Part shown: piece after piece, positions 1 through 64,000 of the stretch | Position numbering within the stretch: position 1 is the first letter of the stretch | Layout of the letters: each line of letters starts with the position of its first letter | NCBI RefSeq assembly: GCF_003119115.1 | Contig: NZ_CP022364.1 | Span: 582,501 to 646,500, forward strand | Source of the DNA: Azospirillum sp. TSH58 | Lineage (GTDB): Bacteria > Pseudomonadota > Alphaproteobacteria > Azospirillales > Azospirillaceae | Direction of reading: 5' to 3' | Length of the DNA stretch: 64,000 bases | Notes under the pieces: generated by a model | Databases searched by the model: none | What the model saw: the letters and a program-made list of their open reading frames with translations, nothing else | What the model was told of the DNA's origin: nothing | Position numbers and translations under genes: made by a program

Positions 1-3
1 CGC

Positions 4-429
4 ATGCCCGAGTTTGCCGCCTATGGCGGGCTGTTCCTGACCGCGTTCCTGGCCGCGACCATCTTCCCGGCCCAATCGGAAATCCTGCTCGTCGGCATGC
101 ACGCCACCGGCAACTACGACCATCTGGCGCTGCTGCTGTTCGCCACGGCGGGCAATGTGCTGGGGTCGGTGGTCAACTGGGCGCTGGGGCGCTACCTGAT
201 GCATTTCCAGGACCGCCGCTGGTTCCCGGTCCCCGCTTCCATGGTCGCGCGGGCCACCCGCTGGTACCAGCGCTTCGGGGTGTGGTCGCTGCTGCTGGCC
301 TGGATGCCCGTCATCGGCGATCCGCTGACGCTGGTGGCCGGCATCCTGCGGGTGGACATCCGGCTGTTCCTGCTTCTGGTCACGGCGGGCAAGGCCGCCC
401 GCTACGCGGTGCTGGTCCTGGCCGTGTGA
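4..429 (+). CDS. yqaA: YqaA-family inner membrane protein (VTT/DedA-like)
   Basis: This 141-residue, almost wholly hydrophobic protein matches the small YqaA branch of the VTT/DedA-like membrane proteins, which are about 142 residues long. The family signs visible are the N-terminal segment with FPAQSE near residue 22, the GNVLGSVVNWALGRY stretch near residues 50-64, and WMPVIGDPLTLVAG near residues 100-113. Four membrane segments are plausible. The ATG lies three bases into the window and gives the full expected length, so the gene is probably complete. Its ribosome binding site is outside the window. The next gene starts 18 bases after its stop and may be co-transcribed. The transported substrate, if any, is not known for this family. 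Confidence 0.85.
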   Translation: MPEFAAYGGLFLTAFLAATIFPAQSEILLVGMHATGNYDHLALLLFATAGNVLGSVVNWALGRYLMHFQDRRWFPVPASMVARATRWYQRFGVWSLLLAWMPVIGDPLTLVAGILRVDIRLFLLLVTAGKAARYAVLVLAV

Positions 430-447
430 GCGTCCTATCTTCACCCT

Positions 448-939
448 ATGGATGACCCGACCGCCCTTCCCGAGGACGCCGCCGTCTGCGCCTCCCCCCT
501 GCGGCGCCGGCTGTGGCTGGCGCTGGGCTACGCCGCGTTCGGGCTGGGCATCGCGGGCACCGTGCTGCCCCTTCTGCCGACCACCCCCTTCCTGCTGCTG
601 GCCGCCGGGGCCTTCGCCAAGAGCAGCCCGGCGCTCCGCGACCGGCTGTACCGCGACCCGCGCTTCGGCCCGCTGCTGCGCGACTGGCAGGCCGAAGGGG
701 CGATCCCCCGCAAGGCCAAGGCGGCGGCGCTGATCGGCATGAGCGTGAGCTGGGTGATCGTGGCGCTGACCGCCAGCCGCCCGCTGGTTCCCGTCCTGGC
801 CGGGACCTGCATGGCGGCGGTGGCCGTCTACATCGTCACGCGCCCCTCCCCGTCCCGGCCGGGGCCGGAGGACGCGGCTTCCGACGGCGCGGCGGCGGTG
901 GAGGACGGAAACGTTTCCGCATTGCGAAACGAAGCTTGA
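448..939 (+). CDS. ybaN: YbaN/DUF454 family membrane protein
   Basis: The protein has 163 residues. Residues about 20-115 carry the DUF454 pattern: a Leu/Gly-rich first helix followed by PLLPTTPFLLLAAGAF, then the amphipathic RDPRFGPLLRDW segment and two more hydrophobic helices. These proteins are small inner-membrane proteins of unknown function. The last 40 residues are a polar, Pro/Ala/Gly/Asp-rich tail that the core family lacks and that looks disordered. No convincing Shine-Dalgarno precedes the ATG. It follows the yqaA-like gene by 18 bases in the same direction, so coupling or a short operon is likely. The family call is firm, the function is open. Confidence 0.85.
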   Translation: MDDPTALPEDAAVCASPLRRRLWLALGYAAFGLGIAGTVLPLLPTTPFLLLAAGAFAKSSPALRDRLYRDPRFGPLLRDWQAEGAIPRKAKAAALIGMSVSWVIVALTASRPLVPVLAGTCMAAVAVYIVTRPSPSRPGPEDAASDGAAAVEDGNVSALRNEA

Positions 940-1043
940 GCCAATCGGCCGATGGACGTATTACAGCCGCTAATCCCGGCCGGTCACCAGCGCCGCTGAA
1001 AAATCCTTATAATCTCTAGGGATTTTTCGAATCCGTTCTCGTC

Positions 1044-1057
1044 TTGATCCCGATCAA
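1044..1057 (+). promoter_or_regulatory. FNR/FixK-type box upstream of ccoG
   Basis: The sequence TTGATCCCGATCAA is a perfect match to the FNR/Anr/FixK consensus TTGAT-N4-ATCAA. It is centred about 73 bases upstream of the ccoG ATG at 1124, a spacing that suits class II activation from a promoter between them. CcoG serves cbb3 oxidase maturation, and fixG/ccoG genes are classically activated by oxygen-responsive CRP/FNR proteins, so site and target agree. Binding itself is inferred. Confidence 0.85.
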
Positions 1058-1123
1058 GAGGCGCTCGGGTCCTGTCCGCTATTGTCCGGTCTTGCGTCCC
1101 TATCCGGAGCCAAGGCAGACGAT

Positions 1124-2587
1124 ATGCCAGACGGAAGCGCTGTCACGCCGGCGAAAATCCAGTTCTTCGAAAGCCAGAAGAAGATCCACCCGAAGGCCGT
1201 CTCCGGACGCTACCGGCGCTGGAAGACCATCCTGACCTGGGTGCTTCTGGCGGTCTTCTTCATCGCCCCGTGGATTCGCTGGGAACGCGGCCCCGACGCG
1301 CCGGCCCAGGCGGTGCTGTTCGACCTGACGACGCCGCGCTTCTTCATCTTCTGGATCGAGATCTGGCCGCAGGAGATCTATTACCTGACCGGCGTGCTGA
1401 TCGTGGCGGCGCTGGGGCTGTTCCTGGCCACGGCGCTGGCCGGGCGCGTCTGGTGCGGCTTCACCTGCCCGCAGACGGTCTGGACCGACCTGTTCGTCTG
1501 GATCGAGCGCGCCTTCGAGGGCGACCGGGCGGAGCGCATCCGCATGGACAAGGCCCCCTGGTCCGCGAGGAAGCTCCTGCGCAAGACCGGGAAGCACGCC
1601 GGCTGGCTGGCCCTGTCCGTCATCACCGGCTTCGGCTTCGTCGCCTTCTTCACCGACGCGCCGCGGCTCGCCGTCGATCTGCTGACCTTCAACGCGACCT
1701 ACGAGGCGGCGGGCTTCTTCGCGCTGTTCGCGGGCATGACCTACGTGATGGCCGGCTGGACGCGCGAGCAGATGTGCTACTACATGTGCCCGTGGCCGCG
1801 CATCCAGACCGCGATGCTGGACGAGCACAGCCTCGTCGTCACCTACGACACGCTGCGCGGCGACACCCGCGGCCCGAAGCGCAAGTCGCAGAGCTGGGAC
1901 GAGCGCCGCTCCAAGGGCTTCGGCGACTGCATCGACTGCGGCCAGTGCGTGCAGGTCTGCCCGGTGGGCGTGGACATCCGCACCGGCGAGCAGGCGGACT
2001 GCATCAATTGCGGCCTGTGCGCCGACGCCTGCGACAGCATCATGGTGTCGCAGGACCTGCCGAAGGGCCTGATCCGCTTCGACAGCCTCGCCGCCCAGGA
2101 CACCCGCGCCCAGGGCAAGCCCTACCAGTGGCGGCTGATCCGCCCGCGCACCATCGTCTACGGCCTGCTGATGCTGGTGATCACCGGCGCCATGGCCTGG
2201 AGCTACGCGCTGCGCCCGCGGCTGGACATCGCCGTGCAGCGCGACCGCGCCCCGCTGTTCGTCACGCTCCAGGACGGCACCATCCGCAACGCATACACCT
2301 TCAAGGTCTCCAACAAGACCCGGCAGGACCGCTCCTACACGCTGGCCGCCGCCGGCATCGCCGGCGCCGAGGTGAAGGTGGTGGGCGAGAGCGACGCGGA
2401 CAGCGGCAGCGCGGTCAGCCACATCTCCGCCTCCCCGGACAGCGTGGCGACCTACCGCGTCTACGTCACGGCGCCGCGCGACTCCGTGCCGGACGCCTCC
2501 ACCCCGGTCACCTTCCAGCTGATCGACACCAACAACGGCGACCGGGACAGCTACAAGAGCGTGTTCCTGGCGCCGGGCAGCAAGTAA
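1124..2587 (+). CDS. ccoG: Cytochrome c oxidase accessory protein CcoG (FixG)
   Basis: CcoG/FixG is a membrane-bound iron-sulfur protein that acts as a cupric reductase supplying copper for assembly of cbb3-type cytochrome oxidase. The 487-residue protein has an N-terminal hydrophobic helix after a basic segment (residues about 30-50), the CGFTCPQTVWTD and YYMCPWPRIQ membrane motifs, a double 4Fe-4S ferredoxin domain (CIDCGQCVQVCPVG near residue 268 and CINCGLCADACD near 292), one further membrane helix, and a C-terminal immunoglobulin-like periplasmic domain. An upstream in-frame TTG exists at 1082, but the ATG at 1124 gives the usual N-terminus and is preferred. A perfect FNR-type box lies upstream, so micro-oxic induction is expected. 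The ccoNOQP and ccoHIS genes are not in this window. Confidence 0.95.
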   Translation: MPDGSAVTPAKIQFFESQKKIHPKAVSGRYRRWKTILTWVLLAVFFIAPWIRWERGPDAPAQAVLFDLTTPRFFIFWIEIWPQEIYYLTGVLIVAALGLFLATALAGRVWCGFTCPQTVWTDLFVWIERAFEGDRAERIRMDKAPWSARKLLRKTGKHAGWLALSVITGFGFVAFFTDAPRLAVDLLTFNATYEAAGFFALFAGMTYVMAGWTREQMCYYMCPWPRIQTAMLDEHSLVVTYDTLRGDTRGPKRKSQSWDERRSKGFGDCIDCGQCVQVCPVGVDIRTGEQADCINCGLCADACDSIMVSQDLPKGLIRFDSLAAQDTRAQGKPYQWRLIRPRTIVYGLLMLVITGAMAWSYALRPRLDIAVQRDRAPLFVTLQDGTIRNAYTFKVSNKTRQDRSYTLAAAGIAGAEVKVVGESDADSGSAVSHISASPDSVATYRVYVTAPRDSVPDASTPVTFQLIDTNNGDRDSYKSVFLAPGSK

Positions 2588-2619
2588 GCCCGCCGGACAT
2601 TCCATAAGGACCGCCGCCC

Positions 2620-3159
2620 ATGACCTCCGCAAAGCCCGCCCGCATCGGCATCGTCACCGTGTCCGACCGGGCCAGCCAGGGCATCTACGAGGACAAGGGC
2701 GGCCCGGCCATCCGGGCGGAGCTGGACCGCTTCGTCGCCTCCCCCTGGGAGCCGGTGGCCCGCGTCATCCCCGACGACCGCGACGGCATCGCCGCCACTC
2801 TGATCGAGCTGGCCGACCGCGAGCGGTGCGACCTGATCGTCACCACCGGCGGCACCGGCCCCGCCCCGCGCGACGTGACGCCGGAGGCGACGGAGCAGGT
2901 CTGCGAAAAGATGATGCCCGGTTTCGGCGAGCTGATGCGGTCGGTCAGCCTGACCGTGGTGCCGACCGCCATCCTGTCGCGCCAGACCGCGGGAATCCGC
3001 GGCGCCAGCCTGATCGTGAATCTTCCGGGCAAGCCTTCGGCCATTCACGACTGCCTGATGGCGGTCTTCCCGGCAATTCCGTACTGCCTCGATCTGATCG
3101 GCGCGGCGCGCATCGACACTGACCCATTGGTCTGCAAGGCGTTCCGCCCGAAGTCCTGA
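2620..3159 (+). CDS. mogA: Molybdopterin adenylyltransferase MogA
   Basis: MogA adenylylates molybdopterin with ATP before molybdenum insertion in molybdenum cofactor synthesis. The 179-residue protein shows the MoaB/MogA fold markers: IGIVTVSDRASQG at the start, ERCDLIVTTGGTGPAPRDVTPEA near residues 68-90, and LIVNLPGKPSAI near residues 130-141. Residues Asp and the TTGGTG loop are those expected for cofactor binding. The length suits MogA better than the slightly shorter MoaB. It starts 32 bases after ccoG in the same direction and could share its transcript. Other molybdoenzyme genes in the window include a lone molybdenum hydroxylase subunit at 17905-20223, but the two are not linked. Confidence 0.92.
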   Translation: MTSAKPARIGIVTVSDRASQGIYEDKGGPAIRAELDRFVASPWEPVARVIPDDRDGIAATLIELADRERCDLIVTTGGTGPAPRDVTPEATEQVCEKMMPGFGELMRSVSLTVVPTAILSRQTAGIRGASLIVNLPGKPSAIHDCLMAVFPAIPYCLDLIGAARIDTDPLVCKAFRPKS

Positions 3160-3288
3160 GCTTTTGCCTATACCCTTTTTGCGCGTGCGGAGAGGAATAC
3201 CATACGCATGGCCATGTTGCCTTGCGGGAACCCGTGCTCACCTTTTTCGTTCGAGGGGAGCGGGGTCCCCGATCAAGGTGAGCCAGCC

Positions 3289-3855
3289 ATGCTGTTCGAT
3301 TTCGAGCCTTCGGGCATCAACGACACCTATCTGCGCCTGACCCGGCGCGGTGTTTCCTGCATCGTCGCTCCGGCCGGGGCGTGGAACGGGTTGCTTCGGG
3401 TCAACTACATCGTCGCCGGGTCGCCCGGCGGCGCCGATCCGCACATGATCTACCGATGCCTGGACATCGGGTGGGACGACGGGCGCTTCTGCTGGAAGGG
3501 CCGCGCCGCGCCGGTGATGACCACCTCGGCCATGGTCGACATCCTGCTGGAACGCGGGCTCGTCACCAACGGCGAGGCCGAGCGGCTGCTGTTCGGCATC
3601 AACAGCCCGGCGTCGGGCGGCTCGTCGGACGAGACGCTGATCGCCCGCGCCATGCTTCTGGGCTGCACCTTCTCGCCGATCTACGAGGACGTCCCGCTGA
3701 GCAGCGGCCCGCCGCGCGTGGCCGGTTTCGCCCTGCGCACCCTGGCCGATCCCGGCGCCTTCGTTCTGACCGCCCGCGACGGGCTTCCGGTGCTGGACGC
3801 GCCCGCCCGCGACGCTCTGAAACGCCTGATGGCCGAAAACGGCATCACGCTCTGA
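3289..3855 (+). CDS. Hypothetical protein
   Basis: I do not recognise this 188-residue protein. It is soluble in character, with no signal peptide or membrane helix, and has a normal mix of hydrophobic and polar residues and the strong third-position GC of its neighbours, so it is very likely a real gene. Visible features include a run NYIVAGSPGGADPHMIYRCLDIGWDDGRFCW near residues 38-68 and a GINSPASGGSSDE loop near residue 104. The ATG at 3289 follows an AAGGTGA ribosome binding site about six bases upstream. An earlier in-frame ATG at 3208 would add 27 residues but has weaker support. It stands alone between mogA and nnrS. Confidence 0.75.
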   Translation: MLFDFEPSGINDTYLRLTRRGVSCIVAPAGAWNGLLRVNYIVAGSPGGADPHMIYRCLDIGWDDGRFCWKGRAAPVMTTSAMVDILLERGLVTNGEAERLLFGINSPASGGSSDETLIARAMLLGCTFSPIYEDVPLSSGPPRVAGFALRTLADPGAFVLTARDGLPVLDAPARDALKRLMAENGITL

Positions 3856-3886
3856 CGGCGGATTTTCTCCAACCGGACCGATTCTG

Positions 3887-3902
3887 TTTGACCGCGGTCA
3901 AA
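3887..3902 (+). promoter_or_regulatory. CRP/FNR-superfamily palindrome upstream of nnrS
   Basis: TTTGACCGCGGTCAAA is a perfect 16-bp palindrome lying about 65 bases upstream of the nnrS ATG at 3968. It has the TTGAC-N4-GTCAA shape of CRP/FNR-superfamily sites, differing from the ccoG box at the fifth position of each half site. This is what one would expect for a nitric-oxide- or nitrogen-oxide-responsive paralogue (NnrR, Dnr or HcpR type). The regulator identity is inference. Confidence 0.75.
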
Positions 3903-3967
3903 GAAGGGTGACCGCCCCCGGCGCAGTGTGACGGCATGACCGATGCCTCCAACGCGCGGGGAACGCC

Positions 3968-5176
3968 ATGACCAGTTCCGTTGCCGACCAGCCGGACCGC
4001 CCTCCGGTCCCCCTGATCTTCGCCTATGGGTTCCGGCCCTTCTTCCTGCTGTCCGGTCTCGCCGCCCCCGTGCTGCTGGCCGCCTGGATCGCCGTTCTGG
4101 CGACCGGGTCCTGGCCGGACGGCGCCGTCCCGGCGGCCTCCTGGCACGCGCACGAGATGCTGTTCGCCTTCGTGGTCGCCGCCGTGGCCGGCTTCCTGCT
4201 GACCGCGGTGCCGAGCTGGACGGGCACCAGGGCGCTGTCCGGCCTGCCGCTCGCCGGTTTGACCGGGCTGTGGCTGGCCGGGCGGGTGGCGCTGCTGCCG
4301 TTCGTGGGCGTGCCGCTGCCGGTCGCGGCCATCCTCGACCTCGCCTTCCTGCCGGCGCTCGGCGTCGCGCTGGCCGGGCCGCTGGTCGCGGCGGGCAAGA
4401 TCCGCAACACCGCCTTCCTCGTACTGCTGGGCCTGCTGACCGCCGCCAACCTGCTGTTCCACCTGGACTGGCTGGGCGTGCTGGCGGGCGGCACGGCGCT
4501 GGGCGAGACGCTGGCCATCGGCGTGGTGCTGATGATGGTGGCGGTGATCGGCGGGCGCATCGTCCCGGCCTTCACCCGCAACGCCCTGCGGCTGCGCGGG
4601 CTGGACGGCACCGTCGTCTCCCGTCCCTGGGTGGAGAAGGCGACGCTCGTCTCGACCCTGCTGATGATCCCCGCCGACCTCGCTCTGCCCGGCACCGCCG
4701 TCGCCGGCCTGCTGGCGCTCGTCGCGGCGGTCGCCCACGCCCTGCGGCTGGCGGGCTGGCAGCCGGCCAGGACGCTGGACCAGCCGATCCTGTGGGTGCT
4801 GCATCTCGGCTACGCCTGGGTGCCGGCGGCGCTGGCGCTGAAGGCCGCGCATCTGCTGGGGGCGGGCGTGGACAGCTCCGCCTGGGTCCATGCCCTGACG
4901 GCGGGAGCCTTCGCCACGATGATCGTGGCGGTGATGACGCGGGCCTCGCTCGGCCACACCGGGCGGATGCTGGTGGTGACCCGCCCGACGGTGGCCGCCT
5001 ACATCCTGCTGACCGCCGCAGCACTGCTGCGGGTGCTGGCGCCCGAGCTGCCGGGCGGCCTCTACTGGACCGCCCTGGAGGGCGCCGGTGCTGCCTGGAT
5101 CGCGGCCTTCGCCTGCTACCTGTACGTCTACGCGCCCATCCTGCTCGCCCCGCGGGCCGACGGCCGCCCGGGCTGA
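3968..5176 (+). CDS. nnrS: NnrS family haem-copper membrane protein (copy 1)
   Basis: NnrS proteins are polytopic haem- and copper-containing membrane proteins induced with denitrification genes and implicated in resistance to nitric oxide stress. The 402-residue protein has about 12 predicted membrane segments. Family signs are the N-terminal FAYGFRPFFLLSG (residues about 18-30), the WHAHEMLFAF histidine motif (near residue 60) followed by GFLLTAVPSWTG, and GGRIVPAFTRNALR (near residue 196). The palindrome 65 bases upstream is a plausible nitrogen-oxide control site. The last 49 bases overlap the 3' end of the convergent HAD phosphatase gene. A second, more divergent NnrS is encoded at 11020-12138. 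Confidence 0.93.
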   Translation: MTSSVADQPDRPPVPLIFAYGFRPFFLLSGLAAPVLLAAWIAVLATGSWPDGAVPAASWHAHEMLFAFVVAAVAGFLLTAVPSWTGTRALSGLPLAGLTGLWLAGRVALLPFVGVPLPVAAILDLAFLPALGVALAGPLVAAGKIRNTAFLVLLGLLTAANLLFHLDWLGVLAGGTALGETLAIGVVLMMVAVIGGRIVPAFTRNALRLRGLDGTVVSRPWVEKATLVSTLLMIPADLALPGTAVAGLLALVAAVAHALRLAGWQPARTLDQPILWVLHLGYAWVPAALALKAAHLLGAGVDSSAWVHALTAGAFATMIVAVMTRASLGHTGRMLVVTRPTVAAYILLTAAALLRVLAPELPGGLYWTALEGAGAAWIAAFACYLYVYAPILLAPRADGRPG

Positions 5177-5886
5177 GGTCCACCGGGCTGAAGAAGGCCC
5201 ATCGCGCGTGGGCTGCGTTTCCCGATGAGGCTGGTGGCGAAGCGGCGCTGGAGGTCTTCCGGATCACGGAAGATCTCCGCGCAGCCGGCCTTGCGCAGAT
5301 CCTGCTCGGCGAAGCCGCCGCACAGAACCCCCACCACGGTCAGCCCGGCCCGCCCCGCGGCCTTGGCATCCCAGGGGCTGTCACCGACCACCACCGCCTC
5401 CTCCGCCGGCAGGCCCAGCCTCTTCAGCGCCGCCTCGAAGATGTCCGGATGCGGCTTCGACCGCTCGGCGTCGTCGGACGAGGTCTCCACGTCCACCAGA
5501 TCGCCGATCTCCGCCGCGCGCTTGTAACGCTCCAGCTCGTCCCCCTTGGCGGAGGAGGCGAGCGCGATGCGCAGTCCCTCGGCGTGGAGATGCTGGAACA
5601 GGCCGCGCACCCGGCGGAAGCCGCGGACCTTCGGCATGTATTTGCGGGCGAACAGCTCGTGCCGGAAATGGTCCAGCTCGTCCCCGATGCGGGCCAGATC
5701 CTTCTCCGGCACGAAGACCGGCATCAGCTGGTCGCCGCCCTTGCCGATCTGGGAGCGCACCGCGTCGAACTCCGCGTGGTAGCCGAAATGCCGGATCGCC
5801 TCCACCCAGGCGTGGGCGTGCAGATCCACCGAGTCGACCAACGTGCCGTCCACGTCGAAAATGACGGCCTTCAGAACGCCGCTCAT
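5128..5886 (-). CDS. HAD-superfamily phosphatase (phosphoglycolate phosphatase-like)
   Basis: This 252-residue haloacid dehalogenase-type hydrolase has motif I VIFDVDGTLVDS at residues 8-19, motif II as LASSAKG near residue 107, the KPHPDIF lysine motif near residue 145 and motif IV VVVGDSPWDAKAAG near residue 167. The helical cap is of the type found in beta-phosphoglucomutase and phosphoglycolate phosphatase relatives, and the substrate cannot be read from sequence. The ATG at 5886 is preceded by GAGGAGG, so the longer upstream reading is rejected. The C-terminal 30 residues beyond the normal fold are Pro/Gly/Arg-rich and their coding DNA overlaps the convergent nnrS gene by 49 bases, so the tail looks acquired by stop-codon loss. 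Confidence 0.88.
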   Translation of the reverse strand: MSGVLKAVIFDVDGTLVDSVDLHAHAWVEAIRHFGYHAEFDAVRSQIGKGGDQLMPVFVPEKDLARIGDELDHFRHELFARKYMPKVRGFRRVRGLFQHLHAEGLRIALASSAKGDELERYKRAAEIGDLVDVETSSDDAERSKPHPDIFEAALKRLGLPAEEAVVVGDSPWDAKAAGRAGLTVVGVLCGGFAEQDLRKAGCAEIFRDPEDLQRRFATSLIGKRSPRAMGLLQPGGPQPGRPSARGASRMGA

Positions 5887-6068
5887 CGCCGCCTCCTCAC
5901 CAAGGTTTGCCCGTGTCTTTGGGGGTATTCCCTCTCGAACAGGCGCCGCGGCGCGGCGTTCCTCGGCGTGGTGTGCGGTGCGATAGAAATTGTCACATGG
6001 ACCCGTCATAGCTGTGATCCGTTCACTCCTCACACAGGTTGGCCTCACACAGTTTGGGAAGAACGGAC

Positions 6069-6209
6069 ATGCCCAAGACGTTGAAGAGCTATGCCGCCCT
6101 CATCGGTCGCGCCCGCCACGCCGTGCAACGCCTCAGCCGCCGCCGCGCACGCCGCGTGCCGATGGAGCATCTCGACCTCGGCCTGTTCCAGAGCGACATC
6201 CGGCTGTGA
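6069..6209 (+). CDS. DUF1127-like small arginine-rich protein
   Basis: This 46-residue reading frame encodes a basic protein with a central RLSRRRARRV run and a C-terminal HLDLGLFQSDIRL. That end resembles the DIGLSRSDI signature of DUF1127 proteins, which in Alphaproteobacteria are typically under 80 residues, arginine-rich and involved in RNA turnover or in phosphate and carbon responses. The ATG is preceded at about ten bases by GGGAAGAACGG. Hairpins at 6213-6226 and 6274-6305 follow the stop. The resemblance is short, so the family call is moderate. The frame lies between the divergent HAD gene and the methyltransferase gene. Confidence 0.55.
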   Translation: MPKTLKSYAALIGRARHAVQRLSRRRARRVPMEHLDLGLFQSDIRL

Positions 6210-6273
6210 CTCCCACTTAAGGGTGGGGGCCTCATCAACCGGTGACGCTCCCTTCACGCCCGGCGACCCCACT

Positions 6274-6305
6274 CCGCCATAGGACTCCCCCTCCGTCCTA
6301 GGCGG
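6274..6305 (+). terminator. Strong hairpin between the DUF1127-like and methyltransferase genes
   Basis: CCGCC-A-TAGGAC (6274-6285) pairs with GTCCTAGGCGG (6295-6305) around a nine-base loop, giving an 11-bp stem with one bulged A. No U-run follows, so it may be a factor-dependent terminator, an mRNA 3' stabiliser or part of a small RNA. A smaller CCCAC/GTGGG hairpin sits just upstream near 6213-6226. The rest of 6210-6376 shows no gene. Confidence 0.5.
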
Positions 6306-6376
6306 GCAAGCTGAATGTTTCCGCCGGAAGCGGCGCGGTATCGTCGCGCGGTTCATCCAGCGGAGCGCCAGCCCCC

Positions 6377-7255
6377 ATGACCGCCAGTTTCGAATCCGCC
6401 AGCTTCGAGTCCGCCAGTTTCGAAGACCAGTATTTCTCCGGCGCCGCCCTTTACGGCGACGACTTCGACACGGCCAGGATCGCCCGTTGGTACGGCGTCG
6501 AGGCGCGGGACGCGGCGGAGGAGTTCGCGCGCACGGCGCCCGTCCGGCCCGGCTACCGCTACGAATACCATGCGCTGAACCACCGCCACGCCTTCCGCTT
6601 CCTGGCCGGACGGCGCTTCCGGCAGGCGCTGGCCTTCGGCTGCGCCGCGGGGGACGACGTGGCGCCGATCGCCGGACAGGTGGACCGCTTCCTGGCCGTG
6701 GAACCCATCGAGGCCTTCTGGAAATCCGACATCGCCGGCACGCCCGCCGAGTATCGCCGGCCCACGCTGGGCGGGCGGATCGACTGCGCGGACGGGGCGA
6801 ACGACCTGACCGTCTGCCTTCACACGCTGCACCACATCCCGAACGCCGGCGCGCTGCTGGCGGAGTTCGCCCGCGTCACCGCTCCCGGCGGGCTGTTCAT
6901 CCTGCGCGAGCCGATCAGCACCATGGGCGACTGGCGCCAGCCCCGCCGCGGCCTGACCGCCAACGAGCGCGGATTCCCGGTGGAGTGGCTGGAAGAGCGC
7001 TTCGCCCGGCTGGGCTTCACGGTGCGGCAGCGCCGCTTCTGCTCCTTCCCGCTGACCGAGCGGCTGGGGCCGCTGCTGGGCGTTCCCCTGCCCTACGGCA
7101 ACCCGCTGCTGGTGCGGCTGGACGAGGCGGCCTGCGCGCTGACGCGGTGGAACATCGCCTACCACCGCGACTCGCTCCGCAAGAAGTTCGCCCCCGGCGC
7201 CGTCTATTACGTGCTGGAGCGCAACGCCACTACGACGACGCCAGCGCGTCCGTGA
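6377..7255 (+). CDS. Class I SAM-dependent methyltransferase-like protein
   Basis: The 292-residue protein has a Rossmann methyltransferase layout. ALAFGCAAGDDV near residues 85-96 is a variant of glycine motif I, FLAVEPIE near residue 106 provides the acidic residue after strand 2, LTVCLHTLHHIPNAG near residues 145-159 is the motif IV region, and FARVTAPGGLFILREP near residues 165-180 is the post-IV motif. The substrate is unknown. The first 18 residues are an odd tandem repeat, ASFES three times, encoded by 15-bp units. The last 26 bases overlap the convergent dehydratase gene at 7230. Motif I lacks the usual third glycine, so activity should not be assumed. Confidence 0.75.
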   Translation: MTASFESASFESASFEDQYFSGAALYGDDFDTARIARWYGVEARDAAEEFARTAPVRPGYRYEYHALNHRHAFRFLAGRRFRQALAFGCAAGDDVAPIAGQVDRFLAVEPIEAFWKSDIAGTPAEYRRPTLGGRIDCADGANDLTVCLHTLHHIPNAGALLAEFARVTAPGGLFILREPISTMGDWRQPRRGLTANERGFPVEWLEERFARLGFTVRQRRFCSFPLTERLGPLLGVPLPYGNPLLVRLDEAACALTRWNIAYHRDSLRKKFAPGAVYYVLERNATTTTPARP

Positions 7256-8222
7256 AGGTCGCCGCGTCGACGTTGCCGCCGCTCAGCACCACGGCGACGG
7301 TGCGGCCCGCCGCCGGCAGCTTGCCGGTCAGCACGGCGGCCAGCCCGACGGCCCCGCCCGGCTCGACCACCAGCTTGAGCACGGTGAAGGCGTAGGCCAT
7401 GGCGGCCTTCACCTCGGCGTCGGTGACGGCGTGGCTGCCGGACAGCAGGTCCTTCATCACCGGGAAGGTCAGGGCCCCCGGCGTCGGGGTCAGCAGCGCG
7501 TCGCAGATGGAGCGCTGCCCGGCGGCGTTCTCCACCCGCTCCCCGGCGGCCAGCGAGCGCGCCACGTCGTCGAAGCCCGCCGGCTCCGCCGCCCACAGGC
7601 GGGCGTCGGGGAAGGTGTGGCGGACCGCCGTGGCGACCCCGGACATCAGCCCGCCGCCGCTGCACGGCGCGATCACGTCGTCGGGAACCGCGCCGATGGC
7701 CTGCGCCTGGGCGGCGATCTCCAGTCCGACCGTGCCCTGCCCGGCCATGATCTGCGGGTGGTCGTAGGGCGGCACGGTGGCGGCCCCCCGCTCCTCGGCG
7801 ATGCGCCGGGCGATGTCCTCGCGGCTTTCGGTCCAGCGGTCGTAGAGCACCACCTCGGCGCCGTAGCCGCGGGTGTTGGCGATCTTCAGGGCCGGGGCGT
7901 CGCTGGGCATGACGATGACCGCCGGCATGCCGAGCAGCGCCGCCGCCGCCGCGACGCCCTGGGCGTGGTTGCCCGACGACCAGGCGACCACCCCGCCCCG
8001 GCGCTCCTCCGGCGTCAGTTGCGAGAGGCGGTTGAAGGCGCCGCGGAACTTGAAGGAGCCGCTGCGCTGCAGGACCTCCGGCTTCAGCAGGACGCGCCCG
8101 CCGACCCGCTCGTTCAGCAGGGGGTTCTCCAGCAGCGGCGTGCGCACGGCGAAGCCGTCCAGCCGCGCCGCGGCCTCCACGATGTCCTGGTGGCCGATGG
8201 CGAAGGAACTCGAAGCGGGCAT
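7230..8222 (-). CDS. PLP-dependent threonine/serine dehydratase
   Basis: This 330-residue enzyme belongs to the fold-type II PLP family (IlvA catalytic domain, TdcB). It deaminates threonine to 2-oxobutyrate or serine to pyruvate. The Schiff-base lysine sits in SGSFKFRGAFN near residue 54, the phosphate-cradling residues in WSSGNHAQGVA near residue 82, and a glycine-rich loop in CSGGGLMSG near residue 188. It has no C-terminal ACT domain, so it resembles catabolic enzymes and related hydroxy-amino-acid dehydratases rather than biosynthetic IlvA. It is the last gene of a tight three-gene operon, only three bases after the SDR gene, which suggests a joint catabolic route for a 3-hydroxy acid or hydroxy-amino acid. 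Confidence 0.9.
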   Translation of the reverse strand: MPASSSFAIGHQDIVEAAARLDGFAVRTPLLENPLLNERVGGRVLLKPEVLQRSGSFKFRGAFNRLSQLTPEERRGGVVAWSSGNHAQGVAAAAALLGMPAVIVMPSDAPALKIANTRGYGAEVVLYDRWTESREDIARRIAEERGAATVPPYDHPQIMAGQGTVGLEIAAQAQAIGAVPDDVIAPCSGGGLMSGVATAVRHTFPDARLWAAEPAGFDDVARSLAAGERVENAAGQRSICDALLTPTPGALTFPVMKDLLSGSHAVTDAEVKAAMAYAFTVLKLVVEPGGAVGLAAVLTGKLPAAGRTVAVVLSGGNVDAATFTDALASS

Positions 8223-8225
8223 GGC

Positions 8226-8981
8226 TCAGCGGCCTCCGGAGACGTTGAGAAGGGCGCCGGTCACGTAGGACGCGGCGTCGGACAGCAGCCACAGCACGGT
8301 CTCGGCGACCTCGTCCGCGGTCCCGGCGCGCCCGGCGGGCGGGATCAGGGCGGGGTTGTCGAGCCGGTTGCCGATGCCGGGGATGATCTGGATGTCGGTG
8401 TCGATCAGGCCGGGCCGCACGCAGTTCACGCGGATGCCCTCCCTCGCCACCTCGCGGGCGAGACCGATGGTCAGGCTGTCCACCGCGCCCTTGCTGGCCG
8501 CGTAGCCCACATACTCGTTGGGCGAGCCCAGCACGGCGGCGATGGAGCCGATGTTGACGATGCCGCCGCCTTTCCCGCCGTGGCGGGTGGACATGCGGCG
8601 CACCGCCTCCCGCGCGCCGAGGACGGCGCCGGTCACGTTGATGTCCAGCAGGCGGCGCAGCTCGTCCGGCGCGGCCTCGTCGAGCCGCCCGTAGGGACCG
8701 ATGATGCCGGCGTTGTTGACCAGCCCGGCGGTGGCGCCGAAGCGGTCCTCCGCCGCGTCGAACAGGGCGCGGATGTCCGCCTCGCGCGCCGCGTCGCCCT
8801 GCACCGCCTGGGCCTGCCCCCCGGCGTCGCGGATCGCCGCCAGCGTGGCCTCCGCCGCCGCGGCGTTGCCGATGTAGGAGAAGGTCACGGCGTAGCCGCG
8901 CTGCGCGGCCATGCGGGCGACCGCCGCCCCGATGCCCCGGCCGCCACCGGTGACGACCAGCGATTTGAGCGCGATGGACAT
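8226..8981 (-). CDS. SDR family NAD(P)-dependent oxidoreductase
   Basis: This classical short-chain dehydrogenase has 251 residues. The cofactor motif TGGGRGIG is at residues 11-18, NNAG near residue 89, the catalytic serine in NIGSIAAVLGS near residue 142, and the YxxxK pair in YVGYAASKGAV near residue 157. The C-terminal YVTGALLNVSGGR is typical of FabG-like enzymes. The cofactor-binding loop after strand 2 does not let me assign NAD or NADP. It sits six bases after the hydroxyisobutyrate-dehydrogenase-like gene and three bases before the dehydratase gene, so all three are surely co-transcribed. The substrate is not determinable here. Confidence 0.92.
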   Translation of the reverse strand: MSIALKSLVVTGGGRGIGAAVARMAAQRGYAVTFSYIGNAAAAEATLAAIRDAGGQAQAVQGDAAREADIRALFDAAEDRFGATAGLVNNAGIIGPYGRLDEAAPDELRRLLDINVTGAVLGAREAVRRMSTRHGGKGGGIVNIGSIAAVLGSPNEYVGYAASKGAVDSLTIGLAREVAREGIRVNCVRPGLIDTDIQIIPGIGNRLDNPALIPPAGRAGTADEVAETVLWLLSDAASYVTGALLNVSGGR

Positions 8982-8987
8982 GATTCC

Positions 8988-9854
8988 TCAGCCCTCCTGG
9001 GGGTTGCCGGCGAGCCGGTCGAAGATCCGGACGAGCGCGCCGTCGCCCTCGCGCCCAAGCCCGACCGCAGCGGCCATGGTGAAAAGTTGCAGGGCGGAGG
9101 CGGCCAGCGGCGTCGGCACGGTCAGCCGCCGCGCGGCGTCCATCACACTGCCCAGGTCCGTCCCGACGATGCCCAGCGGCCGTTGCGACGGGATGTGGAA
9201 GGGACCGGCGGCAAGGATCTCGGCCAGCCGCTGCGGGTCGACTCCGGCGCGGACGCCGAAGGCCGTGGCCTCCGCCACCGCGGCGGCGTGGATGCCGGTC
9301 AGCATCTGCTCCACCGCCTTCACGGCGGAGCCCTGGCCGTGCTCCGTGCCGACGCGGTGCAGCGTGCCCGACGCGGCGGCGATCAGGTCCTCCGCCCGCG
9401 CGAAAGCGTCCTCGGGGCCGGAGGCCATGACCACCATGCGCCCCTCCGCCGCCCGCACCGGGCCGCCGCCGACCGGCGCGTCGAGCATCAGCAGGTCCCG
9501 CTCGGCGAGACGGCGCCCGACGGCGGCGGCCATGTCCGGCGGGACGCTGGTCGACAGGACGACCACGCCGCCCTTCGCCAGCGTGCCGGCCACGCCCTCG
9601 GCGCCGAACAGCACCTCCTCCGCCTGCTCCGCCGTGGCGACCAGGACGATGACGCGGTCCACCCGGCGGCCGACGTCGGCGGGCGACCCCGCGGCCTCCC
9701 CGCCATGGGTGACGAGGCTCATGCATTTGGCGGCGTCGAGGTCGCAGCCGACGACCCGGAAGCCGGCGCGGAGCAGCGACAGCGCCACCCCCATGCCCAT
9801 GGAGCCGAGCCCGACGACGCCCGCGCTGCGGACCGGTCCCAATGCGTCGCTCAT
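8988..9854 (-). CDS. NAD(P)-binding 3-hydroxyisobutyrate dehydrogenase-family protein
   Basis: This 288-residue beta-hydroxyacid dehydrogenase has the N-terminal Rossmann motif VVGLGSMGMGVA (residues about 13-24), the DAPVGGGPVRAAEG substrate signature near residues 118-131 and the catalytic lysine in GQGSAVKAVEQML near residue 172. The family includes 3-hydroxyisobutyrate, tartronate semialdehyde and L-threonate dehydrogenases. The ATG at 9854 has an AGGGGGG ribosome binding site, so the 30-residue longer frame is not used. It is the first gene of the operon with the SDR and dehydratase genes. No aldolase or kinase of the known L-threonate route is adjacent, so that pathway is not supported. 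Confidence 0.88.
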   Translation of the reverse strand: MSDALGPVRSAGVVGLGSMGMGVALSLLRAGFRVVGCDLDAAKCMSLVTHGGEAAGSPADVGRRVDRVIVLVATAEQAEEVLFGAEGVAGTLAKGGVVVLSTSVPPDMAAAVGRRLAERDLLMLDAPVGGGPVRAAEGRMVVMASGPEDAFARAEDLIAAASGTLHRVGTEHGQGSAVKAVEQMLTGIHAAAVAEATAFGVRAGVDPQRLAEILAAGPFHIPSQRPLGIVGTDLGSVMDAARRLTVPTPLAASALQLFTMAAAVGLGREGDGALVRIFDRLAGNPQEG

Positions 9855-10005
9855 GATCCCCCCTGCGGACGCGCCCGCGTCTCTCCGTGGCCCATTGCCG
9901 AGGCCATTGCGTCGGAGTGTCGGGGGAGAGAGGAGGACCGTCAAGCCGTTGCGGAAGGGCCGCCTGGATCGGCGCGCGTCGGGCCGTGGCCGGAGCCGGC
10001 CGCGG

Positions 10006-10926
10006 TCAGCCGACCTGGGCGTGGGGAGCCGCCAGATGGGCGATGCCCTCCAGGTAGCGCCCCCCGTCGTAGAGCAGCCCCAGCGGGCGGTAGCGTTCCA
10101 GCTTGTCCGTGCCGGTCAGGTGCAGCAGATCGATCGGCGTGTGGGGATAGACGGGCGAGCGCCACAGCCCGTCCGCCCCGCGCACGGGCACGGCCATGCT
10201 GCACATCCAGTTGGCCGTCGCCGGCAGAAGCAGCGTGTCCTTCACCTGGAACATCACGATGTTGAGGACGATCTGCTCGCACAGGAAGTGGAAGGTGGTC
10301 CGCGTCGCGTCGCGCAGGCTGTCACGGAACAGGTCCCAATGGGGCGCGTCGTGGCGAAGCCCGTAGAAGCCCAGATTGTAATAGGGCAGCGAACCGGCCA
10401 GCGCGGCGACCTCCTCCCCGAAGAAGCGCGTGATGAGCTTGGCGCGCTCCGCCACGGCATGGGCGTTGGCGGTGTGCGACGCCAGGAAGGGATAGGCCGC
10501 GTCGGCCTCCGGGACGATCACGGCGCGCCCGCCGCGCACGCCCGCGACGGCGGCGTCCAAGGCGGCGGCGTTCTGAACCCAGATGTCGGCGTCCAGGTGC
10601 AGGTAGCACTGGAAACCGGGAAAATAATCGCGCAGGAACGGGCGGCAGAGCATCGCCTTCCAGAAAGGAATTTGCCGGTCCAGCTGCGCCACGAGCTGCG
10701 GGTGCGGCCACACCACCAGATCGTCCCGCACCGGCGCGATGCGGTCGCAGAGCGGCGCCACATGCTCGCGCTGCGCGGCGGTCAGCCCGACATCGATCAG
10801 GCAGACCCGGTAGCGGCGGCGGTCCAGCGGGCGCAACGACAGCAGAAGCCCGACCAGAAGCTCGAACACCCCGCGATCGGCGCAGACGACGACGGCGGTT
10901 TCAACCTCGAACGGCAAAGTCTCCAT
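10006..10926 (-). CDS. Glycosyltransferase-like protein with DxD motif
   Basis: The 306-residue protein looks like a GT-A fold glycosyltransferase, closest in appearance to GT8-type enzymes. It opens with VETAVVVCADRGVFELLVGLLLSL, has IPFWKAMLCRPFLRDYF, then CYLHLDADIWVQN near residue 123, where Asp-Ala-Asp would bind the metal and nucleotide sugar. It ends with a histidine-containing DLLHLTGTDKLERY segment. There is no signal peptide or membrane helix. The ATG at 10926 has a GGAGG about 13 bases upstream. No capsule or lipopolysaccharide cluster surrounds it, so the acceptor is unknown. The neighbouring gap 9855-10005 shows nothing recognisable. Confidence 0.72.
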   Translation of the reverse strand: METLPFEVETAVVVCADRGVFELLVGLLLSLRPLDRRRYRVCLIDVGLTAAQREHVAPLCDRIAPVRDDLVVWPHPQLVAQLDRQIPFWKAMLCRPFLRDYFPGFQCYLHLDADIWVQNAAALDAAVAGVRGGRAVIVPEADAAYPFLASHTANAHAVAERAKLITRFFGEEVAALAGSLPYYNLGFYGLRHDAPHWDLFRDSLRDATRTTFHFLCEQIVLNIVMFQVKDTLLLPATANWMCSMAVPVRGADGLWRSPVYPHTPIDLLHLTGTDKLERYRPLGLLYDGGRYLEGIAHLAAPHAQVG

Positions 10927-11019
10927 GGAACGCGCCGACCTCCGTTGCCTTCGGCGCACCATAGCGGCCGCGATGCGCGAAGACCAGAATCGGAGCACCA
11001 AAAAATCAGAGCGCGGACG

Positions 11020-12138
11020 TCACGCCCGAATACGCTTCGGCACGCGCAGCAGCACCCACAACACCAGCAGATGCGCTGCCATCCAGGCCAGCGCCGCCGC
11101 GGGCATCAGCAGGTCCGGCGCCGTGCTCGCCGCGGCGACGCGCAGCGCGGCGGCCAGCCCGACCAGAGCGATGGCGGCGGTGGCGGGCCGGGAGAAGTCC
11201 GGCGGCAGCGCCTCCCGCTGCAAGGTCGCGCGCACCATCATCGAGGCGGCCAGCGTGCCCAGCGCGCCCGCCCCGATCACGTGCCACCCCGCCCCGCCGG
11301 TCAGCGGGGCCAGCCGCTCGACCCCAAGGAACAGCCAGCCGAGTCCGAGCCAGCCATAGCCCAGATGCAGGCTCCACAGGTCCGGACGCTTCAGCACCGC
11401 ACCCGTCCGCCAGCGCGCCAGACGCGCCCAGGCGGTCACCCCGGCCAGCGCGGCGCCCGCCGCCCCGATCCAGGCGAGCGAGCCGGTCGTCACCCCGGCG
11501 GCCACGGTCAGGGCGGCCAGCACCGCCCCGGCGACGCCCGCCCACTCCAAGCGCGGCTGCACCCGCTCCACCAGCGCCCCGCCCTGCTTGCGCAGCTCGC
11601 CCGCCGTGGCCGACGGGATGATTCGCCCGCCCATCACCAGCATCAGGATGCCGACGAGATGCAGCGCGAACAGCGCGCCCATCCGGCCGCCGTCGCCGCC
11701 CCACCAGACCAGCGCCTCGGCCAGCGCGAAGGCGCCGATCACCGGGCCGAACAGGATGTTGTGGCCGCTCTTGGCGGCGCGCAGGAAGGGCACGCCGGCG
11801 ATCACGAACAGCGCCACCGGATAGGCCAGCGCCAGCGGCGCCGCGATCTCCGGCGGAAGGCCGCCCAGCACCGCCAGCCGTCCGGCCAGCCACGCGGCGA
11901 AGGCGACGGTCAGCGCCAGCCCGGACGGGCGCGTCAGCAGGAAGCCGCCGACCACCGCCAGCGCGTAGCCCATCAGCATCTCGTGCGCGTGCAGCGCCGG
12001 GGTCCAGCCGATGCCCAGCCAGCCGAAATAGCCGGCCACCCACAGCGGCACGCTGAGCGCCCCGTAGAGCGCGGCGGCGGGAAAGAACAGGCGGTGCCCC
12101 CAGGGACGCTGCGGCGGGGGCGGCACGAAGGCGCTCAT
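11020..12138 (-). CDS. NnrS family membrane protein (copy 2, divergent)
   Basis: This 372-residue polytopic membrane protein shares the NnrS pattern: PPPPQRPWGHRLFFPAAALYG at the start, ALHAHEMLMGYALAVVGGFLLTRPSG near residues 42-67, and MGGRIIPSATAGELRKQGG near residue 170. It differs from copy 1 in lacking the xVPSWTG end of the first histidine motif. Its ATG overlaps the stop of the upstream HxlR regulator gene by four bases (ATGA), so the two are translationally coupled. No FNR-type box is seen upstream, unlike copy 1. This suggests control by the HxlR regulator and a role linked to reactive electrophile or redox stress. The last point is inference. Confidence 0.88.
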   Translation of the reverse strand: MSAFVPPPPQRPWGHRLFFPAAALYGALSVPLWVAGYFGWLGIGWTPALHAHEMLMGYALAVVGGFLLTRPSGLALTVAFAAWLAGRLAVLGGLPPEIAAPLALAYPVALFVIAGVPFLRAAKSGHNILFGPVIGAFALAEALVWWGGDGGRMGALFALHLVGILMLVMGGRIIPSATAGELRKQGGALVERVQPRLEWAGVAGAVLAALTVAAGVTTGSLAWIGAAGAALAGVTAWARLARWRTGAVLKRPDLWSLHLGYGWLGLGWLFLGVERLAPLTGGAGWHVIGAGALGTLAASMMVRATLQREALPPDFSRPATAAIALVGLAAALRVAAASTAPDLLMPAAALAWMAAHLLVLWVLLRVPKRIRA

Positions 12139-12515
12139 GCGGCGGCGGCGGCAGCTGGAGAGGAGGCGGGAGAGGAGGCGGCGGGACGCAGATGCTCCTC
12201 GCCCCAGGCCTTCAGCGCCAGGATGATCGGCTCCAGGCTGCGCCCGCGCGGCGAGAGGCTGTACTCCACGCGCGGCGGCACCTCCGCATAGACGGTGCGG
12301 ACCAGCAGCCCGTCCGCCTCCAGCTCGCGGAGCTGGGTGGTCAGCATGCGCTGGGTGACGTTCGGCACGCGGCGGCGGATCTCGTTGAAGCGCAGCGTGC
12401 CGGCCAGCAGATGGTAGAGGATCAGCCCCTTCCACTTGCCGCCGATGATGGCGAGGACGCCCTCCACCGGGCAGCCCGGCGAGCAGTCCAGGTTGGCGTG
12501 GGGGACGCGGGCCAT
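12135..12515 (-). CDS. HxlR-family transcriptional regulator
   Basis: This 126-residue winged-helix regulator has the HxlR core: an N-terminal Cys pair in LDCSPGCPVEG (Cys11 and Cys15), the GGKWKGLILYHLL helix, and FNEIRRRVPNVTQRMLTTQLRELEADGLLVR as the DNA-recognition and wing region. Family members such as YodB, HypR and QorR sense quinones or oxidants through an N-terminal cysteine, which this protein keeps. The last 18 residues are an Ala/Ser/Pro tail encoded by purine-rich repeats. It is divergent from the oxidoreductase gene at 12648, a pairing seen for QorR/Qor2 and YtfH/YtfG (QorB), and overlaps the nnrS copy downstream. Confidence 0.92.
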   Translation of the reverse strand: MARVPHANLDCSPGCPVEGVLAIIGGKWKGLILYHLLAGTLRFNEIRRRVPNVTQRMLTTQLRELEADGLLVRTVYAEVPPRVEYSLSPRGRSLEPIILALKAWGEEHLRPAASSPASSPAAAAAA

Positions 12516-12536
12516 GACGGTATCCTTTTCGACACT

Positions 12537-12584
12537 ATGTGCGTTTCATGTGCATTCTTGCGCGTCCGTGCTGCAAGGCGCAAG
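12537..12584. promoter_or_regulatory. Candidate HxlR operator region in the divergent promoter
   Basis: The 132-bp gap between the divergent HxlR and oxidoreductase genes holds two structured sites. ATGTGC is directly repeated at 12537-12542 and 12548-12553 with an 11-bp period. An inverted repeat CTTGCGC (12557-12563) and GCGCAAG (12578-12584) has arm centres 21 bp apart, two helical turns, which suits a dimeric winged-helix repressor. Either could be the HxlR operator. Binding is inferred from position only. Confidence 0.5.
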
Positions 12585-12647
12585 TCTGTCGGCAGAGCAC
12601 AACACGCCGCAACAAGCACGCAACAACAAGCACAAGGACTTGAAGCC

Positions 12648-13661
12648 ATGCGCGCCGTCGCCTTCACCCAATCCCTGCCCATCGACGCCCCCGACGCCCT
12701 GATCGACGTGGAGCGTCCCCGCCCCGAGCCCCAGGGCCGCGACCTGCTGGTCGAGATCAAGGCCGTCTCGGTCAACCCCGTGGACACCAAGGTCCGCCGC
12801 AACATGCCCCCCGCTCCGGGCGCCATGAAGGTGCTGGGCTGGGACGCCGCCGGCACCGTGGTCGCCGCCGGGCCGCAGGCCACGCTGTTCAAGCCGGGCG
12901 ACGCCGTCTTCTACGCCGGGGCCATCGACCGCGACGGCACCAACGCCGAGTTCCATCTGGTGGACGAGCGCATCGTCGGGCCGAAGCCGGCCAGCCTCGA
13001 CTTCGCCCAGGCCGCCGCCCTGCCGCTGACCAGCATCACCGCGTGGGAGGCGATGTTCGACCGGCTGGACGTGCGGCGCCCGGTGCCGGGGGCGGCGAAC
13101 GCCATCCTGATTGTCGGCGGGGCCGGCGGCGTCGGTTCCATCGCCATCCAGCTCGCCCGGCAGCTGACCGACCTGACGGTCATCGCCACCGCGTCCCGCG
13201 AGGAGACGCAGGCCTGGTGCCGCGATCTGGGCGCCCATCACGTCATCGACCACCGCAAGCCGCTGGCCGCGCAGGTGGAAGCGCTGGGCATCGGCGCCCC
13301 GGCCTTCGTCTTCTCGACCAACGACACCGGCGCCCATCTGCCGGAGATCGCCGCCCTGATCGCCCCGCAGGGCCGCGTCGCGCTGATCGACGATCCGGCC
13401 GGGCTGGACGTCATGGTGCTGAAGCGCAAGAGCGTGTCGCTGCACTGGGAGTTCATGTTCACCCGGCCCGTGTTCGGCACCGCCGACATCACCGCCCAGC
13501 ATGACCTGCTGAGCGAGCTGTCGCGCCTCGTCGACGCCGGCACGGTCCGCACGACGCTGGCCGAGACGTTCGGCACCATCAACGCCGCCAACCTGACGCG
13601 CGCCCACGCCCTGCTCGAAAGCGGGCGGGCCAAGGGCAAGATCGTGCTGGCCGGCTTCTGA
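12648..13661 (+). CDS. Zinc-binding alcohol dehydrogenase-family quinone oxidoreductase
   Basis: This 337-residue medium-chain dehydrogenase/reductase resembles NADPH:quinone oxidoreductases of the ZADH type. It has a GroES-like N-domain with SVNPVDTKVRR (residues about 39-49) and LGWDAAGTVVAAG (near 63-75), and a Rossmann domain with ILIVGGAGGVGSIAIQLARQL (near residues 150-170). The cysteine and histidine zinc ligands of true alcohol dehydrogenases are absent, in line with a zinc-free quinone reductase. The ATG at 12648 begins the normal family N-terminus, and the long upstream extension of the frame is not coding. Its divergent HxlR neighbour probably represses it until quinones or other electrophiles appear. 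Confidence 0.92.
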   Translation: MRAVAFTQSLPIDAPDALIDVERPRPEPQGRDLLVEIKAVSVNPVDTKVRRNMPPAPGAMKVLGWDAAGTVVAAGPQATLFKPGDAVFYAGAIDRDGTNAEFHLVDERIVGPKPASLDFAQAAALPLTSITAWEAMFDRLDVRRPVPGAANAILIVGGAGGVGSIAIQLARQLTDLTVIATASREETQAWCRDLGAHHVIDHRKPLAAQVEALGIGAPAFVFSTNDTGAHLPEIAALIAPQGRVALIDDPAGLDVMVLKRKSVSLHWEFMFTRPVFGTADITAQHDLLSELSRLVDAGTVRTTLAETFGTINAANLTRAHALLESGRAKGKIVLAGF

Positions 13662-13679
13662 ACCGCGCCTTGCCTTTTC

Positions 13680-13704
13680 GGCGGGGGACGGTCAGTCTCC
13701 CGCC
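13680..13704 (+). terminator. Hairpin after the oxidoreductase gene
   Basis: GGCGGGGGAC (13680-13689) pairs with GTCTCCCGCC (13695-13704) around a GGTCA loop, a 10-bp stem with one G-U pair and some extension outward. It lies 19 bases after the oxidoreductase stop and upstream of the ModE-like gene. There is no clear U-run, so it is a probable rather than canonical terminator. Confidence 0.55.
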
Positions 13705-13754
13705 CCGAAGGCGCGGAGCGGAGGAACGGGGATGGCCGGGGTGAAGGAGCGCGG

Positions 13755-14213
13755 ATGCCGGGCGCGGGCCGGCGCAGCAGCAGTGTCCTGGGCGGCGCCA
13801 TGACCCGCCTGCGCATCCGCATCGACTTCGACACCGGCGGCTCCGTCGGGCCGGGTAAGATCATGCTGCTGGAGCGGATCCGCGAGACCGGCTCCATCTC
13901 CGCCGCGGCGCGGACGCTGGACATGTCCTACCGCCGCGCCTGGCTGCTGGTGGACGACCTGAACCGCATCTTCGCCGAACCGGTGGTCTCCGCCGCGGTG
14001 GGCGGCAAGCATGGCGGCGGAACCGCGCTGACCGCCTTCGGCGAACGGGTGATCGAGCACTACCGCGCCGTCGAGCGCGACGCCTTCGCCGCCACCACCC
14101 CCCGGCTGGAAGCGCTGGAAGGGATGCTCAACGCCGAGTACGGCGCGGGAAGCGACCCGGCGGACGACGGCAGCTTTTCCGGCGATCCGGTGCTGAAACC
14201 CGGCTGCAAATAA
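13755..14213 (+). CDS. ModE-like winged helix-turn-helix regulator without molybdate-binding domain
   Basis: The 152-residue protein carries the ModE/LysR-type N-terminal winged helix: VGPGKIMLLERIRETGSISAAARTLDMSYRRAW near residues 30-62, followed by the wing GGKHGGGTALTAFGERVI near residues 80-97. The C-terminal TOBE domains that bind molybdate in full-length ModE are missing, so it belongs to the short single-domain group often annotated as LysR-like or ModE-like. The ATG at 13755 has AAGGAG six bases upstream, better than the internal ATG at 13800. Its targets are unknown. It precedes rpe by about 150 bases that contain a palindromic repeat. Confidence 0.85.
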   Translation: MPGAGRRSSSVLGGAMTRLRIRIDFDTGGSVGPGKIMLLERIRETGSISAAARTLDMSYRRAWLLVDDLNRIFAEPVVSAAVGGKHGGGTALTAFGERVIEHYRAVERDAFAATTPRLEALEGMLNAEYGAGSDPADDGSFSGDPVLKPGCK

Positions 14214-14217
14214 TATC

Positions 14218-14240
14218 CCCTCTCCCCGGAGGGGAGAGGG
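14218..14240. repeat. CCCTCTCCCC palindrome (dispersed repeat family, copy A)
   Basis: CCCTCTCCCC (14218-14227) and GGGGAGAGGG (14231-14240) form a perfect 10-bp hairpin with a three-base loop, a few bases after the stop of the ModE-like gene. It is the shortest member of the C/G-rich palindrome family found at five other intergenic or gene-edge sites here and probably ends the upstream transcript. The remaining bases to 14368 show no gene. Confidence 0.7.
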
Positions 14241-14368
14241 CTATGCTGCCATGAGCGATCGCCTTGTTGCGGATGGCGAGAGGGGTTGGGGCGGCGAAGG
14301 AGGCGTGTTATGGGAAGGCGGATTTTCCACCGCCCTTCCCCGCATCGCTCACGCCAAGGATTTCCGCC

Positions 14369-15025
14369 ATGCGCCCGGTCAAGATCGCCCCGTCCATCCT
14401 CTCCGCCGATTTCGCCCGGCTGGGCGAGGAAGTGCGCGCCGTCGATGCGGCGGGCGCCGACTACATCCACATCGACGTGATGGACGGCCATTTCGTCCCC
14501 AACATCACCATCGGCCCGGCGGTGGTGAAGGCGCTGCGCCCGCACACGGCGAAGCCCTTCGACGTGCATCTGATGATCTCCCCGGTGGACCCCTACATCG
14601 CCGCCTTCGCCGACGCCGGGGCCGACATCATCACCGTCCACCCGGAGGCCGGCGCGCACGTCCACCGCACCATCCAGCTCATCAAGTCGCTGGGCAAGAA
14701 GGCCGGCCTGTCGCTCAACCCGGCCACCCCGCTGGAGGCCGTGGACTATCTGCTGGAGGACCTCGACCTGGTTCTGGTCATGACGGTCAACCCCGGCTTC
14801 GGCGGGCAGAGCTTCATCGCCAGCCAGCTTCCCAAGATCCATGAGCTGCGCCGCCGCATCGACGCGCTGGGCAAGCCCATCGACCTCCAGGTGGACGGCG
14901 GCATCAACGGCGAGACCGCCCGCATCGCCATCGAGGCGGGGGCCGACGTGCTGGTCGCCGGAACCGCCACCTTCACCGGCGGGCCGGACCGCTACGCCGC
15001 CAACATCCGCGCCCTGCGGAGCTGA
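14369..15025 (+). CDS. rpe: Ribulose-phosphate 3-epimerase
   Basis: Rpe interconverts ribulose 5-phosphate and xylulose 5-phosphate in the pentose phosphate and Calvin pathways. The 218-residue TIM barrel has the expected motifs: [15 protein letters not shown] at the start, [19 protein letters not shown] near residues 32-50 with the metal-binding His and Asp residues, [14 protein letters not shown] near residue 136 and LQVDGGIN near residue 172 with the second catalytic Asp. Length is normal. The ATG at 14369 follows an AAGGA at suitable distance, and the ORF extension upstream is not coding. The next transcribed gene begins 145 bases downstream, across a repeat element. Confidence 0.96.
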
Positions 15026-15032
15026 GTTCCGG

Positions 15033-15173
15033 CCCTAACCCTCTCCCTCCCGGCCATGCTCCAGGTGGGTTTATCCGCAAGGGGGTCCTCCTTCGGGCAG
15101 AACCAAACGCCGTTTTGGGCGTTATGGCTGCGTGGGATCGAGGACATCGATACTGGAGGGAGAGAGGTTATGG
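15033..15173. repeat. MITE-like element of the C/G-rich repeat family (copy B)
   Basis: The left end (15033-15053, CCCTAACCCTCTCCCTCCC) and the right end (15157-15173, read on the other strand as CCCATAACCTCTCTCCCTCC) are imperfect inverted copies of each other, about 20 bases each, around roughly 100 bases without an open gene. The layout resembles a small non-autonomous element. The right arm contains the GGAGGGAGAGAGG that serves as ribosome binding site of the next gene and runs into its ATG. An AACGCC/GGCGTT inverted repeat lies inside (15106-15123). No target-site duplication could be confirmed. Confidence 0.5.
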
Positions 15174-15427
15174 GTATTCTGTGGACGATCATCATCGGCT
15201 TTCTGGCCGGCATCGTCGCCAAGTTCCTGATGCCGGGCCGCGATCCGGGCGGCTTCATCATCACCACGCTGCTCGGCATCGCGGGCGCCTTCGTCGCCAC
15301 CTATCTGGGCGAGGCCGTTGGCTGGTACCGGGCGGGTGAAGGGGCCGGCTTCATCGGCGCCATCGTCGGCGCCATCGTCATCCTGGCCATCTACCGCATG
15401 ATCGCCGGGCGCCGCACCACCGTCTGA
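15170..15427 (+). CDS. GlsB/YeaQ/YmgE family stress-response membrane protein
   Basis: This 85-residue protein is a compact, glycine-rich membrane protein with three short hydrophobic segments. It has the family pattern GILWTIIIGFLAGIVAKFLMPGRDPGGF at the start, TTLLGIAGAFVATYLG near residue 33 and GFIGAIVGAIVILAIYR near the end. YeaQ/YmgE/GlsB proteins (formerly transglycosylase-associated proteins) are linked to envelope and general stress, with no known enzyme activity. The ATG at 15170 has an exceptionally strong GGAGGGAGAG ribosome binding site that is part of the preceding repeat element. A strong bidirectional terminator follows 30 bases after the stop. Confidence 0.9.
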   Translation: MGILWTIIIGFLAGIVAKFLMPGRDPGGFIITTLLGIAGAFVATYLGEAVGWYRAGEGAGFIGAIVGAIVILAIYRMIAGRRTTV

Positions 15428-15454
15428 GGCGGCTGCACACCACAGCGCACACGC

Positions 15455-15482
15455 AAAGGGCGGCCCGACGGGGCCGCCCTTT
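15455..15482. terminator. Bidirectional intrinsic terminator
   Basis: AAAGGGCGGCCC (15455-15466), loop GACG and GGGCCGCCCTTT (15471-15482) form a perfect 12-bp stem with A-run and T-run edges, followed by CGCTTTT. It lies between the GlsB-like gene and the convergent phyR gene, which ends at 15534, and can serve both. Confidence 0.9.
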
Positions 15483-15533
15483 CGCTTTTGCATCCGGACC
15501 GCAACTGCCGGACCGCAGCTGCCGGACTGCGGC

Positions 15534-16313
15534 TTACGCCAGAGCCACCGGGCTCGGCATGAAGACCGCGCGGGAGATCGCGGCCTGGATCGCCTCGTTG
15601 GTGAAGGGCTTGCGGACGATCTGACCGAGATGGCGGGCGTCCGCCTCCTCCAGATCGCCGTCGAAGGCCGTGACAAAAATGGTCCGCATGGCCCGCTTCT
15701 GGCGCAGCCGGCGGGCGACCTCCACCCCGCTGCCGCCATCGGCCAGCCGGACGTCCAGCAGAGCCAGCGTCGGCTTCTCGGCTTCCAGCAGTTCCAGTGC
15801 CTCCTGCTCGTTGTTGGCGGTGCCGCAGACGACGTGGCCCATGTCGGTGACCAGCGAGCCGATCTCCATCGCCAGGATCGGGTTGTCCTCCACCACCAGC
15901 ACCCGCTGGGTCAGGGCGTTGCGCACCTTGTCGCGGGCAATGGTCAGCCGCTCCTGGGCCTCGGGCGCGGGGACCTGAAGCACCTGGGCGGCCTCGGGAA
16001 CCGTCAGCCCCTCCAGCGTGATCAGCAGATACATGCGCCGCTCGCCCTCCGGCAGGGAGGCCAGCGCCCGTTCGATGGGGTGCGGCGACGGCGAGGGCCG
16101 CCCGTCACCGTCCTCGTCGAACAGCAGATTCAACAGGGCGTAGAGCGGCACCCGCGCGCCCGCTTCCAGCCCGAAGCGGGAGGGGGCCATCACGGCGACC
16201 TCGACGCAGCGCGTCACAAGGTCGTCACCGCGTTCGGTCGCTCCGGTCAGCGCGCGCGCGTAGCGGCGCAGGTAGGGGAGATGATCGTAAAGCTGGCGTG
16301 CGTAGACTCGCAT
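15534..16313 (-). CDS. phyR: PhyR-type general stress response regulator
   Basis: PhyR is the anti-anti-sigma switch of the alphaproteobacterial general stress response. On phosphorylation its sigma-like domain binds the anti-sigma factor NepR and frees sigma EcfG. The 259-residue protein has a sigma-like domain over residues about 1-130 (LPYLRRYARALTG at 12-24, SLPEGERRMYLLITLEGLTVPEAAQVL at 86-112) and a receiver domain over about 137-250 with Glu142 and Asp143, phosphoacceptor Asp187 in LLDVRL, Thr215 and Lys235 in RKPF. All phosphotransfer residues are present. Unusually, neither nepR nor an ecfG sigma gene lies next to it. The terminator at 15455-15482 is its 3' end. Confidence 0.92.
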   Translation of the reverse strand: MRVYARQLYDHLPYLRRYARALTGATERGDDLVTRCVEVAVMAPSRFGLEAGARVPLYALLNLLFDEDGDGRPSPSPHPIERALASLPEGERRMYLLITLEGLTVPEAAQVLQVPAPEAQERLTIARDKVRNALTQRVLVVEDNPILAMEIGSLVTDMGHVVCGTANNEQEALELLEAEKPTLALLDVRLADGGSGVEVARRLRQKRAMRTIFVTAFDGDLEEADARHLGQIVRKPFTNEAIQAAISRAVFMPSPVALA

Positions 16314-16507
16314 GACCCGTTCTTCCGCGCCGGTGGGTGGGTCCGTCCGGCCTTCGGCACCGAGGGGCGCTGGCCGGTCGGCTTGTTTAATAACTTGTTA
16401 ACACTCTGAAACACTATCACGCCCCCCAAGGAGGGCGAACCGAAAAAAAGGCCGAGTCCTCCTTCCTCCGTTGGCAGAGGCCACATGGCCGAGCCGGACC
16501 GCAGGAC

Positions 16508-17074
16508 CTACCGCGCCTGCTCCCGCTGCTGGCGCGACCGCCATTGCCAGGGCTTCTCCACCTGACCGGCCCACAGGCCCAGCCGGCGGCTCTGCGCGAA
16601 GGCCTCGCTGGAGGCGTAGGCCGGCGACAGGCTGCGGTAGGCGAAGGCCCAGCCGCGCGCCACCATGGCCGCCCCCAGATCGACGCCGAGTACCCGGCAT
16701 TCGCCCAGCTGCTGCCCGTTGCGGTCCCGCTCGGCGATGGTGCAGGTCACCTCCTGGTCCTTGATCAGGCTCGCCAGCACCGCGGTGGCGATGCGGAAGC
16801 AGTCCAGCTCGTGCCCGTAACGGTTCCGGCATTTCTGCCCGACGTCGGGGGCGTCGATGCCCATCAGGCGAACCGGCGTCCCCTTGATGGACAGCGTATC
16901 GCCCTCCATGGCGACACCCTGCCCTTTTAGCGTTTCGTTGGGGGTGTTGGCGACCTTGCCTTTGGTCGTCCCTCCCTGGGCATACGCCGTTCCGGTTGAG
17001 AAAATCACGAGAAGCGCCACCAAAGGGCCGCGCCAGTCAGAACAGCGTCGGCGCGTCATCGGGCGGTGCGTCAT
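16508..17074 (-). CDS. Exported thermonuclease-family (SNase-like) protein
   Basis: This 188-residue protein has a signal peptide (MTRRRCSDWRGPLVALLVIFSTGTAYAQG, split here by its charge and hydrophobic parts) and a staphylococcal-nuclease-like OB-fold domain. VRLMGIDAPDVGQ near residue 66 corresponds to the Arg and calcium-binding Asp region, but the catalytic Glu of the family reads Asp here. ERDRNGQQLGEC near residue 115 carries the second Arg region. Six cysteines suit a periplasmic, disulfide-bonded form. Two starts are possible, 17074 or 17059, and the second gives a tidier signal peptide. Both overlap the end of the SRAP gene, so the two are translationally coupled. Confidence 0.85.
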   Translation of the reverse strand: MTHRPMTRRRCSDWRGPLVALLVIFSTGTAYAQGGTTKGKVANTPNETLKGQGVAMEGDTLSIKGTPVRLMGIDAPDVGQKCRNRYGHELDCFRIATAVLASLIKDQEVTCTIAERDRNGQQLGECRVLGVDLGAAMVARGWAFAYRSLSPAYASSEAFAQSRRLGLWAGQVEKPWQWRSRQQREQAR

Positions 17075-17762
17075 CGGGCGGTGCGTCTTCCAGCGGAGCG
17101 GCGCACGCCTCGTCGTCGTTGCGCACGTTGTTGACGCGCGGTCCCACCGGATAGGCCTCCAGCAGCGCGTCGGGCGCCGGCTTCAGAAGCCCTTCCAGCA
17201 CCGGCAGCGGGGCGGCGGGGTCCAGCCAGAGTTCCCAGTCCGTTTCGTCCAGGACCACCGGCATGCGGTCGTGCAGCGGCTTCAATACCGCATTCGCCGT
17301 GGTGGTGACGATGGTCAGCGTCTCCAGGGGTTCCGCGGGGGCCGGCCCGCCCTTCGGGCCGGTCCAGCGCTCCCACAGGCCGGCGAAGGCGAAGGGCGCG
17401 CGGTCGCGGCGGCGGATGGCGTAGCCCTGCTTGCGCTTGCCCACGGCCTTCCACTCATAGAAGCCGTCCACGGGGACGAGGCAGCGCCGCTTGCGGAAGG
17501 CCTCCCGGAAGGACGGCTTCCCGGCCAGCGTCTCCCCGCGCGCGTTGATCAGCCGGGCGCCGATGGACGGGTCGTCCGCCCAGAAGGGCACGAGGCCCCA
17601 GCGCAGGGTCACCAGATGGCGCCCATCCTCCTCCCGCCGCACGGCGGGCACCGGCTGGGTGGGGGCCACGTTCCAGCGGGGCTGGAGGTTCGGCAGTTCG
17701 GGGAAGCCGAACAGCCGCTGAACCTCCGCGGCTGGCGTGGCGAGTATCATGCGTCCGCACAT
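17037..17762 (-). CDS. SOS response-associated peptidase (SRAP, YedK/HMCES family)
   Basis: SRAP proteins form a thiazolidine crosslink between their N-terminal cysteine and abasic sites in single-stranded DNA, protecting the genome. The 241-residue protein begins MCGRM, so Cys2 becomes N-terminal after Met removal. It has RWNVAPTQPVPAV near residue 29 with the conserved Asn, PVDGFYEWKA near residue 98 with the catalytic Glu, and HDRMPVVLDETDW near residue 160 with the conserved His. The C-terminus ends in a PPDDA tandem repeat encoded by 15-bp units. The gene overlaps the nuclease gene downstream. The 142-bp gap to the molybdenum hydroxylase gene shows nothing else. Confidence 0.93.
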   Translation of the reverse strand: MCGRMILATPAAEVQRLFGFPELPNLQPRWNVAPTQPVPAVRREEDGRHLVTLRWGLVPFWADDPSIGARLINARGETLAGKPSFREAFRKRRCLVPVDGFYEWKAVGKRKQGYAIRRRDRAPFAFAGLWERWTGPKGGPAPAEPLETLTIVTTTANAVLKPLHDRMPVVLDETDWELWLDPAAPLPVLEGLLKPAPDALLEAYPVGPRVNNVRNDDEACAAPLEDAPPDDAPPDDAPTLF

Positions 17763-17904
17763 GGCCTAAGAATAGGTGGTCCGGTGCCCCCACGCCACCG
17801 CCGGCTTATGCCCTACCGAGGGTTTTCGCCGGCCGAGGCTCAGCCTATCTTCTCCGGGTGTCTCCCCGCGCCATAGGCCCGCGTAACAGGAAAGACCCCG
17901 CCCC

Positions 17905-20223
17905 ATGATGAAGTTCGGCATCGGCCAGCCGGTTCCCCGCACCGAAGACGCGCGCCTGCTGACCGGCGGCGGGCGCTACACCGACGACGTGTCGCTTCCC
18001 GGCCAGACTTACGCCGTCTTCGTGCGCTCCCCCCACGCCCACGCCGACATCCGCGGCATCGACACGGCGGAGGCGGCGGCGCAGCCTGGGGTGCTCGGCG
18101 TCTTCACCGTCGCCGACCTGGAGACGGACGGCGTCCAGCCGATCCCCTGCGCCGCGGCGCTGACCCAGCGCGACGGCTCCCCCTACGTCGCCCCGCCCCG
18201 CCCGGCGCTGGCCAAGGGACGGGCGCGCCACGTCGGCGATCCGGTCGCCGTGGTCGTGGCCGAGACGCTGGAGGCCGCCCGCGACGCGGCGGAGCTGGTG
18301 ATGGTCGAGTACGACGACCGCCCCTCCGTCACCGGCACGGCGGAGGCGCTGGAGCCCGACCGCCCGCGGGTGTGGGACGAGGCGCCGGGCAATCTCTGCT
18401 TCGACTGGGAGCAGGGCGACGAAGCGGCGGTGGATGCGGCGCTCGCCGGGGCCGCCCGCGTGGTGGAGCTGGAGATCGTCAACAACCGCGTCGTCGCCAA
18501 CCCGATGGAGGGCCGCGCCTGCCTCGCCGCGGTGGAGGCGGAGACCGGACGGCTGGTCATTTACGTCACCAGCCAGGGCGTGCACGGGCTGCGCAAGCAG
18601 TTCGCCCAGCTGTTCGGCCTGCCGGAATCCAAATTCCGCGTCGTCACCACCGACGTCGGCGGCGGCTTCGGCATGAAGCTGTTCAACTACCCGGAATACA
18701 TGGTCTGCCTGTTCGCCGCGCACCGCCTGAACCGGCCGGTGAAGTGGGCGGCGGAGCGGACGGAGGGATTCCTCAGCGACGACCACGGGCGCGACCATGT
18801 CAGCCGCGCCCGGCTGGCGCTGGACGGCGACGGCCGCTTCCTGGGTCTGCGCGTGGACACGGTCGCCAATCTCGGAGCCTACCTGTCGAACTATGGCCCC
18901 TTCATCCCGACCGACGCCGGGTCGGCGATGCTCGTCGGCTCCTACACCACGCCCGCGGTCCATGTGCGGGTCAAGGGCGTCTTCACCAACACCCAGCCGG
19001 TGGACGCCTACCGCGGCGCCGGCCGGCCGGAGGCGGCCTATCTGCTGGAGCGGCTGATCGACCACGCCGGGCGCGTCACCGGCCTCGGCCCGGCGGAGAT
19101 CCGGCGCCGCAACTTCATCCCGCCCGCCGCCATGCCCTACGCCACGCCGATGGGCCAGACCTACGACACCGGCGAGTTCGAGCAGAACCTGCGCGACGGG
19201 CTGGAACTGGCCGACCACGCCGGCCTGCCCGCCCGCAAGGCGGCGGCGAAGGCGCGCGGGAAGCTGCGCGGGGCGGGCATCGCCACCTACATCGAGGCCT
19301 GCGCGGGCGGCGGCGCCGAGCAGGCGACGGTGCAGGTCAACGGCGACGGGCGCATCGTCCTGATGATCGGCACCCAGACCAACGGCCAGGGCCACGAGAC
19401 CGCCTACAAGCAGATCATCGCCGACCGGCTGGGCGTCCCGCCGGAGGATGTCGAGGTCGTGCAGGGCGACACCGACCGCGTGTCCTGGGGGGCCGGCACC
19501 GGCGGCTCCCGCTCCGTCCCGGTGGGCGGGGCGGCGCTGGCCGAGGGTGCCGCGCGGGTGGTGACCAAGGCGACCGAGGTCGCCGCCGACCTGCTGGAGA
19601 CCGCCACGGTGGACGTGGAGTTCGTCGAGGGTCGCTTCAGCGTCATCGGCACCGACCGCAGCGTCTCCTTCAAGGAGGTGGCCGCCAAAGCGGCTGCGCA
19701 AGGCCCCGTCGCCTTCACCGAGGTGGCCCGCTGGACCCCGCCGGCCAACACCTTCCCCAACGGCTGCCACGTGGCGGAGGTGGAGGTCGATCCCGACACC
19801 GGGGTGGTGGAGGTCGTCGGCTACACCGTCGTGGACGATTTCGGCACGGTGGTGAACCCGCTGCTGGTCATGGGGCAGGTCTATGGCGGCGTCGCCCAGG
19901 GCATCGGGCAGGCGCTTCAGGAACGGGTGGTCTTCGATCCGGACAGCGGCCAGCTGCTCAGCGGGTCCTTCATGGACTACCAGATGCCGCGCGCGGTGGA
20001 CGTGCCGGACATCCGCATCAAGCTGAACTGCGTGCCGAGCACCACCAACGCGCTGGGCATGAAGGGCGCCGGCGAGGCGGGGGCCATCGGCGCGCCGCCC
20101 GCGGTCATCAACGCCCTGGTGGACGCGCTGTCGGACTACGGCATCGACCACATCGACATGCCGGCGACTCCGCTCTCCGTATGGTCCGCCATCCAGGCCC
20201 GCAGCAAAGCCGCCGCGGAGTGA
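17905..20223 (+). CDS. Molybdenum hydroxylase large subunit (CoxL-like, form II)
   Basis: This 772-residue protein is the molybdopterin-cytosine-dinucleotide-binding large subunit of the xanthine dehydrogenase/CO dehydrogenase family. It starts with the family RTEDARLLTGGGRYTDD, has VGDPVAVVVAET near residue 110, TTDVGGGFGMK near residue 250, the active-site loop AYRGAGR near residue 371 and the catalytic glutamate in KGAGEAGAIGAPPAV near residue 719. AYRGAGR is the form II signature, not the AYxCSFR of true CO dehydrogenase, so the substrate is probably an aldehyde, purine or N-heterocycle. No iron-sulfur (CoxS) or FAD (CoxM) subunit lies next to it, so partners must be encoded elsewhere. 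Confidence 0.93.
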   Translation: MMKFGIGQPVPRTEDARLLTGGGRYTDDVSLPGQTYAVFVRSPHAHADIRGIDTAEAAAQPGVLGVFTVADLETDGVQPIPCAAALTQRDGSPYVAPPRPALAKGRARHVGDPVAVVVAETLEAARDAAELVMVEYDDRPSVTGTAEALEPDRPRVWDEAPGNLCFDWEQGDEAAVDAALAGAARVVELEIVNNRVVANPMEGRACLAAVEAETGRLVIYVTSQGVHGLRKQFAQLFGLPESKFRVVTTDVGGGFGMKLFNYPEYMVCLFAAHRLNRPVKWAAERTEGFLSDDHGRDHVSRARLALDGDGRFLGLRVDTVANLGAYLSNYGPFIPTDAGSAMLVGSYTTPAVHVRVKGVFTNTQPVDAYRGAGRPEAAYLLERLIDHAGRVTGLGPAEIRRRNFIPPAAMPYATPMGQTYDTGEFEQNLRDGLELADHAGLPARKAAAKARGKLRGAGIATYIEACAGGGAEQATVQVNGDGRIVLMIGTQTNGQGHETAYKQIIADRLGVPPEDVEVVQGDTDRVSWGAGTGGSRSVPVGGAALAEGAARVVTKATEVAADLLETATVDVEFVEGRFSVIGTDRSVSFKEVAAKAAAQGPVAFTEVARWTPPANTFPNGCHVAEVEVDPDTGVVEVVGYTVVDDFGTVVNPLLVMGQVYGGVAQGIGQALQERVVFDPDSGQLLSGSFMDYQMPRAVDVPDIRIKLNCVPSTTNALGMKGAGEAGAIGAPPAVINALVDALSDYGIDHIDMPATPLSVWSAIQARSKAAAE

Positions 20224-20368
20224 CGAAGACCCGAACAATGAAAAACGGAGTAATGACGTCATAGGCCCTATTTCCAGACCCGATGTCACACCTTGCGTTG
20301 AATAAATTTGAGACAACATACGTACTATAAAGAGTTAAACACAGAATAACCCCAAGAGAGAAACGGGC

Positions 20369-21151
20369 ATGACGGCGGAGCGGATCAGGGGCGGCGGGTG
20401 CGGCGGGTTGTGCACCGAGGGTTTGGGGTTCGACTTCACCATGGCTTTCCAGCCGATCGTCGATGTCGGCGGCGGGCGGCCCTGGGCGCACGAGGCGCTG
20501 GTGCGCGGCCTCGACGGCCAGGGGGCCGGCTGGGTGCTGGGCCAGGTGACCGAGGCCAACCGCTACGCCTTCGACCAGGCCTGCCGGGTCAAGGCCATCG
20601 AGCTGGCCGCCAGCCTCGGCATGGGCCAGCAGCCCGACACCCGGCTGTCGATCAACTTCCTGCCCAACGCCGTCTACCAGCCCGAAGCCTGCATCCGCGC
20701 CACGCTGGCCGCCGCCAATCGCACCGGTTTCCCGCCCGACCGCATCATCTTCGAGGTGACGGAGAACGAGCGTGTGGTGGACGGCGCCCACCTGAAGTCC
20801 ATCTTCACCGAATACAAGCGCCAGGGCTTCCACACCGCCATCGACGATTTCGGGTCGGGCTATTCCGGCCTGAACCTGCTCGCCGAATTCCAGCCGGACA
20901 TCATCAAGCTGGACATGGAGCTGACCCGCTCGATCGACACCGACCGCGCCCGCCGCAGCATCGTCAGCGCGATCCTCACCGTGTGCCGCGATCTGGGCAT
21001 CACCCCGGTGGCGGAAGGCATCGAGACGCCCGGCGAGGCGACGGCGCTGCGCGATCTGGGGATCACGCTGATGCAGGGCTATCTGTTCGCCCGGCCGGCG
21101 GTGGAACGTCTGGTGACGCCCACCATGGATTTCGCGCCGGCGGTGGCCTGA
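20369..21151 (+). CDS. EAL-domain cyclic-di-GMP phosphodiesterase
   Basis: The 260-residue protein is a stand-alone EAL domain that hydrolyses cyclic di-GMP. All catalytic landmarks are present: the EAL motif as HEALVRG near residue 40, the metal-binding Asn in SINFLPN near residue 95, Glu in FEVTEN near residue 130, IDDFGSGYSGLNLL near residue 152 including loop 6, IKLDMEL near residue 175, and PVAEGIET near residue 213. There is no sensor, GGDEF or membrane domain, only a short glycine-rich N-terminus. The 145-bp upstream gap is notably AT-rich for this region (20275-20345) and probably contains the promoter. Confidence 0.93.
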   Translation: MTAERIRGGGCGGLCTEGLGFDFTMAFQPIVDVGGGRPWAHEALVRGLDGQGAGWVLGQVTEANRYAFDQACRVKAIELAASLGMGQQPDTRLSINFLPNAVYQPEACIRATLAAANRTGFPPDRIIFEVTENERVVDGAHLKSIFTEYKRQGFHTAIDDFGSGYSGLNLLAEFQPDIIKLDMELTRSIDTDRARRSIVSAILTVCRDLGITPVAEGIETPGEATALRDLGITLMQGYLFARPAVERLVTPTMDFAPAVA

Positions 21152-21156
21152 GCGAG

Positions 21157-21480
21157 CTACGGCATCCGCGGGCGGCGCACCGCCCGCGGCCGGGGAGCGG
21201 CGTAGCGCCCCCGCTGCTCGGTGGCGAGGGTCAACGCCTCGTGCGCGATCAGACGGCGGTAGTCGCCGTCCACCCGCGAGAACATGGCGAAGGCGAACTT
21301 GACCGCGTCGGGGGTGGGGCTGGTGGCGGCCTCGCGAAGCGCGTTGCGCAGCATGCGCAGCTCCAGCACGCCTTTGACGCAGATGCGCTCGACCGCCTGA
21401 GCCAGGATGTCGATCGAACACAGGGACGCCTCGTCGTCGAGTCGGTACTGCACCCGTCCCCCGCAAGGAAGAACCGCCAC
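21157..21480 (-). CDS. Hypothetical protein
   Basis: I do not recognise this frame of up to 107 residues. Its residue mix is protein-like (a helical run from about residue 25 to 90 including ICVKGVLELRMLRNALREA and FAFAMFSRVDGDYRRLIAHEAL) and it shares the codon bias of neighbours, so it is probably expressed. The start is GTG, either at 21480 or, with a GGGGGACGG just before it, at 21453. The C-terminus is Arg/Pro-rich. It is convergent with the EAL gene, with a five-base gap. No domain suggests a function. Confidence 0.5.
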   Translation of the reverse strand: MAVLPCGGRVQYRLDDEASLCSIDILAQAVERICVKGVLELRMLRNALREAATSPTPDAVKFAFAMFSRVDGDYRRLIAHEALTLATEQRGRYAAPRPRAVRRPRMP

Positions 21481-21553
21481 GGACCGGCCGGGTTCTAGCT
21501 TGGGTTGGGCGCGAACGCCAGCGTTTCGGTGAGATGGCGGTGGGGCGAGGCGG

Positions 21554-21635
21554 GCCCCCCTCCCGACCTCCCCCCGCTGCGCAAGGGGAGGAGAAAAGCC
21601 CTCCCCTGCAAAGCGGGGGAGGGTTGGGTGGGGGC
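21554..21635. repeat. C/G-rich inverted repeat (dispersed family, copy C)
   Basis: Two arms of nearly 38 bases (21554-21591 and 21599-21635) are imperfect inverted copies, each itself containing the CCCTCCCC/GGGGAGG palindrome around TGCGCA or TGCAAAG. The element fills the gap after the glgE-type gene (which ends at 21655 on the minus strand) and before the small hypothetical gene. It may act as a terminator. Nothing else is seen in 21481-21654. Confidence 0.75.
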
Positions 21636-21654
21636 TCTACGCTCCCCCGTCCCG

Positions 21655-24600
21655 TCACCGCCCCGGCGGACGAATGCGCCAGATCGCTGCCGGGTTCTGC
21701 TGCGGGTCCAGCCAGACATGCTGGAACTTGCCGATCCAGGTGAAGCGCTGGCCGGTGAACAGGTCCTCCACCTGCACATGGGCGCCGTCGTCCAGCCCCA
21801 GCTCCCACAGCGGAACCTCGATGGTGCCGCCATGGCCGTTGTGCGGATCGAGGTTCACCGCGATCAGGATGACGTTGTCCTTGCTCTCCGTCATCTTGCC
21901 GTAGAGCAGGATGTTGTCGTCGTAGGCGTTGTAGAATTTCAGGTTCGTGAATTTGTGGAGCGCCGGGTTCTCCGCGCGGATCTTGTTCAGCCGCGTGACG
22001 TAATCGACGATGTTGCCGGGCTTGTTCCAGTCCCAGTGCCGGATCTCGTACTTTTCGGAGTGGTTGTACTCCTCCTTGCCCGGATAGGGGTCGGCCTCGC
22101 AGACGAAGTACGGGGTGTAGAGGCCGTAGACGCCCGACAGGGTGCCCGCCAGCACGGCGCGCATCATGTGGGCGGGCCGCCCGCCATGGACCAGGATCGG
22201 CGGCAGGATGTCCGGCGTGTTGGCGAAGAAGTTGGGCTGCATGTAGTCCTTGGACTCGCCCTGGGTCAGCTCCGTCAGATACTCGGTCAGCTCCGCCTTG
22301 GTGTTGCGCCAGGTGAAATAGCTGTAGGACTGGGTGAAGCCGATCTTCGCCAGCCGGCGCATCAGCTTGGGCCGGGTGAAGGCCTCGGCCAGGAACAGCG
22401 CGTCGGGGAAACGGTCCTGAACCTCGCGGATCATCCATTCCCAGAAGGGGAAGGGCTTGGTGTGCGGGTTGTCGACGCGGAAGATGCGCACCCCCTCGTC
22501 GCACCAGAACAGCACCACGTCGCGCAGCGCGTACCACAGGTCCGGGTAGGCCTCGCGGTAGAAGCTGACGTTGACGATGTCCTGGTACTTCTTCGGCGGG
22601 TTCTCGGCGTAGCGGATCGTGCCGTCGGGACGCCAGTAGAACCACTGCGGGTGCGACTTGATCCAGGGATGGTCGGGGGAGCACTGGACGGCGAAGTCCA
22701 GCGCGATCTCGATGCCGTGCCGCCGCGCCTCCTTGACCAGCCGGCGGAAGCCCTCGAAGTCGCCGATCATCGGGTCGATGTCGGCGTGCCCGCCCTCCGT
22801 CGCGCCGATGGCGTAGGGCACGCCGGGATCGTTCGGGCCGGGGTTCAGCGTGTTGTTGCGCCCCTTGCGGAAGCTGCGGCCGATCGGGTGGATCGGCGGG
22901 AAATACAGCACGTCGAAGCCCATGCCCCGGATGAAGGGCAGCATGTTCGACACGTCGTCGAAGGTGCCGGGCCGCGACGGGTCCGGCGAGGCCGAGCGCG
23001 GGAAGATCTCGAACCACGCGGAGTAGCGGGCCGCGGTGCGGTCCACATAGACCTCCAGGTCGCAGCCGTAGCGGGACAGATACTGCCGCTCCCCGTAGGT
23101 CGCCATGGCTTGGCGCGGCTCGTCCGACAGGGCGTAGGCGGTCAGCTCCGCGCCCTGCAGGCTGCTCATCCGCTCGACCACCCGCTCCAGCGCGGCCCTG
23201 CCCTCGCCCTCGTTCAGCCCCACGGCGTGCTCGACGAAGCGGCGGCCCTCGATCAGCTCAAGCCCGACGTCCAGCCCGGCGTCGTGCTTCTTCTTGAAGT
23301 CGGCGCGCCAGCTCTCCCACACGTCGCGCCACGCCAGGATGCTGTACTGGTAGCGCGTGTTGCGGGTCAGCGGCAGCTTGCCCACCCAGCGGTCGTTGTC
23401 GAAGAAGGTCATGGGCACCTCGCGCCATTCCTCCTCGTCGACCGGGCGGTAGGTGACGGCGGCGCCGAGGACGAAGGTGCCGTCGGTGTAGATGTCGGCC
23501 CACACCTCCATCACGTCGCCGACCACCCGCTTGACCGGGAAGCGCCCGCCGTCCAGCTCCGGATAAACGTTCTCGATGGTGACGCGCCGCGCCGCCAGCT
23601 CGTCCATCCAGGCGCGGGTGCCGGCGTCGTGCTCCGCCCCGCGCTCGCCCAGATGGTTCAGTTCGATGGGGCGGCTCTGCGCCGGGCGGGCGCGGAAGAC
23701 GCGCATCTCCAGCGGGCGCAGGCGCAGGTCGCGGCCCGGCTCGAAGGGCAGCGGCGCCGCCTCCGGGGTCACGTCCTCGAAGTCGGCGAAGCCGCCGCCG
23801 CTGCTGGCCAGCAGCGGGCCGGGGTCGATGGCGTGGGGCTGGTTCTCGTCGGGGTTGATGAGCAGGACGGAACAGCCCTCCCCGCTCCCGTTGGCCCAGC
23901 CACTGGTCTCGCGGATCAGCCCGATCACCGGGTTGTGCGGCGAGGTCACCCGGCGCTGCGGCCCTTCGACGTTCAGCGCCGGGCTGTCCGCCTTCATGGC
24001 GTTGACCGCCCCGATGAAGCCGGTCAGGTCGAGCTTCGGCTGCTCCCAGTCGTCGGGCGTCGTGTTCACCACGTCCAGCTTGCGGGTGAAGCCGTACTCG
24101 AACCCCACCGGCATCATCACGCCGGTCGAGAAGGAGGCGGCGAACAGGTAGTGCATCTTCAGCTGGGCGGCCAGCCGCTCGGTGTCCTGGCTGCCGACCT
24201 CCGCCGCGAGACGGTCGGTGTCGTGGCTTTCCGGGAAGGTGATGGAGGGGGCGATCCAGCGGAACTCGTCATACTGGTCGAGCAGCCAGTCGGACTTGAA
24301 GTCCCACCATTTGGCGCTGTTGAACAGGAAGTCGAAGCCCGCCCCGCAGAGGTCGCGCACCTGCTCCACCGTGCAGCCCAGCGTCTCGGCGAAGAACGTC
24401 ACCTCCGGATCGGCCTCGCGGGAGCGGTCGATCAGCGTCTTCCACACATCCGCCGGGATCTGATAGGCGGCGTCGCAGCGGAAGCCCTTCACCCCGAGCC
24501 CGATGTAATGGCGCAGATAACGGGTCCAGTAGTCGGTCAGCCCCGCCCGCACATCGGCCCGCTCGTAATCGAGCATGGCGAGATCGCCCCAGATGGTCAC

Positions 24601-25002
24601 CCGCGACGGGTCCACCGGATCGACGGCCCGCGGGCTGTAGAGGTCGCCGTTGGCGTCGCGCCGGTACCAGTCCGGATGCTCGCCGACCAGGATCGCGTCC
24701 TTGGCGGTGTGGTTGATGACGAGGTCGAGCATGACCGACTGGCCGTGCCGCCCCGCCTCCGCGATGAAGCCGCGCAGCAGCTCGTCCGGATGCTCCGGCG
24801 CGCCGCCCTGGATGCGGTCGTGCAGCCGGTAATAGTCCTTCACGGCGTAGAGGCTGCCGGAGAAGCCCGGATAATGGATCGGGTTCAGGAACAGCCAGTC
24901 GAAGCCCATCCCCTGGATGCGGGGCAGATGCCCGGCCCAGTCGCGCATCGGGCCGACGAGCGTGGGAAACAGGTTGTAGATGCGCGGTCCGGCGGTGGCC
25001 AT
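21655..25002 (-). CDS. glgE: GlgE-type maltosyltransferase with extra N-terminal GH13 domain
   Basis: This 1115-residue protein joins two GH13 modules. Residues about 1-420 form an alpha-amylase-like domain with nucleophile Asp in VKGFRCDAAYQIP (near 173) and acid/base Glu in FFAETLGC (near 204). Residues about 450-1115 match GlgE, the alpha-1,4-glucan:maltose-1-phosphate maltosyltransferase, with IFRVDNPHTKPFPFWEW (near 844), LFLAEAFTRPK (near 870) and NFFANTPDILP. GlgE extends glycogen-like glucan from maltose-1-phosphate made from trehalose. Plain GlgE is about 660 residues, so the N-terminal half is an added module. The ATG at 25002 follows AGGAGG, rejecting the longer frame. No treS, mak or glgB is adjacent, and two PPK2 genes are divergent. 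Confidence 0.9.
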   Translation of the reverse strand: MATAGPRIYNLFPTLVGPMRDWAGHLPRIQGMGFDWLFLNPIHYPGFSGSLYAVKDYYRLHDRIQGGAPEHPDELLRGFIAEAGRHGQSVMLDLVINHTAKDAILVGEHPDWYRRDANGDLYSPRAVDPVDPSRVTIWGDLAMLDYERADVRAGLTDYWTRYLRHYIGLGVKGFRCDAAYQIPADVWKTLIDRSREADPEVTFFAETLGCTVEQVRDLCGAGFDFLFNSAKWWDFKSDWLLDQYDEFRWIAPSITFPESHDTDRLAAEVGSQDTERLAAQLKMHYLFAASFSTGVMMPVGFEYGFTRKLDVVNTTPDDWEQPKLDLTGFIGAVNAMKADSPALNVEGPQRRVTSPHNPVIGLIRETSGWANGSGEGCSVLLINPDENQPHAIDPGPLLASSGGGFADFEDVTPEAAPLPFEPGRDLRLRPLEMRVFRARPAQSRPIELNHLGERGAEHDAGTRAWMDELAARRVTIENVYPELDGGRFPVKRVVGDVMEVWADIYTDGTFVLGAAVTYRPVDEEEWREVPMTFFDNDRWVGKLPLTRNTRYQYSILAWRDVWESWRADFKKKHDAGLDVGLELIEGRRFVEHAVGLNEGEGRAALERVVERMSSLQGAELTAYALSDEPRQAMATYGERQYLSRYGCDLEVYVDRTAARYSAWFEIFPRSASPDPSRPGTFDDVSNMLPFIRGMGFDVLYFPPIHPIGRSFRKGRNNTLNPGPNDPGVPYAIGATEGGHADIDPMIGDFEGFRRLVKEARRHGIEIALDFAVQCSPDHPWIKSHPQWFYWRPDGTIRYAENPPKKYQDIVNVSFYREAYPDLWYALRDVVLFWCDEGVRIFRVDNPHTKPFPFWEWMIREVQDRFPDALFLAEAFTRPKLMRRLAKIGFTQSYSYFTWRNTKAELTEYLTELTQGESKDYMQPNFFANTPDILPPILVHGGRPAHMMRAVLAGTLSGVYGLYTPYFVCEADPYPGKEEYNHSEKYEIRHWDWNKPGNIVDYVTRLNKIRAENPALHKFTNLKFYNAYDDNILLYGKMTESKDNVILIAVNLDPHNGHGGTIEVPLWELGLDDGAHVQVEDLFTGQRFTWIGKFQHVWLDPQQNPAAIWRIRPPGR

Positions 25003-25087
25003 CGGGGAAATCCTCCTGGTCGGCAGCGGCACGCCAGCCGGTCGCCGCTGGTTGACAAGCGTGGCGCCTCCCGTGGATCGTCCGGAC

Positions 25088-25224
25088 GACCGTCACCGGC
25101 CAAGGGACCATCACCGGAAGGACCATCGCGAGGTTGCAACGCGCGCCCTGCGGGGCGCACGCGCTCAACCCCTGCGAAGCGCGAAGGTTCCGAATCCTGA
25201 CACTTGGGCCAAAACACTTGGGCC
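25088..25224. promoter_or_regulatory. Short direct repeats in the glgE/ppk2 divergent promoter
   Basis: The 244-bp gap between the divergent glgE-type and ppk2 genes has three degenerate direct repeats beginning GACC(G/A)TCACCGG at 25088, 25106 and 25121, and a perfect 10-bp direct repeat CACTTGGGCC at 25201-25210 and 25215-25224 with a 14-bp period, just upstream of the ppk2 ribosome binding site. They may be regulator sites. No known consensus is matched. TTGACA at 25052-25057 could be a -35 element for ppk2. Confidence 0.35.
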
Positions 25225-25246
25225 AGACATTTCGAAAGGTGCGTGC

Positions 25247-26074
25247 ATGGGCAACGGAAACGGCAAGATCCGGCTCGACAAGCTCGATATGACGGCGGAG
25301 GGCATCGGCAGCAAGGACGACTACGAACGCCGCCTCGCCAAGCTGCAGAAGGACCTGCTGCACATCCAGCAGACCTATTGGCACGAGAAGCGCCGCGCCA
25401 TCCTGGTGTTCGAGGGCTGGGACGCCGCCGGCAAGGGCGGCTGCATCCGCCGCCTGACCGAACCGCTCGACCCCCGCGGCTTCCACGTCTGGCCGATCGG
25501 CACCCCGACGGCGGAGGAGCAGGGCAAGCACTACCTCTACCGCTTCTGGACCAAGCTGCCCGCCCCCGGCACCTTCGCCATCTTCGACCGCTCCTGGTAC
25601 GGCCGCGTGCTGGTGGAGCGGGTGGAGGGCTTCGCCGAGAAGGAACAGTGGAAGCGCGCCTACGACGAGATCAACCAGTTCGAGAAGATGCTGACCGACG
25701 ACGGGGTCCGCATCATCAAGCTCTTCATGCACATCACGCCGGATGAACAGCTCAACCGCTTCCGCGAGCGGCTGAGCAACCCCTACAAGCGCTGGAAGCT
25801 GACCGAGGAGGACCTGCGCAACCGCGCCCGCTGGGACGACTACACCAAGGCCATCGAGGCGATGTTCGAGAAGACCTCGACCGAGACGGCCCCCTGGCAG
25901 GCGGTTCCCGCCAACTCCAAATGGCACGCCCGCCTGAAGGTCATGGAGATCGTGACCGAGGCGCTGAGCCGGGGCGTCAACGTCGCGCCGCCGCCCATCG
26001 ACCTGACCGTCGCCCGGATCGCCGCGGAGGTGCTGGGCGTCCACCTGACCTTCGACACCAAGGAGAAGGACTGA
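25247..26074 (+). CDS. ppk2: Polyphosphate kinase 2 family protein (copy 1)
   Basis: PPK2 enzymes move phosphate between inorganic polyphosphate and nucleotides. The 275-residue protein has the single PPK2 domain: Walker A FEGWDAAGKGG at residues 55-65, the TEPLDPRGFHVWPIGTPT segment, the lid/Walker B element FDRSWYGRVLVERVEGF near residues 113-129 and RFRERLSNPYKRWKLTEED near residue 172. Whether it phosphorylates nucleoside monophosphates or diphosphates cannot be read safely from sequence. The ATG at 25247 is preceded by GAAAGGTG. It runs divergently from the glgE-type gene and is followed after 126 bases by a second PPK2 gene, an unusual tandem. Confidence 0.93.
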   Translation: MGNGNGKIRLDKLDMTAEGIGSKDDYERRLAKLQKDLLHIQQTYWHEKRRAILVFEGWDAAGKGGCIRRLTEPLDPRGFHVWPIGTPTAEEQGKHYLYRFWTKLPAPGTFAIFDRSWYGRVLVERVEGFAEKEQWKRAYDEINQFEKMLTDDGVRIIKLFMHITPDEQLNRFRERLSNPYKRWKLTEEDLRNRARWDDYTKAIEAMFEKTSTETAPWQAVPANSKWHARLKVMEIVTEALSRGVNVAPPPIDLTVARIAAEVLGVHLTFDTKEKD

Positions 26075-26200
26075 CCGTCTCCTCGCCCTGGCGCCCTTGG
26101 CCTCGGTCACTTCGTCGCGGTGGGCGCGCGGGCGGTTGCCTGACGCGCCGGCATCTCCTAGCGTTGGTTGGTGGAGACAACAATAAGCAGGGTGCGTTCG

Positions 26201-27163
26201 ATGGACGAGGTCAAGGCGGGTTCCGGGGCCGGGGCGGAGGAGAAGCCGCGGAAGAAGCGCAAGGCGCTGAAGCTGAAGGATCTCGGCCTCGGCGTTCCGG
26301 CCACCGGCGGCGAGGTGCTGCGCGACGCCAAGGAGGTCGCGGCCATCGAATCCCACTGGCGCGACCTGGGCGGCGGCAAGCCGGCGAAGGGCGGCAAGAA
26401 GGTCAAGTACATCGACGAACTGGCCCGCCTGCAGTTCGAGCTGATCAAGCTGCAGGAATGGGTGCGGGTCAACGGGCTGAAGGTCTGCGTGCTGTTCGAG
26501 GGGCGGGACGCCGCCGGCAAGGGCGGCGTCATCAAGCGCATCACCGAAAGCCTCAACCCCCGCGTCTGCCGGATCGTGGCGCTCGGCACGCCGACCGAGA
26601 AGGAGCGCGGCCAGTGGTACTTCCAGCGCTACGTGGCGCAGCTTCCCGCCAAGGGTGAGATCGTCCTGTTCGACCGCAGCTGGTACAACCGCGCCGGCGT
26701 CGAGCATGTCATGGGCTTCTGCACCGACGCGGAGTACCAGGAGTTCCTGCGCGCCTGCCCGCTGTTCGAGGAGATGCTGGTCCAGTCCGGGATCATCCTG
26801 GTCAAGTATTGGTTCTCGGTCAGCGACGAGGAGCAGGAGAAGCGCTTCACCGAGCGGATGCGCAACCCGATCAAGCGCTGGAAGCTCAGCCCGATGGACC
26901 TCGAATCGCGCAAGCACTGGGTCGAGTACTCCAAGGCCAAGGACGCCATGCTGGAGCACACCGACAAGAAGCTGACGCCCTGGTACATCGTCGACGCCGA
27001 CGACAAGAAGAAGGCGCGGCTGAACTGCATCCACCATCTGCTCCAGCAGATCCCCTACCAGGACATCGCCCCGGTCGAGTTGGACCTGCCGCCGCGGCAG
27101 AGCGACGACGGTTACAAGCGGCCGAAGAAGTCGAAGCAGAACTGGGTGCCGGAGGTGTACTGA
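26201..27163 (+). CDS. ppk2: Polyphosphate kinase 2 (copy 2)
   Basis: The 320-residue protein has a Lys/Ala-rich N-terminal extension of about 60 residues, then the PPK2 domain with Walker A FEGRDAAGKGGVIKRITE at residues 99-116, FDRSWYNRAGVEHVMGFC at 157-174 and RMRNPIKRWKLSPMDLESR near residue 217. The FEGRDAAGKGG and VEHVMGFC motifs are those of class I PPK2, which mainly make GTP or ATP from diphosphates using polyphosphate, or the reverse. The ATG at 26201 is chosen over a TTG at 26168. The two copies share only core motifs, so they are paralogous classes and not a recent duplication. The convergent ClC gene ends 22 bases downstream. Confidence 0.94.
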   Translation: MDEVKAGSGAGAEEKPRKKRKALKLKDLGLGVPATGGEVLRDAKEVAAIESHWRDLGGGKPAKGGKKVKYIDELARLQFELIKLQEWVRVNGLKVCVLFEGRDAAGKGGVIKRITESLNPRVCRIVALGTPTEKERGQWYFQRYVAQLPAKGEIVLFDRSWYNRAGVEHVMGFCTDAEYQEFLRACPLFEEMLVQSGIILVKYWFSVSDEEQEKRFTERMRNPIKRWKLSPMDLESRKHWVEYSKAKDAMLEHTDKKLTPWYIVDADDKKKARLNCIHHLLQQIPYQDIAPVELDLPPRQSDDGYKRPKKSKQNWVPEVY

Positions 27164-27184
27164 GCGCCGACCTCGGACGGGCGG

Positions 27185-29026
27185 TCAGTCCCGCCCGTAG
27201 AGGCTGCGTTCGCCCAGCTCCTCGCCGCGCTGCCGCTCCAGCTCCTGGCTGTAGCGGCGCAGGGCGTAGGCCTCGGTGACGTAGCCGACGATCCGCCGGT
27301 CGGTGGGCGAGGCCAGGACCGGCAGCGCCTCCACCTCGGCGCTGCAGAAGCGCTGGAGCACGCTGCGCACGTCCTCGCCGGGCCGCAGGAAGTCGTCGGC
27401 GTGCTTGGCCAGTTCGCCGACCGGCGTCTTCGCGTCCTCCTCGCCCAGCGACGGGTCGTGCACGGCGCCCATGTCGATGATGCCGGCGTAGGACCCGTCC
27501 GGCTCCACCGCGAAGACGGTCTTGGCGGCGCCCAGCGGATGCAGGCGGCGCAGCGTGTCCAGCGTCTGGGTGGTCAGGATCGTTTTCACGTCGCCGCGCA
27601 TCAGCCGCATCGCCGTCAGCTCTGACACCCAGCCGACGTCGTAGGCGCCGCGGATCGGCACGCCGCGCAGGTGGAAGCGCCACGTCGCGAAGGAATAGCC
27701 GAAGGCCTGCCGGACCACGGTGGTCGACACCACGACGCCGATCAGCACGCCGGACGCCGCCCAGAAATCCTGCGTCGCCTCCAGCACCAGGAGCACCATG
27801 GTGACCGGCGCGCCGATGATGCCGGCGGCCACCGCGCCCATGCCGGCCAGCACCAGCAGCATCCGGTCGAGCCCCAGCCCCGGCACCAGCAGCTCGATCA
27901 CCCCATAGGCCAGCCCGCCGAACAGCCCGCCGAGCAGCAGCGAGGCGCTGAACAGCCCGCCGCGGAATCCAGAGCCGAGCGACAGGGCCGACGCGACGAT
28001 CTTGGCGACCAGCAGGACCGCCATGGCCTCCAACCCGCGGGCCAGCTGCGAGGGGTCGGCGCCGGGTCCGGCCCCCAGCACCTGCGGCACCGCCAGAGCC
28101 AGCGCGCCCAGGGCAAGCCCGCCGAGCGCCGGGCGCCCCCAGACGGGAATGGGCAGCGCGCGGAAGCCGCGCTCGGCCACCGTCACCGCCTGCATGGCGA
28201 GGATGCTGAGCCAGCCGGCCAGGAAACCGAGGACCCCGCAGGCCACATAGTCCCAACCCTCCACCGCCACCGGACGGCCGAAGAACAGGACCGGGGACGG
28301 GTCGGTCAGCCAGTGCGCCACCGCCACCGCGGCGACCGACGCCGCCCCGATCGGGGCCAGCGTGGCGATGGTGTAGCCGCCCATGACCAGCTCGAAGGCG
28401 TAGAAGGCGCCGGCCAGCGGCGCGCCGTAGGCGGCGGAGATGGCCGCCGCCGCCCCACAGCCGACCAGCGTGCGCAAATCCGCCCGCCGCAGATGGAGCT
28501 TCTGACCGAGAGTCGAGGCGATGCCCGCCCCCGCCTGGGTGTAGGCCGCCTCCATCCCCACCGACGCGCCGGAGCCGTTGGACAGCAGGGTCGCCAGGGT
28601 CAAGCGCAGGCTGTCGATCAGGGACATCTTGCCGCCGTAGAGCGCGTTCGCCTCGACCGGATCGACGATGTCGTTGGACCGCCAGCGCCGCACCAGCTTC
28701 ACCATCACGCCGAGCAGCAGGCCGCCGATGGCCGGAACCAGCAGGGTCCGCCAGGGGTCGGCCAGGGCGGCCTCGCCCAGATCCTGCCCGTGGGCCACCG
28801 AGAAGACGAAGGACTGCGTCCAGACCACGGCCTCGTGCAGCATGGCCACGGCCAGCCCGACCCCGGCGCCGATCGCCCCGGCGAGCATCAGGACGCCCAG
28901 CACGCTGTCGCGCAGGCTCCGCCGTGTCAGCACCCTGAGGAACCGCCGGCCGGGGTTGCGTGCTCTTGTCAGGGCGCCGGCCGCGTCCCCCGCGGCGCCC
29001 CGGATTCCCGTCATGTCGTCCGGCAT
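27185..29026 (-). CDS. ClC-family chloride channel/transporter with CBS domains
   Basis: This 613-residue protein has about ten to twelve membrane helices of the ClC fold, then a cytoplasmic CBS pair from about residue 450 onward (KTILTTQTLDTLRRLHPLG and DDFLRPGEDVRSVLQRF). Selectivity-filter motifs are altered: GSGIP reads GSGAS and GREGP reads GMEAAYTQ, keeping the gating glutamate, while GSGFRGGLFSASLLLGG and GIIGAPVTMVLLVLE are closer to consensus. Such variants are often annotated as ClC chloride channel core proteins. The start is taken as the ATG at 29026, since the upstream TTG has no better support. It may affect acid or halide handling. The substrate ion is not certain. Confidence 0.88.
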   Translation of the reverse strand: MPDDMTGIRGAAGDAAGALTRARNPGRRFLRVLTRRSLRDSVLGVLMLAGAIGAGVGLAVAMLHEAVVWTQSFVFSVAHGQDLGEAALADPWRTLLVPAIGGLLLGVMVKLVRRWRSNDIVDPVEANALYGGKMSLIDSLRLTLATLLSNGSGASVGMEAAYTQAGAGIASTLGQKLHLRRADLRTLVGCGAAAAISAAYGAPLAGAFYAFELVMGGYTIATLAPIGAASVAAVAVAHWLTDPSPVLFFGRPVAVEGWDYVACGVLGFLAGWLSILAMQAVTVAERGFRALPIPVWGRPALGGLALGALALAVPQVLGAGPGADPSQLARGLEAMAVLLVAKIVASALSLGSGFRGGLFSASLLLGGLFGGLAYGVIELLVPGLGLDRMLLVLAGMGAVAAGIIGAPVTMVLLVLEATQDFWAASGVLIGVVVSTTVVRQAFGYSFATWRFHLRGVPIRGAYDVGWVSELTAMRLMRGDVKTILTTQTLDTLRRLHPLGAAKTVFAVEPDGSYAGIIDMGAVHDPSLGEEDAKTPVGELAKHADDFLRPGEDVRSVLQRFCSAEVEALPVLASPTDRRIVGYVTEAYALRRYSQELERQRGEELGERSLYGRD

Positions 29027-29084
29027 GCCGGTCAATGTGTGCCCTGCCTCCGCGCCGTCAACCGCGGAGCGCGGACCTACCCCC

Positions 29085-30335
29085 TTAGGGCTTGCCCGTC
29101 TGCGCCGGCGCCGGAGAGGCGGGCGCCTGGGCGGACGGCTGGGCGGCAGACGGCTGGGCGGCAGACGGCTGGGCGGCAGACGGCTGGGCGGAGGGCGGGT
29201 TGACGGCGAGGCGCCGCAGCACCTCCGCCAGATTGTCGCGCACCTTGTCGGCCAGCCCGATGTCGGCCTCCTGCGCCTCGTGGAACAGGATCGTGAACAG
29301 GCGGCCCGGCGACAGGAAGAAGGTCAGCGAGACGTGCATCTTGCCCTCCTTCAGCGCGCAATCCACCGATCCGGTGCGCAGCATCAGGCCGGGCAGGTCC
29401 TCGACGGCGCTCAGCGACGCGGTCGGCGTGCCGCCCTCGCAACGCTTCTTCATCGCGTCGACGTAGCCGGCGGACAGATCCTCCAGCTTGGAGCCCTCCT
29501 CGACCATCCGCTCGCGGATGCCGCCGACGATCGGGCCGATGCGCCAGGCCATGTCGGCGGGCCGCTCGCCCTTCGGCACATTCTCCAGCGACACGCGCTT
29601 GACGTCGCGCACGCCGGCCGCCTTCAGCAGGTCGGCCAGCCCTTCCGGCAGCTCGTCGGGGCGGGTCGCGACCTTCTTGGTGCGGGTGTCGATGGGCGGA
29701 ACGGCGCCGGCCTTGTCCACGCAGGTCTTCAGGTCGGTGAGCACCTTCTTGGTGCCCTTCAGCGCGAAGGCCATGCGGTCGGCGTCGGAGGCGAAGACCA
29801 CCTCCTTGCCGTTCATCAGGGCGGTGTAGAGTTCCTCGTCCTTGCCGTTGGGGATGACCAGCATGTCCGGCTTGGGCGCCAGCGCGCGGCGCTCGCGCGT
29901 CAGCTTGCCGTCCACCACGACCTTGACCTTCCACTGCTCGCCGCCCGGCAGCTCGGCACCCGGGATGCCCATGCCGAGGTTGACCTCGCCCTTGACGTTG
30001 CGCGCGATCATCAGGACATGGCCGGTGTCGAAGCGGCCCTCGATGGCGCAATAGGCGAACTTGCCGTCGCGGTCGCGCGACGGGCCGCCCTCCCATCCGT
30101 CCTCAAGCTCGGCCGGGCCGGTCTTCTCGGTCGGATCGGCGGCGGCCGGAGCCGACGGCGCCGACGGAGCGACGGTGCGGGGCGCCGGCGCCGGTCCGGA
30201 GGATGGGGCGGGGTAATACATGGTCGGCGGGTTGACGGGGACCAGCTCCGCCACCTGCGCCCCATCGGCATGGGCGGCGGCGGCGCCCAGCAGAAGAAGG
30301 GAGGAGAGTGCAGCAGCGACGGCTTTGTCCAACAT
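29085..30335 (-). CDS. Exported protein of unknown function with PSAAQ repeat tail
   Basis: The 416-residue protein begins with a clear signal peptide (MLDKAVAAALSSLLLLGAAAAHA) and a Pro/Ala/Ser linker (residues about 35-70). The body has a region FAYCAIEGRFDTGHVLMIARN, GEQWKVKVVVDGKLTRERRAL and GKEVVFASDADRMAFALKGTKKVL that faintly resembles IalB-type periplasmic proteins, but I would not assign that family. Four cysteines are spread through the body. The C-terminus is a run of PSAAQ units encoded by 15-bp tandem repeats (29129-29195). It follows the LIV-type transporter genes by 148 bases in the opposite reading order, with no functional link visible. Confidence 0.75.
   Translation of the reverse strand: MLDKAVAAALSSLLLLGAAAAHADGAQVAELVPVNPPTMYYPAPSSGPAPAPRTVAPSAPSAPAAADPTEKTGPAELEDGWEGGPSRDRDGKFAYCAIEGRFDTGHVLMIARNVKGEVNLGMGIPGAELPGGEQWKVKVVVDGKLTRERRALAPKPDMLVIPNGKDEELYTALMNGKEVVFASDADRMAFALKGTKKVLTDLKTCVDKAGAVPPIDTRTKKVATRPDELPEGLADLLKAAGVRDVKRVSLENVPKGERPADMAWRIGPIVGGIRERMVEEGSKLEDLSAGYVDAMKKRCEGGTPTASLSAVEDLPGLMLRTGSVDCALKEGKMHVSLTFFLSPGRLFTILFHEAQEADIGLADKVRDNLAEVLRRLAVNPPSAQPSAAQPSAAQPSAAQPSAQAPASPAPAQTGKP
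29129..29195. repeat. 15-bp in-frame tandem repeat encoding PSAAQ
   Basis: The unit GCAGACGGCTGGGCG (plus strand) recurs three times exactly, flanked by two diverged copies. It encodes PSAAQ on the minus strand near the C-terminus of the exported protein. Copy number is likely to vary between strains by slippage without frameshift. Confidence 0.85.
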
Positions 30336-30483
30336 GGCAGAGGTAATCCTTACGGGCAGGGCGACGCCGGAAGCTAGCCCCGCCATTTGGGATCGGCAAG
30401 CGCAAGACGAGAAAGTCACGACAAAGATCCCGGCCTGTTGCCGCAATGCCGAATTGCGTCCGGCGCCACCCTGCGACCGCGGA

Positions 30484-31191
30484 TCAGCCCCCCAGAAAGG
30501 CGTCGCGCAGCGCGTCGGCGGGAAGGCTTTCCACCGGCCCGTCATGCACCGCCCGGCCAAGATGCAGCAGGACGACGCGCCCGGCGGCGGACAGGGCGCG
30601 GGCGGCGCTCTGCTCGGCGACCAGCACCGTGGTTCCCGCGGCGGCGATGGCGCGGACGGCGGCGAAGACCTCCCCGGCCAGCTTGGGCGACAGGCCGAGC
30701 GACGGCTCGTCGAGCAGCAGGACGCGCGGGCGGCCCATCAGCGCGCGGCCCACCGCCAGCATCTGCTGCTGTCCGCCGGACAGCCGCCACGCCCGCTCCC
30801 CGGCCTTCCCCTCCAGCGCCGGGAACAGGGCGAAGACGCGCTCCAGGTCACTGGCGCGCTCGGTGCGGCCAAGCCAGCTCGCCACCTCCAGATTGTCGCG
30901 CACGCTCATGCCGGGGAAGACGCGCCGGCCTTCCGGCACATAGCCCAGGCCGCGGCGCACCCGCCGTTCCGGGGCCAGGGCGCCGATCTCCTCCCCGGCC
31001 AGCCAGACCCGCCCGCCGGTCGCCGGGACGAGGCCGAGGATGGCCTTCAGCAGCGTCGACTTGCCCGCCCCGTTGGCGCCGAGCAGGGCCACCGCTTCCC
31101 CCGCCGCCACGGACAGCGACAGGCGGTCCACCGCCACCGCCCCGCCATAGCCGGCGGTCAGCCCCTCGACCCGCAGCAGGGGCTCTCCCAT
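30484..31191 (-). CDS. livF: LIV/HAAT-type ABC transporter ATP-binding protein LivF
   Basis: This 235-residue ATPase has Walker A GANGAGKST near residues 38-46, the LivF-typical LGYVPEGRRVFPGMSVRDNLEVA near residues 85-107, signature RLSGGQQQMLAVGRALM near residue 137, Walker B VLLLDEPSLGLSP near residue 158 and the switch region after it. It is the last gene of the transporter operon. Its ATG overlaps the stop of the upstream LivM-LivG fusion by one base (TGATG). Its sequence would normally lead to a branched-chain amino acid call, but the operon starts with a TPP riboswitch, so import of thiamine or a precursor is the better prediction. Confidence 0.93.
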   Translation of the reverse strand: MGEPLLRVEGLTAGYGGAVAVDRLSLSVAAGEAVALLGANGAGKSTLLKAILGLVPATGGRVWLAGEEIGALAPERRVRRGLGYVPEGRRVFPGMSVRDNLEVASWLGRTERASDLERVFALFPALEGKAGERAWRLSGGQQQMLAVGRALMGRPRVLLLDEPSLGLSPKLAGEVFAAVRAIAAAGTTVLVAEQSAARALSAAGRVVLLHLGRAVHDGPVESLPADALRDAFLGG

Positions 31192-32918
31192 CACGCCCCC
31201 TCCCCCAGATAGGCGGCGACCACGGCGGGGTCGGTGCGCACGCCCTCCGGCGGGCCGGCGTAGAGCGGACGCCCCTGGTCCAGGCACAGCACATGGCCGG
31301 CGAGCGGCAGCAGGAAGCCCATGTCGTGCTCCACCACCAGCAGCGCGGTGCCGGTGGCGGCGATGGCGCGCAGGTGACCGGCCAGTTCCGCCTTCTCCCC
31401 GTCGGTCAGCCCCGCCGCCGGTTCGTCGAGCAGCAGGACGGCCGGCTGGCGGGCCAGCGCGCGGGCCAGCTCCACCCGGCGGCGCAGCGCCGCCGGCAGG
31501 CCGGCGCAGGGCCTTGCAGCCAAGTCCGCCGCGCCCAGCCGCTCCAGCGCCCACAGGGCGTGGGCCTCGGCCTGGGCGATCGAGCCGTCGCGCTCCAGCC
31601 GCGCTGCGGCCACGGCGGCCAGGACGCTGGCGCCCTCCGGCAGGCTGACCGCCTGGAAGGTGCGGGCGATCCCGGCGCGGGCGATGCGGTCGGGCCTTTT
31701 CCCCGCCAGATCCGTCCCGCCCATCAGCACGCGCCCGCCGTCCGGCGCCTCAACGCCGGAGATCAGGTTGACCAACGTCGTCTTGCCGGAGCCGTTGGGG
31801 CCGATCAGCCCGGTGATGGTCCCGGCCTCCAGCGTCAGCGACACGCCGTCCACCGCCCGCACCCCGCCGAAGCCCTTGGTCAGCCCCTCCACCCGCAGCA
31901 GAGGACCCGTCGGGATGGCCGTTTCCGGCGGCGCTGCGGGCGTCGGCAAGGGGACTGGACGGGCCGGGAACAGCCGGTCGAGCAGCCCGGTCAGCCCATG
32001 CGGCGCCAACACGATGGTGGCGAGCAGAGCCACGCCGTAGACGATCAGATAGCTGCGCTCCAGGAAGCGGAACCACTCCGGCAGGTGGAGCAGCAGCACC
32101 GCCCCCAGGATCGCCCCGGCCACCCGCCCCCGCCCGCCGACCACGGCGATGGTCAGCACGGAGACCATGATCGGGAATTCCAGCACCTCCGGCGAGACGA
32201 CGCGCTGGGTGTGCACGGCCAGCGCCCCGGCCGCCCCGGCATAGACGGCGCTCAGCGCGAAGGCGGCCAGCCGCAGCCCGCCGACGTCCAGACCCAGCGT
32301 GCCGGCGGCCAGCGGGTCGTCGCGCACCAGCGTCAGCGCCCGCCCCCAGCGCCCGCGTGCCAGCCTCCAGGCCAGCAGCCCGCCCAGCGCCACGAAGCCC
32401 CAGACCACCGCCGCCAGCGGCAGGCCGCGCGGCACCGCCCAGCCGAACAGGACGATTCCCGGCACCCCCGGCAGGCCGTTGGCGCCGCCGGTCAGACCGG
32501 GGCTGTTGACCGCCAGCAGATGGACGACCTGCGCGATGCCCAGCGTCGCCAGGGCGAAATAGTGTGACTCCAGCCTCAGCACCGGCAGCCCGACCAGCAG
32601 GGCCAGCAGCAGCGGCACCAGCAGCGACACCGGGAAGGTCGCCGCGAAGCCGAACCCCCACTGGCTGCCCAGGATGCCGGTGGCGTAGGCCCCGATCCCG
32701 AAGAAGGCGCCATGGGCCAGCGACAGCGCACCCCCCAGCCCGAACACGATCTGGAAGCCGATGGCGGCCAGCGCGTACACCCCCGCCACGGTCAGCACGC
32801 GCAGCCCGTACGGCGACGCGTACAGCAGAGCGTACGCCACCAGAACCGCAACCCCGATCCCCTCCCCCGCCCAGCGGGGGAGGGTCAGGGTGGGGGCCAG
32901 CGCCCGCCACTTGCGCAC
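31191..32918 (-). CDS. Fused LivM permease-LivG ATPase of the LIV-type transporter
   Basis: This is one polypeptide of about 575 residues. Residues about 25-310 are a LivM-type permease with eight or nine helices, including GFQIVFGLGGALSLAHGAFFGIGAYATGIL and VGGRGRVAGAILGAVLLLHLPEW. Residues about 335-575 are a LivG-type ATPase with Walker A GPNGSGKTT, IARTFQ and Walker B VLLLDEPAAGLTDGEKAEL. The ABC signature is degenerate: LPAALRRRVELARAL instead of the usual LPYGxQRRLEIARAL. The start is uncertain. GTG at 32918, five bases after the livH stop, is the first codon that avoids overlap. The first residues (ALAPTLTLPRWAGEGI) are the translation of a dispersed DNA repeat, so the true start may be further in. 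Confidence 0.88.
   Translation of the reverse strand: MRKWRALAPTLTLPRWAGEGIGVAVLVAYALLYASPYGLRVLTVAGVYALAAIGFQIVFGLGGALSLAHGAFFGIGAYATGILGSQWGFGFAATFPVSLLVPLLLALLVGLPVLRLESHYFALATLGIAQVVHLLAVNSPGLTGGANGLPGVPGIVLFGWAVPRGLPLAAVVWGFVALGGLLAWRLARGRWGRALTLVRDDPLAAGTLGLDVGGLRLAAFALSAVYAGAAGALAVHTQRVVSPEVLEFPIMVSVLTIAVVGGRGRVAGAILGAVLLLHLPEWFRFLERSYLIVYGVALLATIVLAPHGLTGLLDRLFPARPVPLPTPAAPPETAIPTGPLLRVEGLTKGFGGVRAVDGVSLTLEAGTITGLIGPNGSGKTTLVNLISGVEAPDGGRVLMGGTDLAGKRPDRIARAGIARTFQAVSLPEGASVLAAVAAARLERDGSIAQAEAHALWALERLGAADLAARPCAGLPAALRRRVELARALARQPAVLLLDEPAAGLTDGEKAELAGHLRAIAATGTALLVVEHDMGFLLPLAGHVLCLDQGRPLYAGPPEGVRTDPAVVAAYLGEGA
32858..32899. repeat. C/G-rich palindrome inside the LivM-LivG reading frame (copy D)
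   Basis: CCCTCCCCCGC (32860-32870) and GCGGGGGAGGG (32874-32884) form a perfect 11-bp stem with a three-base loop, followed by TCAGGGTGGGGGC, matching one half of the longer copies at 46173-46285 and 57179-57282. It sits at the livH/livM junction and is read through in frame as PTLTLPRWAGEG on the minus strand. Confidence 0.8.
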
Positions 32919-32922
32919 GCCC

Positions 32923-33807
32923 CTAAGCACGGCGCCGCGCCGCCTCGCCAAACAGCCCCTGCGGGCGGGCGACCAGGATGACCAGCAGCGTCGCATAGAG
33001 CAGCCCCAGCGCCACCGGATAGGACAGCACCGACGACACCCCCACCTCGAACAGAGCGATCAGCAGCGCGCCGGCCACTGCTCCGGGAACCGAGCCCCAG
33101 CCGCCGATGGTCACGGCGATGTAGGCCTTGAGGATCAGGTCGCCGCCCGCCGTGGGCGTGACGAAGTAGCGGTTGGCGAGCAGCAGCCCCGCCGCCCCGG
33201 CGAAGGCGGTGCCCAGCGCGAAGGTGACCAGGATCATCGCCGTCACCGGCACGCCGCAGGCCCGCGCCATCTCCGGGTCCTGGGCCGTGGCGCGCAGGCG
33301 GCGGCCAAGCTGGGTCCGCCCGAACAGCCACTGCTGCCCGGCGATCAGCAGCGCCGCCACGGCGATGATGGCCAGCGACTGCTCCGCCACCACCAGCCCG
33401 CCGATGTCGAGCGTCCCCCCGCTCAGCAGCGGCGGTGCCGCCCGCGGCTCCGGCCCGAACAGGACGGAAGCGCCGTTCTGCAGGATGATTCCCGCCGCGA
33501 TGGTGCTGATGAAGACCGCCACCGGCGGGCGGCGGCGCAGCGGCAGATAGGCCGCCGCCGCCAGCAGAAGCCCCAGCCCGGCCATCAGCACCAGCACCAC
33601 CGGCAGCAGGAGCAGCCCGGGCAGCGGCAGATAAGCCGGCAGATGCGGTGCCAGCGCCACGGCGAGCAGCCCGCCGGCCATCACGAGGTCGCCCTGCGCG
33701 AAATTCACCGCCGCGGTGGCGTTCAGCACCAGCACGAAGCCGAGCGCGACCAGCGCATAGGCCGCGCCCAGAGCCAGGCCGTTGACGAGGAGCTGCAGGG
33801 TGATCAA
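32923..33807 (-). CDS. livH: LIV/HAAT-type ABC transporter permease LivH
   Basis: This 294-residue permease starts with LLVNGLALGAAYALVALGFVLVLNATAAVNFAQGDLVMAGG, the typical LivH opening, and has about eight helices plus the cytoplasmic coupling segment AYIAVTIGGWGSVPGAVAGALLIALFEVG. It starts at TTG 33807, seven bases after the binding-protein stop, with GAGGTGAGGGGG immediately upstream. The protein would form the membrane pore with the LivM half of the fusion protein. Together with the binding protein and both ATPases the operon encodes a complete importer. Confidence 0.92.
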   Translation of the reverse strand: MITLQLLVNGLALGAAYALVALGFVLVLNATAAVNFAQGDLVMAGGLLAVALAPHLPAYLPLPGLLLLPVVLVLMAGLGLLLAAAAYLPLRRRPPVAVFISTIAAGIILQNGASVLFGPEPRAAPPLLSGGTLDIGGLVVAEQSLAIIAVAALLIAGQQWLFGRTQLGRRLRATAQDPEMARACGVPVTAMILVTFALGTAFAGAAGLLLANRYFVTPTAGGDLILKAYIAVTIGGWGSVPGAVAGALLIALFEVGVSSVLSYPVALGLLYATLLVILVARPQGLFGEAARRRA

Positions 33808-33814
33808 GACCCCC

Positions 33815-34957
33815 TCACCTCACCACGCCGGTCACGTTGTCGTACCGCTTGGCGATCGCCGGCACGCGCGAGGCGCCGTCGTAGCAGACGATCACGGCGG
33901 AATGCGCCATGTTGCCCTTGCCGTCCGACCGGTAGGTCATGGCGAGCCCCTGGTGGGTCCCGGCGGACAGCGCCTTGCGCACCGCCTCCGCGTTCCCCGC
34001 GCCGTCCTGCACCGCCGCCAGCACCATGCGGATGCCGTCATACTGGCCGAGCGCGAAGGCATCCGGCTCCGCGTTGAAGGCGGCGCGGTAGGCGGCGGTG
34101 AAGGCCTCCACCTCCGGGCTGCCGCCGGAGATCGGCGAGGCCGCCGTCTCGGCGCAGACGCCCTTCAGTTCGGCCGGTTCCAGAAGCGCCGCGGTGCTCG
34201 GCTGGTGCATGGCGGAGCCGGCGACGATCGGCACGGCCACCCCGTTGGCCGCCGCCTGCCGGATGAACAGGGCGGTCGGGCCGGAATGCAGGTGCAGCAC
34301 CAGCACATCGGGCTTGGCCGCCAGCGCCTTGGTCAGGACGGGCAGCAGATCCTTGGCGGCGGGGTCCACCCCCTCCTCGAACACCGGCTCGACGCCGAGC
34401 TTTTTGAAGGCCTGCTCCAGATGGGCCTTGCCGCTCTGCCCGTAGGCGGTCGTCTGGTAGATCACCGCCGGACGCTTCTTGCCAAGCTCCTCCGCCACAT
34501 AGCGGGCATGGGCCTCCTTGGTCACGGCGTCGCCGGGGAAGAAGCGGAAGACCCACGGGTTGCCCTGCTCGGTGATGCTCGCCGTGCCCGACACGGTGAC
34601 CAGCGGAATGCCGTAGTCCTGGGCCAGCGGCAGCATCGCCAGCATCTGCGTGCCCAGCATGCTGGCCGCCACCGCCGTGACCTTGCCGCCCGCCGCGCGC
34701 TCCAGCGCCGTGACCGCGGCCTCCGGCGAGGTGCCGGTGTCGATGACCTCCGACCGCACCGCCACACCCGCGGGCGCGTCCTTCAGCGCCAGGACGGCGC
34801 CGTTGCGCTGGCTCGTGCCCTCCAGCGACAGGAAGCCGGTCAGCGGCACCAGCACCGGAATCGAGGCCTCGCCGGCCCGCGCCGCGCCCGGCGGGAGCGA
34901 CGCCGCGAAGACCGCCGAAATAGCCGTTGCCGAGAGGATGGAAAGGAAGCGCCGCAT
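33815..34957 (-). CDS. Periplasmic substrate-binding protein of the TPP-riboswitch-controlled LIV-type transporter
   Basis: This 380-residue protein has a signal peptide (MRRFLSILSATAISAVFAASLPPGAARA, cut after AlaArgAla) and a periplasmic-binding-protein-like type I fold of the LivK/ANF-receptor group. Typical elements are VLVPLTGFLSLEG at the mature N-terminus, AVAASMLGTQMLAMLPLAQDYGIPLVTVSGTASIT and ALGQYDGIRMVLAAV. Two cysteines (near residues 272 and 365) might form a disulfide. The ATG at 34957 has GGAGGAG eight bases upstream. It is the first gene after the TPP riboswitch, so its ligand is predicted to be thiamine, HMP, a thiazole or a related salvage compound. Ligand specificity cannot be read from the sequence. 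Confidence 0.92.
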   Translation of the reverse strand: MRRFLSILSATAISAVFAASLPPGAARAGEASIPVLVPLTGFLSLEGTSQRNGAVLALKDAPAGVAVRSEVIDTGTSPEAAVTALERAAGGKVTAVAASMLGTQMLAMLPLAQDYGIPLVTVSGTASITEQGNPWVFRFFPGDAVTKEAHARYVAEELGKKRPAVIYQTTAYGQSGKAHLEQAFKKLGVEPVFEEGVDPAAKDLLPVLTKALAAKPDVLVLHLHSGPTALFIRQAAANGVAVPIVAGSAMHQPSTAALLEPAELKGVCAETAASPISGGSPEVEAFTAAYRAAFNAEPDAFALGQYDGIRMVLAAVQDGAGNAEAVRKALSAGTHQGLAMTYRSDGKGNMAHSAVIVCYDGASRVPAIAKRYDNVTGVVR

Positions 34958-34965
34958 CAATGTGT

Positions 34966-35005
34966 CTCCTCCTGCCCGGCGGGGAACCGCGCGAGGACGA
35001 GGAGG
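34966..35005 (-). promoter_or_regulatory. Possible Shine-Dalgarno-sequestering pairing below the riboswitch
   Basis: On the minus strand, CCTCCTC (35005-34999) is complementary to the AGGAGGAG ribosome binding site (34973-34966) of the binding-protein gene. When formed, this hairpin would hide the start site. It is a plausible expression platform for translational shut-off when TPP is bound, as is usual for TPP riboswitches in Gram-negative bacteria. The competing anti-sequester pairing was not worked out. Confidence 0.5.
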
Positions 35006-35040
35006 CCAGGGGAATGGCGGCGGCACAGCCTCGAACGCTT

Positions 35041-35117
35041 GGCTCCCTTCGCTGGCATGACCCAGATCAGGTTCGATGGGTGTGGTCTCAGCCCGCCTTG
35101 CGGCAGGCACCCCAGCC
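35041..35117 (-). ncRNA. TPP (thi-box) riboswitch
   Basis: Read on the minus strand, the element contains all invariant blocks of the thiamine pyrophosphate riboswitch in order: GGGGTGCC, then GGCTGAGA, ACACCC, GAACCTGATCTGGGT, ATGCCAGCGAAGGGA. GGCT at the 5' end pairs with AGCC at the 3' end (35114-35117 with 35041-35044) to close helix P1. The pyrimidine-sensing CTGAGA loop and the GAACCTGATCTGG/ATGCCAGCGAAGGG arms are essentially consensus. It lies 83 bases upstream of the LIV-type binding-protein gene with no other gene between, so high TPP should turn the transporter off. Confidence 0.97.
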
Positions 35118-35127
35118 GTTCGTGTGC

Positions 35128-35156
35128 ACAGTGTGAGCCCGGCGCCCGGCTGTCAA
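35128..35156 (-). promoter_or_regulatory. Promoter for the riboswitch and transporter operon
   Basis: On the minus strand TTGACA (35156-35151) is followed by a 17-base spacer and CACTGT (35133-35128), a good sigma-70-type promoter for this group. Transcription would start near 35121, about four bases before the riboswitch helix P1. The position supports the riboswitch being the leader of this operon. Confidence 0.75.
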
Positions 35157-35285
35157 GCGGCGGCCCGGCGCCTTTTCACAATTTTGCAACGCAGCAGACA
35201 CGAGAGAGTCGCGCTTCCCGTGGTTCCTTCCGCCGCTCCCGGCCCGCGCCGGACCGTCGCCCCACCAGGAAAGTCGTCACGAAGG

Positions 35286-35663
35286 ATGCGGCCCACTCCG
35301 TCGCACAGCACTGTCACCCTGCACCCCTTCGCCACGCCGCAGGGCGGATGCGGGCTGCGCGCCGTCCTGTCGGGGCGGATCGACCACGCCGCCCTGCCCG
35401 GCCTGACGCCCCTGCTCCGCCGCGTCGCGGACGCGCGGGCCGTGACCCTGCGCGTCGATCTGGGGCGGGTGGAGTTCCTCGATTCCTGCGGCATCGGCAT
35501 TCTGCTGGCGCTCCGCAACGCCGTGCTCGACCGCGGCGGCGCCATCGCCTTCGACAATCACCCGCCGCGGATCCGGCGCGTGCTGGAGCGCAGCCGGATC
35601 GTCGTCCTGACGGACGCTCCGCGCGTCATGGATGGTTGCCCGGCGCTTCCCGCCGCCGCCTGA
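35286..35663 (+). CDS. STAS-domain protein (anti-sigma factor antagonist-like)
   Basis: This 125-residue protein is a single STAS domain: LRAVLSGRIDHAALPGLTPLLRRV, VTLRVDLGRVEFLDSCGIGILLALRNAV with the conserved Ser in DSCGIG near residue 64, and IRRVLERSRIV near the end. In SpoIIAA-like proteins this serine is the phosphorylation switch. No anti-sigma kinase or sigma factor gene lies nearby, so the partner is unknown. The ATG at 35286 has only a close AAGG, and an upstream in-frame extension runs into the riboswitch promoter and is not credible. The gene is divergent from the transporter operon and convergent with the DMT exporter gene. Confidence 0.82.
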   Translation: MRPTPSHSTVTLHPFATPQGGCGLRAVLSGRIDHAALPGLTPLLRRVADARAVTLRVDLGRVEFLDSCGIGILLALRNAVLDRGGAIAFDNHPPRIRRVLERSRIVVLTDAPRVMDGCPALPAAA

Positions 35664-35670
35664 CCCGTCG

Positions 35671-36576
35671 TCAGCCGCCGCGGCGCCGCGTTTCCCGATA
35701 GAGGATGTAGAGCCCGCTGGCGATGATGATCCCCGCGCCCGCCAGCACGGTGGGGGTCGGCACGTCGCCGAAGACCAGGAAGCCGAGCAGGGTCGCCCAG
35801 ATCATCCCCGTGTATTCGAAGGGCGCCACCACCGCGGCGCGGCCGAGGCGGAAGGCCTGGGTCATCAGCACCTGCGCCGCCCCGCCCAGCGTGCCGACCA
35901 GAAGCATCAGCCCGAGGTCGAACCCGCCCGGCTGCACCCAGTCGGGAATCGCCGCCACCCCGCTCACCACCGTCGTGGTCAGCAACAGATAGACGACGAT
36001 GGCCGTGTTGCTCTCCGTCCGCGACAGGCCGCGCACCGCGATCATCGCCAGCGCGTAGAAGAAGGCCGCGGCCACGCCGACGACGATCGGCAGGAGCGGC
36101 GCGTCGGCCTCCGGTCGGGCCATCACCACCACCCCGCCGAAGCCGACCAGCACCGCCGCCCAGCGCCGCCAGCCCACCGGCTCGCCGAGCAGCGGCATCG
36201 ACAGCGCCGTGATGAACAGCGGCCCGGCGAAGCTCAGCACATAGACCTCGGCCAGCGGCAGATGCTTGAAGGCGTAGAAGAAGCAGCCCATCGACAGCAG
36301 CCCGGCCAGCGAGCGGAAGACGTGGGCGAAGGGCCGCCGGGTGCGCATCCCGCCCCAGCCGCCGCGCGCCACCGAAATGCCGCCGACCAGGACAACCGCC
36401 ACCACCGACCGCGCGAACATGAGCTGCGCCACCGGATACCCACCGCTCAGATACTTGATGAGCGTGTCCATGCCCGCGAACAGGAAGATGGCCAGCAGGA
36501 AGCAGCCGATGGCACGGCGGGTGTCATCCTTGCTTTCGGCGGGGGCAACGGCGGGCAGGGCGGCGGCTTGGGTCAT
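35671..36576 (-). CDS. DMT-superfamily (EamA) transporter
   Basis: The 301-residue protein has ten membrane helices arranged as two EamA repeats (residues about 24-155 and 170-295), with markers GMDTLIKYLSG, FARSVVAVVLVGG, LAEVYVLSFAGPLFITALSMPLLGEPVGWRRWAAVLVGFGGVVVM and the second repeat FEYTGMIWATLLGFLVFGDVPTPTVLAGAGIIIASGLYI. Members export or import small metabolites such as amino acids or S-adenosylmethionine, and the substrate here is not known. The ATG at 36576 begins the normal N-terminus, and the 170-residue upstream extension of the frame is non-coding. No clear ribosome binding site is seen. Confidence 0.9.
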   Translation of the reverse strand: MTQAAALPAVAPAESKDDTRRAIGCFLLAIFLFAGMDTLIKYLSGGYPVAQLMFARSVVAVVLVGGISVARGGWGGMRTRRPFAHVFRSLAGLLSMGCFFYAFKHLPLAEVYVLSFAGPLFITALSMPLLGEPVGWRRWAAVLVGFGGVVVMARPEADAPLLPIVVGVAAAFFYALAMIAVRGLSRTESNTAIVVYLLLTTTVVSGVAAIPDWVQPGGFDLGLMLLVGTLGGAAQVLMTQAFRLGRAAVVAPFEYTGMIWATLLGFLVFGDVPTPTVLAGAGIIIASGLYILYRETRRRGG

Positions 36577-36793
36577 GATTGCACAGTATATGAGCAACCC
36601 GAACCCTGCCCAATGCCGCAACCGCAGGTCTGGCCCGCGCCGCACCGCCCGGACGGGAGGCCGGCGTTTCACGCTTCGTGAATCGCCGGGCGGGCGTTTG
36701 GCGAAGCGAATCCGGCCTTTCGCGGATCGGCGCTGGCCCCGTCCGATGCTTTGGACAGTCTGGCGGGCGTCCCCATCACCGCAAGGGTCCGCC

Positions 36794-38848
36794 ATGCTCC
36801 TGTCAAAGCCGATGCCCCAATCGCTCCGCATCCTCGTCGGCGTCTCGCCCTGGATCGCCTTCGGCGCTCTGCAGCCGGCGGGCCATCCGGCGGCCGCGCT
36901 GGCGGCGCTGCTGCTCAGCCTGACGCTCTGCGCGCACGACTGGCGAGGCGGTTCGCTGAAGGCGCCGGAACTGGTCGCCGCCGCGTTCTTCGCCGCGCTG
37001 CTCCTCAGCGGGCCGCTGGAACATATGGGGGTGGTCGTCCATCTCGCGCTGGCCGGCATGGCCTTCGCCTCGCTCGCGCTGGGCCGCCCCTTCACCCTGC
37101 CCTACGCCCGCGAGACGACGCCTCCCGGCCTGTGGCACCTGCCGCAGTTCGTCGCCGTCAACAAGGCGGTCACCGCGTTGTGGGGGATGGTCTTCCTGGC
37201 CGGGGCCGCCGGCTTCGCCGTCGCCACCGAGGTCGGCGTCGCCGCCTCCGCGCTCGCCACGCTGGCCGGTCTGCTGGCGAACCGCCGTCTGCCGGACTGG
37301 CTGGTCAACCGGGCCGTCGCCCACCGGCTGGCCGAGCGGGAGCCTCACCGCTGGCCGGCGCCCGCCGTCCTTGGACACAAGGATGGTGTCGTCGTCGTGG
37401 GCGCCGGCATCGGCGGGCTGACCGCGGCGGCCCTGCTGGCGGAGGCCGGAGTCCGCGTCACCGTCCTGGAGGCGCACGACCGTCCGGGCGGCTTTTGCTC
37501 CTCCTGGGACCGCAAGGTGCGGATGCGCGACGGGACCTTCGGGCGCTTCACCTTCGACGCCGGGGTGCACGACGTCAGCGGCACCCGTGCGGACGGTCCG
37601 GTCGGGCATCTGCTGCGCACGGTCGGCGTGGCGGACCGCGTGCGCTGGCAGCCGGTGAACCGCGGCATCGTCCGGGGCGGTGTTCTTCAGCCGCTGCCCG
37701 GCGACGCCGCGGGGCTGGGCGCCCTGATCGCGCGCGAGCATCCGGACAGCGCCGCAGGGGCCGCCGCCTTTCTGGAGGAGATGCGCGGGGTCTACCGCGA
37801 CCTCTACCGCGGCTGCGCCGAGACCGGCCTGCCCCACATCCCGCGCAGCGTCGCGGCCATGCGCGCCTATCCGCTGGAGTGCCCGCAGGCCTTCCGCTGG
37901 CAGGACCGCGGCTTTCTGGAGATGCTGGAGCGTTACGTGCCCGACGCCGGGGCCCGCGCCCTGCTGTCCAGCCTGACCGGCTATCTGTCCGACCGGCCGG
38001 AACGGCTGGGCGTCACCCGGATGGCGCCGATCTTCGGTTATGTCTTCGACGGCGGCGCCTATCCGGAGGGCGGATCGCAGCGGCTGGCCGACGCGCTGGT
38101 CGAGTCCATCCGGGCAAAGGGCGGCGAGGTCCGGCTGCGCACCCCCGTCCGCCGCATCCTGGTCGAGGGTGGCAAGGCCGCCGGGGTCGAGACCATGGAG
38201 GGGGAGCGAATCGCCGCCGCCGCGGTGGTTTCCAACGCCGACGCCCGGCGGACCCTGCTGGAACTGGTGGGGGCGGAACACCTGCCCGCCGGTTGCGTGG
38301 AGCAAGGCCGGGCGCTGCGCCCTTCGACCTCCGCCTTCATGGTCACGTTGGCGCTGGACATCCGTCCGGACCTGCCGGCGATGACCTTTCTGCAAGAATC
38401 CGGTCTGGCGCTGGCCCTGCCCTCCGCCCATGACGCCACCTTGGCGCCGCCGGGCTGCGCGGCGCTGACGCTGATGCGGCTGGACCCGGTGGGCGATGCC
38501 TGGGACCGCTCCGCCCCTGACTACCGCGCCCGGAAAACGCGGGAGGGCGATGCCATGATCGCCGCGGCTGCGGCCGTGATCCCGGATCTGGAGCGCCACA
38601 TCCTGCACCGGCAGGAGGCCAGCGCCGCCACCTTCGCCCGCTACGCCCACACGACGGACGGCGCGATCTACGGCACCGACCCGGCGCTTCCCGCCAAGTC
38701 GCCGCTGCCCGGCCTGCTGCTCGCCGGCGGCGGGGTCTTCCCCGGTCCGGGGGTGGAGGCCTGCGTCATCTCGGGCCGCCTCGCCGCGGAGGCGCTGGTC
38801 GGGCCGGTGCGGGCGCGGCGGGCCGAGGACGGGCGCCGCGCCGCGTGA
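36794..38848 (+). CDS. Membrane-domain/FAD-dependent phytoene-desaturase-like oxidoreductase fusion
   Basis: This 684-residue protein has two parts. Residues about 10-165 hold five or six hydrophobic helices, with the motif LGRPFTLPYARETTPPGLWHLPQF (near 96-119) followed by NKAVTALWGMVFLAG, typical of a small stand-alone membrane protein family. Residues about 197-684 form an FAD-binding amine-oxidase/carotenoid-desaturase-like enzyme with VVVVGAGIGGLTAAALLAEAG (200-220), EAHDRPGGFCSSW and a C-terminal PGLLLAGGGVFPGPGVEACVISGRLAAEAL FAD site. The chemistry is probably desaturation, isomerisation or saturation of a lipid or polyene. The ATG at 36794 follows AAGGG. No other carotenoid gene is nearby. 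Confidence 0.85.
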   Translation: MLLSKPMPQSLRILVGVSPWIAFGALQPAGHPAAALAALLLSLTLCAHDWRGGSLKAPELVAAAFFAALLLSGPLEHMGVVVHLALAGMAFASLALGRPFTLPYARETTPPGLWHLPQFVAVNKAVTALWGMVFLAGAAGFAVATEVGVAASALATLAGLLANRRLPDWLVNRAVAHRLAEREPHRWPAPAVLGHKDGVVVVGAGIGGLTAAALLAEAGVRVTVLEAHDRPGGFCSSWDRKVRMRDGTFGRFTFDAGVHDVSGTRADGPVGHLLRTVGVADRVRWQPVNRGIVRGGVLQPLPGDAAGLGALIAREHPDSAAGAAAFLEEMRGVYRDLYRGCAETGLPHIPRSVAAMRAYPLECPQAFRWQDRGFLEMLERYVPDAGARALLSSLTGYLSDRPERLGVTRMAPIFGYVFDGGAYPEGGSQRLADALVESIRAKGGEVRLRTPVRRILVEGGKAAGVETMEGERIAAAAVVSNADARRTLLELVGAEHLPAGCVEQGRALRPSTSAFMVTLALDIRPDLPAMTFLQESGLALALPSAHDATLAPPGCAALTLMRLDPVGDAWDRSAPDYRARKTREGDAMIAAAAAVIPDLERHILHRQEASAATFARYAHTTDGAIYGTDPALPAKSPLPGLLLAGGGVFPGPGVEACVISGRLAAEALVGPVRARRAEDGRRAA

Positions 38849-38860
38849 CGCACCCCTCCC

Positions 38861-40183
38861 TTACAGACGGATGCGGTCGGCGATCAGCGGTCCGGCCGGC
38901 GGCGCGGTGTCGGCCACGGTGAAGGCGCGGCGGAGCAGCGCGGCCGCCTCCTCGGCCTTCGCCTCGCTGCGGGCGTGGATGACGGCGAGCGGACGCCCGG
39001 ACGGCCCCACCGACGCGCCCAGCCCGGCGACGTCGGCCAGTCCGACCGCGAAATCGATGGGATCGCTCGTCTTGGTCCGCCCGCCGCCCAAGGCCACCAC
39101 GGCGATGCCGACCGCCCGCACATCGATGGCCGCCACCACGCCCGCCCGCTCGGCGAAGACCGGACGGACGACGGGAGCGGCGTCCAGATAGCGGTCCGGC
39201 GCGTCCAGCAGGTCCGCCGGGCCGCCCAGCGCATGAACCATGCGGGCGAAACGCTCGGCGGCCTGCCCGCTGCCCATTGCCTGATCGAACCGGGCGCGCC
39301 CCGTCGCGACGTCCGGCGCCAGCCCGGCCAGCACCAGAAGCTCGGCGGCCTGGGCGGCGGTGACCTCGTAGAGCCGGGAGTCGGCCCTGCCGCCGCGTAG
39401 GATGTCGATGCACTCCCGCATCTCCAGCGCGTTGCCGGCGGTCAGGCCCAGCACCTCGTTCATGTCGGTCAGCAGGGCGACGGTGGGCAGCCCGGCGCCC
39501 TCGGCCACGGTGACGAGGCTGTCGGCCAGGTCCCGCGCCTTGGCGATGTCGGGCAGGAAGGCGCCGGAGCCGAACTTCACGTCCATCACCAGCGCCTGCA
39601 ACCCGGCCGCCAGCTTCTTCGACAGGATCGAGGAGGTCAGCAGGTCGATGGTTTCCACCGTCGCCGTCACGTCGCGGATGGCGTAGAGCCGGCGGTCGGC
39701 GGGTGCGATGTCGTCGGTGGCGCCGATCACCGCGCAGCCGACCTCCTTCACCACCCGCTCCAGCGTCGCCCGGTCGGGCTTGGCGCGATAGCCGGGGATG
39801 CTCTCGAACTTGTCCAGCGTGCCGCCGGTGTGGCCCAGCCCGCGGCCCGAGACCATCGGCACGAAGCCGCCGCAGGCGGCCAGCGCCGGGGCGAGGATCA
39901 GACTGACCTTGTCGCCGACGCCGCCGGTCGAATGCTTGTCGACCACCGGACCGGGCAGGTCGAGGTGGTCCCAGCGCATCACCGTCCCGGAATCCCGCAT
40001 GGCCAGGGTCAGGGCCACCCGCTCATCCAGCGTCATGCCGCGGAAGAAGACGGCCATGGCGAAGGCCGCCGCCTGCCCTTCGCTGACGGAGCCATCGGTG
40101 ATGCCGCGCACGAAGGCGCCGATCTCCGCCGCGTCGAGGCGTGCGCCGTCGCGCTTCTTGCGAATCAGTTCCTGGGGAAGCAT
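38861..40183 (-). CDS. deoA: Thymidine phosphorylase
   Basis: DeoA splits thymidine and deoxyuridine with phosphate into base and deoxyribose 1-phosphate. The 440-residue enzyme has the phosphate-binding loop [12 protein letters not shown] at residues 81-92, [21 protein letters not shown] near residues 111-131, and the helical N-terminal domain [16 protein letters not shown]. These are the pyrimidine nucleoside phosphorylase family signatures at the usual E. coli length. It is the last gene of the leftward nucleoside operon, 36 bases after deoC. The deoxyribose 1-phosphate produced needs a phosphopentomutase (DeoB) before DeoC can act, and deoB is not in this window. Confidence 0.95.
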
Positions 40184-40219
40184 CCGTGCGTCCGTTCCAT
40201 GGTCAAACCGTCGCGCGGA

Positions 40220-41113
40220 TCAATAGCCGGCGGTGGCCGGCTGGGCAACCGCGCCGCCCCCCTTGCCGTCCCCTTTGCCCTCCTTGCCCTCCTTGCCCTC
40301 TCCCTTGCCGCCCTCTCCCTTGCCGCCCCCGCCATGGCCGGCGGTGGCGAGCAGCGAGTCCAGCAGCGCCGACGCGCCGAAGCGGAAGGTGTCCGGCTTG
40401 GCCCAGCCCTTGCCCTGGATCGCGGTGGCGAGCGCCAGGAAGGCCGCCGCCCCGTCGGCGTCGCGGATGCCGCCCGCCGCCTTGAAGCCCACCGGCTTGC
40501 CCGATTCATGGATGACGTGCAGCAGCAGCGCCGCCGCCTCCAGCGTCGCCGCGGGCTGCACCTTGCCGGTGGAGGTCTTCAGGAAATCCGCCCCGGCGGC
40601 GATGGCGTCGCGGGCGGCCCAGGCCAGCAGGTCCGGCTCGGGGAAGCAGCCGGATTCCAGGATGACCTTCATCGTCACGTCGGCCCCGCAGGCCTCGCGG
40701 CAGGCGCGGATCACGTTCATCGGCTGGGTGCGGGCGCCGTCGATGAAGGCGCGGTAGGGGAGCACCACGTCGATCTCGTTCGCGCCGTCCTTGATGGCCG
40801 CCCTGGTCTCCGCCGCCACCGCCGCCGCGTCGGCCTCCCCCGTGGGGAAATTGACGACGGTGGCGATCTTCACGCCGCTGCCCTTCAGCGCCTTGCGCGC
40901 GGTCTTGACGAAGCGCGGCCAGACGCACACCGCGGCGACCTTGCCGGCGGGGGTGACGGCGCGCTTGCACAGCGCCTCCACCGTCTGGTCGGTGTCGTCG
41001 TCGTTCAGACTGGTCAGGTCGAGCAGACCAATGGCCCGGCCGGCCCCCTTGGAGTCGGCCTTGACGGTGGTTGCGGTGTCGAGCGCCCGTTGCAGATCAG
41101 CGGGAAGTTTCAT
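40220..41113 (-). CDS. deoC: Deoxyribose-phosphate aldolase with low-complexity C-terminal tail
   Basis: DeoC cleaves 2-deoxyribose 5-phosphate to acetaldehyde and glyceraldehyde 3-phosphate. The 297-residue protein has DLTSLNDDDTDQTVEALCKRA near residue 32, GANEIDVVLPYRAFIDG near residue 95 with the proton-shuttle Asp, the Schiff-base lysine in ADFLKTSTGKVQ near residue 166, and the second catalytic lysine in VGFKAAGGIRD near residue 200. The enzyme domain ends near residue 257. The last 40 residues are a Gly/Lys/Glu run (GGGGKGEGGKGEGKEGKEG and onward) absent from normal DeoC. Start overlaps the end of the phosphorylase gene by four bases (ATGA). Confidence 0.94.
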   Translation of the reverse strand: MKLPADLQRALDTATTVKADSKGAGRAIGLLDLTSLNDDDTDQTVEALCKRAVTPAGKVAAVCVWPRFVKTARKALKGSGVKIATVVNFPTGEADAAAVAAETRAAIKDGANEIDVVLPYRAFIDGARTQPMNVIRACREACGADVTMKVILESGCFPEPDLLAWAARDAIAAGADFLKTSTGKVQPAATLEAAALLLHVIHESGKPVGFKAAGGIRDADGAAAFLALATAIQGKGWAKPDTFRFGASALLDSLLATAGHGGGGKGEGGKGEGKEGKEGKGDGKGGGAVAQPATAGY

Positions 41114-41943
41114 GACCGGCGTCCTTCGTGTACGTTCAGCCCGTCGAGAAAGCCGGTCAGCAGCCGCTCCAGGTCGGAGGCGGCGGCCGAGGCGGCGCGC
41201 AGGGTCTGGTCATGGTCCACCGGCCCGTCGCCGAGTCCCACCCCCAGGTTGGTGATGACCGCGCAGCCCACGACCCGCAGGCCGCAATGCCGCGCGACGA
41301 TGCATTCGGGCACCGTGGACATGCCGACCGCGTCCGCCCCCAGGACCTTCAACATCCGGACCTCGGCCGGCGTCTCGAAGGAGGGGCCGGGATAGGCGGC
41401 GTACACGCCCTCGACCAGATCGATGTTCAACTCCAGCGCCCGGCGCCGCATCAACGCGCGCAGGGCGGGGTCCCAGGCGTCGGTCATGCTGGGGAAGCGC
41501 GGGCCGAAGCTGTCCTCGTTGGGGCCGGTCAGCGGGTTGGCGCCCAGCATGTTGATGTGGTCGGAAATCGCCATCAGCCGCCCCGGCCCGACCTCCACCC
41601 GCAGCGAGCCGGCGGCGCAGGTCAGCACCAGCGTGTCGCAGCCGGCCAGCTTCAGCGCGCGGATCGCCGTCTTCAGCGCGTCGAAGCCGTTGCCCTCATA
41701 GGCGTGGACGCGGCCCTGCATGCAGGCGACGGGCTGGCCGCCGAGATGGCCCAGCACCAAGCGGCCCATGTGCCCCTCGACGCTGGGCAGCGGGAAGCCA
41801 GGCAGGTCGCCGTAGGGCATGGCGGTCGCTCCCTCGACCCGGTCGGCGACGCCGCCCAGGCCGGAGCCGAGCACGATCCCCACCCGCGGGCGGAAGCCGG
41901 GGACCCGGTGCAGGATTTCCGCGGCGGCGCGTGCGGCGGTCAT
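41110..41943 (-). CDS. Purine nucleoside phosphorylase (trimeric PNP/MTAP class)
   Basis: This 277-residue enzyme splits purine nucleosides with phosphate into the base and (deoxy)ribose 1-phosphate. It matches the trimeric, mammalian-type class: IVLGSGLGGVADRV near residues 24-37, VEGHMGRLVLGHL near residue 56, MQGRVHAYEGNG near residue 75, TCAAGSLRVEVGPG near residue 108, YAAYPGPSFETPAEVRML near residue 181 and the substrate-binding VGMSTVPECIVARHCG followed by VITNLGVGL near residue 225. That class usually prefers guanosine and inosine. It lies between cdd and deoC in the operon, overlapping deoC by four bases, so product flow into deoxyribose or ribose phosphate metabolism is expected. 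Confidence 0.93.
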   Translation of the reverse strand: MTAARAAAEILHRVPGFRPRVGIVLGSGLGGVADRVEGATAMPYGDLPGFPLPSVEGHMGRLVLGHLGGQPVACMQGRVHAYEGNGFDALKTAIRALKLAGCDTLVLTCAAGSLRVEVGPGRLMAISDHINMLGANPLTGPNEDSFGPRFPSMTDAWDPALRALMRRRALELNIDLVEGVYAAYPGPSFETPAEVRMLKVLGADAVGMSTVPECIVARHCGLRVVGCAVITNLGVGLGDGPVDHDQTLRAASAAASDLERLLTGFLDGLNVHEGRRS

Positions 41944-41958
41944 GACGGTCAGTTCCCC

Positions 41959-42381
41959 TCAGAAGTCGAGATTGTCGGGACCGAAGGAGTGCGGCAGCAG
42001 TTCCTCCAACGTAAACGTGCGACGAAGCCCTTCCGGTCCACAGACATGAATCGGCGTGTCGGGTTTGGCGAATTCGCGCAGGCGCTGGCGGCACCCGCCG
42101 CAAGGCGTGCACAACCGCCCGTCGCCGGACTGGCCGCCCATCACCACGATCGCCCGGATGCTCCGGTCCCCGGCCAGGATCATCGCCCCGATGGCCGAGG
42201 CCTCGGCGCACTGGCCCTGCGGGTAGGCGGCGTTCTCCACATTCGCCCCGGCGTGGATGCGCCCGGATTCGCCCAGAATGGCCGCGCCCACGGAAAAATG
42301 CGAATAGGGCGCGTAGGCCTGCGCCATCGCGTCGCGGGCGGCGGCGATCAAAGCGCCGTGGGATTCGTTCGGCACGCCCAT
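41959..42381 (-). CDS. cdd: Cytidine deaminase
   Basis: Cdd converts cytidine and deoxycytidine to uridine and deoxyuridine, feeding pyrimidine phosphorolysis by DeoA. The 140-residue protein belongs to the short, homotetrameric class. The zinc ligands are Cys in QCAEASAIGAM near residue 57, with the catalytic Glu, and the pair in CTPCGGCRQRLREF near residue 92. YAPYSHFSVGAAIL near residue 24 is the usual substrate loop. Its ATG overlaps the stop of the upstream permease gene by one base (TGATG), showing that deaminase and transporter are translated as one unit. PNP follows after 15 bases. Confidence 0.95.
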   Translation of the reverse strand: MGVPNESHGALIAAARDAMAQAYAPYSHFSVGAAILGESGRIHAGANVENAAYPQGQCAEASAIGAMILAGDRSIRAIVVMGGQSGDGRLCTPCGGCRQRLREFAKPDTPIHVCGPEGLRRTFTLEELLPHSFGPDNLDF

Positions 42382-43355
42382 CACCGCTCCTTCACGTAGG
42401 GGACGCCGCTGGCCCTGGGCGCCACCGCCCGCCCGACGAATCCGGCGAGGAGGAGCACGGTCAGCACATAGGGCAGCATCTGGATGAACTGCACCGGGAT
42501 CACCCCCACCACCGGCAGCGGCACGCCCTGCAGGCGGACCTGCACGGCGTCGGTGAAGGCGAACAGCAGGCAGGCGAACAGCGTCGGCCAGGGCCGCCAT
42601 TTCCCGAAGATCAGCGCGGCCAGCGCCAGATAGCCCTTGCCCGCCGTCATGTCGCGCACGAAGCCGGCGCCATGGGCGGTGGACAGATAGGCGCCGGCGA
42701 TACCGGTCAGCACCCCGGTGATGATCACCGCCTGATAGCGCAGCCGCGTGACCGACAGGCCCGCCGTGTCGACCGCCGAAGGGTTCTCCCCCACCGCGCG
42801 CAGCCGCAGCCCGAAGCGGGAGCGGGTGAACACCCAATGGGTCGCCACCACCAGCAGGACGGTCAGCCAGATCAGCACGTTGGCGTCGTCGATCAGTTCC
42901 CGGTAGACGGGACCGAGGACCGGGATGGCGGACAGCGCCTCCACGCCCGGCAGACGGACCTGCGGCAACCGCGCCTCTCCCGGCAGCAGCGGGGTCTGCC
43001 CGCCCTGGCGGAACCAGGCGTAGGCCAGGGTCGGCGCTAGCCCGGCGACCAGGATGTTGATCGCCATGCCCGACACCACCTGGTTGCCCTTGTGGGTGAT
43101 GCAGGCGAAACCATGGACCAGCGCCAGCGCCACCGAGGCCGCGACGGCGGCGCCCAGGCCCAGCCAGGGGTTGCCGGTGGATGAGGCGACTGCGGCGGCG
43201 AAGAAGGCGCCGGCCAGCATCTTGCCCTCCAGCCCGATGTCCACCACCCCCGCCCGCTCGCTGTAGAGCGCCGCGAAGGCGGCCAGCACCAGCGGGGTCG
43301 CCACGCGGATGGTGGCGTCGGTCAGCAGCAGGGCGACGAGCAGGGCGTCATCCAT
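42381..43355 (-). CDS. Nucleoside-type ABC transporter permease (NupQ/YufQ-like)
   Basis: This 324-residue permease of the BPD_transp_2 family has about ten helices, with ATPLVLAAFAALYSERAGVVDIGLEGKMLAGAFFAAAVAS near residues 17-56 and GFRYQAV-type segments including RAVGENPSAVDTAGLSVTRLRYQAVIITG near residues 205-233. The ERAGVVDIGLEGKMLAGAF pattern is characteristic of the permeases that partner BMP/PnrA-type nucleoside-binding proteins. It overlaps the other permease gene by eight bases at its start and cdd by one base at its end. With genes 43348-47303 it makes a complete ribose/nucleoside-class importer. Confidence 0.93.
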   Translation of the reverse strand: MDDALLVALLLTDATIRVATPLVLAAFAALYSERAGVVDIGLEGKMLAGAFFAAAVASSTGNPWLGLGAAVAASVALALVHGFACITHKGNQVVSGMAINILVAGLAPTLAYAWFRQGGQTPLLPGEARLPQVRLPGVEALSAIPVLGPVYRELIDDANVLIWLTVLLVVATHWVFTRSRFGLRLRAVGENPSAVDTAGLSVTRLRYQAVIITGVLTGIAGAYLSTAHGAGFVRDMTAGKGYLALAALIFGKWRPWPTLFACLLFAFTDAVQVRLQGVPLPVVGVIPVQFIQMLPYVLTVLLLAGFVGRAVAPRASGVPYVKER

Positions 43356-44496
43356 GCGCCGCTCCTCCGCCGCGGCGGCGGAACAGCGCCTCCACCTGCG
43401 GCTTGAACAGGTTCTCCAGCGCCCCGGCGAAGAGGATGACGAGGCCCTGGATGACCATCACCAGCTCCCGGTTCACGGTGGGGTATTCGAAGGACACCTG
43501 ACCGCCCCCCTGCGCCAGCACGCCGAACAGCAGCGCCGCCAGGACGATCCCCACCGGATGGTTGCGCCCCATCAGCGCCACGGCGATGCCGACGAAGCCC
43601 ACCCCGCCCGTGAAGTTCAGCAGGATGCGGTGCTGCACCCCCATGATCTCGTTCACGCCGACGAAGCCGGCAAGCGCCCCGGAGATCGCCATGGCGAGGA
43701 TGATGTTCCGCGCCGGGGAGATGCCGGCATAGACCGCCGCCCGCTCGTTCCGCCCCACCGTGCGGATCTCGTAGCCCCAGCGGGTCCGCCACAGGAACAG
43801 GTAAAACAGCGCGCAGCAGGCCAGCGCCCACAGGAAGGACAGGTTCAGCGGCGAGGCCGGGATGGCGACGCCGAGCCAGCCGAGCGCCCGGTCCATGGTC
43901 GGCAGCCAGACGCCGGGATCGAACTCGCGCGTTTCCGGCGACTGCGAACCGGGGCGGATCAGCACGTCGACCAGCAGGTAGGTCATGATCGCGGCGGCGA
44001 TGAAGTTGAACATGATCGTCGTGATGACGATGTGGCTGCCGCGCTTGGCCTGGAGCCAGCCGGGAACCGCCGCCCACGCCGCCCCGAACAGCGCCGACAG
44101 GGCCACCGCGCCCAGCGCCGCCACCGGCCAGGGCCAGCCGGTCAGCGCCAGCCCGACCAGCCCGGCTCCCAGCCCGCCGAGATAGGCCTGCCCTTCGCCG
44201 CCGATGTTGAACAGCCCGCAGTGGAAGGCGATGGCGACCGCCAGCCCGGTGAAGATGTAGCTGGTCGTGTAGTAGAGGGTGTAGCCGATGGCCTCGGGAT
44301 AACCAACCGCCTCGGTCACCAGCAGCGCCAGCACGTCCAGCGGGTTCTCGCCGATCACCAGGATGACCAGCCCGGACAGGACGAGGGCGGCCAGCAGGTT
44401 CAGCAGCGGCAGAAGCGCATAGCCGACCCAGCCGGGCACCTCGCCCGGCCGGTCGAAGCCCCGGCCCGTCACCCCCTGCGCCGCGTCCTGCGCCAT
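43348..44496 (-). CDS. Nucleoside-type ABC transporter permease (NupP/YufP-like)
   Basis: The 382-residue permease has about ten helices and the family signs FTGLAVAIAFHCGLFNIGGEGQAYLGGLGAG near residues 93-123 and RTVGRNERAAVYAGISPARNIILAMAISGALAGFVGV near residues 252-288. It is longer than its partner because of an N-terminal extension with one extra helix and a periplasmic loop. A GGAGCC precedes the ATG. The 115 bases upstream, up to the ATPase gene stop, show no gene or clear promoter, so transcription is probably continuous from the BMP gene. Confidence 0.92.
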   Translation of the reverse strand: MAQDAAQGVTGRGFDRPGEVPGWVGYALLPLLNLLAALVLSGLVILVIGENPLDVLALLVTEAVGYPEAIGYTLYYTTSYIFTGLAVAIAFHCGLFNIGGEGQAYLGGLGAGLVGLALTGWPWPVAALGAVALSALFGAAWAAVPGWLQAKRGSHIVITTIMFNFIAAAIMTYLLVDVLIRPGSQSPETREFDPGVWLPTMDRALGWLGVAIPASPLNLSFLWALACCALFYLFLWRTRWGYEIRTVGRNERAAVYAGISPARNIILAMAISGALAGFVGVNEIMGVQHRILLNFTGGVGFVGIAVALMGRNHPVGIVLAALLFGVLAQGGGQVSFEYPTVNRELVMVIQGLVILFAGALENLFKPQVEALFRRRGGGAAHG

Positions 44497-44611
44497 CCCG
44501 GCTCCATCCGTGGTGATTCCCGTTCACAAGCCGGAGGGTTCGAGCGTCCCGGCGTCAAGGAAAGTGCCCCGCGCACCGGGCCAGCGCAAGCGGGAGCGTT
44601 CGGGGTCAGCC

Positions 44612-46159
<1,548 letters not shown>

Positions 46160-46172
46160 GATTGGAAGGTCC

Positions 46173-46285
46173 TTGCCCCCACCCTTCCCACGGCTTCGCC
46201 GCGGGCCCCTTCCCTCCCCCGCTTCGCAGGAGAGGGGGCTATATCCCCTCTCCTGCGAAGCGGGGGAGGGTTAGGGAGGGGGCAA
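46173..46285. repeat. Large C/G-rich palindrome within the nucleoside operon (copy E)
   Basis: Arms 46212-46237 and 46245-46270 are perfect 26-bp inverted copies around a seven-base loop. Outer segments TTGCCCCCACCC (46173-46184) and its inverted partner ending at 46285 extend the symmetry. It lies between the BMP binding-protein gene and the ATPase gene of one operon. The hairpin is stable enough to stop or slow RNA polymerase partly, or to shield the upstream message from 3' exonucleases, as REP elements do. Confidence 0.92.
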
Positions 46286-46304
46286 CCGTTCGCCGATCAA
46301 CCAC

Positions 46305-47303
46305 TCACGGCTGATACGGTTTCACCACCAGCTCGCCCGCGATGATCTTCCGCTTGGCCTCCTCGACGGCCTTTTCCATCTCCGCCGTGACCAGCTTGCG
46401 GTTGTTCTCGTCGAGCGCGTAGCCGACGCCCTCCTCCTTCAGACCGACGACGCGATGCCCGGCCGTCCAGTTGCCGTCCTTGGCCGACTTCATGCAGTCG
46501 TAGACGGTCACGTCCACCCGCTTGACCATCGAGGTCAGGATCTTGCCCGGATGAATCCAGTTCTGGTTGCTGTCCACCCCGACGCCCAGCTTGCCGCCGT
46601 CCGCCGCGGCCTGGAGAACGCCGAGCCCGGTCGCGCCGGCCGCCGCGAAGACCACGTCGGCGCCGCGCCCGAACTGGCTCTTGGCCAGCTCCGCCCCGCG
46701 GGTGGGGTCGTTCCAGGCGGCGGGGGTCGTGCCGGTCATGTTGGTGAAGACCTCCCCATCCGCCTTCACATGGCGAACGCCCTGCTCGTAGCCGGTCAGG
46801 AAGTTGCGGATCAGCGGGATGTCCATGCCGCCGATGAAGCCGACCTTGCCGCTCTGCGAGGCCAGCGCCGCCAGCATGCCGACGAGGAAGGAGCCCTCAT
46901 GCTCCTTGAAGGTCACCGACTGGACGTTGGGCAGGTCCAGCTTGTCGTCGATCAGGCAGAACTTCGTGTTCGGATATTCGCGCGACACCTTGTCCACGGC
47001 GGCGGACTGGGAGAAGCCGACCGCCGTGATGACGGTGGCGCCGCGCCGCGCCATGTTGCGCAGCGCCTGCTCGCGCTGGCTCTCGCTGGTGATCTCGAAC
47101 TCGCGGTAGACGATCCCGGTCTCCTTCTTGAAGCGCTCCGCCCCGTTGTAGGCCGCCTCGTTGAAGGACTTGTCGAACTTGCCGCCCTGGTCGAACACCA
47201 CCGCCGGCATGAACTCGTCCGCCGCCAGGGCGGGGCCCGCGGCGGGAACGGTCGCCGCCGTCAGCGACAGGGCCAGAATGGTCAGAATGCGCGTCATCGT
47301 CAT
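46305..47303 (-). CDS. BMP-family nucleoside-binding periplasmic protein
   Basis: This 332-residue protein has a signal peptide (MTMTRILTILALSLTAATVPAAGPALA) and the BMP/PnrA/Med fold: FMPAVVFDQGGKFDKSFNEAAYNGAERF near residues 32-59, ITAVGFSQSAAVDKVSREYPNTKFCLID near residue 95, EGSFLVGMLAALASQSGKVGFIGGMDIPLIRNF near residues 138-170 and the C-terminal VGVDSNQNWIHPGKILTSMVKRVD. BMP proteins bind purine or pyrimidine nucleosides for ABC import. There is no lipobox cysteine, so it is periplasmic and not a lipoprotein. It is the first gene of the eight-gene nucleoside operon that ends at deoA. Confidence 0.93.
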   Translation of the reverse strand: MTMTRILTILALSLTAATVPAAGPALAADEFMPAVVFDQGGKFDKSFNEAAYNGAERFKKETGIVYREFEITSESQREQALRNMARRGATVITAVGFSQSAAVDKVSREYPNTKFCLIDDKLDLPNVQSVTFKEHEGSFLVGMLAALASQSGKVGFIGGMDIPLIRNFLTGYEQGVRHVKADGEVFTNMTGTTPAAWNDPTRGAELAKSQFGRGADVVFAAAGATGLGVLQAAADGGKLGVGVDSNQNWIHPGKILTSMVKRVDVTVYDCMKSAKDGNWTAGHRVVGLKEEGVGYALDENNRKLVTAEMEKAVEEAKRKIIAGELVVKPYQP

Positions 47304-47412
47304 CGTTCCGCTTCCCCGTTCCGGTTCGCCCGCTTGCCGGGTCGTGGCGGCCAGGATAGCCGCTCCTCCCGCCCCGTGACAGGGGGCACATGGCAGGGGG
47401 AATTCCGCCGCA

Positions 47413-47433
47413 GGTCACAGCCCGTATGTGACC
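47413..47433. promoter_or_regulatory. Candidate operator upstream of the nucleoside operon
   Basis: GGTCACA (47413-47419) and TGTGACC (47427-47433) form a perfect inverted repeat with a seven-base spacer, 110 bases upstream of the BMP start and about 90 bases before the divergent LysE gene. The shape suits a GntR-, LacI- or DeoR-type dimer. No regulator gene is adjacent, so the protein that binds it is unknown. Confidence 0.55.
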
Positions 47434-47523
47434 TCCGCCCGCGACGCCGGTTGACGGAAGGGCGGTGGCCCGCTATCACGCCCGCCATTGCCCGGAGGAG
47501 GGGCCGGAGAGGGGAATCGCATA

Positions 47524-48195
47524 TTGGACGAGGTGATCGGCGTGCATGGTCTGGTGGTGCTGCTGCAGGGCATCGTCCTGGGAATCGCCATCGCCGCCCC
47601 CGTCGGTCCGATCGGCCTGCTCTGCATCCGGCGCACGCTCCAGCACGGGCCGCTGATGGGCTTCTTCACCGGCTTCGGCGCCGCCGTGGCCGACACCATC
47701 TACGGCGCCATCGCCGCCTTCGGCGTCTCCGCCGCGCTGGACTTCCTGCAGGGGCATGAGATCGCCTTCCAGCTGGTCGGCGGCATCTTCCTGATCGTCG
47801 TCGCCATCCGCACCTTCCGCCAGAAGCCGGAGGACGAGGAGCGCGAGGCCGCGAGCGCGCCCGACACGCCCTCCTTCCTCGGCGGGTTCATGACCGGCCT
47901 GTCGCTGACCCTGACCAACCCGGCGACGATCATGGCCTTCATCGCCATCTTCGCCGGCTTCGGGCTGGGCGGCAATCTGGGTCGGGTGGACGCCTCCACG
48001 CTGGTGGCCGGCGTCTTCATCGGCGCGTCCTTGTGGTGGTTCACCTTGTCCATGGGCGTCGCCGCCGTGCGCCACCGCATCTCCGACCGCGGGCTGACCC
48101 GGCTGAACCATTGCACGGGCGTGGCGCTGGCGGCCTTCGGCCTCTGGGCGCTCGGCATGGCCTTCACCGGCATGGCCGGCTGGGCCATGGGGTGA
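47524..48195 (+). CDS. LysE/RhtB-family amino acid exporter
   Basis: The protein of about 223 residues has six helices and the LysE-family pattern GIVLGIAIAAPVGPIGLLCIRRTLQHGPLMGFFTGFGAAVADTIYGAIAAFG (read in parts over residues about 12-63) and GGFMTGLSLTLTNPATIMAFIAIFAGFG near residues 120-147. LysE/RhtB proteins export amino acids such as lysine, homoserine or threonine, and the substrate is not known here. The start is most likely TTG at 47524, preceded at nine bases by GGAGAGGGG. A TTG at 47488 would add a dozen atypical residues. The gene is divergent from the nucleoside operon. Confidence 0.9.
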   Translation: MDEVIGVHGLVVLLQGIVLGIAIAAPVGPIGLLCIRRTLQHGPLMGFFTGFGAAVADTIYGAIAAFGVSAALDFLQGHEIAFQLVGGIFLIVVAIRTFRQKPEDEEREAASAPDTPSFLGGFMTGLSLTLTNPATIMAFIAIFAGFGLGGNLGRVDASTLVAGVFIGASLWWFTLSMGVAAVRHRISDRGLTRLNHCTGVALAAFGLWALGMAFTGMAGWAMG

Positions 48196-48199
48196 GCCC

Positions 48200-48868
48200 T
48201 CAAGGGCTGAGCGGCGCCCCCGCCACCGGCGGATCGCCTCCGGAGGACTTCTGGGCGCGGCGGATGCCATGGAAATGGCTGACCAGCCGGTACAGGTACA
48301 GCCCGACCAGGACCACCAGCAGCCCCACGGTGAAGTAGCCCACCAGGCTGTGCGCGAAGGGCCAGCGGGACAGCATGTAGCCGGTCCAGGCGAGCAGCAG
48401 CGTCCACAGGATCGACCCGGCCCCCGAATAGAGGCAGTAGAGCGGGATCGACATCCGGCAGGCCCCCGCCGGGATCGAGATCAACGTCCGCACCCCCGGC
48501 ACCGGCTGGGTCAGGAAGACGGCGATCCCGCCATGCTTTCCGAACCACTCCGTGCTTCGTCGGACCTTTTTGGGGTGGATGGTCAGCCAGTGGCCGTAGC
48601 GTTTCAGAAAGGCTTCCAGCCGGTCGCGGCCCATCAGCCGACTGGGCAGAAACCAGACCAGCTGCCCGACCAGCGAGCCCAACCCACCGGCCAAGGCGAC
48701 GCCGAGCAGATTGTACTCGCCCTGCGCCGCTGCGATTCCGGCCAATGGAATAACCGATTCCGCCGGAACCGGCGGGATGACCCGCGCCAGGACCAGCAGC
48801 AGGAAAATGCCCACGTAATTCATCGTGTGCATCACATCGACCAGCCAATTGGTCAGTCCGCCAGCCAT
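48200..48868 (-). CDS. DedA-family (VTT domain) membrane protein
   Basis: This protein of about 222 residues carries the DedA/SNARE-associated VTT domain: YVGIFLLLVLARVIPPVPAESVIPLAG near residues 18-44, GSLVGQLVWFLPSRLMGRDRLEAFLKRYG near residues 65-93 and FLTQPVPGVRTLISIPAGACRMSIPLYCLYSGAGSILW near residues 118-155, matching the conserved F(F/V)xRxxPxxR(T)xxxxxAG block with Gln in place of the first Arg. DedA proteins flip or move polyprenyl or phospholipid carriers and support envelope integrity. The ATG at 48868 is preferred over upstream in-frame starts because it gives the standard N-terminus. It converges on the LysE gene with a four-base gap. Confidence 0.88.
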   Translation of the reverse strand: MAGGLTNWLVDVMHTMNYVGIFLLLVLARVIPPVPAESVIPLAGIAAAQGEYNLLGVALAGGLGSLVGQLVWFLPSRLMGRDRLEAFLKRYGHWLTIHPKKVRRSTEWFGKHGGIAVFLTQPVPGVRTLISIPAGACRMSIPLYCLYSGAGSILWTLLLAWTGYMLSRWPFAHSLVGYFTVGLLVVLVGLYLYRLVSHFHGIRRAQKSSGGDPPVAGAPLSP

Positions 48869-49086
48869 TTCTGCCCACTCTGATTTTAATCCTTCAAAAA
48901 ACAGGCCGGCGGGCCGTCGGTTCCTGAACGATGTCGCGGCGTGAAACCGCATGTCACATTCAGATGATAAATGTTTAGATATGAAATAGGTAAGAGACGT
49001 ACACACGTATGTGTGCAGCCAGACGTCTCCGTTCGATACCTGTCATGGCGCGTCCGCTCGGCCATGGCAAAAAAGAGAGAACCGCC

Positions 49087-50784
49087 ATGCTTCTAAGCAA
49101 CCTCAAGATCTCAACGAAAATCCTGTCCATCATCATCATGCTGGGGGCCATCTGCGCGGGCATCACCGCCACATCGGTCTCCGGATTGGACGCGCTGAGC
49201 CGCGCCACCGACGAGATCAAGGCTTCCGGCGACGAGATGAGGCTCGGCGCACGGCTTAATCGCCTGGTGGTTGAACTGCTCCGCGACGAATACCGTCTTG
49301 CCGCCAACCCCGCCGACCTGCCGGAGGTCCTGCCCTCCATCGCGACGAGCCGCGACGCGCTGTCCACCAACCTCACCAGGGTCAAGGAGACCGCCGACCC
49401 CGAGCAGAAGCGCTTGCTGGCCGATTTCGAAGCGGCGTTGGCGCTTTACAAGAATCAATTGGAACAGACACTTGCCACCGCCCGCCAGATCAACGCGAAG
49501 GGCGCCGTCGGGTTTCACCAGGACATTCTCGCCTCGGTCGAAAGCAGCGCCGTCGCCGCGCGGAAGCTCCAGGATCTGAGTGTCAACTACACCTCCTACA
49601 CCGACAACAAGGCCTCGCGGCTGTCCGACGATGCCTCCCAACTGGCGGAGCGGCGGATCGTCCAGCTCATCGCCGCCGCGGCGATCGGCATTCTCGTCGG
49701 CCTGCTGCTGGGCTGGCTCATGGCGCAGTTCGGCATCGTCCGGCCGGTGGCCGCCATCGTCGCCTGCCTGCGCGGGCTGGCCGACGGCAAGCTCGACACC
49801 GTGGTGTACGGCACCGACCGCAAGGACGAGGTCGGCGCCATCGCCGCCACCGCGGACGTGTTCAAGCGCAACCTGCTGCACAGCCGGGACATGGAGCGTG
49901 AGGCCAAGGAGGCCGAGGCCCGGTCCCAGGCGGAGAAGCGCGCGTCGATGCTCGCCCTCGCCGGCCGCTTCGAGTCGCAGGTGGGGGGCATCGTGAACGA
50001 CGTCGGCGGCGCCGCGACGGAGCTTCAGGCCACCGCGGCGCAGCTCGCCTCGGCAGTCGAGGAGGTCGGCGCCCAATGCAGCGCCGTGGCCGGCGCGTCG
50101 GAGGAAGCCAGCGCCAACGTCCAGACCGTCGCCTCGGCGTCGGAGGAGATGTCGGCCTCCATCCATGAGTTGGCCGAGCGCGTGACCCGCTCCGCCGCGC
50201 GCTCCAAGGCCGCGGCCGAGGGGGCCAACCAGGCCCAGGCCCAGCTCGACGCCCTGGCCGCCGCCATCGAGCAGGTGGACCAGATCGTCGCCTCGATCAA
50301 CGCCGTCGCCTCCCAGACCAACCTGCTGGCCCTGAACGCGACCATCGAGGCCGCCCGCGCCGGCGAGGCCGGCAAGGGCTTCGCCGTGGTCGCCAGCGAG
50401 GTGAAGAACCTCGCCAACCAGACCCACGCGATGACCGAGCAGATCGGCAACCAGATCGCCGCGGTGAAGAGCGCCTCCGACCGGACGGTGGAGGCCATGC
50501 GCGCCATCATCACCCAGGTCGAGGACATCGACCGCTCCACCGCGGAGATGGCCGCCTCCGTCGAGCAGCAGAGCGCCGCGACCGGCGAGATCAGCCGCAA
50601 CGCCCAGCAGGCCGCCAACGGCACCGCCGAGGTCTCCAGCAACGTCGCCGGCATCCAGCAGGCGGAGTCGGAAACCAGCGCCGCCACCCACAGCGTGAAG
50701 AGCGCGGCCGACCAGCTGGCCGAGCGCGCCTCCAGCCTGAAGCGCGAGGTGGACCAGTTCCTGGCCGAGGTGCGCGCGGCCTGA
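49087..50784 (+). CDS. Methyl-accepting chemotaxis protein
   Basis: This 565-residue chemoreceptor has a first membrane helix at residues about 10-31, a periplasmic helical bundle over about 32-192, a second helix ([19 protein letters not shown]) near 194-212, a HAMP domain to about residue 270, and the signalling domain with the hairpin tip [45 protein letters not shown] (read in parts over about 405-450). The C-terminus lacks the CheR/CheB-binding pentapeptide. The ligand is unknown. The ATG at 49087 follows AAGAGAGA. The upstream 137 bases are AT-rich for this genome and likely carry the promoter. No other che gene is in the window. Confidence 0.94.
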
Positions 50785-50808
50785 TCCGCCGCGCGGCCCC
50801 CTAAGCCC

Positions 50809-52686
50809 TCAGCCCCGGGTGCCCCCCGGCGGCGGGGGCGGCGGGGCGCTTTCTGCCACGGAGGCGCGGCCCGGATCGCGTTTCTGGCACTCCAGAAGGA
50901 TGTCGCGCGCGATCGGCGCCGCCGCGGTGGACCCGCCGCCGCCATGCTCCACGAACACCGCGCAGGCGTAGCGCGGGGAACTGACCGGCGCGTAGGAGAT
51001 GAACAGCGCGTGGTCGCGCTCCCGCCAGGGCAGGTCCTCGTTCTTCTTCACGCCGGTGCTGCGCTCCGCCATGGTGATGCGGCGGACCTGGGCGGAGCCG
51101 GTCTTGCCGGCCATCTCATAGCCGGGTTCGGTGATGCGCGACTTGTAGGCGGTGCCGTTCGGCGCGTTGGTCACCTCGTACAGGCCGCGCAGGACGAGGT
51201 CGAGGTTCTCCTTCTTCACCCCGATCGGCGGCCAGCTCGTCTGCTCGCCCGACAGCGCCTTGATCTGCTTGGTCAGGTGGGGCTTGACCGCGAAGCCGCC
51301 GTTGGCCAGCCGCGCCGTCATGGCGACGAGCTGCATCGGGGTGGACAGCACATAGCCCTGCCCGATCGCCGCGATCAGCGTTTCGCCCTGCGCCCAGGGC
51401 TTGCCAAGCGCGCCCTTCTTCCAATCGATGGAGGGGATCAGGCCCGGCCGCTCGTGCGGCAGGTCCAGCCCGGTCAGCTGGCCCATGTCGAAGCGGTTGG
51501 CCATCTCGGCGATGCGGTCGATGCCGATGCGCCGCGACACGTCGTAGAACCACACGTCGCAGGAATGGCGCAGCGCGCCGACAACGTCCACCGTGCCGTG
51601 GCCGCCCTTCTTCCAGCAGTGGAAGCGATGGTCGCCGAGGTCCATGTGACCCGGACAGAAGACCGAGTGGTTGCGGCTGATCAGCCCCGACTCCAGAGCC
51701 GCCAGGGCCACCACCGGCTTGAAGGTGGAGCCCGGCGGGTACTGCCCGGCCACCGCCTTGTTGTTCAGCGGGGTCGCCTGGTTGGACAGCAGCTCCTCCC
51801 ACAGTTCGGCGCTGATGCCCATGGTGAACTGGTTGGGGTCGTAGCTGGGGTGGGAGCACAGGGCGTAGATGCCGCCGGTGTGCACGTCCATCACCACGGC
51901 CGACGCGCTGACCTCCTGCGACAGCCGCTGCTGGACGAATTTCTGCAGGCCGATGTCGATGGTCAGCTGGACCTCGCGCCCCGGCTGACCCTCGTCGCGC
52001 GACAGCTCGCGGATGACGCGCCCGACCGCGTTGACCTCGAGCTGGCTGGTGCCCGCCGTGCCGCGCAGCGCCTTCTCGTGATACTTCTCCATGCCGGCCT
52101 TGCCGATGCGGAAGCCGGGCAGCGACAGAACGGGGTCGCCGTTCAGCTCCGCCTCCGACACGGCGCCGACATAGCCCAGGATGTGGGCGGTCGCCTCCGC
52201 CTCCGGGTAGTGGCGGATCTCGCCGACCTCGATGGCGACGCCGGGCAGATCCGGCGTGTTCATCTCGATGGTGGCGACCTGCTCCCAGGTCAGGTTCTCG
52301 CGCACGGTGACCGGCACGAAGCGGCGCTTGCGGTGCAGCTCGCGCATCACGCGGCGGCGGTCGCCGTCGGTCAGCGGGACGATCTTGGAGATCTTGTCGA
52401 GCGTGTCCTGGATGTTGCGCGTGCGCTCCGACACCACGACGACGCGGTAGTTCTGCTGGTTCACCGCCAGCGGCGCGCCGAAGCGGTCGACGATGGTGCC
52501 GCGCGACGGGGCGACCAGACGCAGGCTGATGCGGTTCTCCTCCGCCAGCATGGTGTAGCGCGCGGATTCCACCACCTGCAGGTAATAGAGCCGCCCGACC
52601 AGAGCGGACAGACCGGCGAGCTTCAACCCGCCCAGCACGGCGGCGCGGCGGGTCAGCAGGCGGTAGCGGTCGGTGTCGCGGTCCAT
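50809..52686 (-). CDS. mrdA: Penicillin-binding protein 2, elongasome transpeptidase
   Basis: PBP2 crosslinks peptidoglycan during cell elongation with RodA and MreBCD. The 625-residue class B PBP has one N-terminal membrane helix (residues about 16-40), the dimerisation domain with SRGTIVDRFG near residue 62, and the transpeptidase domain with SxxK as PPGSTFKPVVALAAL near residue 320, SxN as HSCDVWFYD near residue 377 and KTG as MAGKTGSAQV near residue 528. SCD in the second motif is normal for PBP2. The ATG at 52686 is preferred to a TTG nine bases earlier. It follows mreD in the same direction. The rodA gene that usually comes next is absent, and a convergent chemoreceptor gene ends the operon. 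Confidence 0.95.
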   Translation of the reverse strand: MDRDTDRYRLLTRRAAVLGGLKLAGLSALVGRLYYLQVVESARYTMLAEENRISLRLVAPSRGTIVDRFGAPLAVNQQNYRVVVVSERTRNIQDTLDKISKIVPLTDGDRRRVMRELHRKRRFVPVTVRENLTWEQVATIEMNTPDLPGVAIEVGEIRHYPEAEATAHILGYVGAVSEAELNGDPVLSLPGFRIGKAGMEKYHEKALRGTAGTSQLEVNAVGRVIRELSRDEGQPGREVQLTIDIGLQKFVQQRLSQEVSASAVVMDVHTGGIYALCSHPSYDPNQFTMGISAELWEELLSNQATPLNNKAVAGQYPPGSTFKPVVALAALESGLISRNHSVFCPGHMDLGDHRFHCWKKGGHGTVDVVGALRHSCDVWFYDVSRRIGIDRIAEMANRFDMGQLTGLDLPHERPGLIPSIDWKKGALGKPWAQGETLIAAIGQGYVLSTPMQLVAMTARLANGGFAVKPHLTKQIKALSGEQTSWPPIGVKKENLDLVLRGLYEVTNAPNGTAYKSRITEPGYEMAGKTGSAQVRRITMAERSTGVKKNEDLPWRERDHALFISYAPVSSPRYACAVFVEHGGGGSTAAAPIARDILLECQKRDPGRASVAESAPPPPPPGGTRG

Positions 52687-52742
52687 CGCAGTCAAAGGCT
52701 CACATCCCCTGCCAGATCATCCCTGCCGGCCATTCCCGCCCG

Positions 52743-53255
52743 TCACCCTTGAAGAAACGCGCGGTGGACGCGGATCAACATCCAGGCAATCGCCGGAAAG
52801 AACGCCATGGTCAGCAGCGCCTGGAACAGCGCCGGCCGGAAGGGCAGCACCGTCGCCTGGAGCGCCGAGAAGGCCAGCCACTGGATGCAGGCCACGCCCA
52901 TCATGATCAGCCCGAAGCCGAACCACATCAGGGCGAAGGTGCTGGACACCAGCACGCGCCGCTGGCTGGACACCGCCGAATGGACCAGCACCAGCACCAG
53001 CGCGTTCACCCCCAGCGGCCCGCCGGTCAGCAGGTCCTGCAGAAGCCCGATCAGGAAGGCGGTGCCCGGCCCCATCAGGTCGGGCCGGTGGATCGCCCAA
53101 TAATAGACGGCGATGGCGGTCAGGAAAGGCGCAACCGACGCATAGCCGGGCAGCGGCACCGGGATCATCCCGACCAGCGCCAGCATGACCGTCACCGCGA
53201 AGGGGGCGAGATTCCGCCCCGTCTTGTCCAGCCGCTGCCACAAGGTCAGCGTCAT
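52743..53255 (-). CDS. mreD: Rod-shape-determining protein MreD
   Basis: MreD is the small integral membrane partner of MreC in the elongasome. The 170-residue protein has five or six helices, including FAVTVMLALVGMIPVPLPGYASVAP, PDLMGPGTAFLIGLLQDLLTGGPLGVNALVLVLVHSAV, the typical GLLQDLLTGGPLG motif near residues 69-81, and two C-terminal helices. Its ATG overlaps the mreC stop by four bases (ATGA), so expression is coupled. mrdA begins 56 bases downstream. Confidence 0.93.
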   Translation of the reverse strand: MTLTLWQRLDKTGRNLAPFAVTVMLALVGMIPVPLPGYASVAPFLTAIAVYYWAIHRPDLMGPGTAFLIGLLQDLLTGGPLGVNALVLVLVHSAVSSQRRVLVSSTFALMWFGFGLIMMGVACIQWLAFSALQATVLPFRPALFQALLTMAFFPAIAWMLIRVHRAFLQG

Positions 53256-54121
53256 TTCGACTCGGATGACGGTTCCGCCTCGCTTCCCGGCAGGCTGAAC
53301 TCGACCAGCTGCAGGTGCTCGACCCGCGACAGATCGACGTTCGGCTGCACCCGGACGCCACGTTCACCAGCCGAGGACACCACGCCCACCGGCAGGCCCG
53401 GCGGGAACTGCCCGCCGTGACCGGAGGTCACCACCCGCTCGCCCACCTGCACCGGCGCTTCCGGCGGCAGGTAGAGAAGCCGGGTCTGGTCGGAATTGTC
53501 GCCCGCCATCACCGCCCGCTGGCGCGAGCGCTCCAGAACCACGGGGATGCGCGTGTTGATGTCGGTCAGCAGGAGGACGCGGGCCGACCATTCCCCGACT
53601 TCGATCACCCGGCCCACCAGCCCGCTGCCGGCGATGGCCGCCTGCCCCTTGCGCACCCCGTCGCGGCGGCCCGCGGTGACCACCAGCGTGCGCAGGAAGG
53701 AGCTGCCCGGAGCGGCGATGACCCGCGCCGTGATGAAGGAGGATGACGGCTCCGGCGTCGCCTTGAGCAGGGAGCGCAGGCTGATGTTCTCCGCCTCCAG
53801 CCGCAGCGCCGCCTGCTTCCATTGCAGAAGCCGCGCGTTCTCCGCCTTCAGCCGCTGGTTCTCCTCGAAGGCGTTCTGCACCTCGACCACCGACTCCACG
53901 ACATGGGCGGCGGTGGCGGCGGGGCGGGAAATCGCGTCGAGGATCGGAGCGAAGGCGTCGGTCACCCGGGCGCGGGCGCTGTCCACCGACAGCGCGTCGA
54001 TCCGTCCCACCATCATCAGGGCGACGGAGGCGAGCACCAGCAAAAGGAAGGAAAAGCGCTGGGCGAGCGCCCGCAGCGGGGCGGCAAGGCGCACGACGGA
54101 ACCGGAATTGCGAGGCTTCAC
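53252..54121 (-). CDS. mreC: Rod-shape-determining protein MreC
   Basis: MreC is a bitopic protein that links cytoplasmic MreB to PBP2 in the periplasm. The 289-residue protein has a basic N-terminus, a single helix near residues 24-40, a coiled-coil over residues about 75-115 (EVQNAFEENQRLKAENARLLQWKQAALRLEAENISLRSLL, split into its heptads) and two beta domains, with FLRTLVVTAGRRDGVRKGQAAIAGSGLVGRVIEVG near residues 142-176 and RVVTSGHGGQFPPGLPVGVVSSAG near 233. The start is GTG at 54121. A 90-base gap separates it from mreB, and mreD overlaps its end. Confidence 0.95.
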   Translation of the reverse strand: MKPRNSGSVVRLAAPLRALAQRFSFLLLVLASVALMMVGRIDALSVDSARARVTDAFAPILDAISRPAATAAHVVESVVEVQNAFEENQRLKAENARLLQWKQAALRLEAENISLRSLLKATPEPSSSFITARVIAAPGSSFLRTLVVTAGRRDGVRKGQAAIAGSGLVGRVIEVGEWSARVLLLTDINTRIPVVLERSRQRAVMAGDNSDQTRLLYLPPEAPVQVGERVVTSGHGGQFPPGLPVGVVSSAGERGVRVQPNVDLSRVEHLQLVEFSLPGSEAEPSSESK

Positions 54122-54211
54122 AGGATCATCCCGTCCAGGTACGCGATCCGCCCCCGGCTACGCCGGCGAATGGACGAACCACCGGGGGAACCCAACCGAG
54201 CAATACACCAA

Positions 54212-55715
<1,504 letters not shown>

Positions 55716-56258
55716 TCAAGGATGATCGGATTTCACGGCGGCCTCGGCCTTCATCTTCGCGCCGTGATGATCCCCTTCCAGACGGTCCATCAGGGCCAGC
55801 AGCACGCCGGACAGCACGAACGTCATGTGGACGATGACCATCCACATCAGGTTCTCCTTGCTGGTGTTGTCGATGTTCATGAAGGCCTTCAGCAGATGGA
55901 TGCCGGAGATCGCCACGATGGAGGCGATCAGCTTCAGCTTCAGCCCGCCGAAATCGACCTTGCCCATCCAGTCCGGACGGTCCTTGTGGTCGGCCACGTC
56001 GATCTTGGACACGAAGTTCTCGTATCCCGAAAAGATCACCATCAGCAGCAGGTTGCCGGCCAGCGACAGGTCGATCAGCGTCAGCACGGCCAGCAGCACG
56101 TCCTTTTCCTGCATCTCCAGCACATGCGGGACGATGTGGAAAATCTCCTGCGTGAACTTGGTCAGCAGGAGCAGCAGCGAGATGACGAGCCCCAGATAGA
56201 AGGGGGCGAGCAGCCAGCGGCTGGCGAAGATGATCTGTTCGAAACGGCGTTCGATCAT
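55716..56258 (-). CDS. UPF0114/YqhA-family membrane protein (TIGR00645)
   Basis: This 180-residue protein matches the UPF0114 family: MIERRFEQIIFASRWLLAPFYLGLVISLLLLL at the start, TLIDLSLAGNLLLMVIFSGYENFVSKID near residues 61-88, the DHKDRPDWMGKVDFGGLKLKLIASIVAISGIHLLKAFM block near residues 91-128 and a final helix. Three to four membrane helices are predicted. Family members are conserved inner-membrane proteins of unknown role. The last 15 residues are charged. It is divergent from phoU, with a perfect-armed palindrome between them at 56312-56329. Confidence 0.9.
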   Translation of the reverse strand: MIERRFEQIIFASRWLLAPFYLGLVISLLLLLTKFTQEIFHIVPHVLEMQEKDVLLAVLTLIDLSLAGNLLLMVIFSGYENFVSKIDVADHKDRPDWMGKVDFGGLKLKLIASIVAISGIHLLKAFMNIDNTSKENLMWMVIVHMTFVLSGVLLALMDRLEGDHHGAKMKAEAAVKSDHP

Positions 56259-56311
56259 GACGGTCGGCGTCCGTGCTTGGTCATAGGGGGTAGGAGGGCC
56301 GGACTCTTGCC

Positions 56312-56329
56312 ATTTCGCACATGCGAAAT
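56312..56329. promoter_or_regulatory. Palindrome between UPF0114 and phoU genes
   Basis: ATTTCGCA (56312-56319) and TGCGAAAT (56322-56329) are perfect 8-bp inverted arms separated by CA. The site is 54 bases before the UPF0114 start and 125 bases before phoU, and it stands out by its AT-rich ends in GC-rich surroundings. It is not a PHO box, which is a direct repeat. The regulator is unknown. Confidence 0.6.
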
Positions 56330-56453
56330 CAACCGTTCCCATGCCGCTCCCATGCCGCGCCCGCCGCGTCGCCCCGCGGCAACAGCACTGGCCTGCGGGG
56401 CCGCGAAATTGTAACGTTCCCGGCCGTCCGCCGCACCGATAAGGCCCGTCCCC

Positions 56454-57158
56454 ATGAAGCACCCCGCCCCGCACATCGTCACCGCGTTCGAAGACGCCAT
56501 GAAGCGGCTGAAGGCCAGCATCGTGCAGATGGCGGGCGCCGCGGAAACCCAGCTCGACGGCGCGCTGACCTGCCTGACCCAGCGCAACCCGGAGCAGGCC
56601 CGCGCCATCGTCGAGTCCGACGCGCGGCTCGACAGCTACGAGCACGAGATCGAGGCCAATTGCATGCGCATGCTGGTGCTGCGCCAGCCGGTGGCCGACG
56701 ACCTGCGCGAGGTGATCGCCGCCCTGAAGATCGCCGGCAATCTGGAGCGCGTCGGCGACCACGCCGCCAACACCGCCCGCCGCGCCGTCTCCGTGGCCGA
56801 GTTCCCCGAATCCCCGGCGATGAGCACCCTGCCCAACCTGGGCCGCCTGGTGCGCCAGCGCCTGACCACGGCGGTGGACGCCTATGTGGACGGCGACGTC
56901 GAGCTGGCGCTGCGCGTCTGGCGCACCGACGACGAGGTCGACGCGCTCTACACCAGCCTGTGCGAGAGCATCAACCAGTCGGCCGCCCGCCTGCCGGAGA
57001 TGTTCACCGCCCACATGCACCTGCTGTTCATCGCCAAGAGCCTGGAGCGCATCGGCGACCACGCGACCAACATCGCGGAGGTGGTGCATTTCGTGCACAC
57101 CGGCCGGCCGCTGCTCGACGAGCGCCCGAAGGCGGACCGGTCGCGGGGGGATGTGTGA
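56454..57158 (+). CDS. phoU: Phosphate signalling protein PhoU
   Basis: PhoU dampens the PhoR/PhoB response through the Pst transporter and affects polyphosphate levels and persistence. The 234-residue all-helical protein has the two PhoU repeats with their metal-binding motifs: LKIAGNLERVGDHAANTARRA near residues 90-110 and FIAKSLERIGDHATNIAEVVHFVHTG near residues 196-221. Its length is normal. No pstSCAB or phoBR gene is next to it, although two polyphosphate kinase genes occur 30 kb away. It is divergent from the UPF0114 gene and convergent with ilvC, with a large palindromic repeat between their ends. Confidence 0.95.
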   Translation: MKHPAPHIVTAFEDAMKRLKASIVQMAGAAETQLDGALTCLTQRNPEQARAIVESDARLDSYEHEIEANCMRMLVLRQPVADDLREVIAALKIAGNLERVGDHAANTARRAVSVAEFPESPAMSTLPNLGRLVRQRLTTAVDAYVDGDVELALRVWRTDDEVDALYTSLCESINQSAARLPEMFTAHMHLLFIAKSLERIGDHATNIAEVVHFVHTGRPLLDERPKADRSRGDV

Positions 57159-57178
57159 GCTTTCCCAGGCGGTTGCAC

Positions 57179-57282
57179 TTGCCCCCACCCTAACCCTCCC
57201 CCGCTTCGCAGGGGAGGGAACTGCCGCCGCTTCGCATAATCCCCCTCCCCTGCGCAGCGGGGGAGGGCCGGGGTGGGGGCAA
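57179..57282. repeat. C/G-rich long inverted repeat (dispersed family, copy F)
   Basis: Arms 57179-57218 and 57243-57282 are 40-base inverted copies with about four mismatches, beginning TTGCCCCCACCC. Each arm contains its own CCCTCCCC/GGGGAGGG hairpin. It lies between the convergent phoU and ilvC genes and is the most complete copy of the family, so it can serve as the reference for the others. Confidence 0.92.
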
Positions 57283-57301
57283 TGGAATGAAGACTGCTCC
57301 C

Positions 57302-57334
57302 AAAAACGAAAAAGCGCGCCTCGCGGCGCGCTTT
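57302..57334 (-). terminator. Intrinsic terminator of ilvC
   Basis: AAAGCGCGCC (57311-57320), loop TCGC and GGCGCGCTTT (57325-57334) form a perfect 10-bp stem. Read on the minus strand it is followed by TTTTTCGTTTTTG, a canonical Rho-independent terminator 25 bases after the ilvC stop. Confidence 0.93.
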
Positions 57335-57358
57335 CCCGTTTCCAGGCCCAGGAACCGA

Positions 57359-58456
<1,098 letters not shown>

Positions 58457-58541
58457 TCAAGCACAAGACTGTTCGGCAGACCTGCAAAAGGACGGCGGGC
58501 TGGGTCGCCTGAGCGTCATAGCCCGCCGCACGGGGCCGGGA

Positions 58542-59048
58542 TCAGAACCCGGTGGCTCCCTTGGACATGGCGACGACGCCGGTCCGGCTGGCCTCGACGA
58601 GGCCGAGCTGGGCCATCAGCCCGACGAAGTCGTCGACCTCCGCCGTCGTGCCGGTCAGTTCGAACACGAAGGAGGTCAGGGTGGCGTCCACCACCTTCGC
58701 CTTGAAGATGTCGGCCAGCCGCAGCGCCTCGATGCGGCGCTCGCCGGTGCCGGCCACCTTGACCAGCGCCAGCTCGCGCTCGACCGACGGCCCCTCGTCC
58801 GTCAGGTCGTGCACCTTGTGCACCGGGACGAGGCGGTCGAGCTGGGCCTTGATCTGCTCCACCACCATGCGGGTGCCGGAGGTGACCAGGGTGATGCGCG
58901 ACAGGTGGTCGGCGTTGTTCACCTCCGCCACCGTCAGGCTTTCGATGTTGTAGCCGCGGCCCGAGAACAGGCCGATGACGCGGGCCAGCACGCCCGGCTC
59001 GTTGTCCACCAGCACGGCGATGGTGTGCTTCTCGATCTTCTCTTCCAC
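58542..59048 (-). CDS. ilvN: Acetolactate synthase small (regulatory) subunit
   Basis: This 168-residue protein is the regulatory subunit that activates the large subunit and gives valine feedback control. It has an N-terminal ACT domain with KHTIAVLVDNEPGVLARVIGLFSGRGYNIESLTVAEV (in parts over residues 5-42), the residues expected for valine sensing, and a second ACT-like half with ERELALVKVAGTGERRIEALRLADIFKAKVVD. The start is GTG at 59048 with GGAG eight bases upstream. It follows ilvB after 50 bases in the same direction. Length is normal for the IlvH/IlvN class. Confidence 0.96.
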   Translation of the reverse strand: MEEKIEKHTIAVLVDNEPGVLARVIGLFSGRGYNIESLTVAEVNNADHLSRITLVTSGTRMVVEQIKAQLDRLVPVHKVHDLTDEGPSVERELALVKVAGTGERRIEALRLADIFKAKVVDATLTSFVFELTGTTAEVDDFVGLMAQLGLVEASRTGVVAMSKGATGF

Positions 59049-59098
59049 GATCCGTACTCCGCCAGAGGGCCTTCAACCGTTCGTCTTGGTCGCCGCGA

Positions 59099-60862
<1,764 letters not shown>

Positions 60863-61113
60863 AGCTCACGACCTTCCAATGGGGGCCCCTCATTTCACGG
60901 GCGGCCCTGTTCCTTCTCAAACCCCGGCGATGGCCTGCTGGGAAAACAAGGGGTTATCCCCAAAGGCGAAGGCCGGGACCGGCAAACTAGACAATCCGCC
61001 GGTCGTCGGTCAACCCATTTTGCGAATGATCGAAAAGATTTTTTGCCGCAGTTTTTCCAAATATTTCGCAAGCTGGAAAGACCGTCCTCCCCGCAAAGCC
61101 GCCCGCAAACGCG
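60863..61113 (-). promoter_or_regulatory. Leader and promoter of the ilvBNC group
   Basis: On the minus strand TTGACC (61013-61008), a 17-base spacer and CTAGTT (60990-60985) form a probable promoter with a leader of about 115 bases before ilvB. The leader has a small GGGG-ATAA-CCCC hairpin near 60950-60961. I looked for a short peptide rich in Leu, Ile or Val that would indicate attenuation and did not find one. No other gene fits in the 305-base gap 60863-61167. Confidence 0.6.
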
Positions 61114-61148
61114 AACGGCCTGCCCCGCGGGTGCGGAGGCAGGCCGTT
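61114..61148 (-). terminator. Terminator-like hairpin after the aminotransferase gene
   Basis: AACGGCCTGCC (61114-61124) and GGCAGGCCGTT (61138-61148) form a perfect 11-bp stem with a 13-base loop, 20 bases after the aminotransferase stop. Read on the minus strand it is followed by CGCGTTTGC, not a full U-run. It probably ends the miaA-aminotransferase transcript before the ilvB promoter. Confidence 0.7.
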
Positions 61149-61167
61149 GCGCGGAACGCGGCGGAGG

Positions 61168-62394
61168 TTACGCCGCGACGGTCTGGAGCAGGCCGCAGAG
61201 GCGGCGGATGCCTTCGCGGATGCGCTCCGGGTTGTTGTTGGAGAAGCTGAGACGCAGCGTGTTCTTGCCCGAGCGGTCGGCGTGGAAGGCCGAGCCGGGG
61301 ACGAAGGCGACGTTGGCGTCCTTGATGGCGCGGGCCAGCAGATCCACCCCGTCGGCGCCCTCCGGCAGCTCGATCCAGACGAACATGCCGCCTTCCGGCT
61401 TGGTCCAGGTCACCCCCGCCGGGGCGAACTCGGCCAGCGCGGTCAGCATGGCGTCGCGGCGCTCCTTGTAGCCGGCGCGCAGGCGGCGGATGTGGCTGTC
61501 GAAGCTCTGCGACACCACGTCGTGCAGCACGATCTGGTTGATGGTGCTGGTGTGCAGGTCGCCGGCCTGCTTCATCAGGACCAGCCGGTTGATCACCTCG
61601 GCCGGGCCGTTGATCCAGCCCACGCGCAGCGCCGGCACCATCGTCTTGGAGAAGGAGCCGCAGAAGAGCACGTTGGTGATCTTGCCGCCGTTGCGCGCGG
61701 CGTCCAGCGCCACGATGGACGGGATCGGCTCGCCCTCGTAGCGCAGTTCGGTGTAGGCGGCGTCCTCGACGATCGGCACGCCGTGCTTGGCGCAGAGGTC
61801 GAGCAGCGCCTCGCGGCGGGCCAGCGAGATCGTCGTGCCGTTGGGGTTCTGGAAGTCGGGGACGAGGTAGAAGAACTTCGGCTTCTGCTCCAGCGCCGCC
61901 TCCACCGCGGCGAGGTCCGGACCCTCGGCGTCGCCGGGGACGGAGAGGTATTGCGGCTCGTAGGGCGAGAAGGCCTGGAGCGCGCCGAGATAGGTCGGGC
62001 GGGTCACCAGGATCTTTTCGCCCGGCCCGATCAGCAGTTTGCCGACGAACTCCAGCGCCTGCTGCGAGCCGCTGGTCACCAGCACCTCGTCCAGCCCGGC
62101 CTGGATGCCGCGGCGGCCCAGGTAGGCGCAGATCCACTCGCGCAGGGGCGTATAGCCCTCGCTGATGGTGTACTGGAGGGCGCCGCCGGCCCCGCCGTTG
62201 GACTGGCCGTTGGACTGGAAGATCTTCTCATAGGCGCGGGCGATGGCCGCGGTCGGGAAGAAATCGGGGTCCGGGATGCCTCCGGCGAAGGAGATGATTT
62301 CCGGCCGTTCGAGCAGCTTCAGCAGCTCCCGGATTTCCGAAGCGCCCATACCGGCGACGCGACCGGCAAACACGTTTCCCCAATCGACCGTCAC
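61168..62394 (-). CDS. PLP-dependent aminotransferase (class I, 2-aminoadipate/LysN-like)
   Basis: This fold-type I aminotransferase has 408 residues. It begins with the ISFAGGIPDPDFFPTAAIARAYEKI signature (near residues 35-59) of the LysN/alpha-aminoadipate and multiple-substrate group. LQYTISEGYTPLREWICAYL follows near residue 73, DFQNPNGTTISLARREALL near residue 172, and the PLP lysine lies in FCGSFSKTMVPALRVGW near residue 240. Substrates in this group range from aromatic and branched-chain amino acids to 2-aminoadipate. The start is decided by AGGAGGA, which is spaced correctly for GTG at 62394 and too close for the TTG at 62400. Its position next to ilvB makes a branched-chain role possible but unproven. 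Confidence 0.9.
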   Translation of the reverse strand: MTVDWGNVFAGRVAGMGASEIRELLKLLERPEIISFAGGIPDPDFFPTAAIARAYEKIFQSNGQSNGGAGGALQYTISEGYTPLREWICAYLGRRGIQAGLDEVLVTSGSQQALEFVGKLLIGPGEKILVTRPTYLGALQAFSPYEPQYLSVPGDAEGPDLAAVEAALEQKPKFFYLVPDFQNPNGTTISLARREALLDLCAKHGVPIVEDAAYTELRYEGEPIPSIVALDAARNGGKITNVLFCGSFSKTMVPALRVGWINGPAEVINRLVLMKQAGDLHTSTINQIVLHDVVSQSFDSHIRRLRAGYKERRDAMLTALAEFAPAGVTWTKPEGGMFVWIELPEGADGVDLLARAIKDANVAFVPGSAFHADRSGKNTLRLSFSNNNPERIREGIRRLCGLLQTVAA

Positions 62395-62412
62395 TTTCAA
62401 TCCTCCTGAGGG

Positions 62413-63405
62413 TCAACGACGCAACGTCGTTTCAAGATAGGTCAGTATTGCTTCACTAAGCGGTCTTGCGTAGAGCGAATTGATCGTATGGCAGCCATGC
62501 AGCGCGGAGGCGGGCGGCCGGGCCGCGAGCTGGTGGCGGAACCAGGTGACCTGCCGCTTCGCGTAGCGGCGGGTGGATTGCTGAGCCAGCGCAATGGCTT
62601 CGTCGAGCGTCAGGGCGCCGCGCAGATGGTCGCGCAGCTCCGGCACGCCCAGCGCCTTCATCGCCGGCAGGTCGGGATCGAGGCCGAGCGCGTCCAGGCG
62701 CCGCACCTCCTCAAGCGCCCCCTGCCCCATCATCACGTGGAAGCGACGGTCGCAGTTGGCGTAGAGCGCGTCGCGCGGCGGGTCGATCACCAGAACGGAA
62801 AAGGCCAGCCCCTCCGGCGCGCCCTCGGCGCGCTGGGTCTGCCAGTGGGACAGCGGGTGGCCGGTGGCCTCCAGCACCTCCCAGGCGCGGGTCAGGCGGG
62901 TGGTGTCGCCGGGGCTCAGCTTGACCGAGGCCGGGTCGCGACGCACCAGCTCCGCGCGGAACGCCTCGCCCCCCAGGTCCCGCAAGCGGGCGTGGGCGGC
63001 CTTTCGGACCTCGTCGGGGACGGCGGGAACGGCGCTCAAGCCCTCCATGAGGGTGCGCAGGTAGAGGCCGGTGCCGCCGACGACGATGGGCAGCCGCCCG
63101 GCGGCGTGCGCCTCGGCGATCTCGGCCAGCGCCATGTCGCGCCAGCGCGCCGCGGAGCCACGCTCCGCCGCCGGCAGCACGCCGTAGAGGCGGTGCGGGG
63201 CCTGCGCCAGATCCTCCGCCCCCGGACGGGCGGTCAGCACGTCCAGTTCGGCGTAGAGCTGCATGCTGTCGGCGTTGATCACCGTGCCGTTGCGCGCCAG
63301 GGCGATGTCGAGCGCCATGCCCGACTTGCCCGACGCCGTCGGGCCGCCGATCACCACCACGTGCCGGTGCCGCACATCCCGGTTCCGCGGGCTGTCCTCC
63401 GCCAT
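62413..63405 (-). CDS. miaA: tRNA dimethylallyltransferase
   Basis: MiaA adds a dimethylallyl group to A37 of tRNAs that read UNN codons. The 330-residue protein has the P-loop VVIGGPTASGKSGMALDIAL near residues 17-36, the substrate-binding NADSMQLYAELDVLTARP near residues 44-61, GGTGLYLRTLMEGLS near residue 108 and the C-terminal RRYAKRQVTWFRHQ near residue 283 that contacts the tRNA. Length is normal. It starts with an ATG after AAGG and precedes the aminotransferase gene by 18 bases in the same direction, so the two likely share a transcript. hfq, a common neighbour of miaA, is not present. Confidence 0.96.
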   Translation of the reverse strand: MAEDSPRNRDVRHRHVVVIGGPTASGKSGMALDIALARNGTVINADSMQLYAELDVLTARPGAEDLAQAPHRLYGVLPAAERGSAARWRDMALAEIAEAHAAGRLPIVVGGTGLYLRTLMEGLSAVPAVPDEVRKAAHARLRDLGGEAFRAELVRRDPASVKLSPGDTTRLTRAWEVLEATGHPLSHWQTQRAEGAPEGLAFSVLVIDPPRDALYANCDRRFHVMMGQGALEEVRRLDALGLDPDLPAMKALGVPELRDHLRGALTLDEAIALAQQSTRRYAKRQVTWFRHQLAARPPASALHGCHTINSLYARPLSEAILTYLETTLRR

Positions 63406-63485
63406 GTCGCCTTGCCTGACGTTCCTCCGGCTACAGCGTATGGCAGGGGAAGGCGCGGCTTGGCAAGGCCGACCGGTGCGGGGCC

Positions 63486-63986
63486 TCAGCGAACCGTGAT
63501 CGTCCCGGTCATCCCGAAGCTACTGTGCAGCGGTTCGTGGCAGGCCAGATCATAAGTGCCGGCCTCGACCGGGATGAACTCCACCACATCGGTCTGGCCG
63601 GCGGGGATCTCCAGATTCACCAGGGCCGGCGTCTCGACGGCGCCTTGCGCGGTGGTGACCCGCCGCACCGCGATGGCCTTGAAGAAGCCCTCCGACGTGA
63701 AGGTGTGCGCGACGCTCCCGCGGTTCTCCAGCGTCAGGCGGTAGGGAGCTCCCCGCTCGAAGGCCAGACGGTCGGGCTGGAACCGGAACTCGTCCAACTG
63801 CACGGTCACGGGGCGGGCCTGCGCCCAATCCATCGCCGAGACGCGCGCCCCCACGTCGCCGACATAGCCGGGCGGCGGGCGCTGCGCCAGATCGGTCCCG
63901 GCGCCGCATCCGGCCAGGAACAAGGCAGGCGCCAGGGTGAAGGCGAGAATGGACAGGGTATGAAGGGTGGCAGGCCGCTGGATCAT
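63486..63986 (-). CDS. Cupredoxin-domain lipoprotein
   Basis: This 166-residue protein has a lipoprotein signal with lipobox LAGC (Cys27) and a plastocyanin/azurin-like cupredoxin fold: VTVQLDEFRFQPDRLAFERGAPYRLTLENRGSVAHTF near residues 60-96, and the copper-ligand loop YDLACHEPLHSSFGMTGTITV at the C-terminus. Candidate type I copper ligands are His in VAHTF and Cys, His and Met in CHEPLHSSFGM. It resembles the stand-alone periplasmic cupredoxins that pass electrons or carry copper. GGGAGGG eight bases before the ATG supports the start. The upstream region lies outside the window, so its operon partners are unknown. Confidence 0.88.
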   Translation of the reverse strand: MIQRPATLHTLSILAFTLAPALFLAGCGAGTDLAQRPPPGYVGDVGARVSAMDWAQARPVTVQLDEFRFQPDRLAFERGAPYRLTLENRGSVAHTFTSEGFFKAIAVRRVTTAQGAVETPALVNLEIPAGQTDVVEFIPVEAGTYDLACHEPLHSSFGMTGTITVR

Positions 63987-64000
63987 GGACGAACCCTCCC

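Follow-up and report, generated by a model that had tools for sequence, protein, structure and literature searches.

A conserved TTGAC palindrome before nnrS in Azospirillum, a predicted CRP/FNR-superfamily activator site of the FNR/Dnr kind

In the 64,000-nucleotide stretch of Azospirillum sp. TSH58 DNA analysed here (hereafter the window), a perfect palindrome stands in front of an nnrS gene, and a similar box precedes ccoG. The locus raises three questions: whether the palindrome is a regulatory site, which protein would bind it, and whether the half-site base that distinguishes the two boxes separates a nitrogen-oxide from an oxygen input, as a preliminary description of this DNA had suggested. 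A search of titles and abstracts found nothing on the regulation of Azospirillum nnrS. The features concerned are the following:

3887 to 3902, no strand: perfect 16-bp palindrome TTTGACCGCGGTCAAA, a predicted CRP/FNR-superfamily site
3888 to 3901, no strand: its core TTGACCGCGGTCAA, of the form TTGAC-N4-GTCAA
3968 to 5176, plus strand: nnrS copy 1, 402 aa (Pfam NnrS, 5.9e-110)
1044 to 1057, no strand: second box TTGATCCCGATCAA, before ccoG
1124 to 2587, plus strand: ccoG/fixG (Pfam Fer4_18 and FixG_C on the ORF 1082 to 2587, with an ATG at 1124)

The perfect symmetry claimed for the palindrome is confirmed, and the separation of 2.8 kb between the two boxes measures 2844 bp from TTGATCCCGATCAA to TTTGACCGCGGTCAAA. 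The claim that they differ at exactly one base holds for the half sites, which differ solely at the fifth base, but the spacers differ as well, by one base. The palindrome is intergenic, the upstream ORF ending at 3855, and a gap of 65 bp leads to the ATG of nnrS. Among the five best matches to this gene, the nearest named relatives are Azospirillum sequences with 94–96% identity, and one match is labelled Roseomonas genomospecies 6. A second nnrS gene lies in the window (11023 to 12138, minus strand; Pfam NnrS, 2e-61), and the 200 bp before its ATG hold no TTG-N8-CAA site.

Within the window, TTTGACCGCGGTCAAA is the sole match at up to 3 mismatches, where shuffled sequences gave a mean of 0.12 and at least one match in 12 of 100 cases. 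Its symmetry is nevertheless weak evidence alone, because the window holds two perfect 16-bp palindromes; the identical 14-mer has one further copy in the genome, at C2:259997, within the coding DNA of moeA, so a single match may be due to chance. The genome of the window (G000; 7.24 Mb in seven contigs) was surveyed as a whole, each pattern read backwards serving as the enrichment control. Pattern and control counts are 13 against 3 for TTGAC-N4-GTCAA, 35 against 6 for TTGAY-N4-RTCAA and 14 against 5 for TTGCG-N4-CGCAA. A mechanical ORF caller places eight of the 13 TTGAC-N4-GTCAA sites between ORFs and five within one. Seven of the eight precede a gene, namely nnrS copy 1 and these six:

hemA: an aminotransferase by Pfam, named by eye
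hemN: Pfam radical SAM and HemN_C
napE
nosR: identified through the annotation of A. brasilense plasmid NZ_CP032349.1; across the site from it stands a ferritin-like gene
norC
nirK: a multicopper oxidase, taken as nirK

Three of the five sites within ORFs become promoter sites given a later start or another ORF, before genes for a hemerythrin and a chemotaxis receptor and before a 92-aa ORF; the remaining two, the moeA copy and C1:493678, were not placed before a gene. Ten of the 13 can thus be assigned to the front of genes, three of them by virtue of the chosen start codon or ORF, and seven of the ten are denitrification or haem genes. The genome search that the preliminary description had proposed for the palindrome and its downstream genes gave similar sites preceding norC, nirK, nosR and napE. 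For Azospirillum, plant-associated denitrifiers, the survey amounts to a concrete list of promoters on which control by NO and oxygen can be tested.

Several details of this survey deserve mention in their own right. The eighth site between ORFs, C7:33815, lies between two convergent genes, one of them a third nnrS and the other of the cytochrome c family, and has CAGGAT at 29.5 bp; in genome G003, TTGACGGCGGTCAA stands at a distance from a nosR-type site that resembles this case. Near the nosR start of G000 are two boxes 69 bp apart (C7:45032 and C7:45101), one TTGAT/ATCAA and one TTGAC/GTCAA. The box of the chemotaxis receptor gene (C1:15512) is 75 bp before a possible start. By eye, the 92-aa ORF after the site C2:1979022 had been taken for a DUF1858 protein, to which Pfam assigned no family, and a target with TTGAT in both halves (L131) for nrdJ, which by Pfam is a pyruvate formate-lyase-like protein. 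On NZ_CP032349.1, in the region 527102–527115, genes for a Family 2A encapsulin shell and its cysteine desulfurase cargo are annotated near the nor genes.

Conservation was followed upstream of nnrS in 45 Azospirillum genomes, each represented by its best copy. Of these copies, 41 have a TTGAY-N4-RTCAA box, with TTGAC in both halves (C/C) in 25, one half of each type (T/C) in 16, and TTGAT in both (T/T) in none; 14 of the genomes belong to the close clade of the window and so are not independent. All 30 anchored nnrS loci share the eight outer bases (TTGA and TCAA), whereas mean identity is 0.62 in the flanks and 0.54 in the spacer, which is non-palindromic in many orthologous boxes. The four best copies that have no TTGAY box are those of G029, with TTGCTCCCGCGCAA beside nnrR, G039, with TTGCCCCGGCGCAA in its place, G032, with TTGTGCTGGAACAA only, and G014, with no TTG-N8-CAA site upstream. 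The NnrR-like TTGC boxes at nnrS copies in G029, G039 and G017 (second copy) look as if these genes had been rewired. To the left of the box, the sequence upstream of nnrS is highly variable between close relatives (L231, L235 and others), and G042 carries repeated TTTGACGG-like stretches there. Counted genome-wide, TTGAC sites outnumber those of the reversed pattern in 44 of the 45 genomes (6–28 against 0–6). Taken together, the excess in G000, the placement and the conservation lift TTTGACCGCGGTCAAA above chance; the palindrome is real, in all likelihood functional, and of the FNR/Dnr kind already known.

Promoter geometry points the same way. At box-anchored nnrS, ccoG and norC loci, the match to positions A2 and T6 of a -10 element has a sharp maximum 29.5 bp away from the centre of the box. 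NANNNT is found at this distance in 38 of 41 nnrS, 41 of 42 ccoG and 30 of 35 norC loci, against a background of 2.3% of window positions at the same spacing; in G000 it is found in the gene's direction at exactly 29.5 bp for eight of the ten gene-preceding TTGAC sites, nosR and the receptor gene being the exceptions. A spacing of 29.5 bp from box centre to hexamer is the layout of class II FNR-dependent promoters. The corresponding elements of the window are:

3924 to 3929, plus strand: -10-like hexamer CAGTGT of nnrS, its first base 29.5 bp from the box centre
1080 to 1085, plus strand: -10-like hexamer TATTGT of ccoG, 29.5 bp from the ccoG box centre
3936, plus strand: nnrS transcription start expected for a box centred at -41.5

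CAGTGT is a poor -10, with two of six matches to TATAAT, and since a good -35 is lacking too, nnrS would be expected to be nearly silent without an activator; the poor hexamer would fit strong activator dependence. The fixed distance also makes start sites predictable. The claim of a CRP/FNR-type site before nnrS is upheld, as one of activator layout, and the box is a putative control site of nnrS.

The proposal that the fifth base, T or C, separates oxygen from nitrogen-oxide input fared less well. The ccoG boxes of 42 genomes (G017, G043 and G039 being left out, and the copies in G014, G023 and G032 being just 59–64% identical) comprise 14 T/T, the type of the window's clade (TTGAT/ATCAA), 23 C/C and 5 mixed; the norC boxes of 35 genomes comprise 32 C/C and 3 mixed. 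Both nnrS and ccoG have a box in 39 genomes, among which the pattern of the window (nnrS C/C, ccoG T/T) is found in 14, all of one close clade, and its reverse (nnrS mixed T/C, ccoG C/C) in 15; both boxes are C/C, and so do not differ, in 7, and a C/C nnrS box goes with a mixed ccoG box in 3. The fifth base is therefore not tied to the gene, because half-site types exchange between nnrS and ccoG. TTGAC halves also occur in published sites of FnrL and Dnr (PMC2908626, PMC5398030), and the two-input code as stated is not supported. What survives is a tendency: a TTGAC half is present at least once in all nnrS and norC boxes (41 of 41 and 35 of 35), but in fewer of those of ccoG (28 of 42). A caution follows for similar cases, in that the sensor is not readable from one half-site base, which within one genus swaps between a gene for oxidase assembly and one related to NO.

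As for the protein, a search of the genome with PF13545 gave 24 matches, 14 of them clearly over the cut-off alone and one more only with its neighbours. Four of the encoded regulators were considered as binders:

C2:907451-908167: Dnr-type protein, recognition helix MQPETFSR
C2:1745567-1746256: FnrL-like protein with an N-terminal cysteine cluster, helix LTTETVSR
C7:29172-29882: NnrR-type protein, tentatively so named, with 47% identity to Sinorhizobium meliloti homologues, helix TTLHTVSR
C7:35064-35756: FtrB-like protein in the nos cluster (NCBIfam FtrB, 219.5 bits, cut-off 211)

No NCBIfam model names the Dnr-type or the NnrR-type protein over its cut-off; against the PDB, the Dnr-type protein matches Pseudomonas aeruginosa DNR (3dkw, 1.6e-30) behind the uncharacterised 3h3z/3fx3 (8.5e-49). 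A helix rule in PMC1274295 connects Glu at position 181 (CRP numbering) with the A of TTGA. This position is Glu in the Dnr-type protein and His in the NnrR-type protein, so the rule favours Dnr or FnrL and disfavours the NnrR-type protein; against a choice of Dnr by this rule, other regulators of this genome have Glu there too. An orthologue of the Dnr-type protein (at least 70% identity) is found in 43 of the 45 genomes, of FnrL (at least 90%) in 44, and of the NnrR-type protein (at least 71%) in 31, and norC is matched in 35.

Several other explanations have to be set against an FNR/Dnr-kind site. That the palindrome is a chance one, an RNA hairpin or, TTGACC looking like a -35, part of a sigma-70 promoter is improbable: the second palindrome of the window and the moeA copy speak for chance, but the half sites stay constant as the sequence around and between them drifts. 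The drifting, often non-palindromic spacer leads us to reject the hairpin, and the spacing to reject the -35, since the conserved -10-like hexamer lies 30 bp past TTGACC, too far for a -35/-10 pair. The preliminary description had also noted a resemblance to HcpR sites, and the motif does match, cyanobacterial HcpR having the consensus TTGACnnnnGTCAA and that of most delta-proteobacteria studied wyTTGACnnnnGTCAArw, but HcpR has no orthologue in the alpha-proteobacteria examined in that study (PMC1274295) and the sites found here precede denitrification and haem genes, leaving HcpR as a binder next to no credence. NnrR, which activates nnrS in other alpha-proteobacteria (PMC1274295) and has a relative encoded in this very genome, is also a very unlikely binder. 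Its consensus is TTGcg-N4-cgCAA (PMC1274295), whereas the nnrS box reads TTGAC-N4-GTCAA, and TTGCG-N4-CGCAA stands exactly so just downstream of the gene in 20 of 30 NnrR-type loci; the 13 genomes without a close NnrR-type protein retain both TTGAC sites and their enrichment. It is this absence, together with a box type of its own, that lowers NnrR in our estimate. The protein seems to have its own TTGCG box: in the annotated relative a DUF1858 gene comes next, and in Bradyrhizobium the DUF1858 gene adjoining nnrR is NnrR-dependent (PMC6710368).

A more serious contender, though still a rather unlikely one, is a plain FnrL site under oxygen control, in which the choice between T and C at the fifth base makes no difference, FnrL reaches the denitrification genes as well, and NO acts elsewhere. 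The exchange of half-site types between ccoG and nnrS boxes across clades favours it, as do the near-universal FnrL orthologue and the TTGAC-N4-GTCAA sites among those recovered for Rhodobacter sphaeroides FnrL by ChIP-chip (PMC2908626). Neutrality at this base sits badly with T/T boxes in 0 of 41 nnrS and C/C boxes in 32 of 35 norC loci when 14 of 42 ccoG boxes are T/T, and nearly every genome of the genus encodes a Dnr-type protein in addition to FnrL.

We consider it fairly probable that nnrS has a class II promoter and that a homodimeric activator of the CRP/FNR superfamily binds its palindrome, the chromosomal Dnr-type protein being the likeliest binder, possibly with FnrL. The activator dimer, on a box centred near -41.5, would switch on nnrS; the Dnr-type protein, NO-responsive by family, would bind and FnrL may share the site, which would make NO the putative signal. 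The TTGAC enrichment persists in nine of the ten genomes without a norC match, and a perfect TTGAC-N4-GTCAA lies upstream of 5 of 30 dnr orthologues. The poor -10 hexamer and the four best nnrS copies without a TTGAY box weigh against this reading. Against the choice of Dnr count the dnr gene of G000 itself, whose 300 bp of upstream sequence lack a TTG-N8-CAA site, and the genome G030 (93% complete, 1140 contigs), which has no close Dnr-type match yet carries 11 TTGAC sites and an nnrS box; so does the description of Bradyrhizobium nnrS as a direct FixK2 target. G039, where TTGAC sites are not enriched (1 against 3) and TTGAT sites number 5 against 0, has no Dnr-type match; its best FnrL is just 58% identical, so that it cannot tell Dnr from FnrL, and its use as a clean natural Dnr knock-out was ruled out.

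Tentatively, the half-site tendency could reflect a one-way code, in which Dnr would require at least one TTGAC half while FnrL would take TTGAC and TTGAT alike. Such a requirement would explain why nnrS and norC always keep a TTGAC half; NO control of ccoG would come and go with half-site drift, and nnrS would have been rewired to an NnrR-like TTGC box where it lies beside nnrR or Dnr is missing. Should this hold, small changes in a box would shift genes into or out of NO control.

Comparison with known systems places the nnrS box in familiar company. The closest counterpart is a TTAAC-N4-GTCAA site between nirS and nosR2 of Dinoroseobacter shibae, needed for expression mainly through DnrD with FnrL as co-regulator, which shares with the sites described here TTGAC/TTAAC-type halves, an N4 spacer and a place before denitrification genes; it is centred at about -40, its mutation abolished nirS-lacZ expression, and further sites lie near norC and hemA3 (PMC5398030). 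The D. shibae site differs in its one TTAAC half, in coming from a bacterium of a different order, in being described in passages that do not mention nnrS, and in having been tested experimentally, whereas the Azospirillum box is predicted from sequence. The predicted alpha-proteobacterial DNR regulon includes nnrS, a U32 peptidase family protein and a putative lipid carrier (PMC2908626), to which corresponds in G000 a mixed box before an SCP2-domain gene adjoining U32 peptidase genes; as the FNR, FixK and DNR motifs are virtually identical in that work, it claims no Dnr-specific half site. The NnrR site of nnrS in Rhodobacter and rhizobia is likewise a CRP/FNR-type box before an alpha-proteobacterial nnrS, but with TTGCG where the half here is TTGAC, and the HcpR site has the same core consensus, with hcp and norB as targets in other phyla (PMC1274295). 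In the light of the D. shibae and R. sphaeroides sites, the nnrS box is therefore best seen as an ordinary member of the FNR/Dnr kind.
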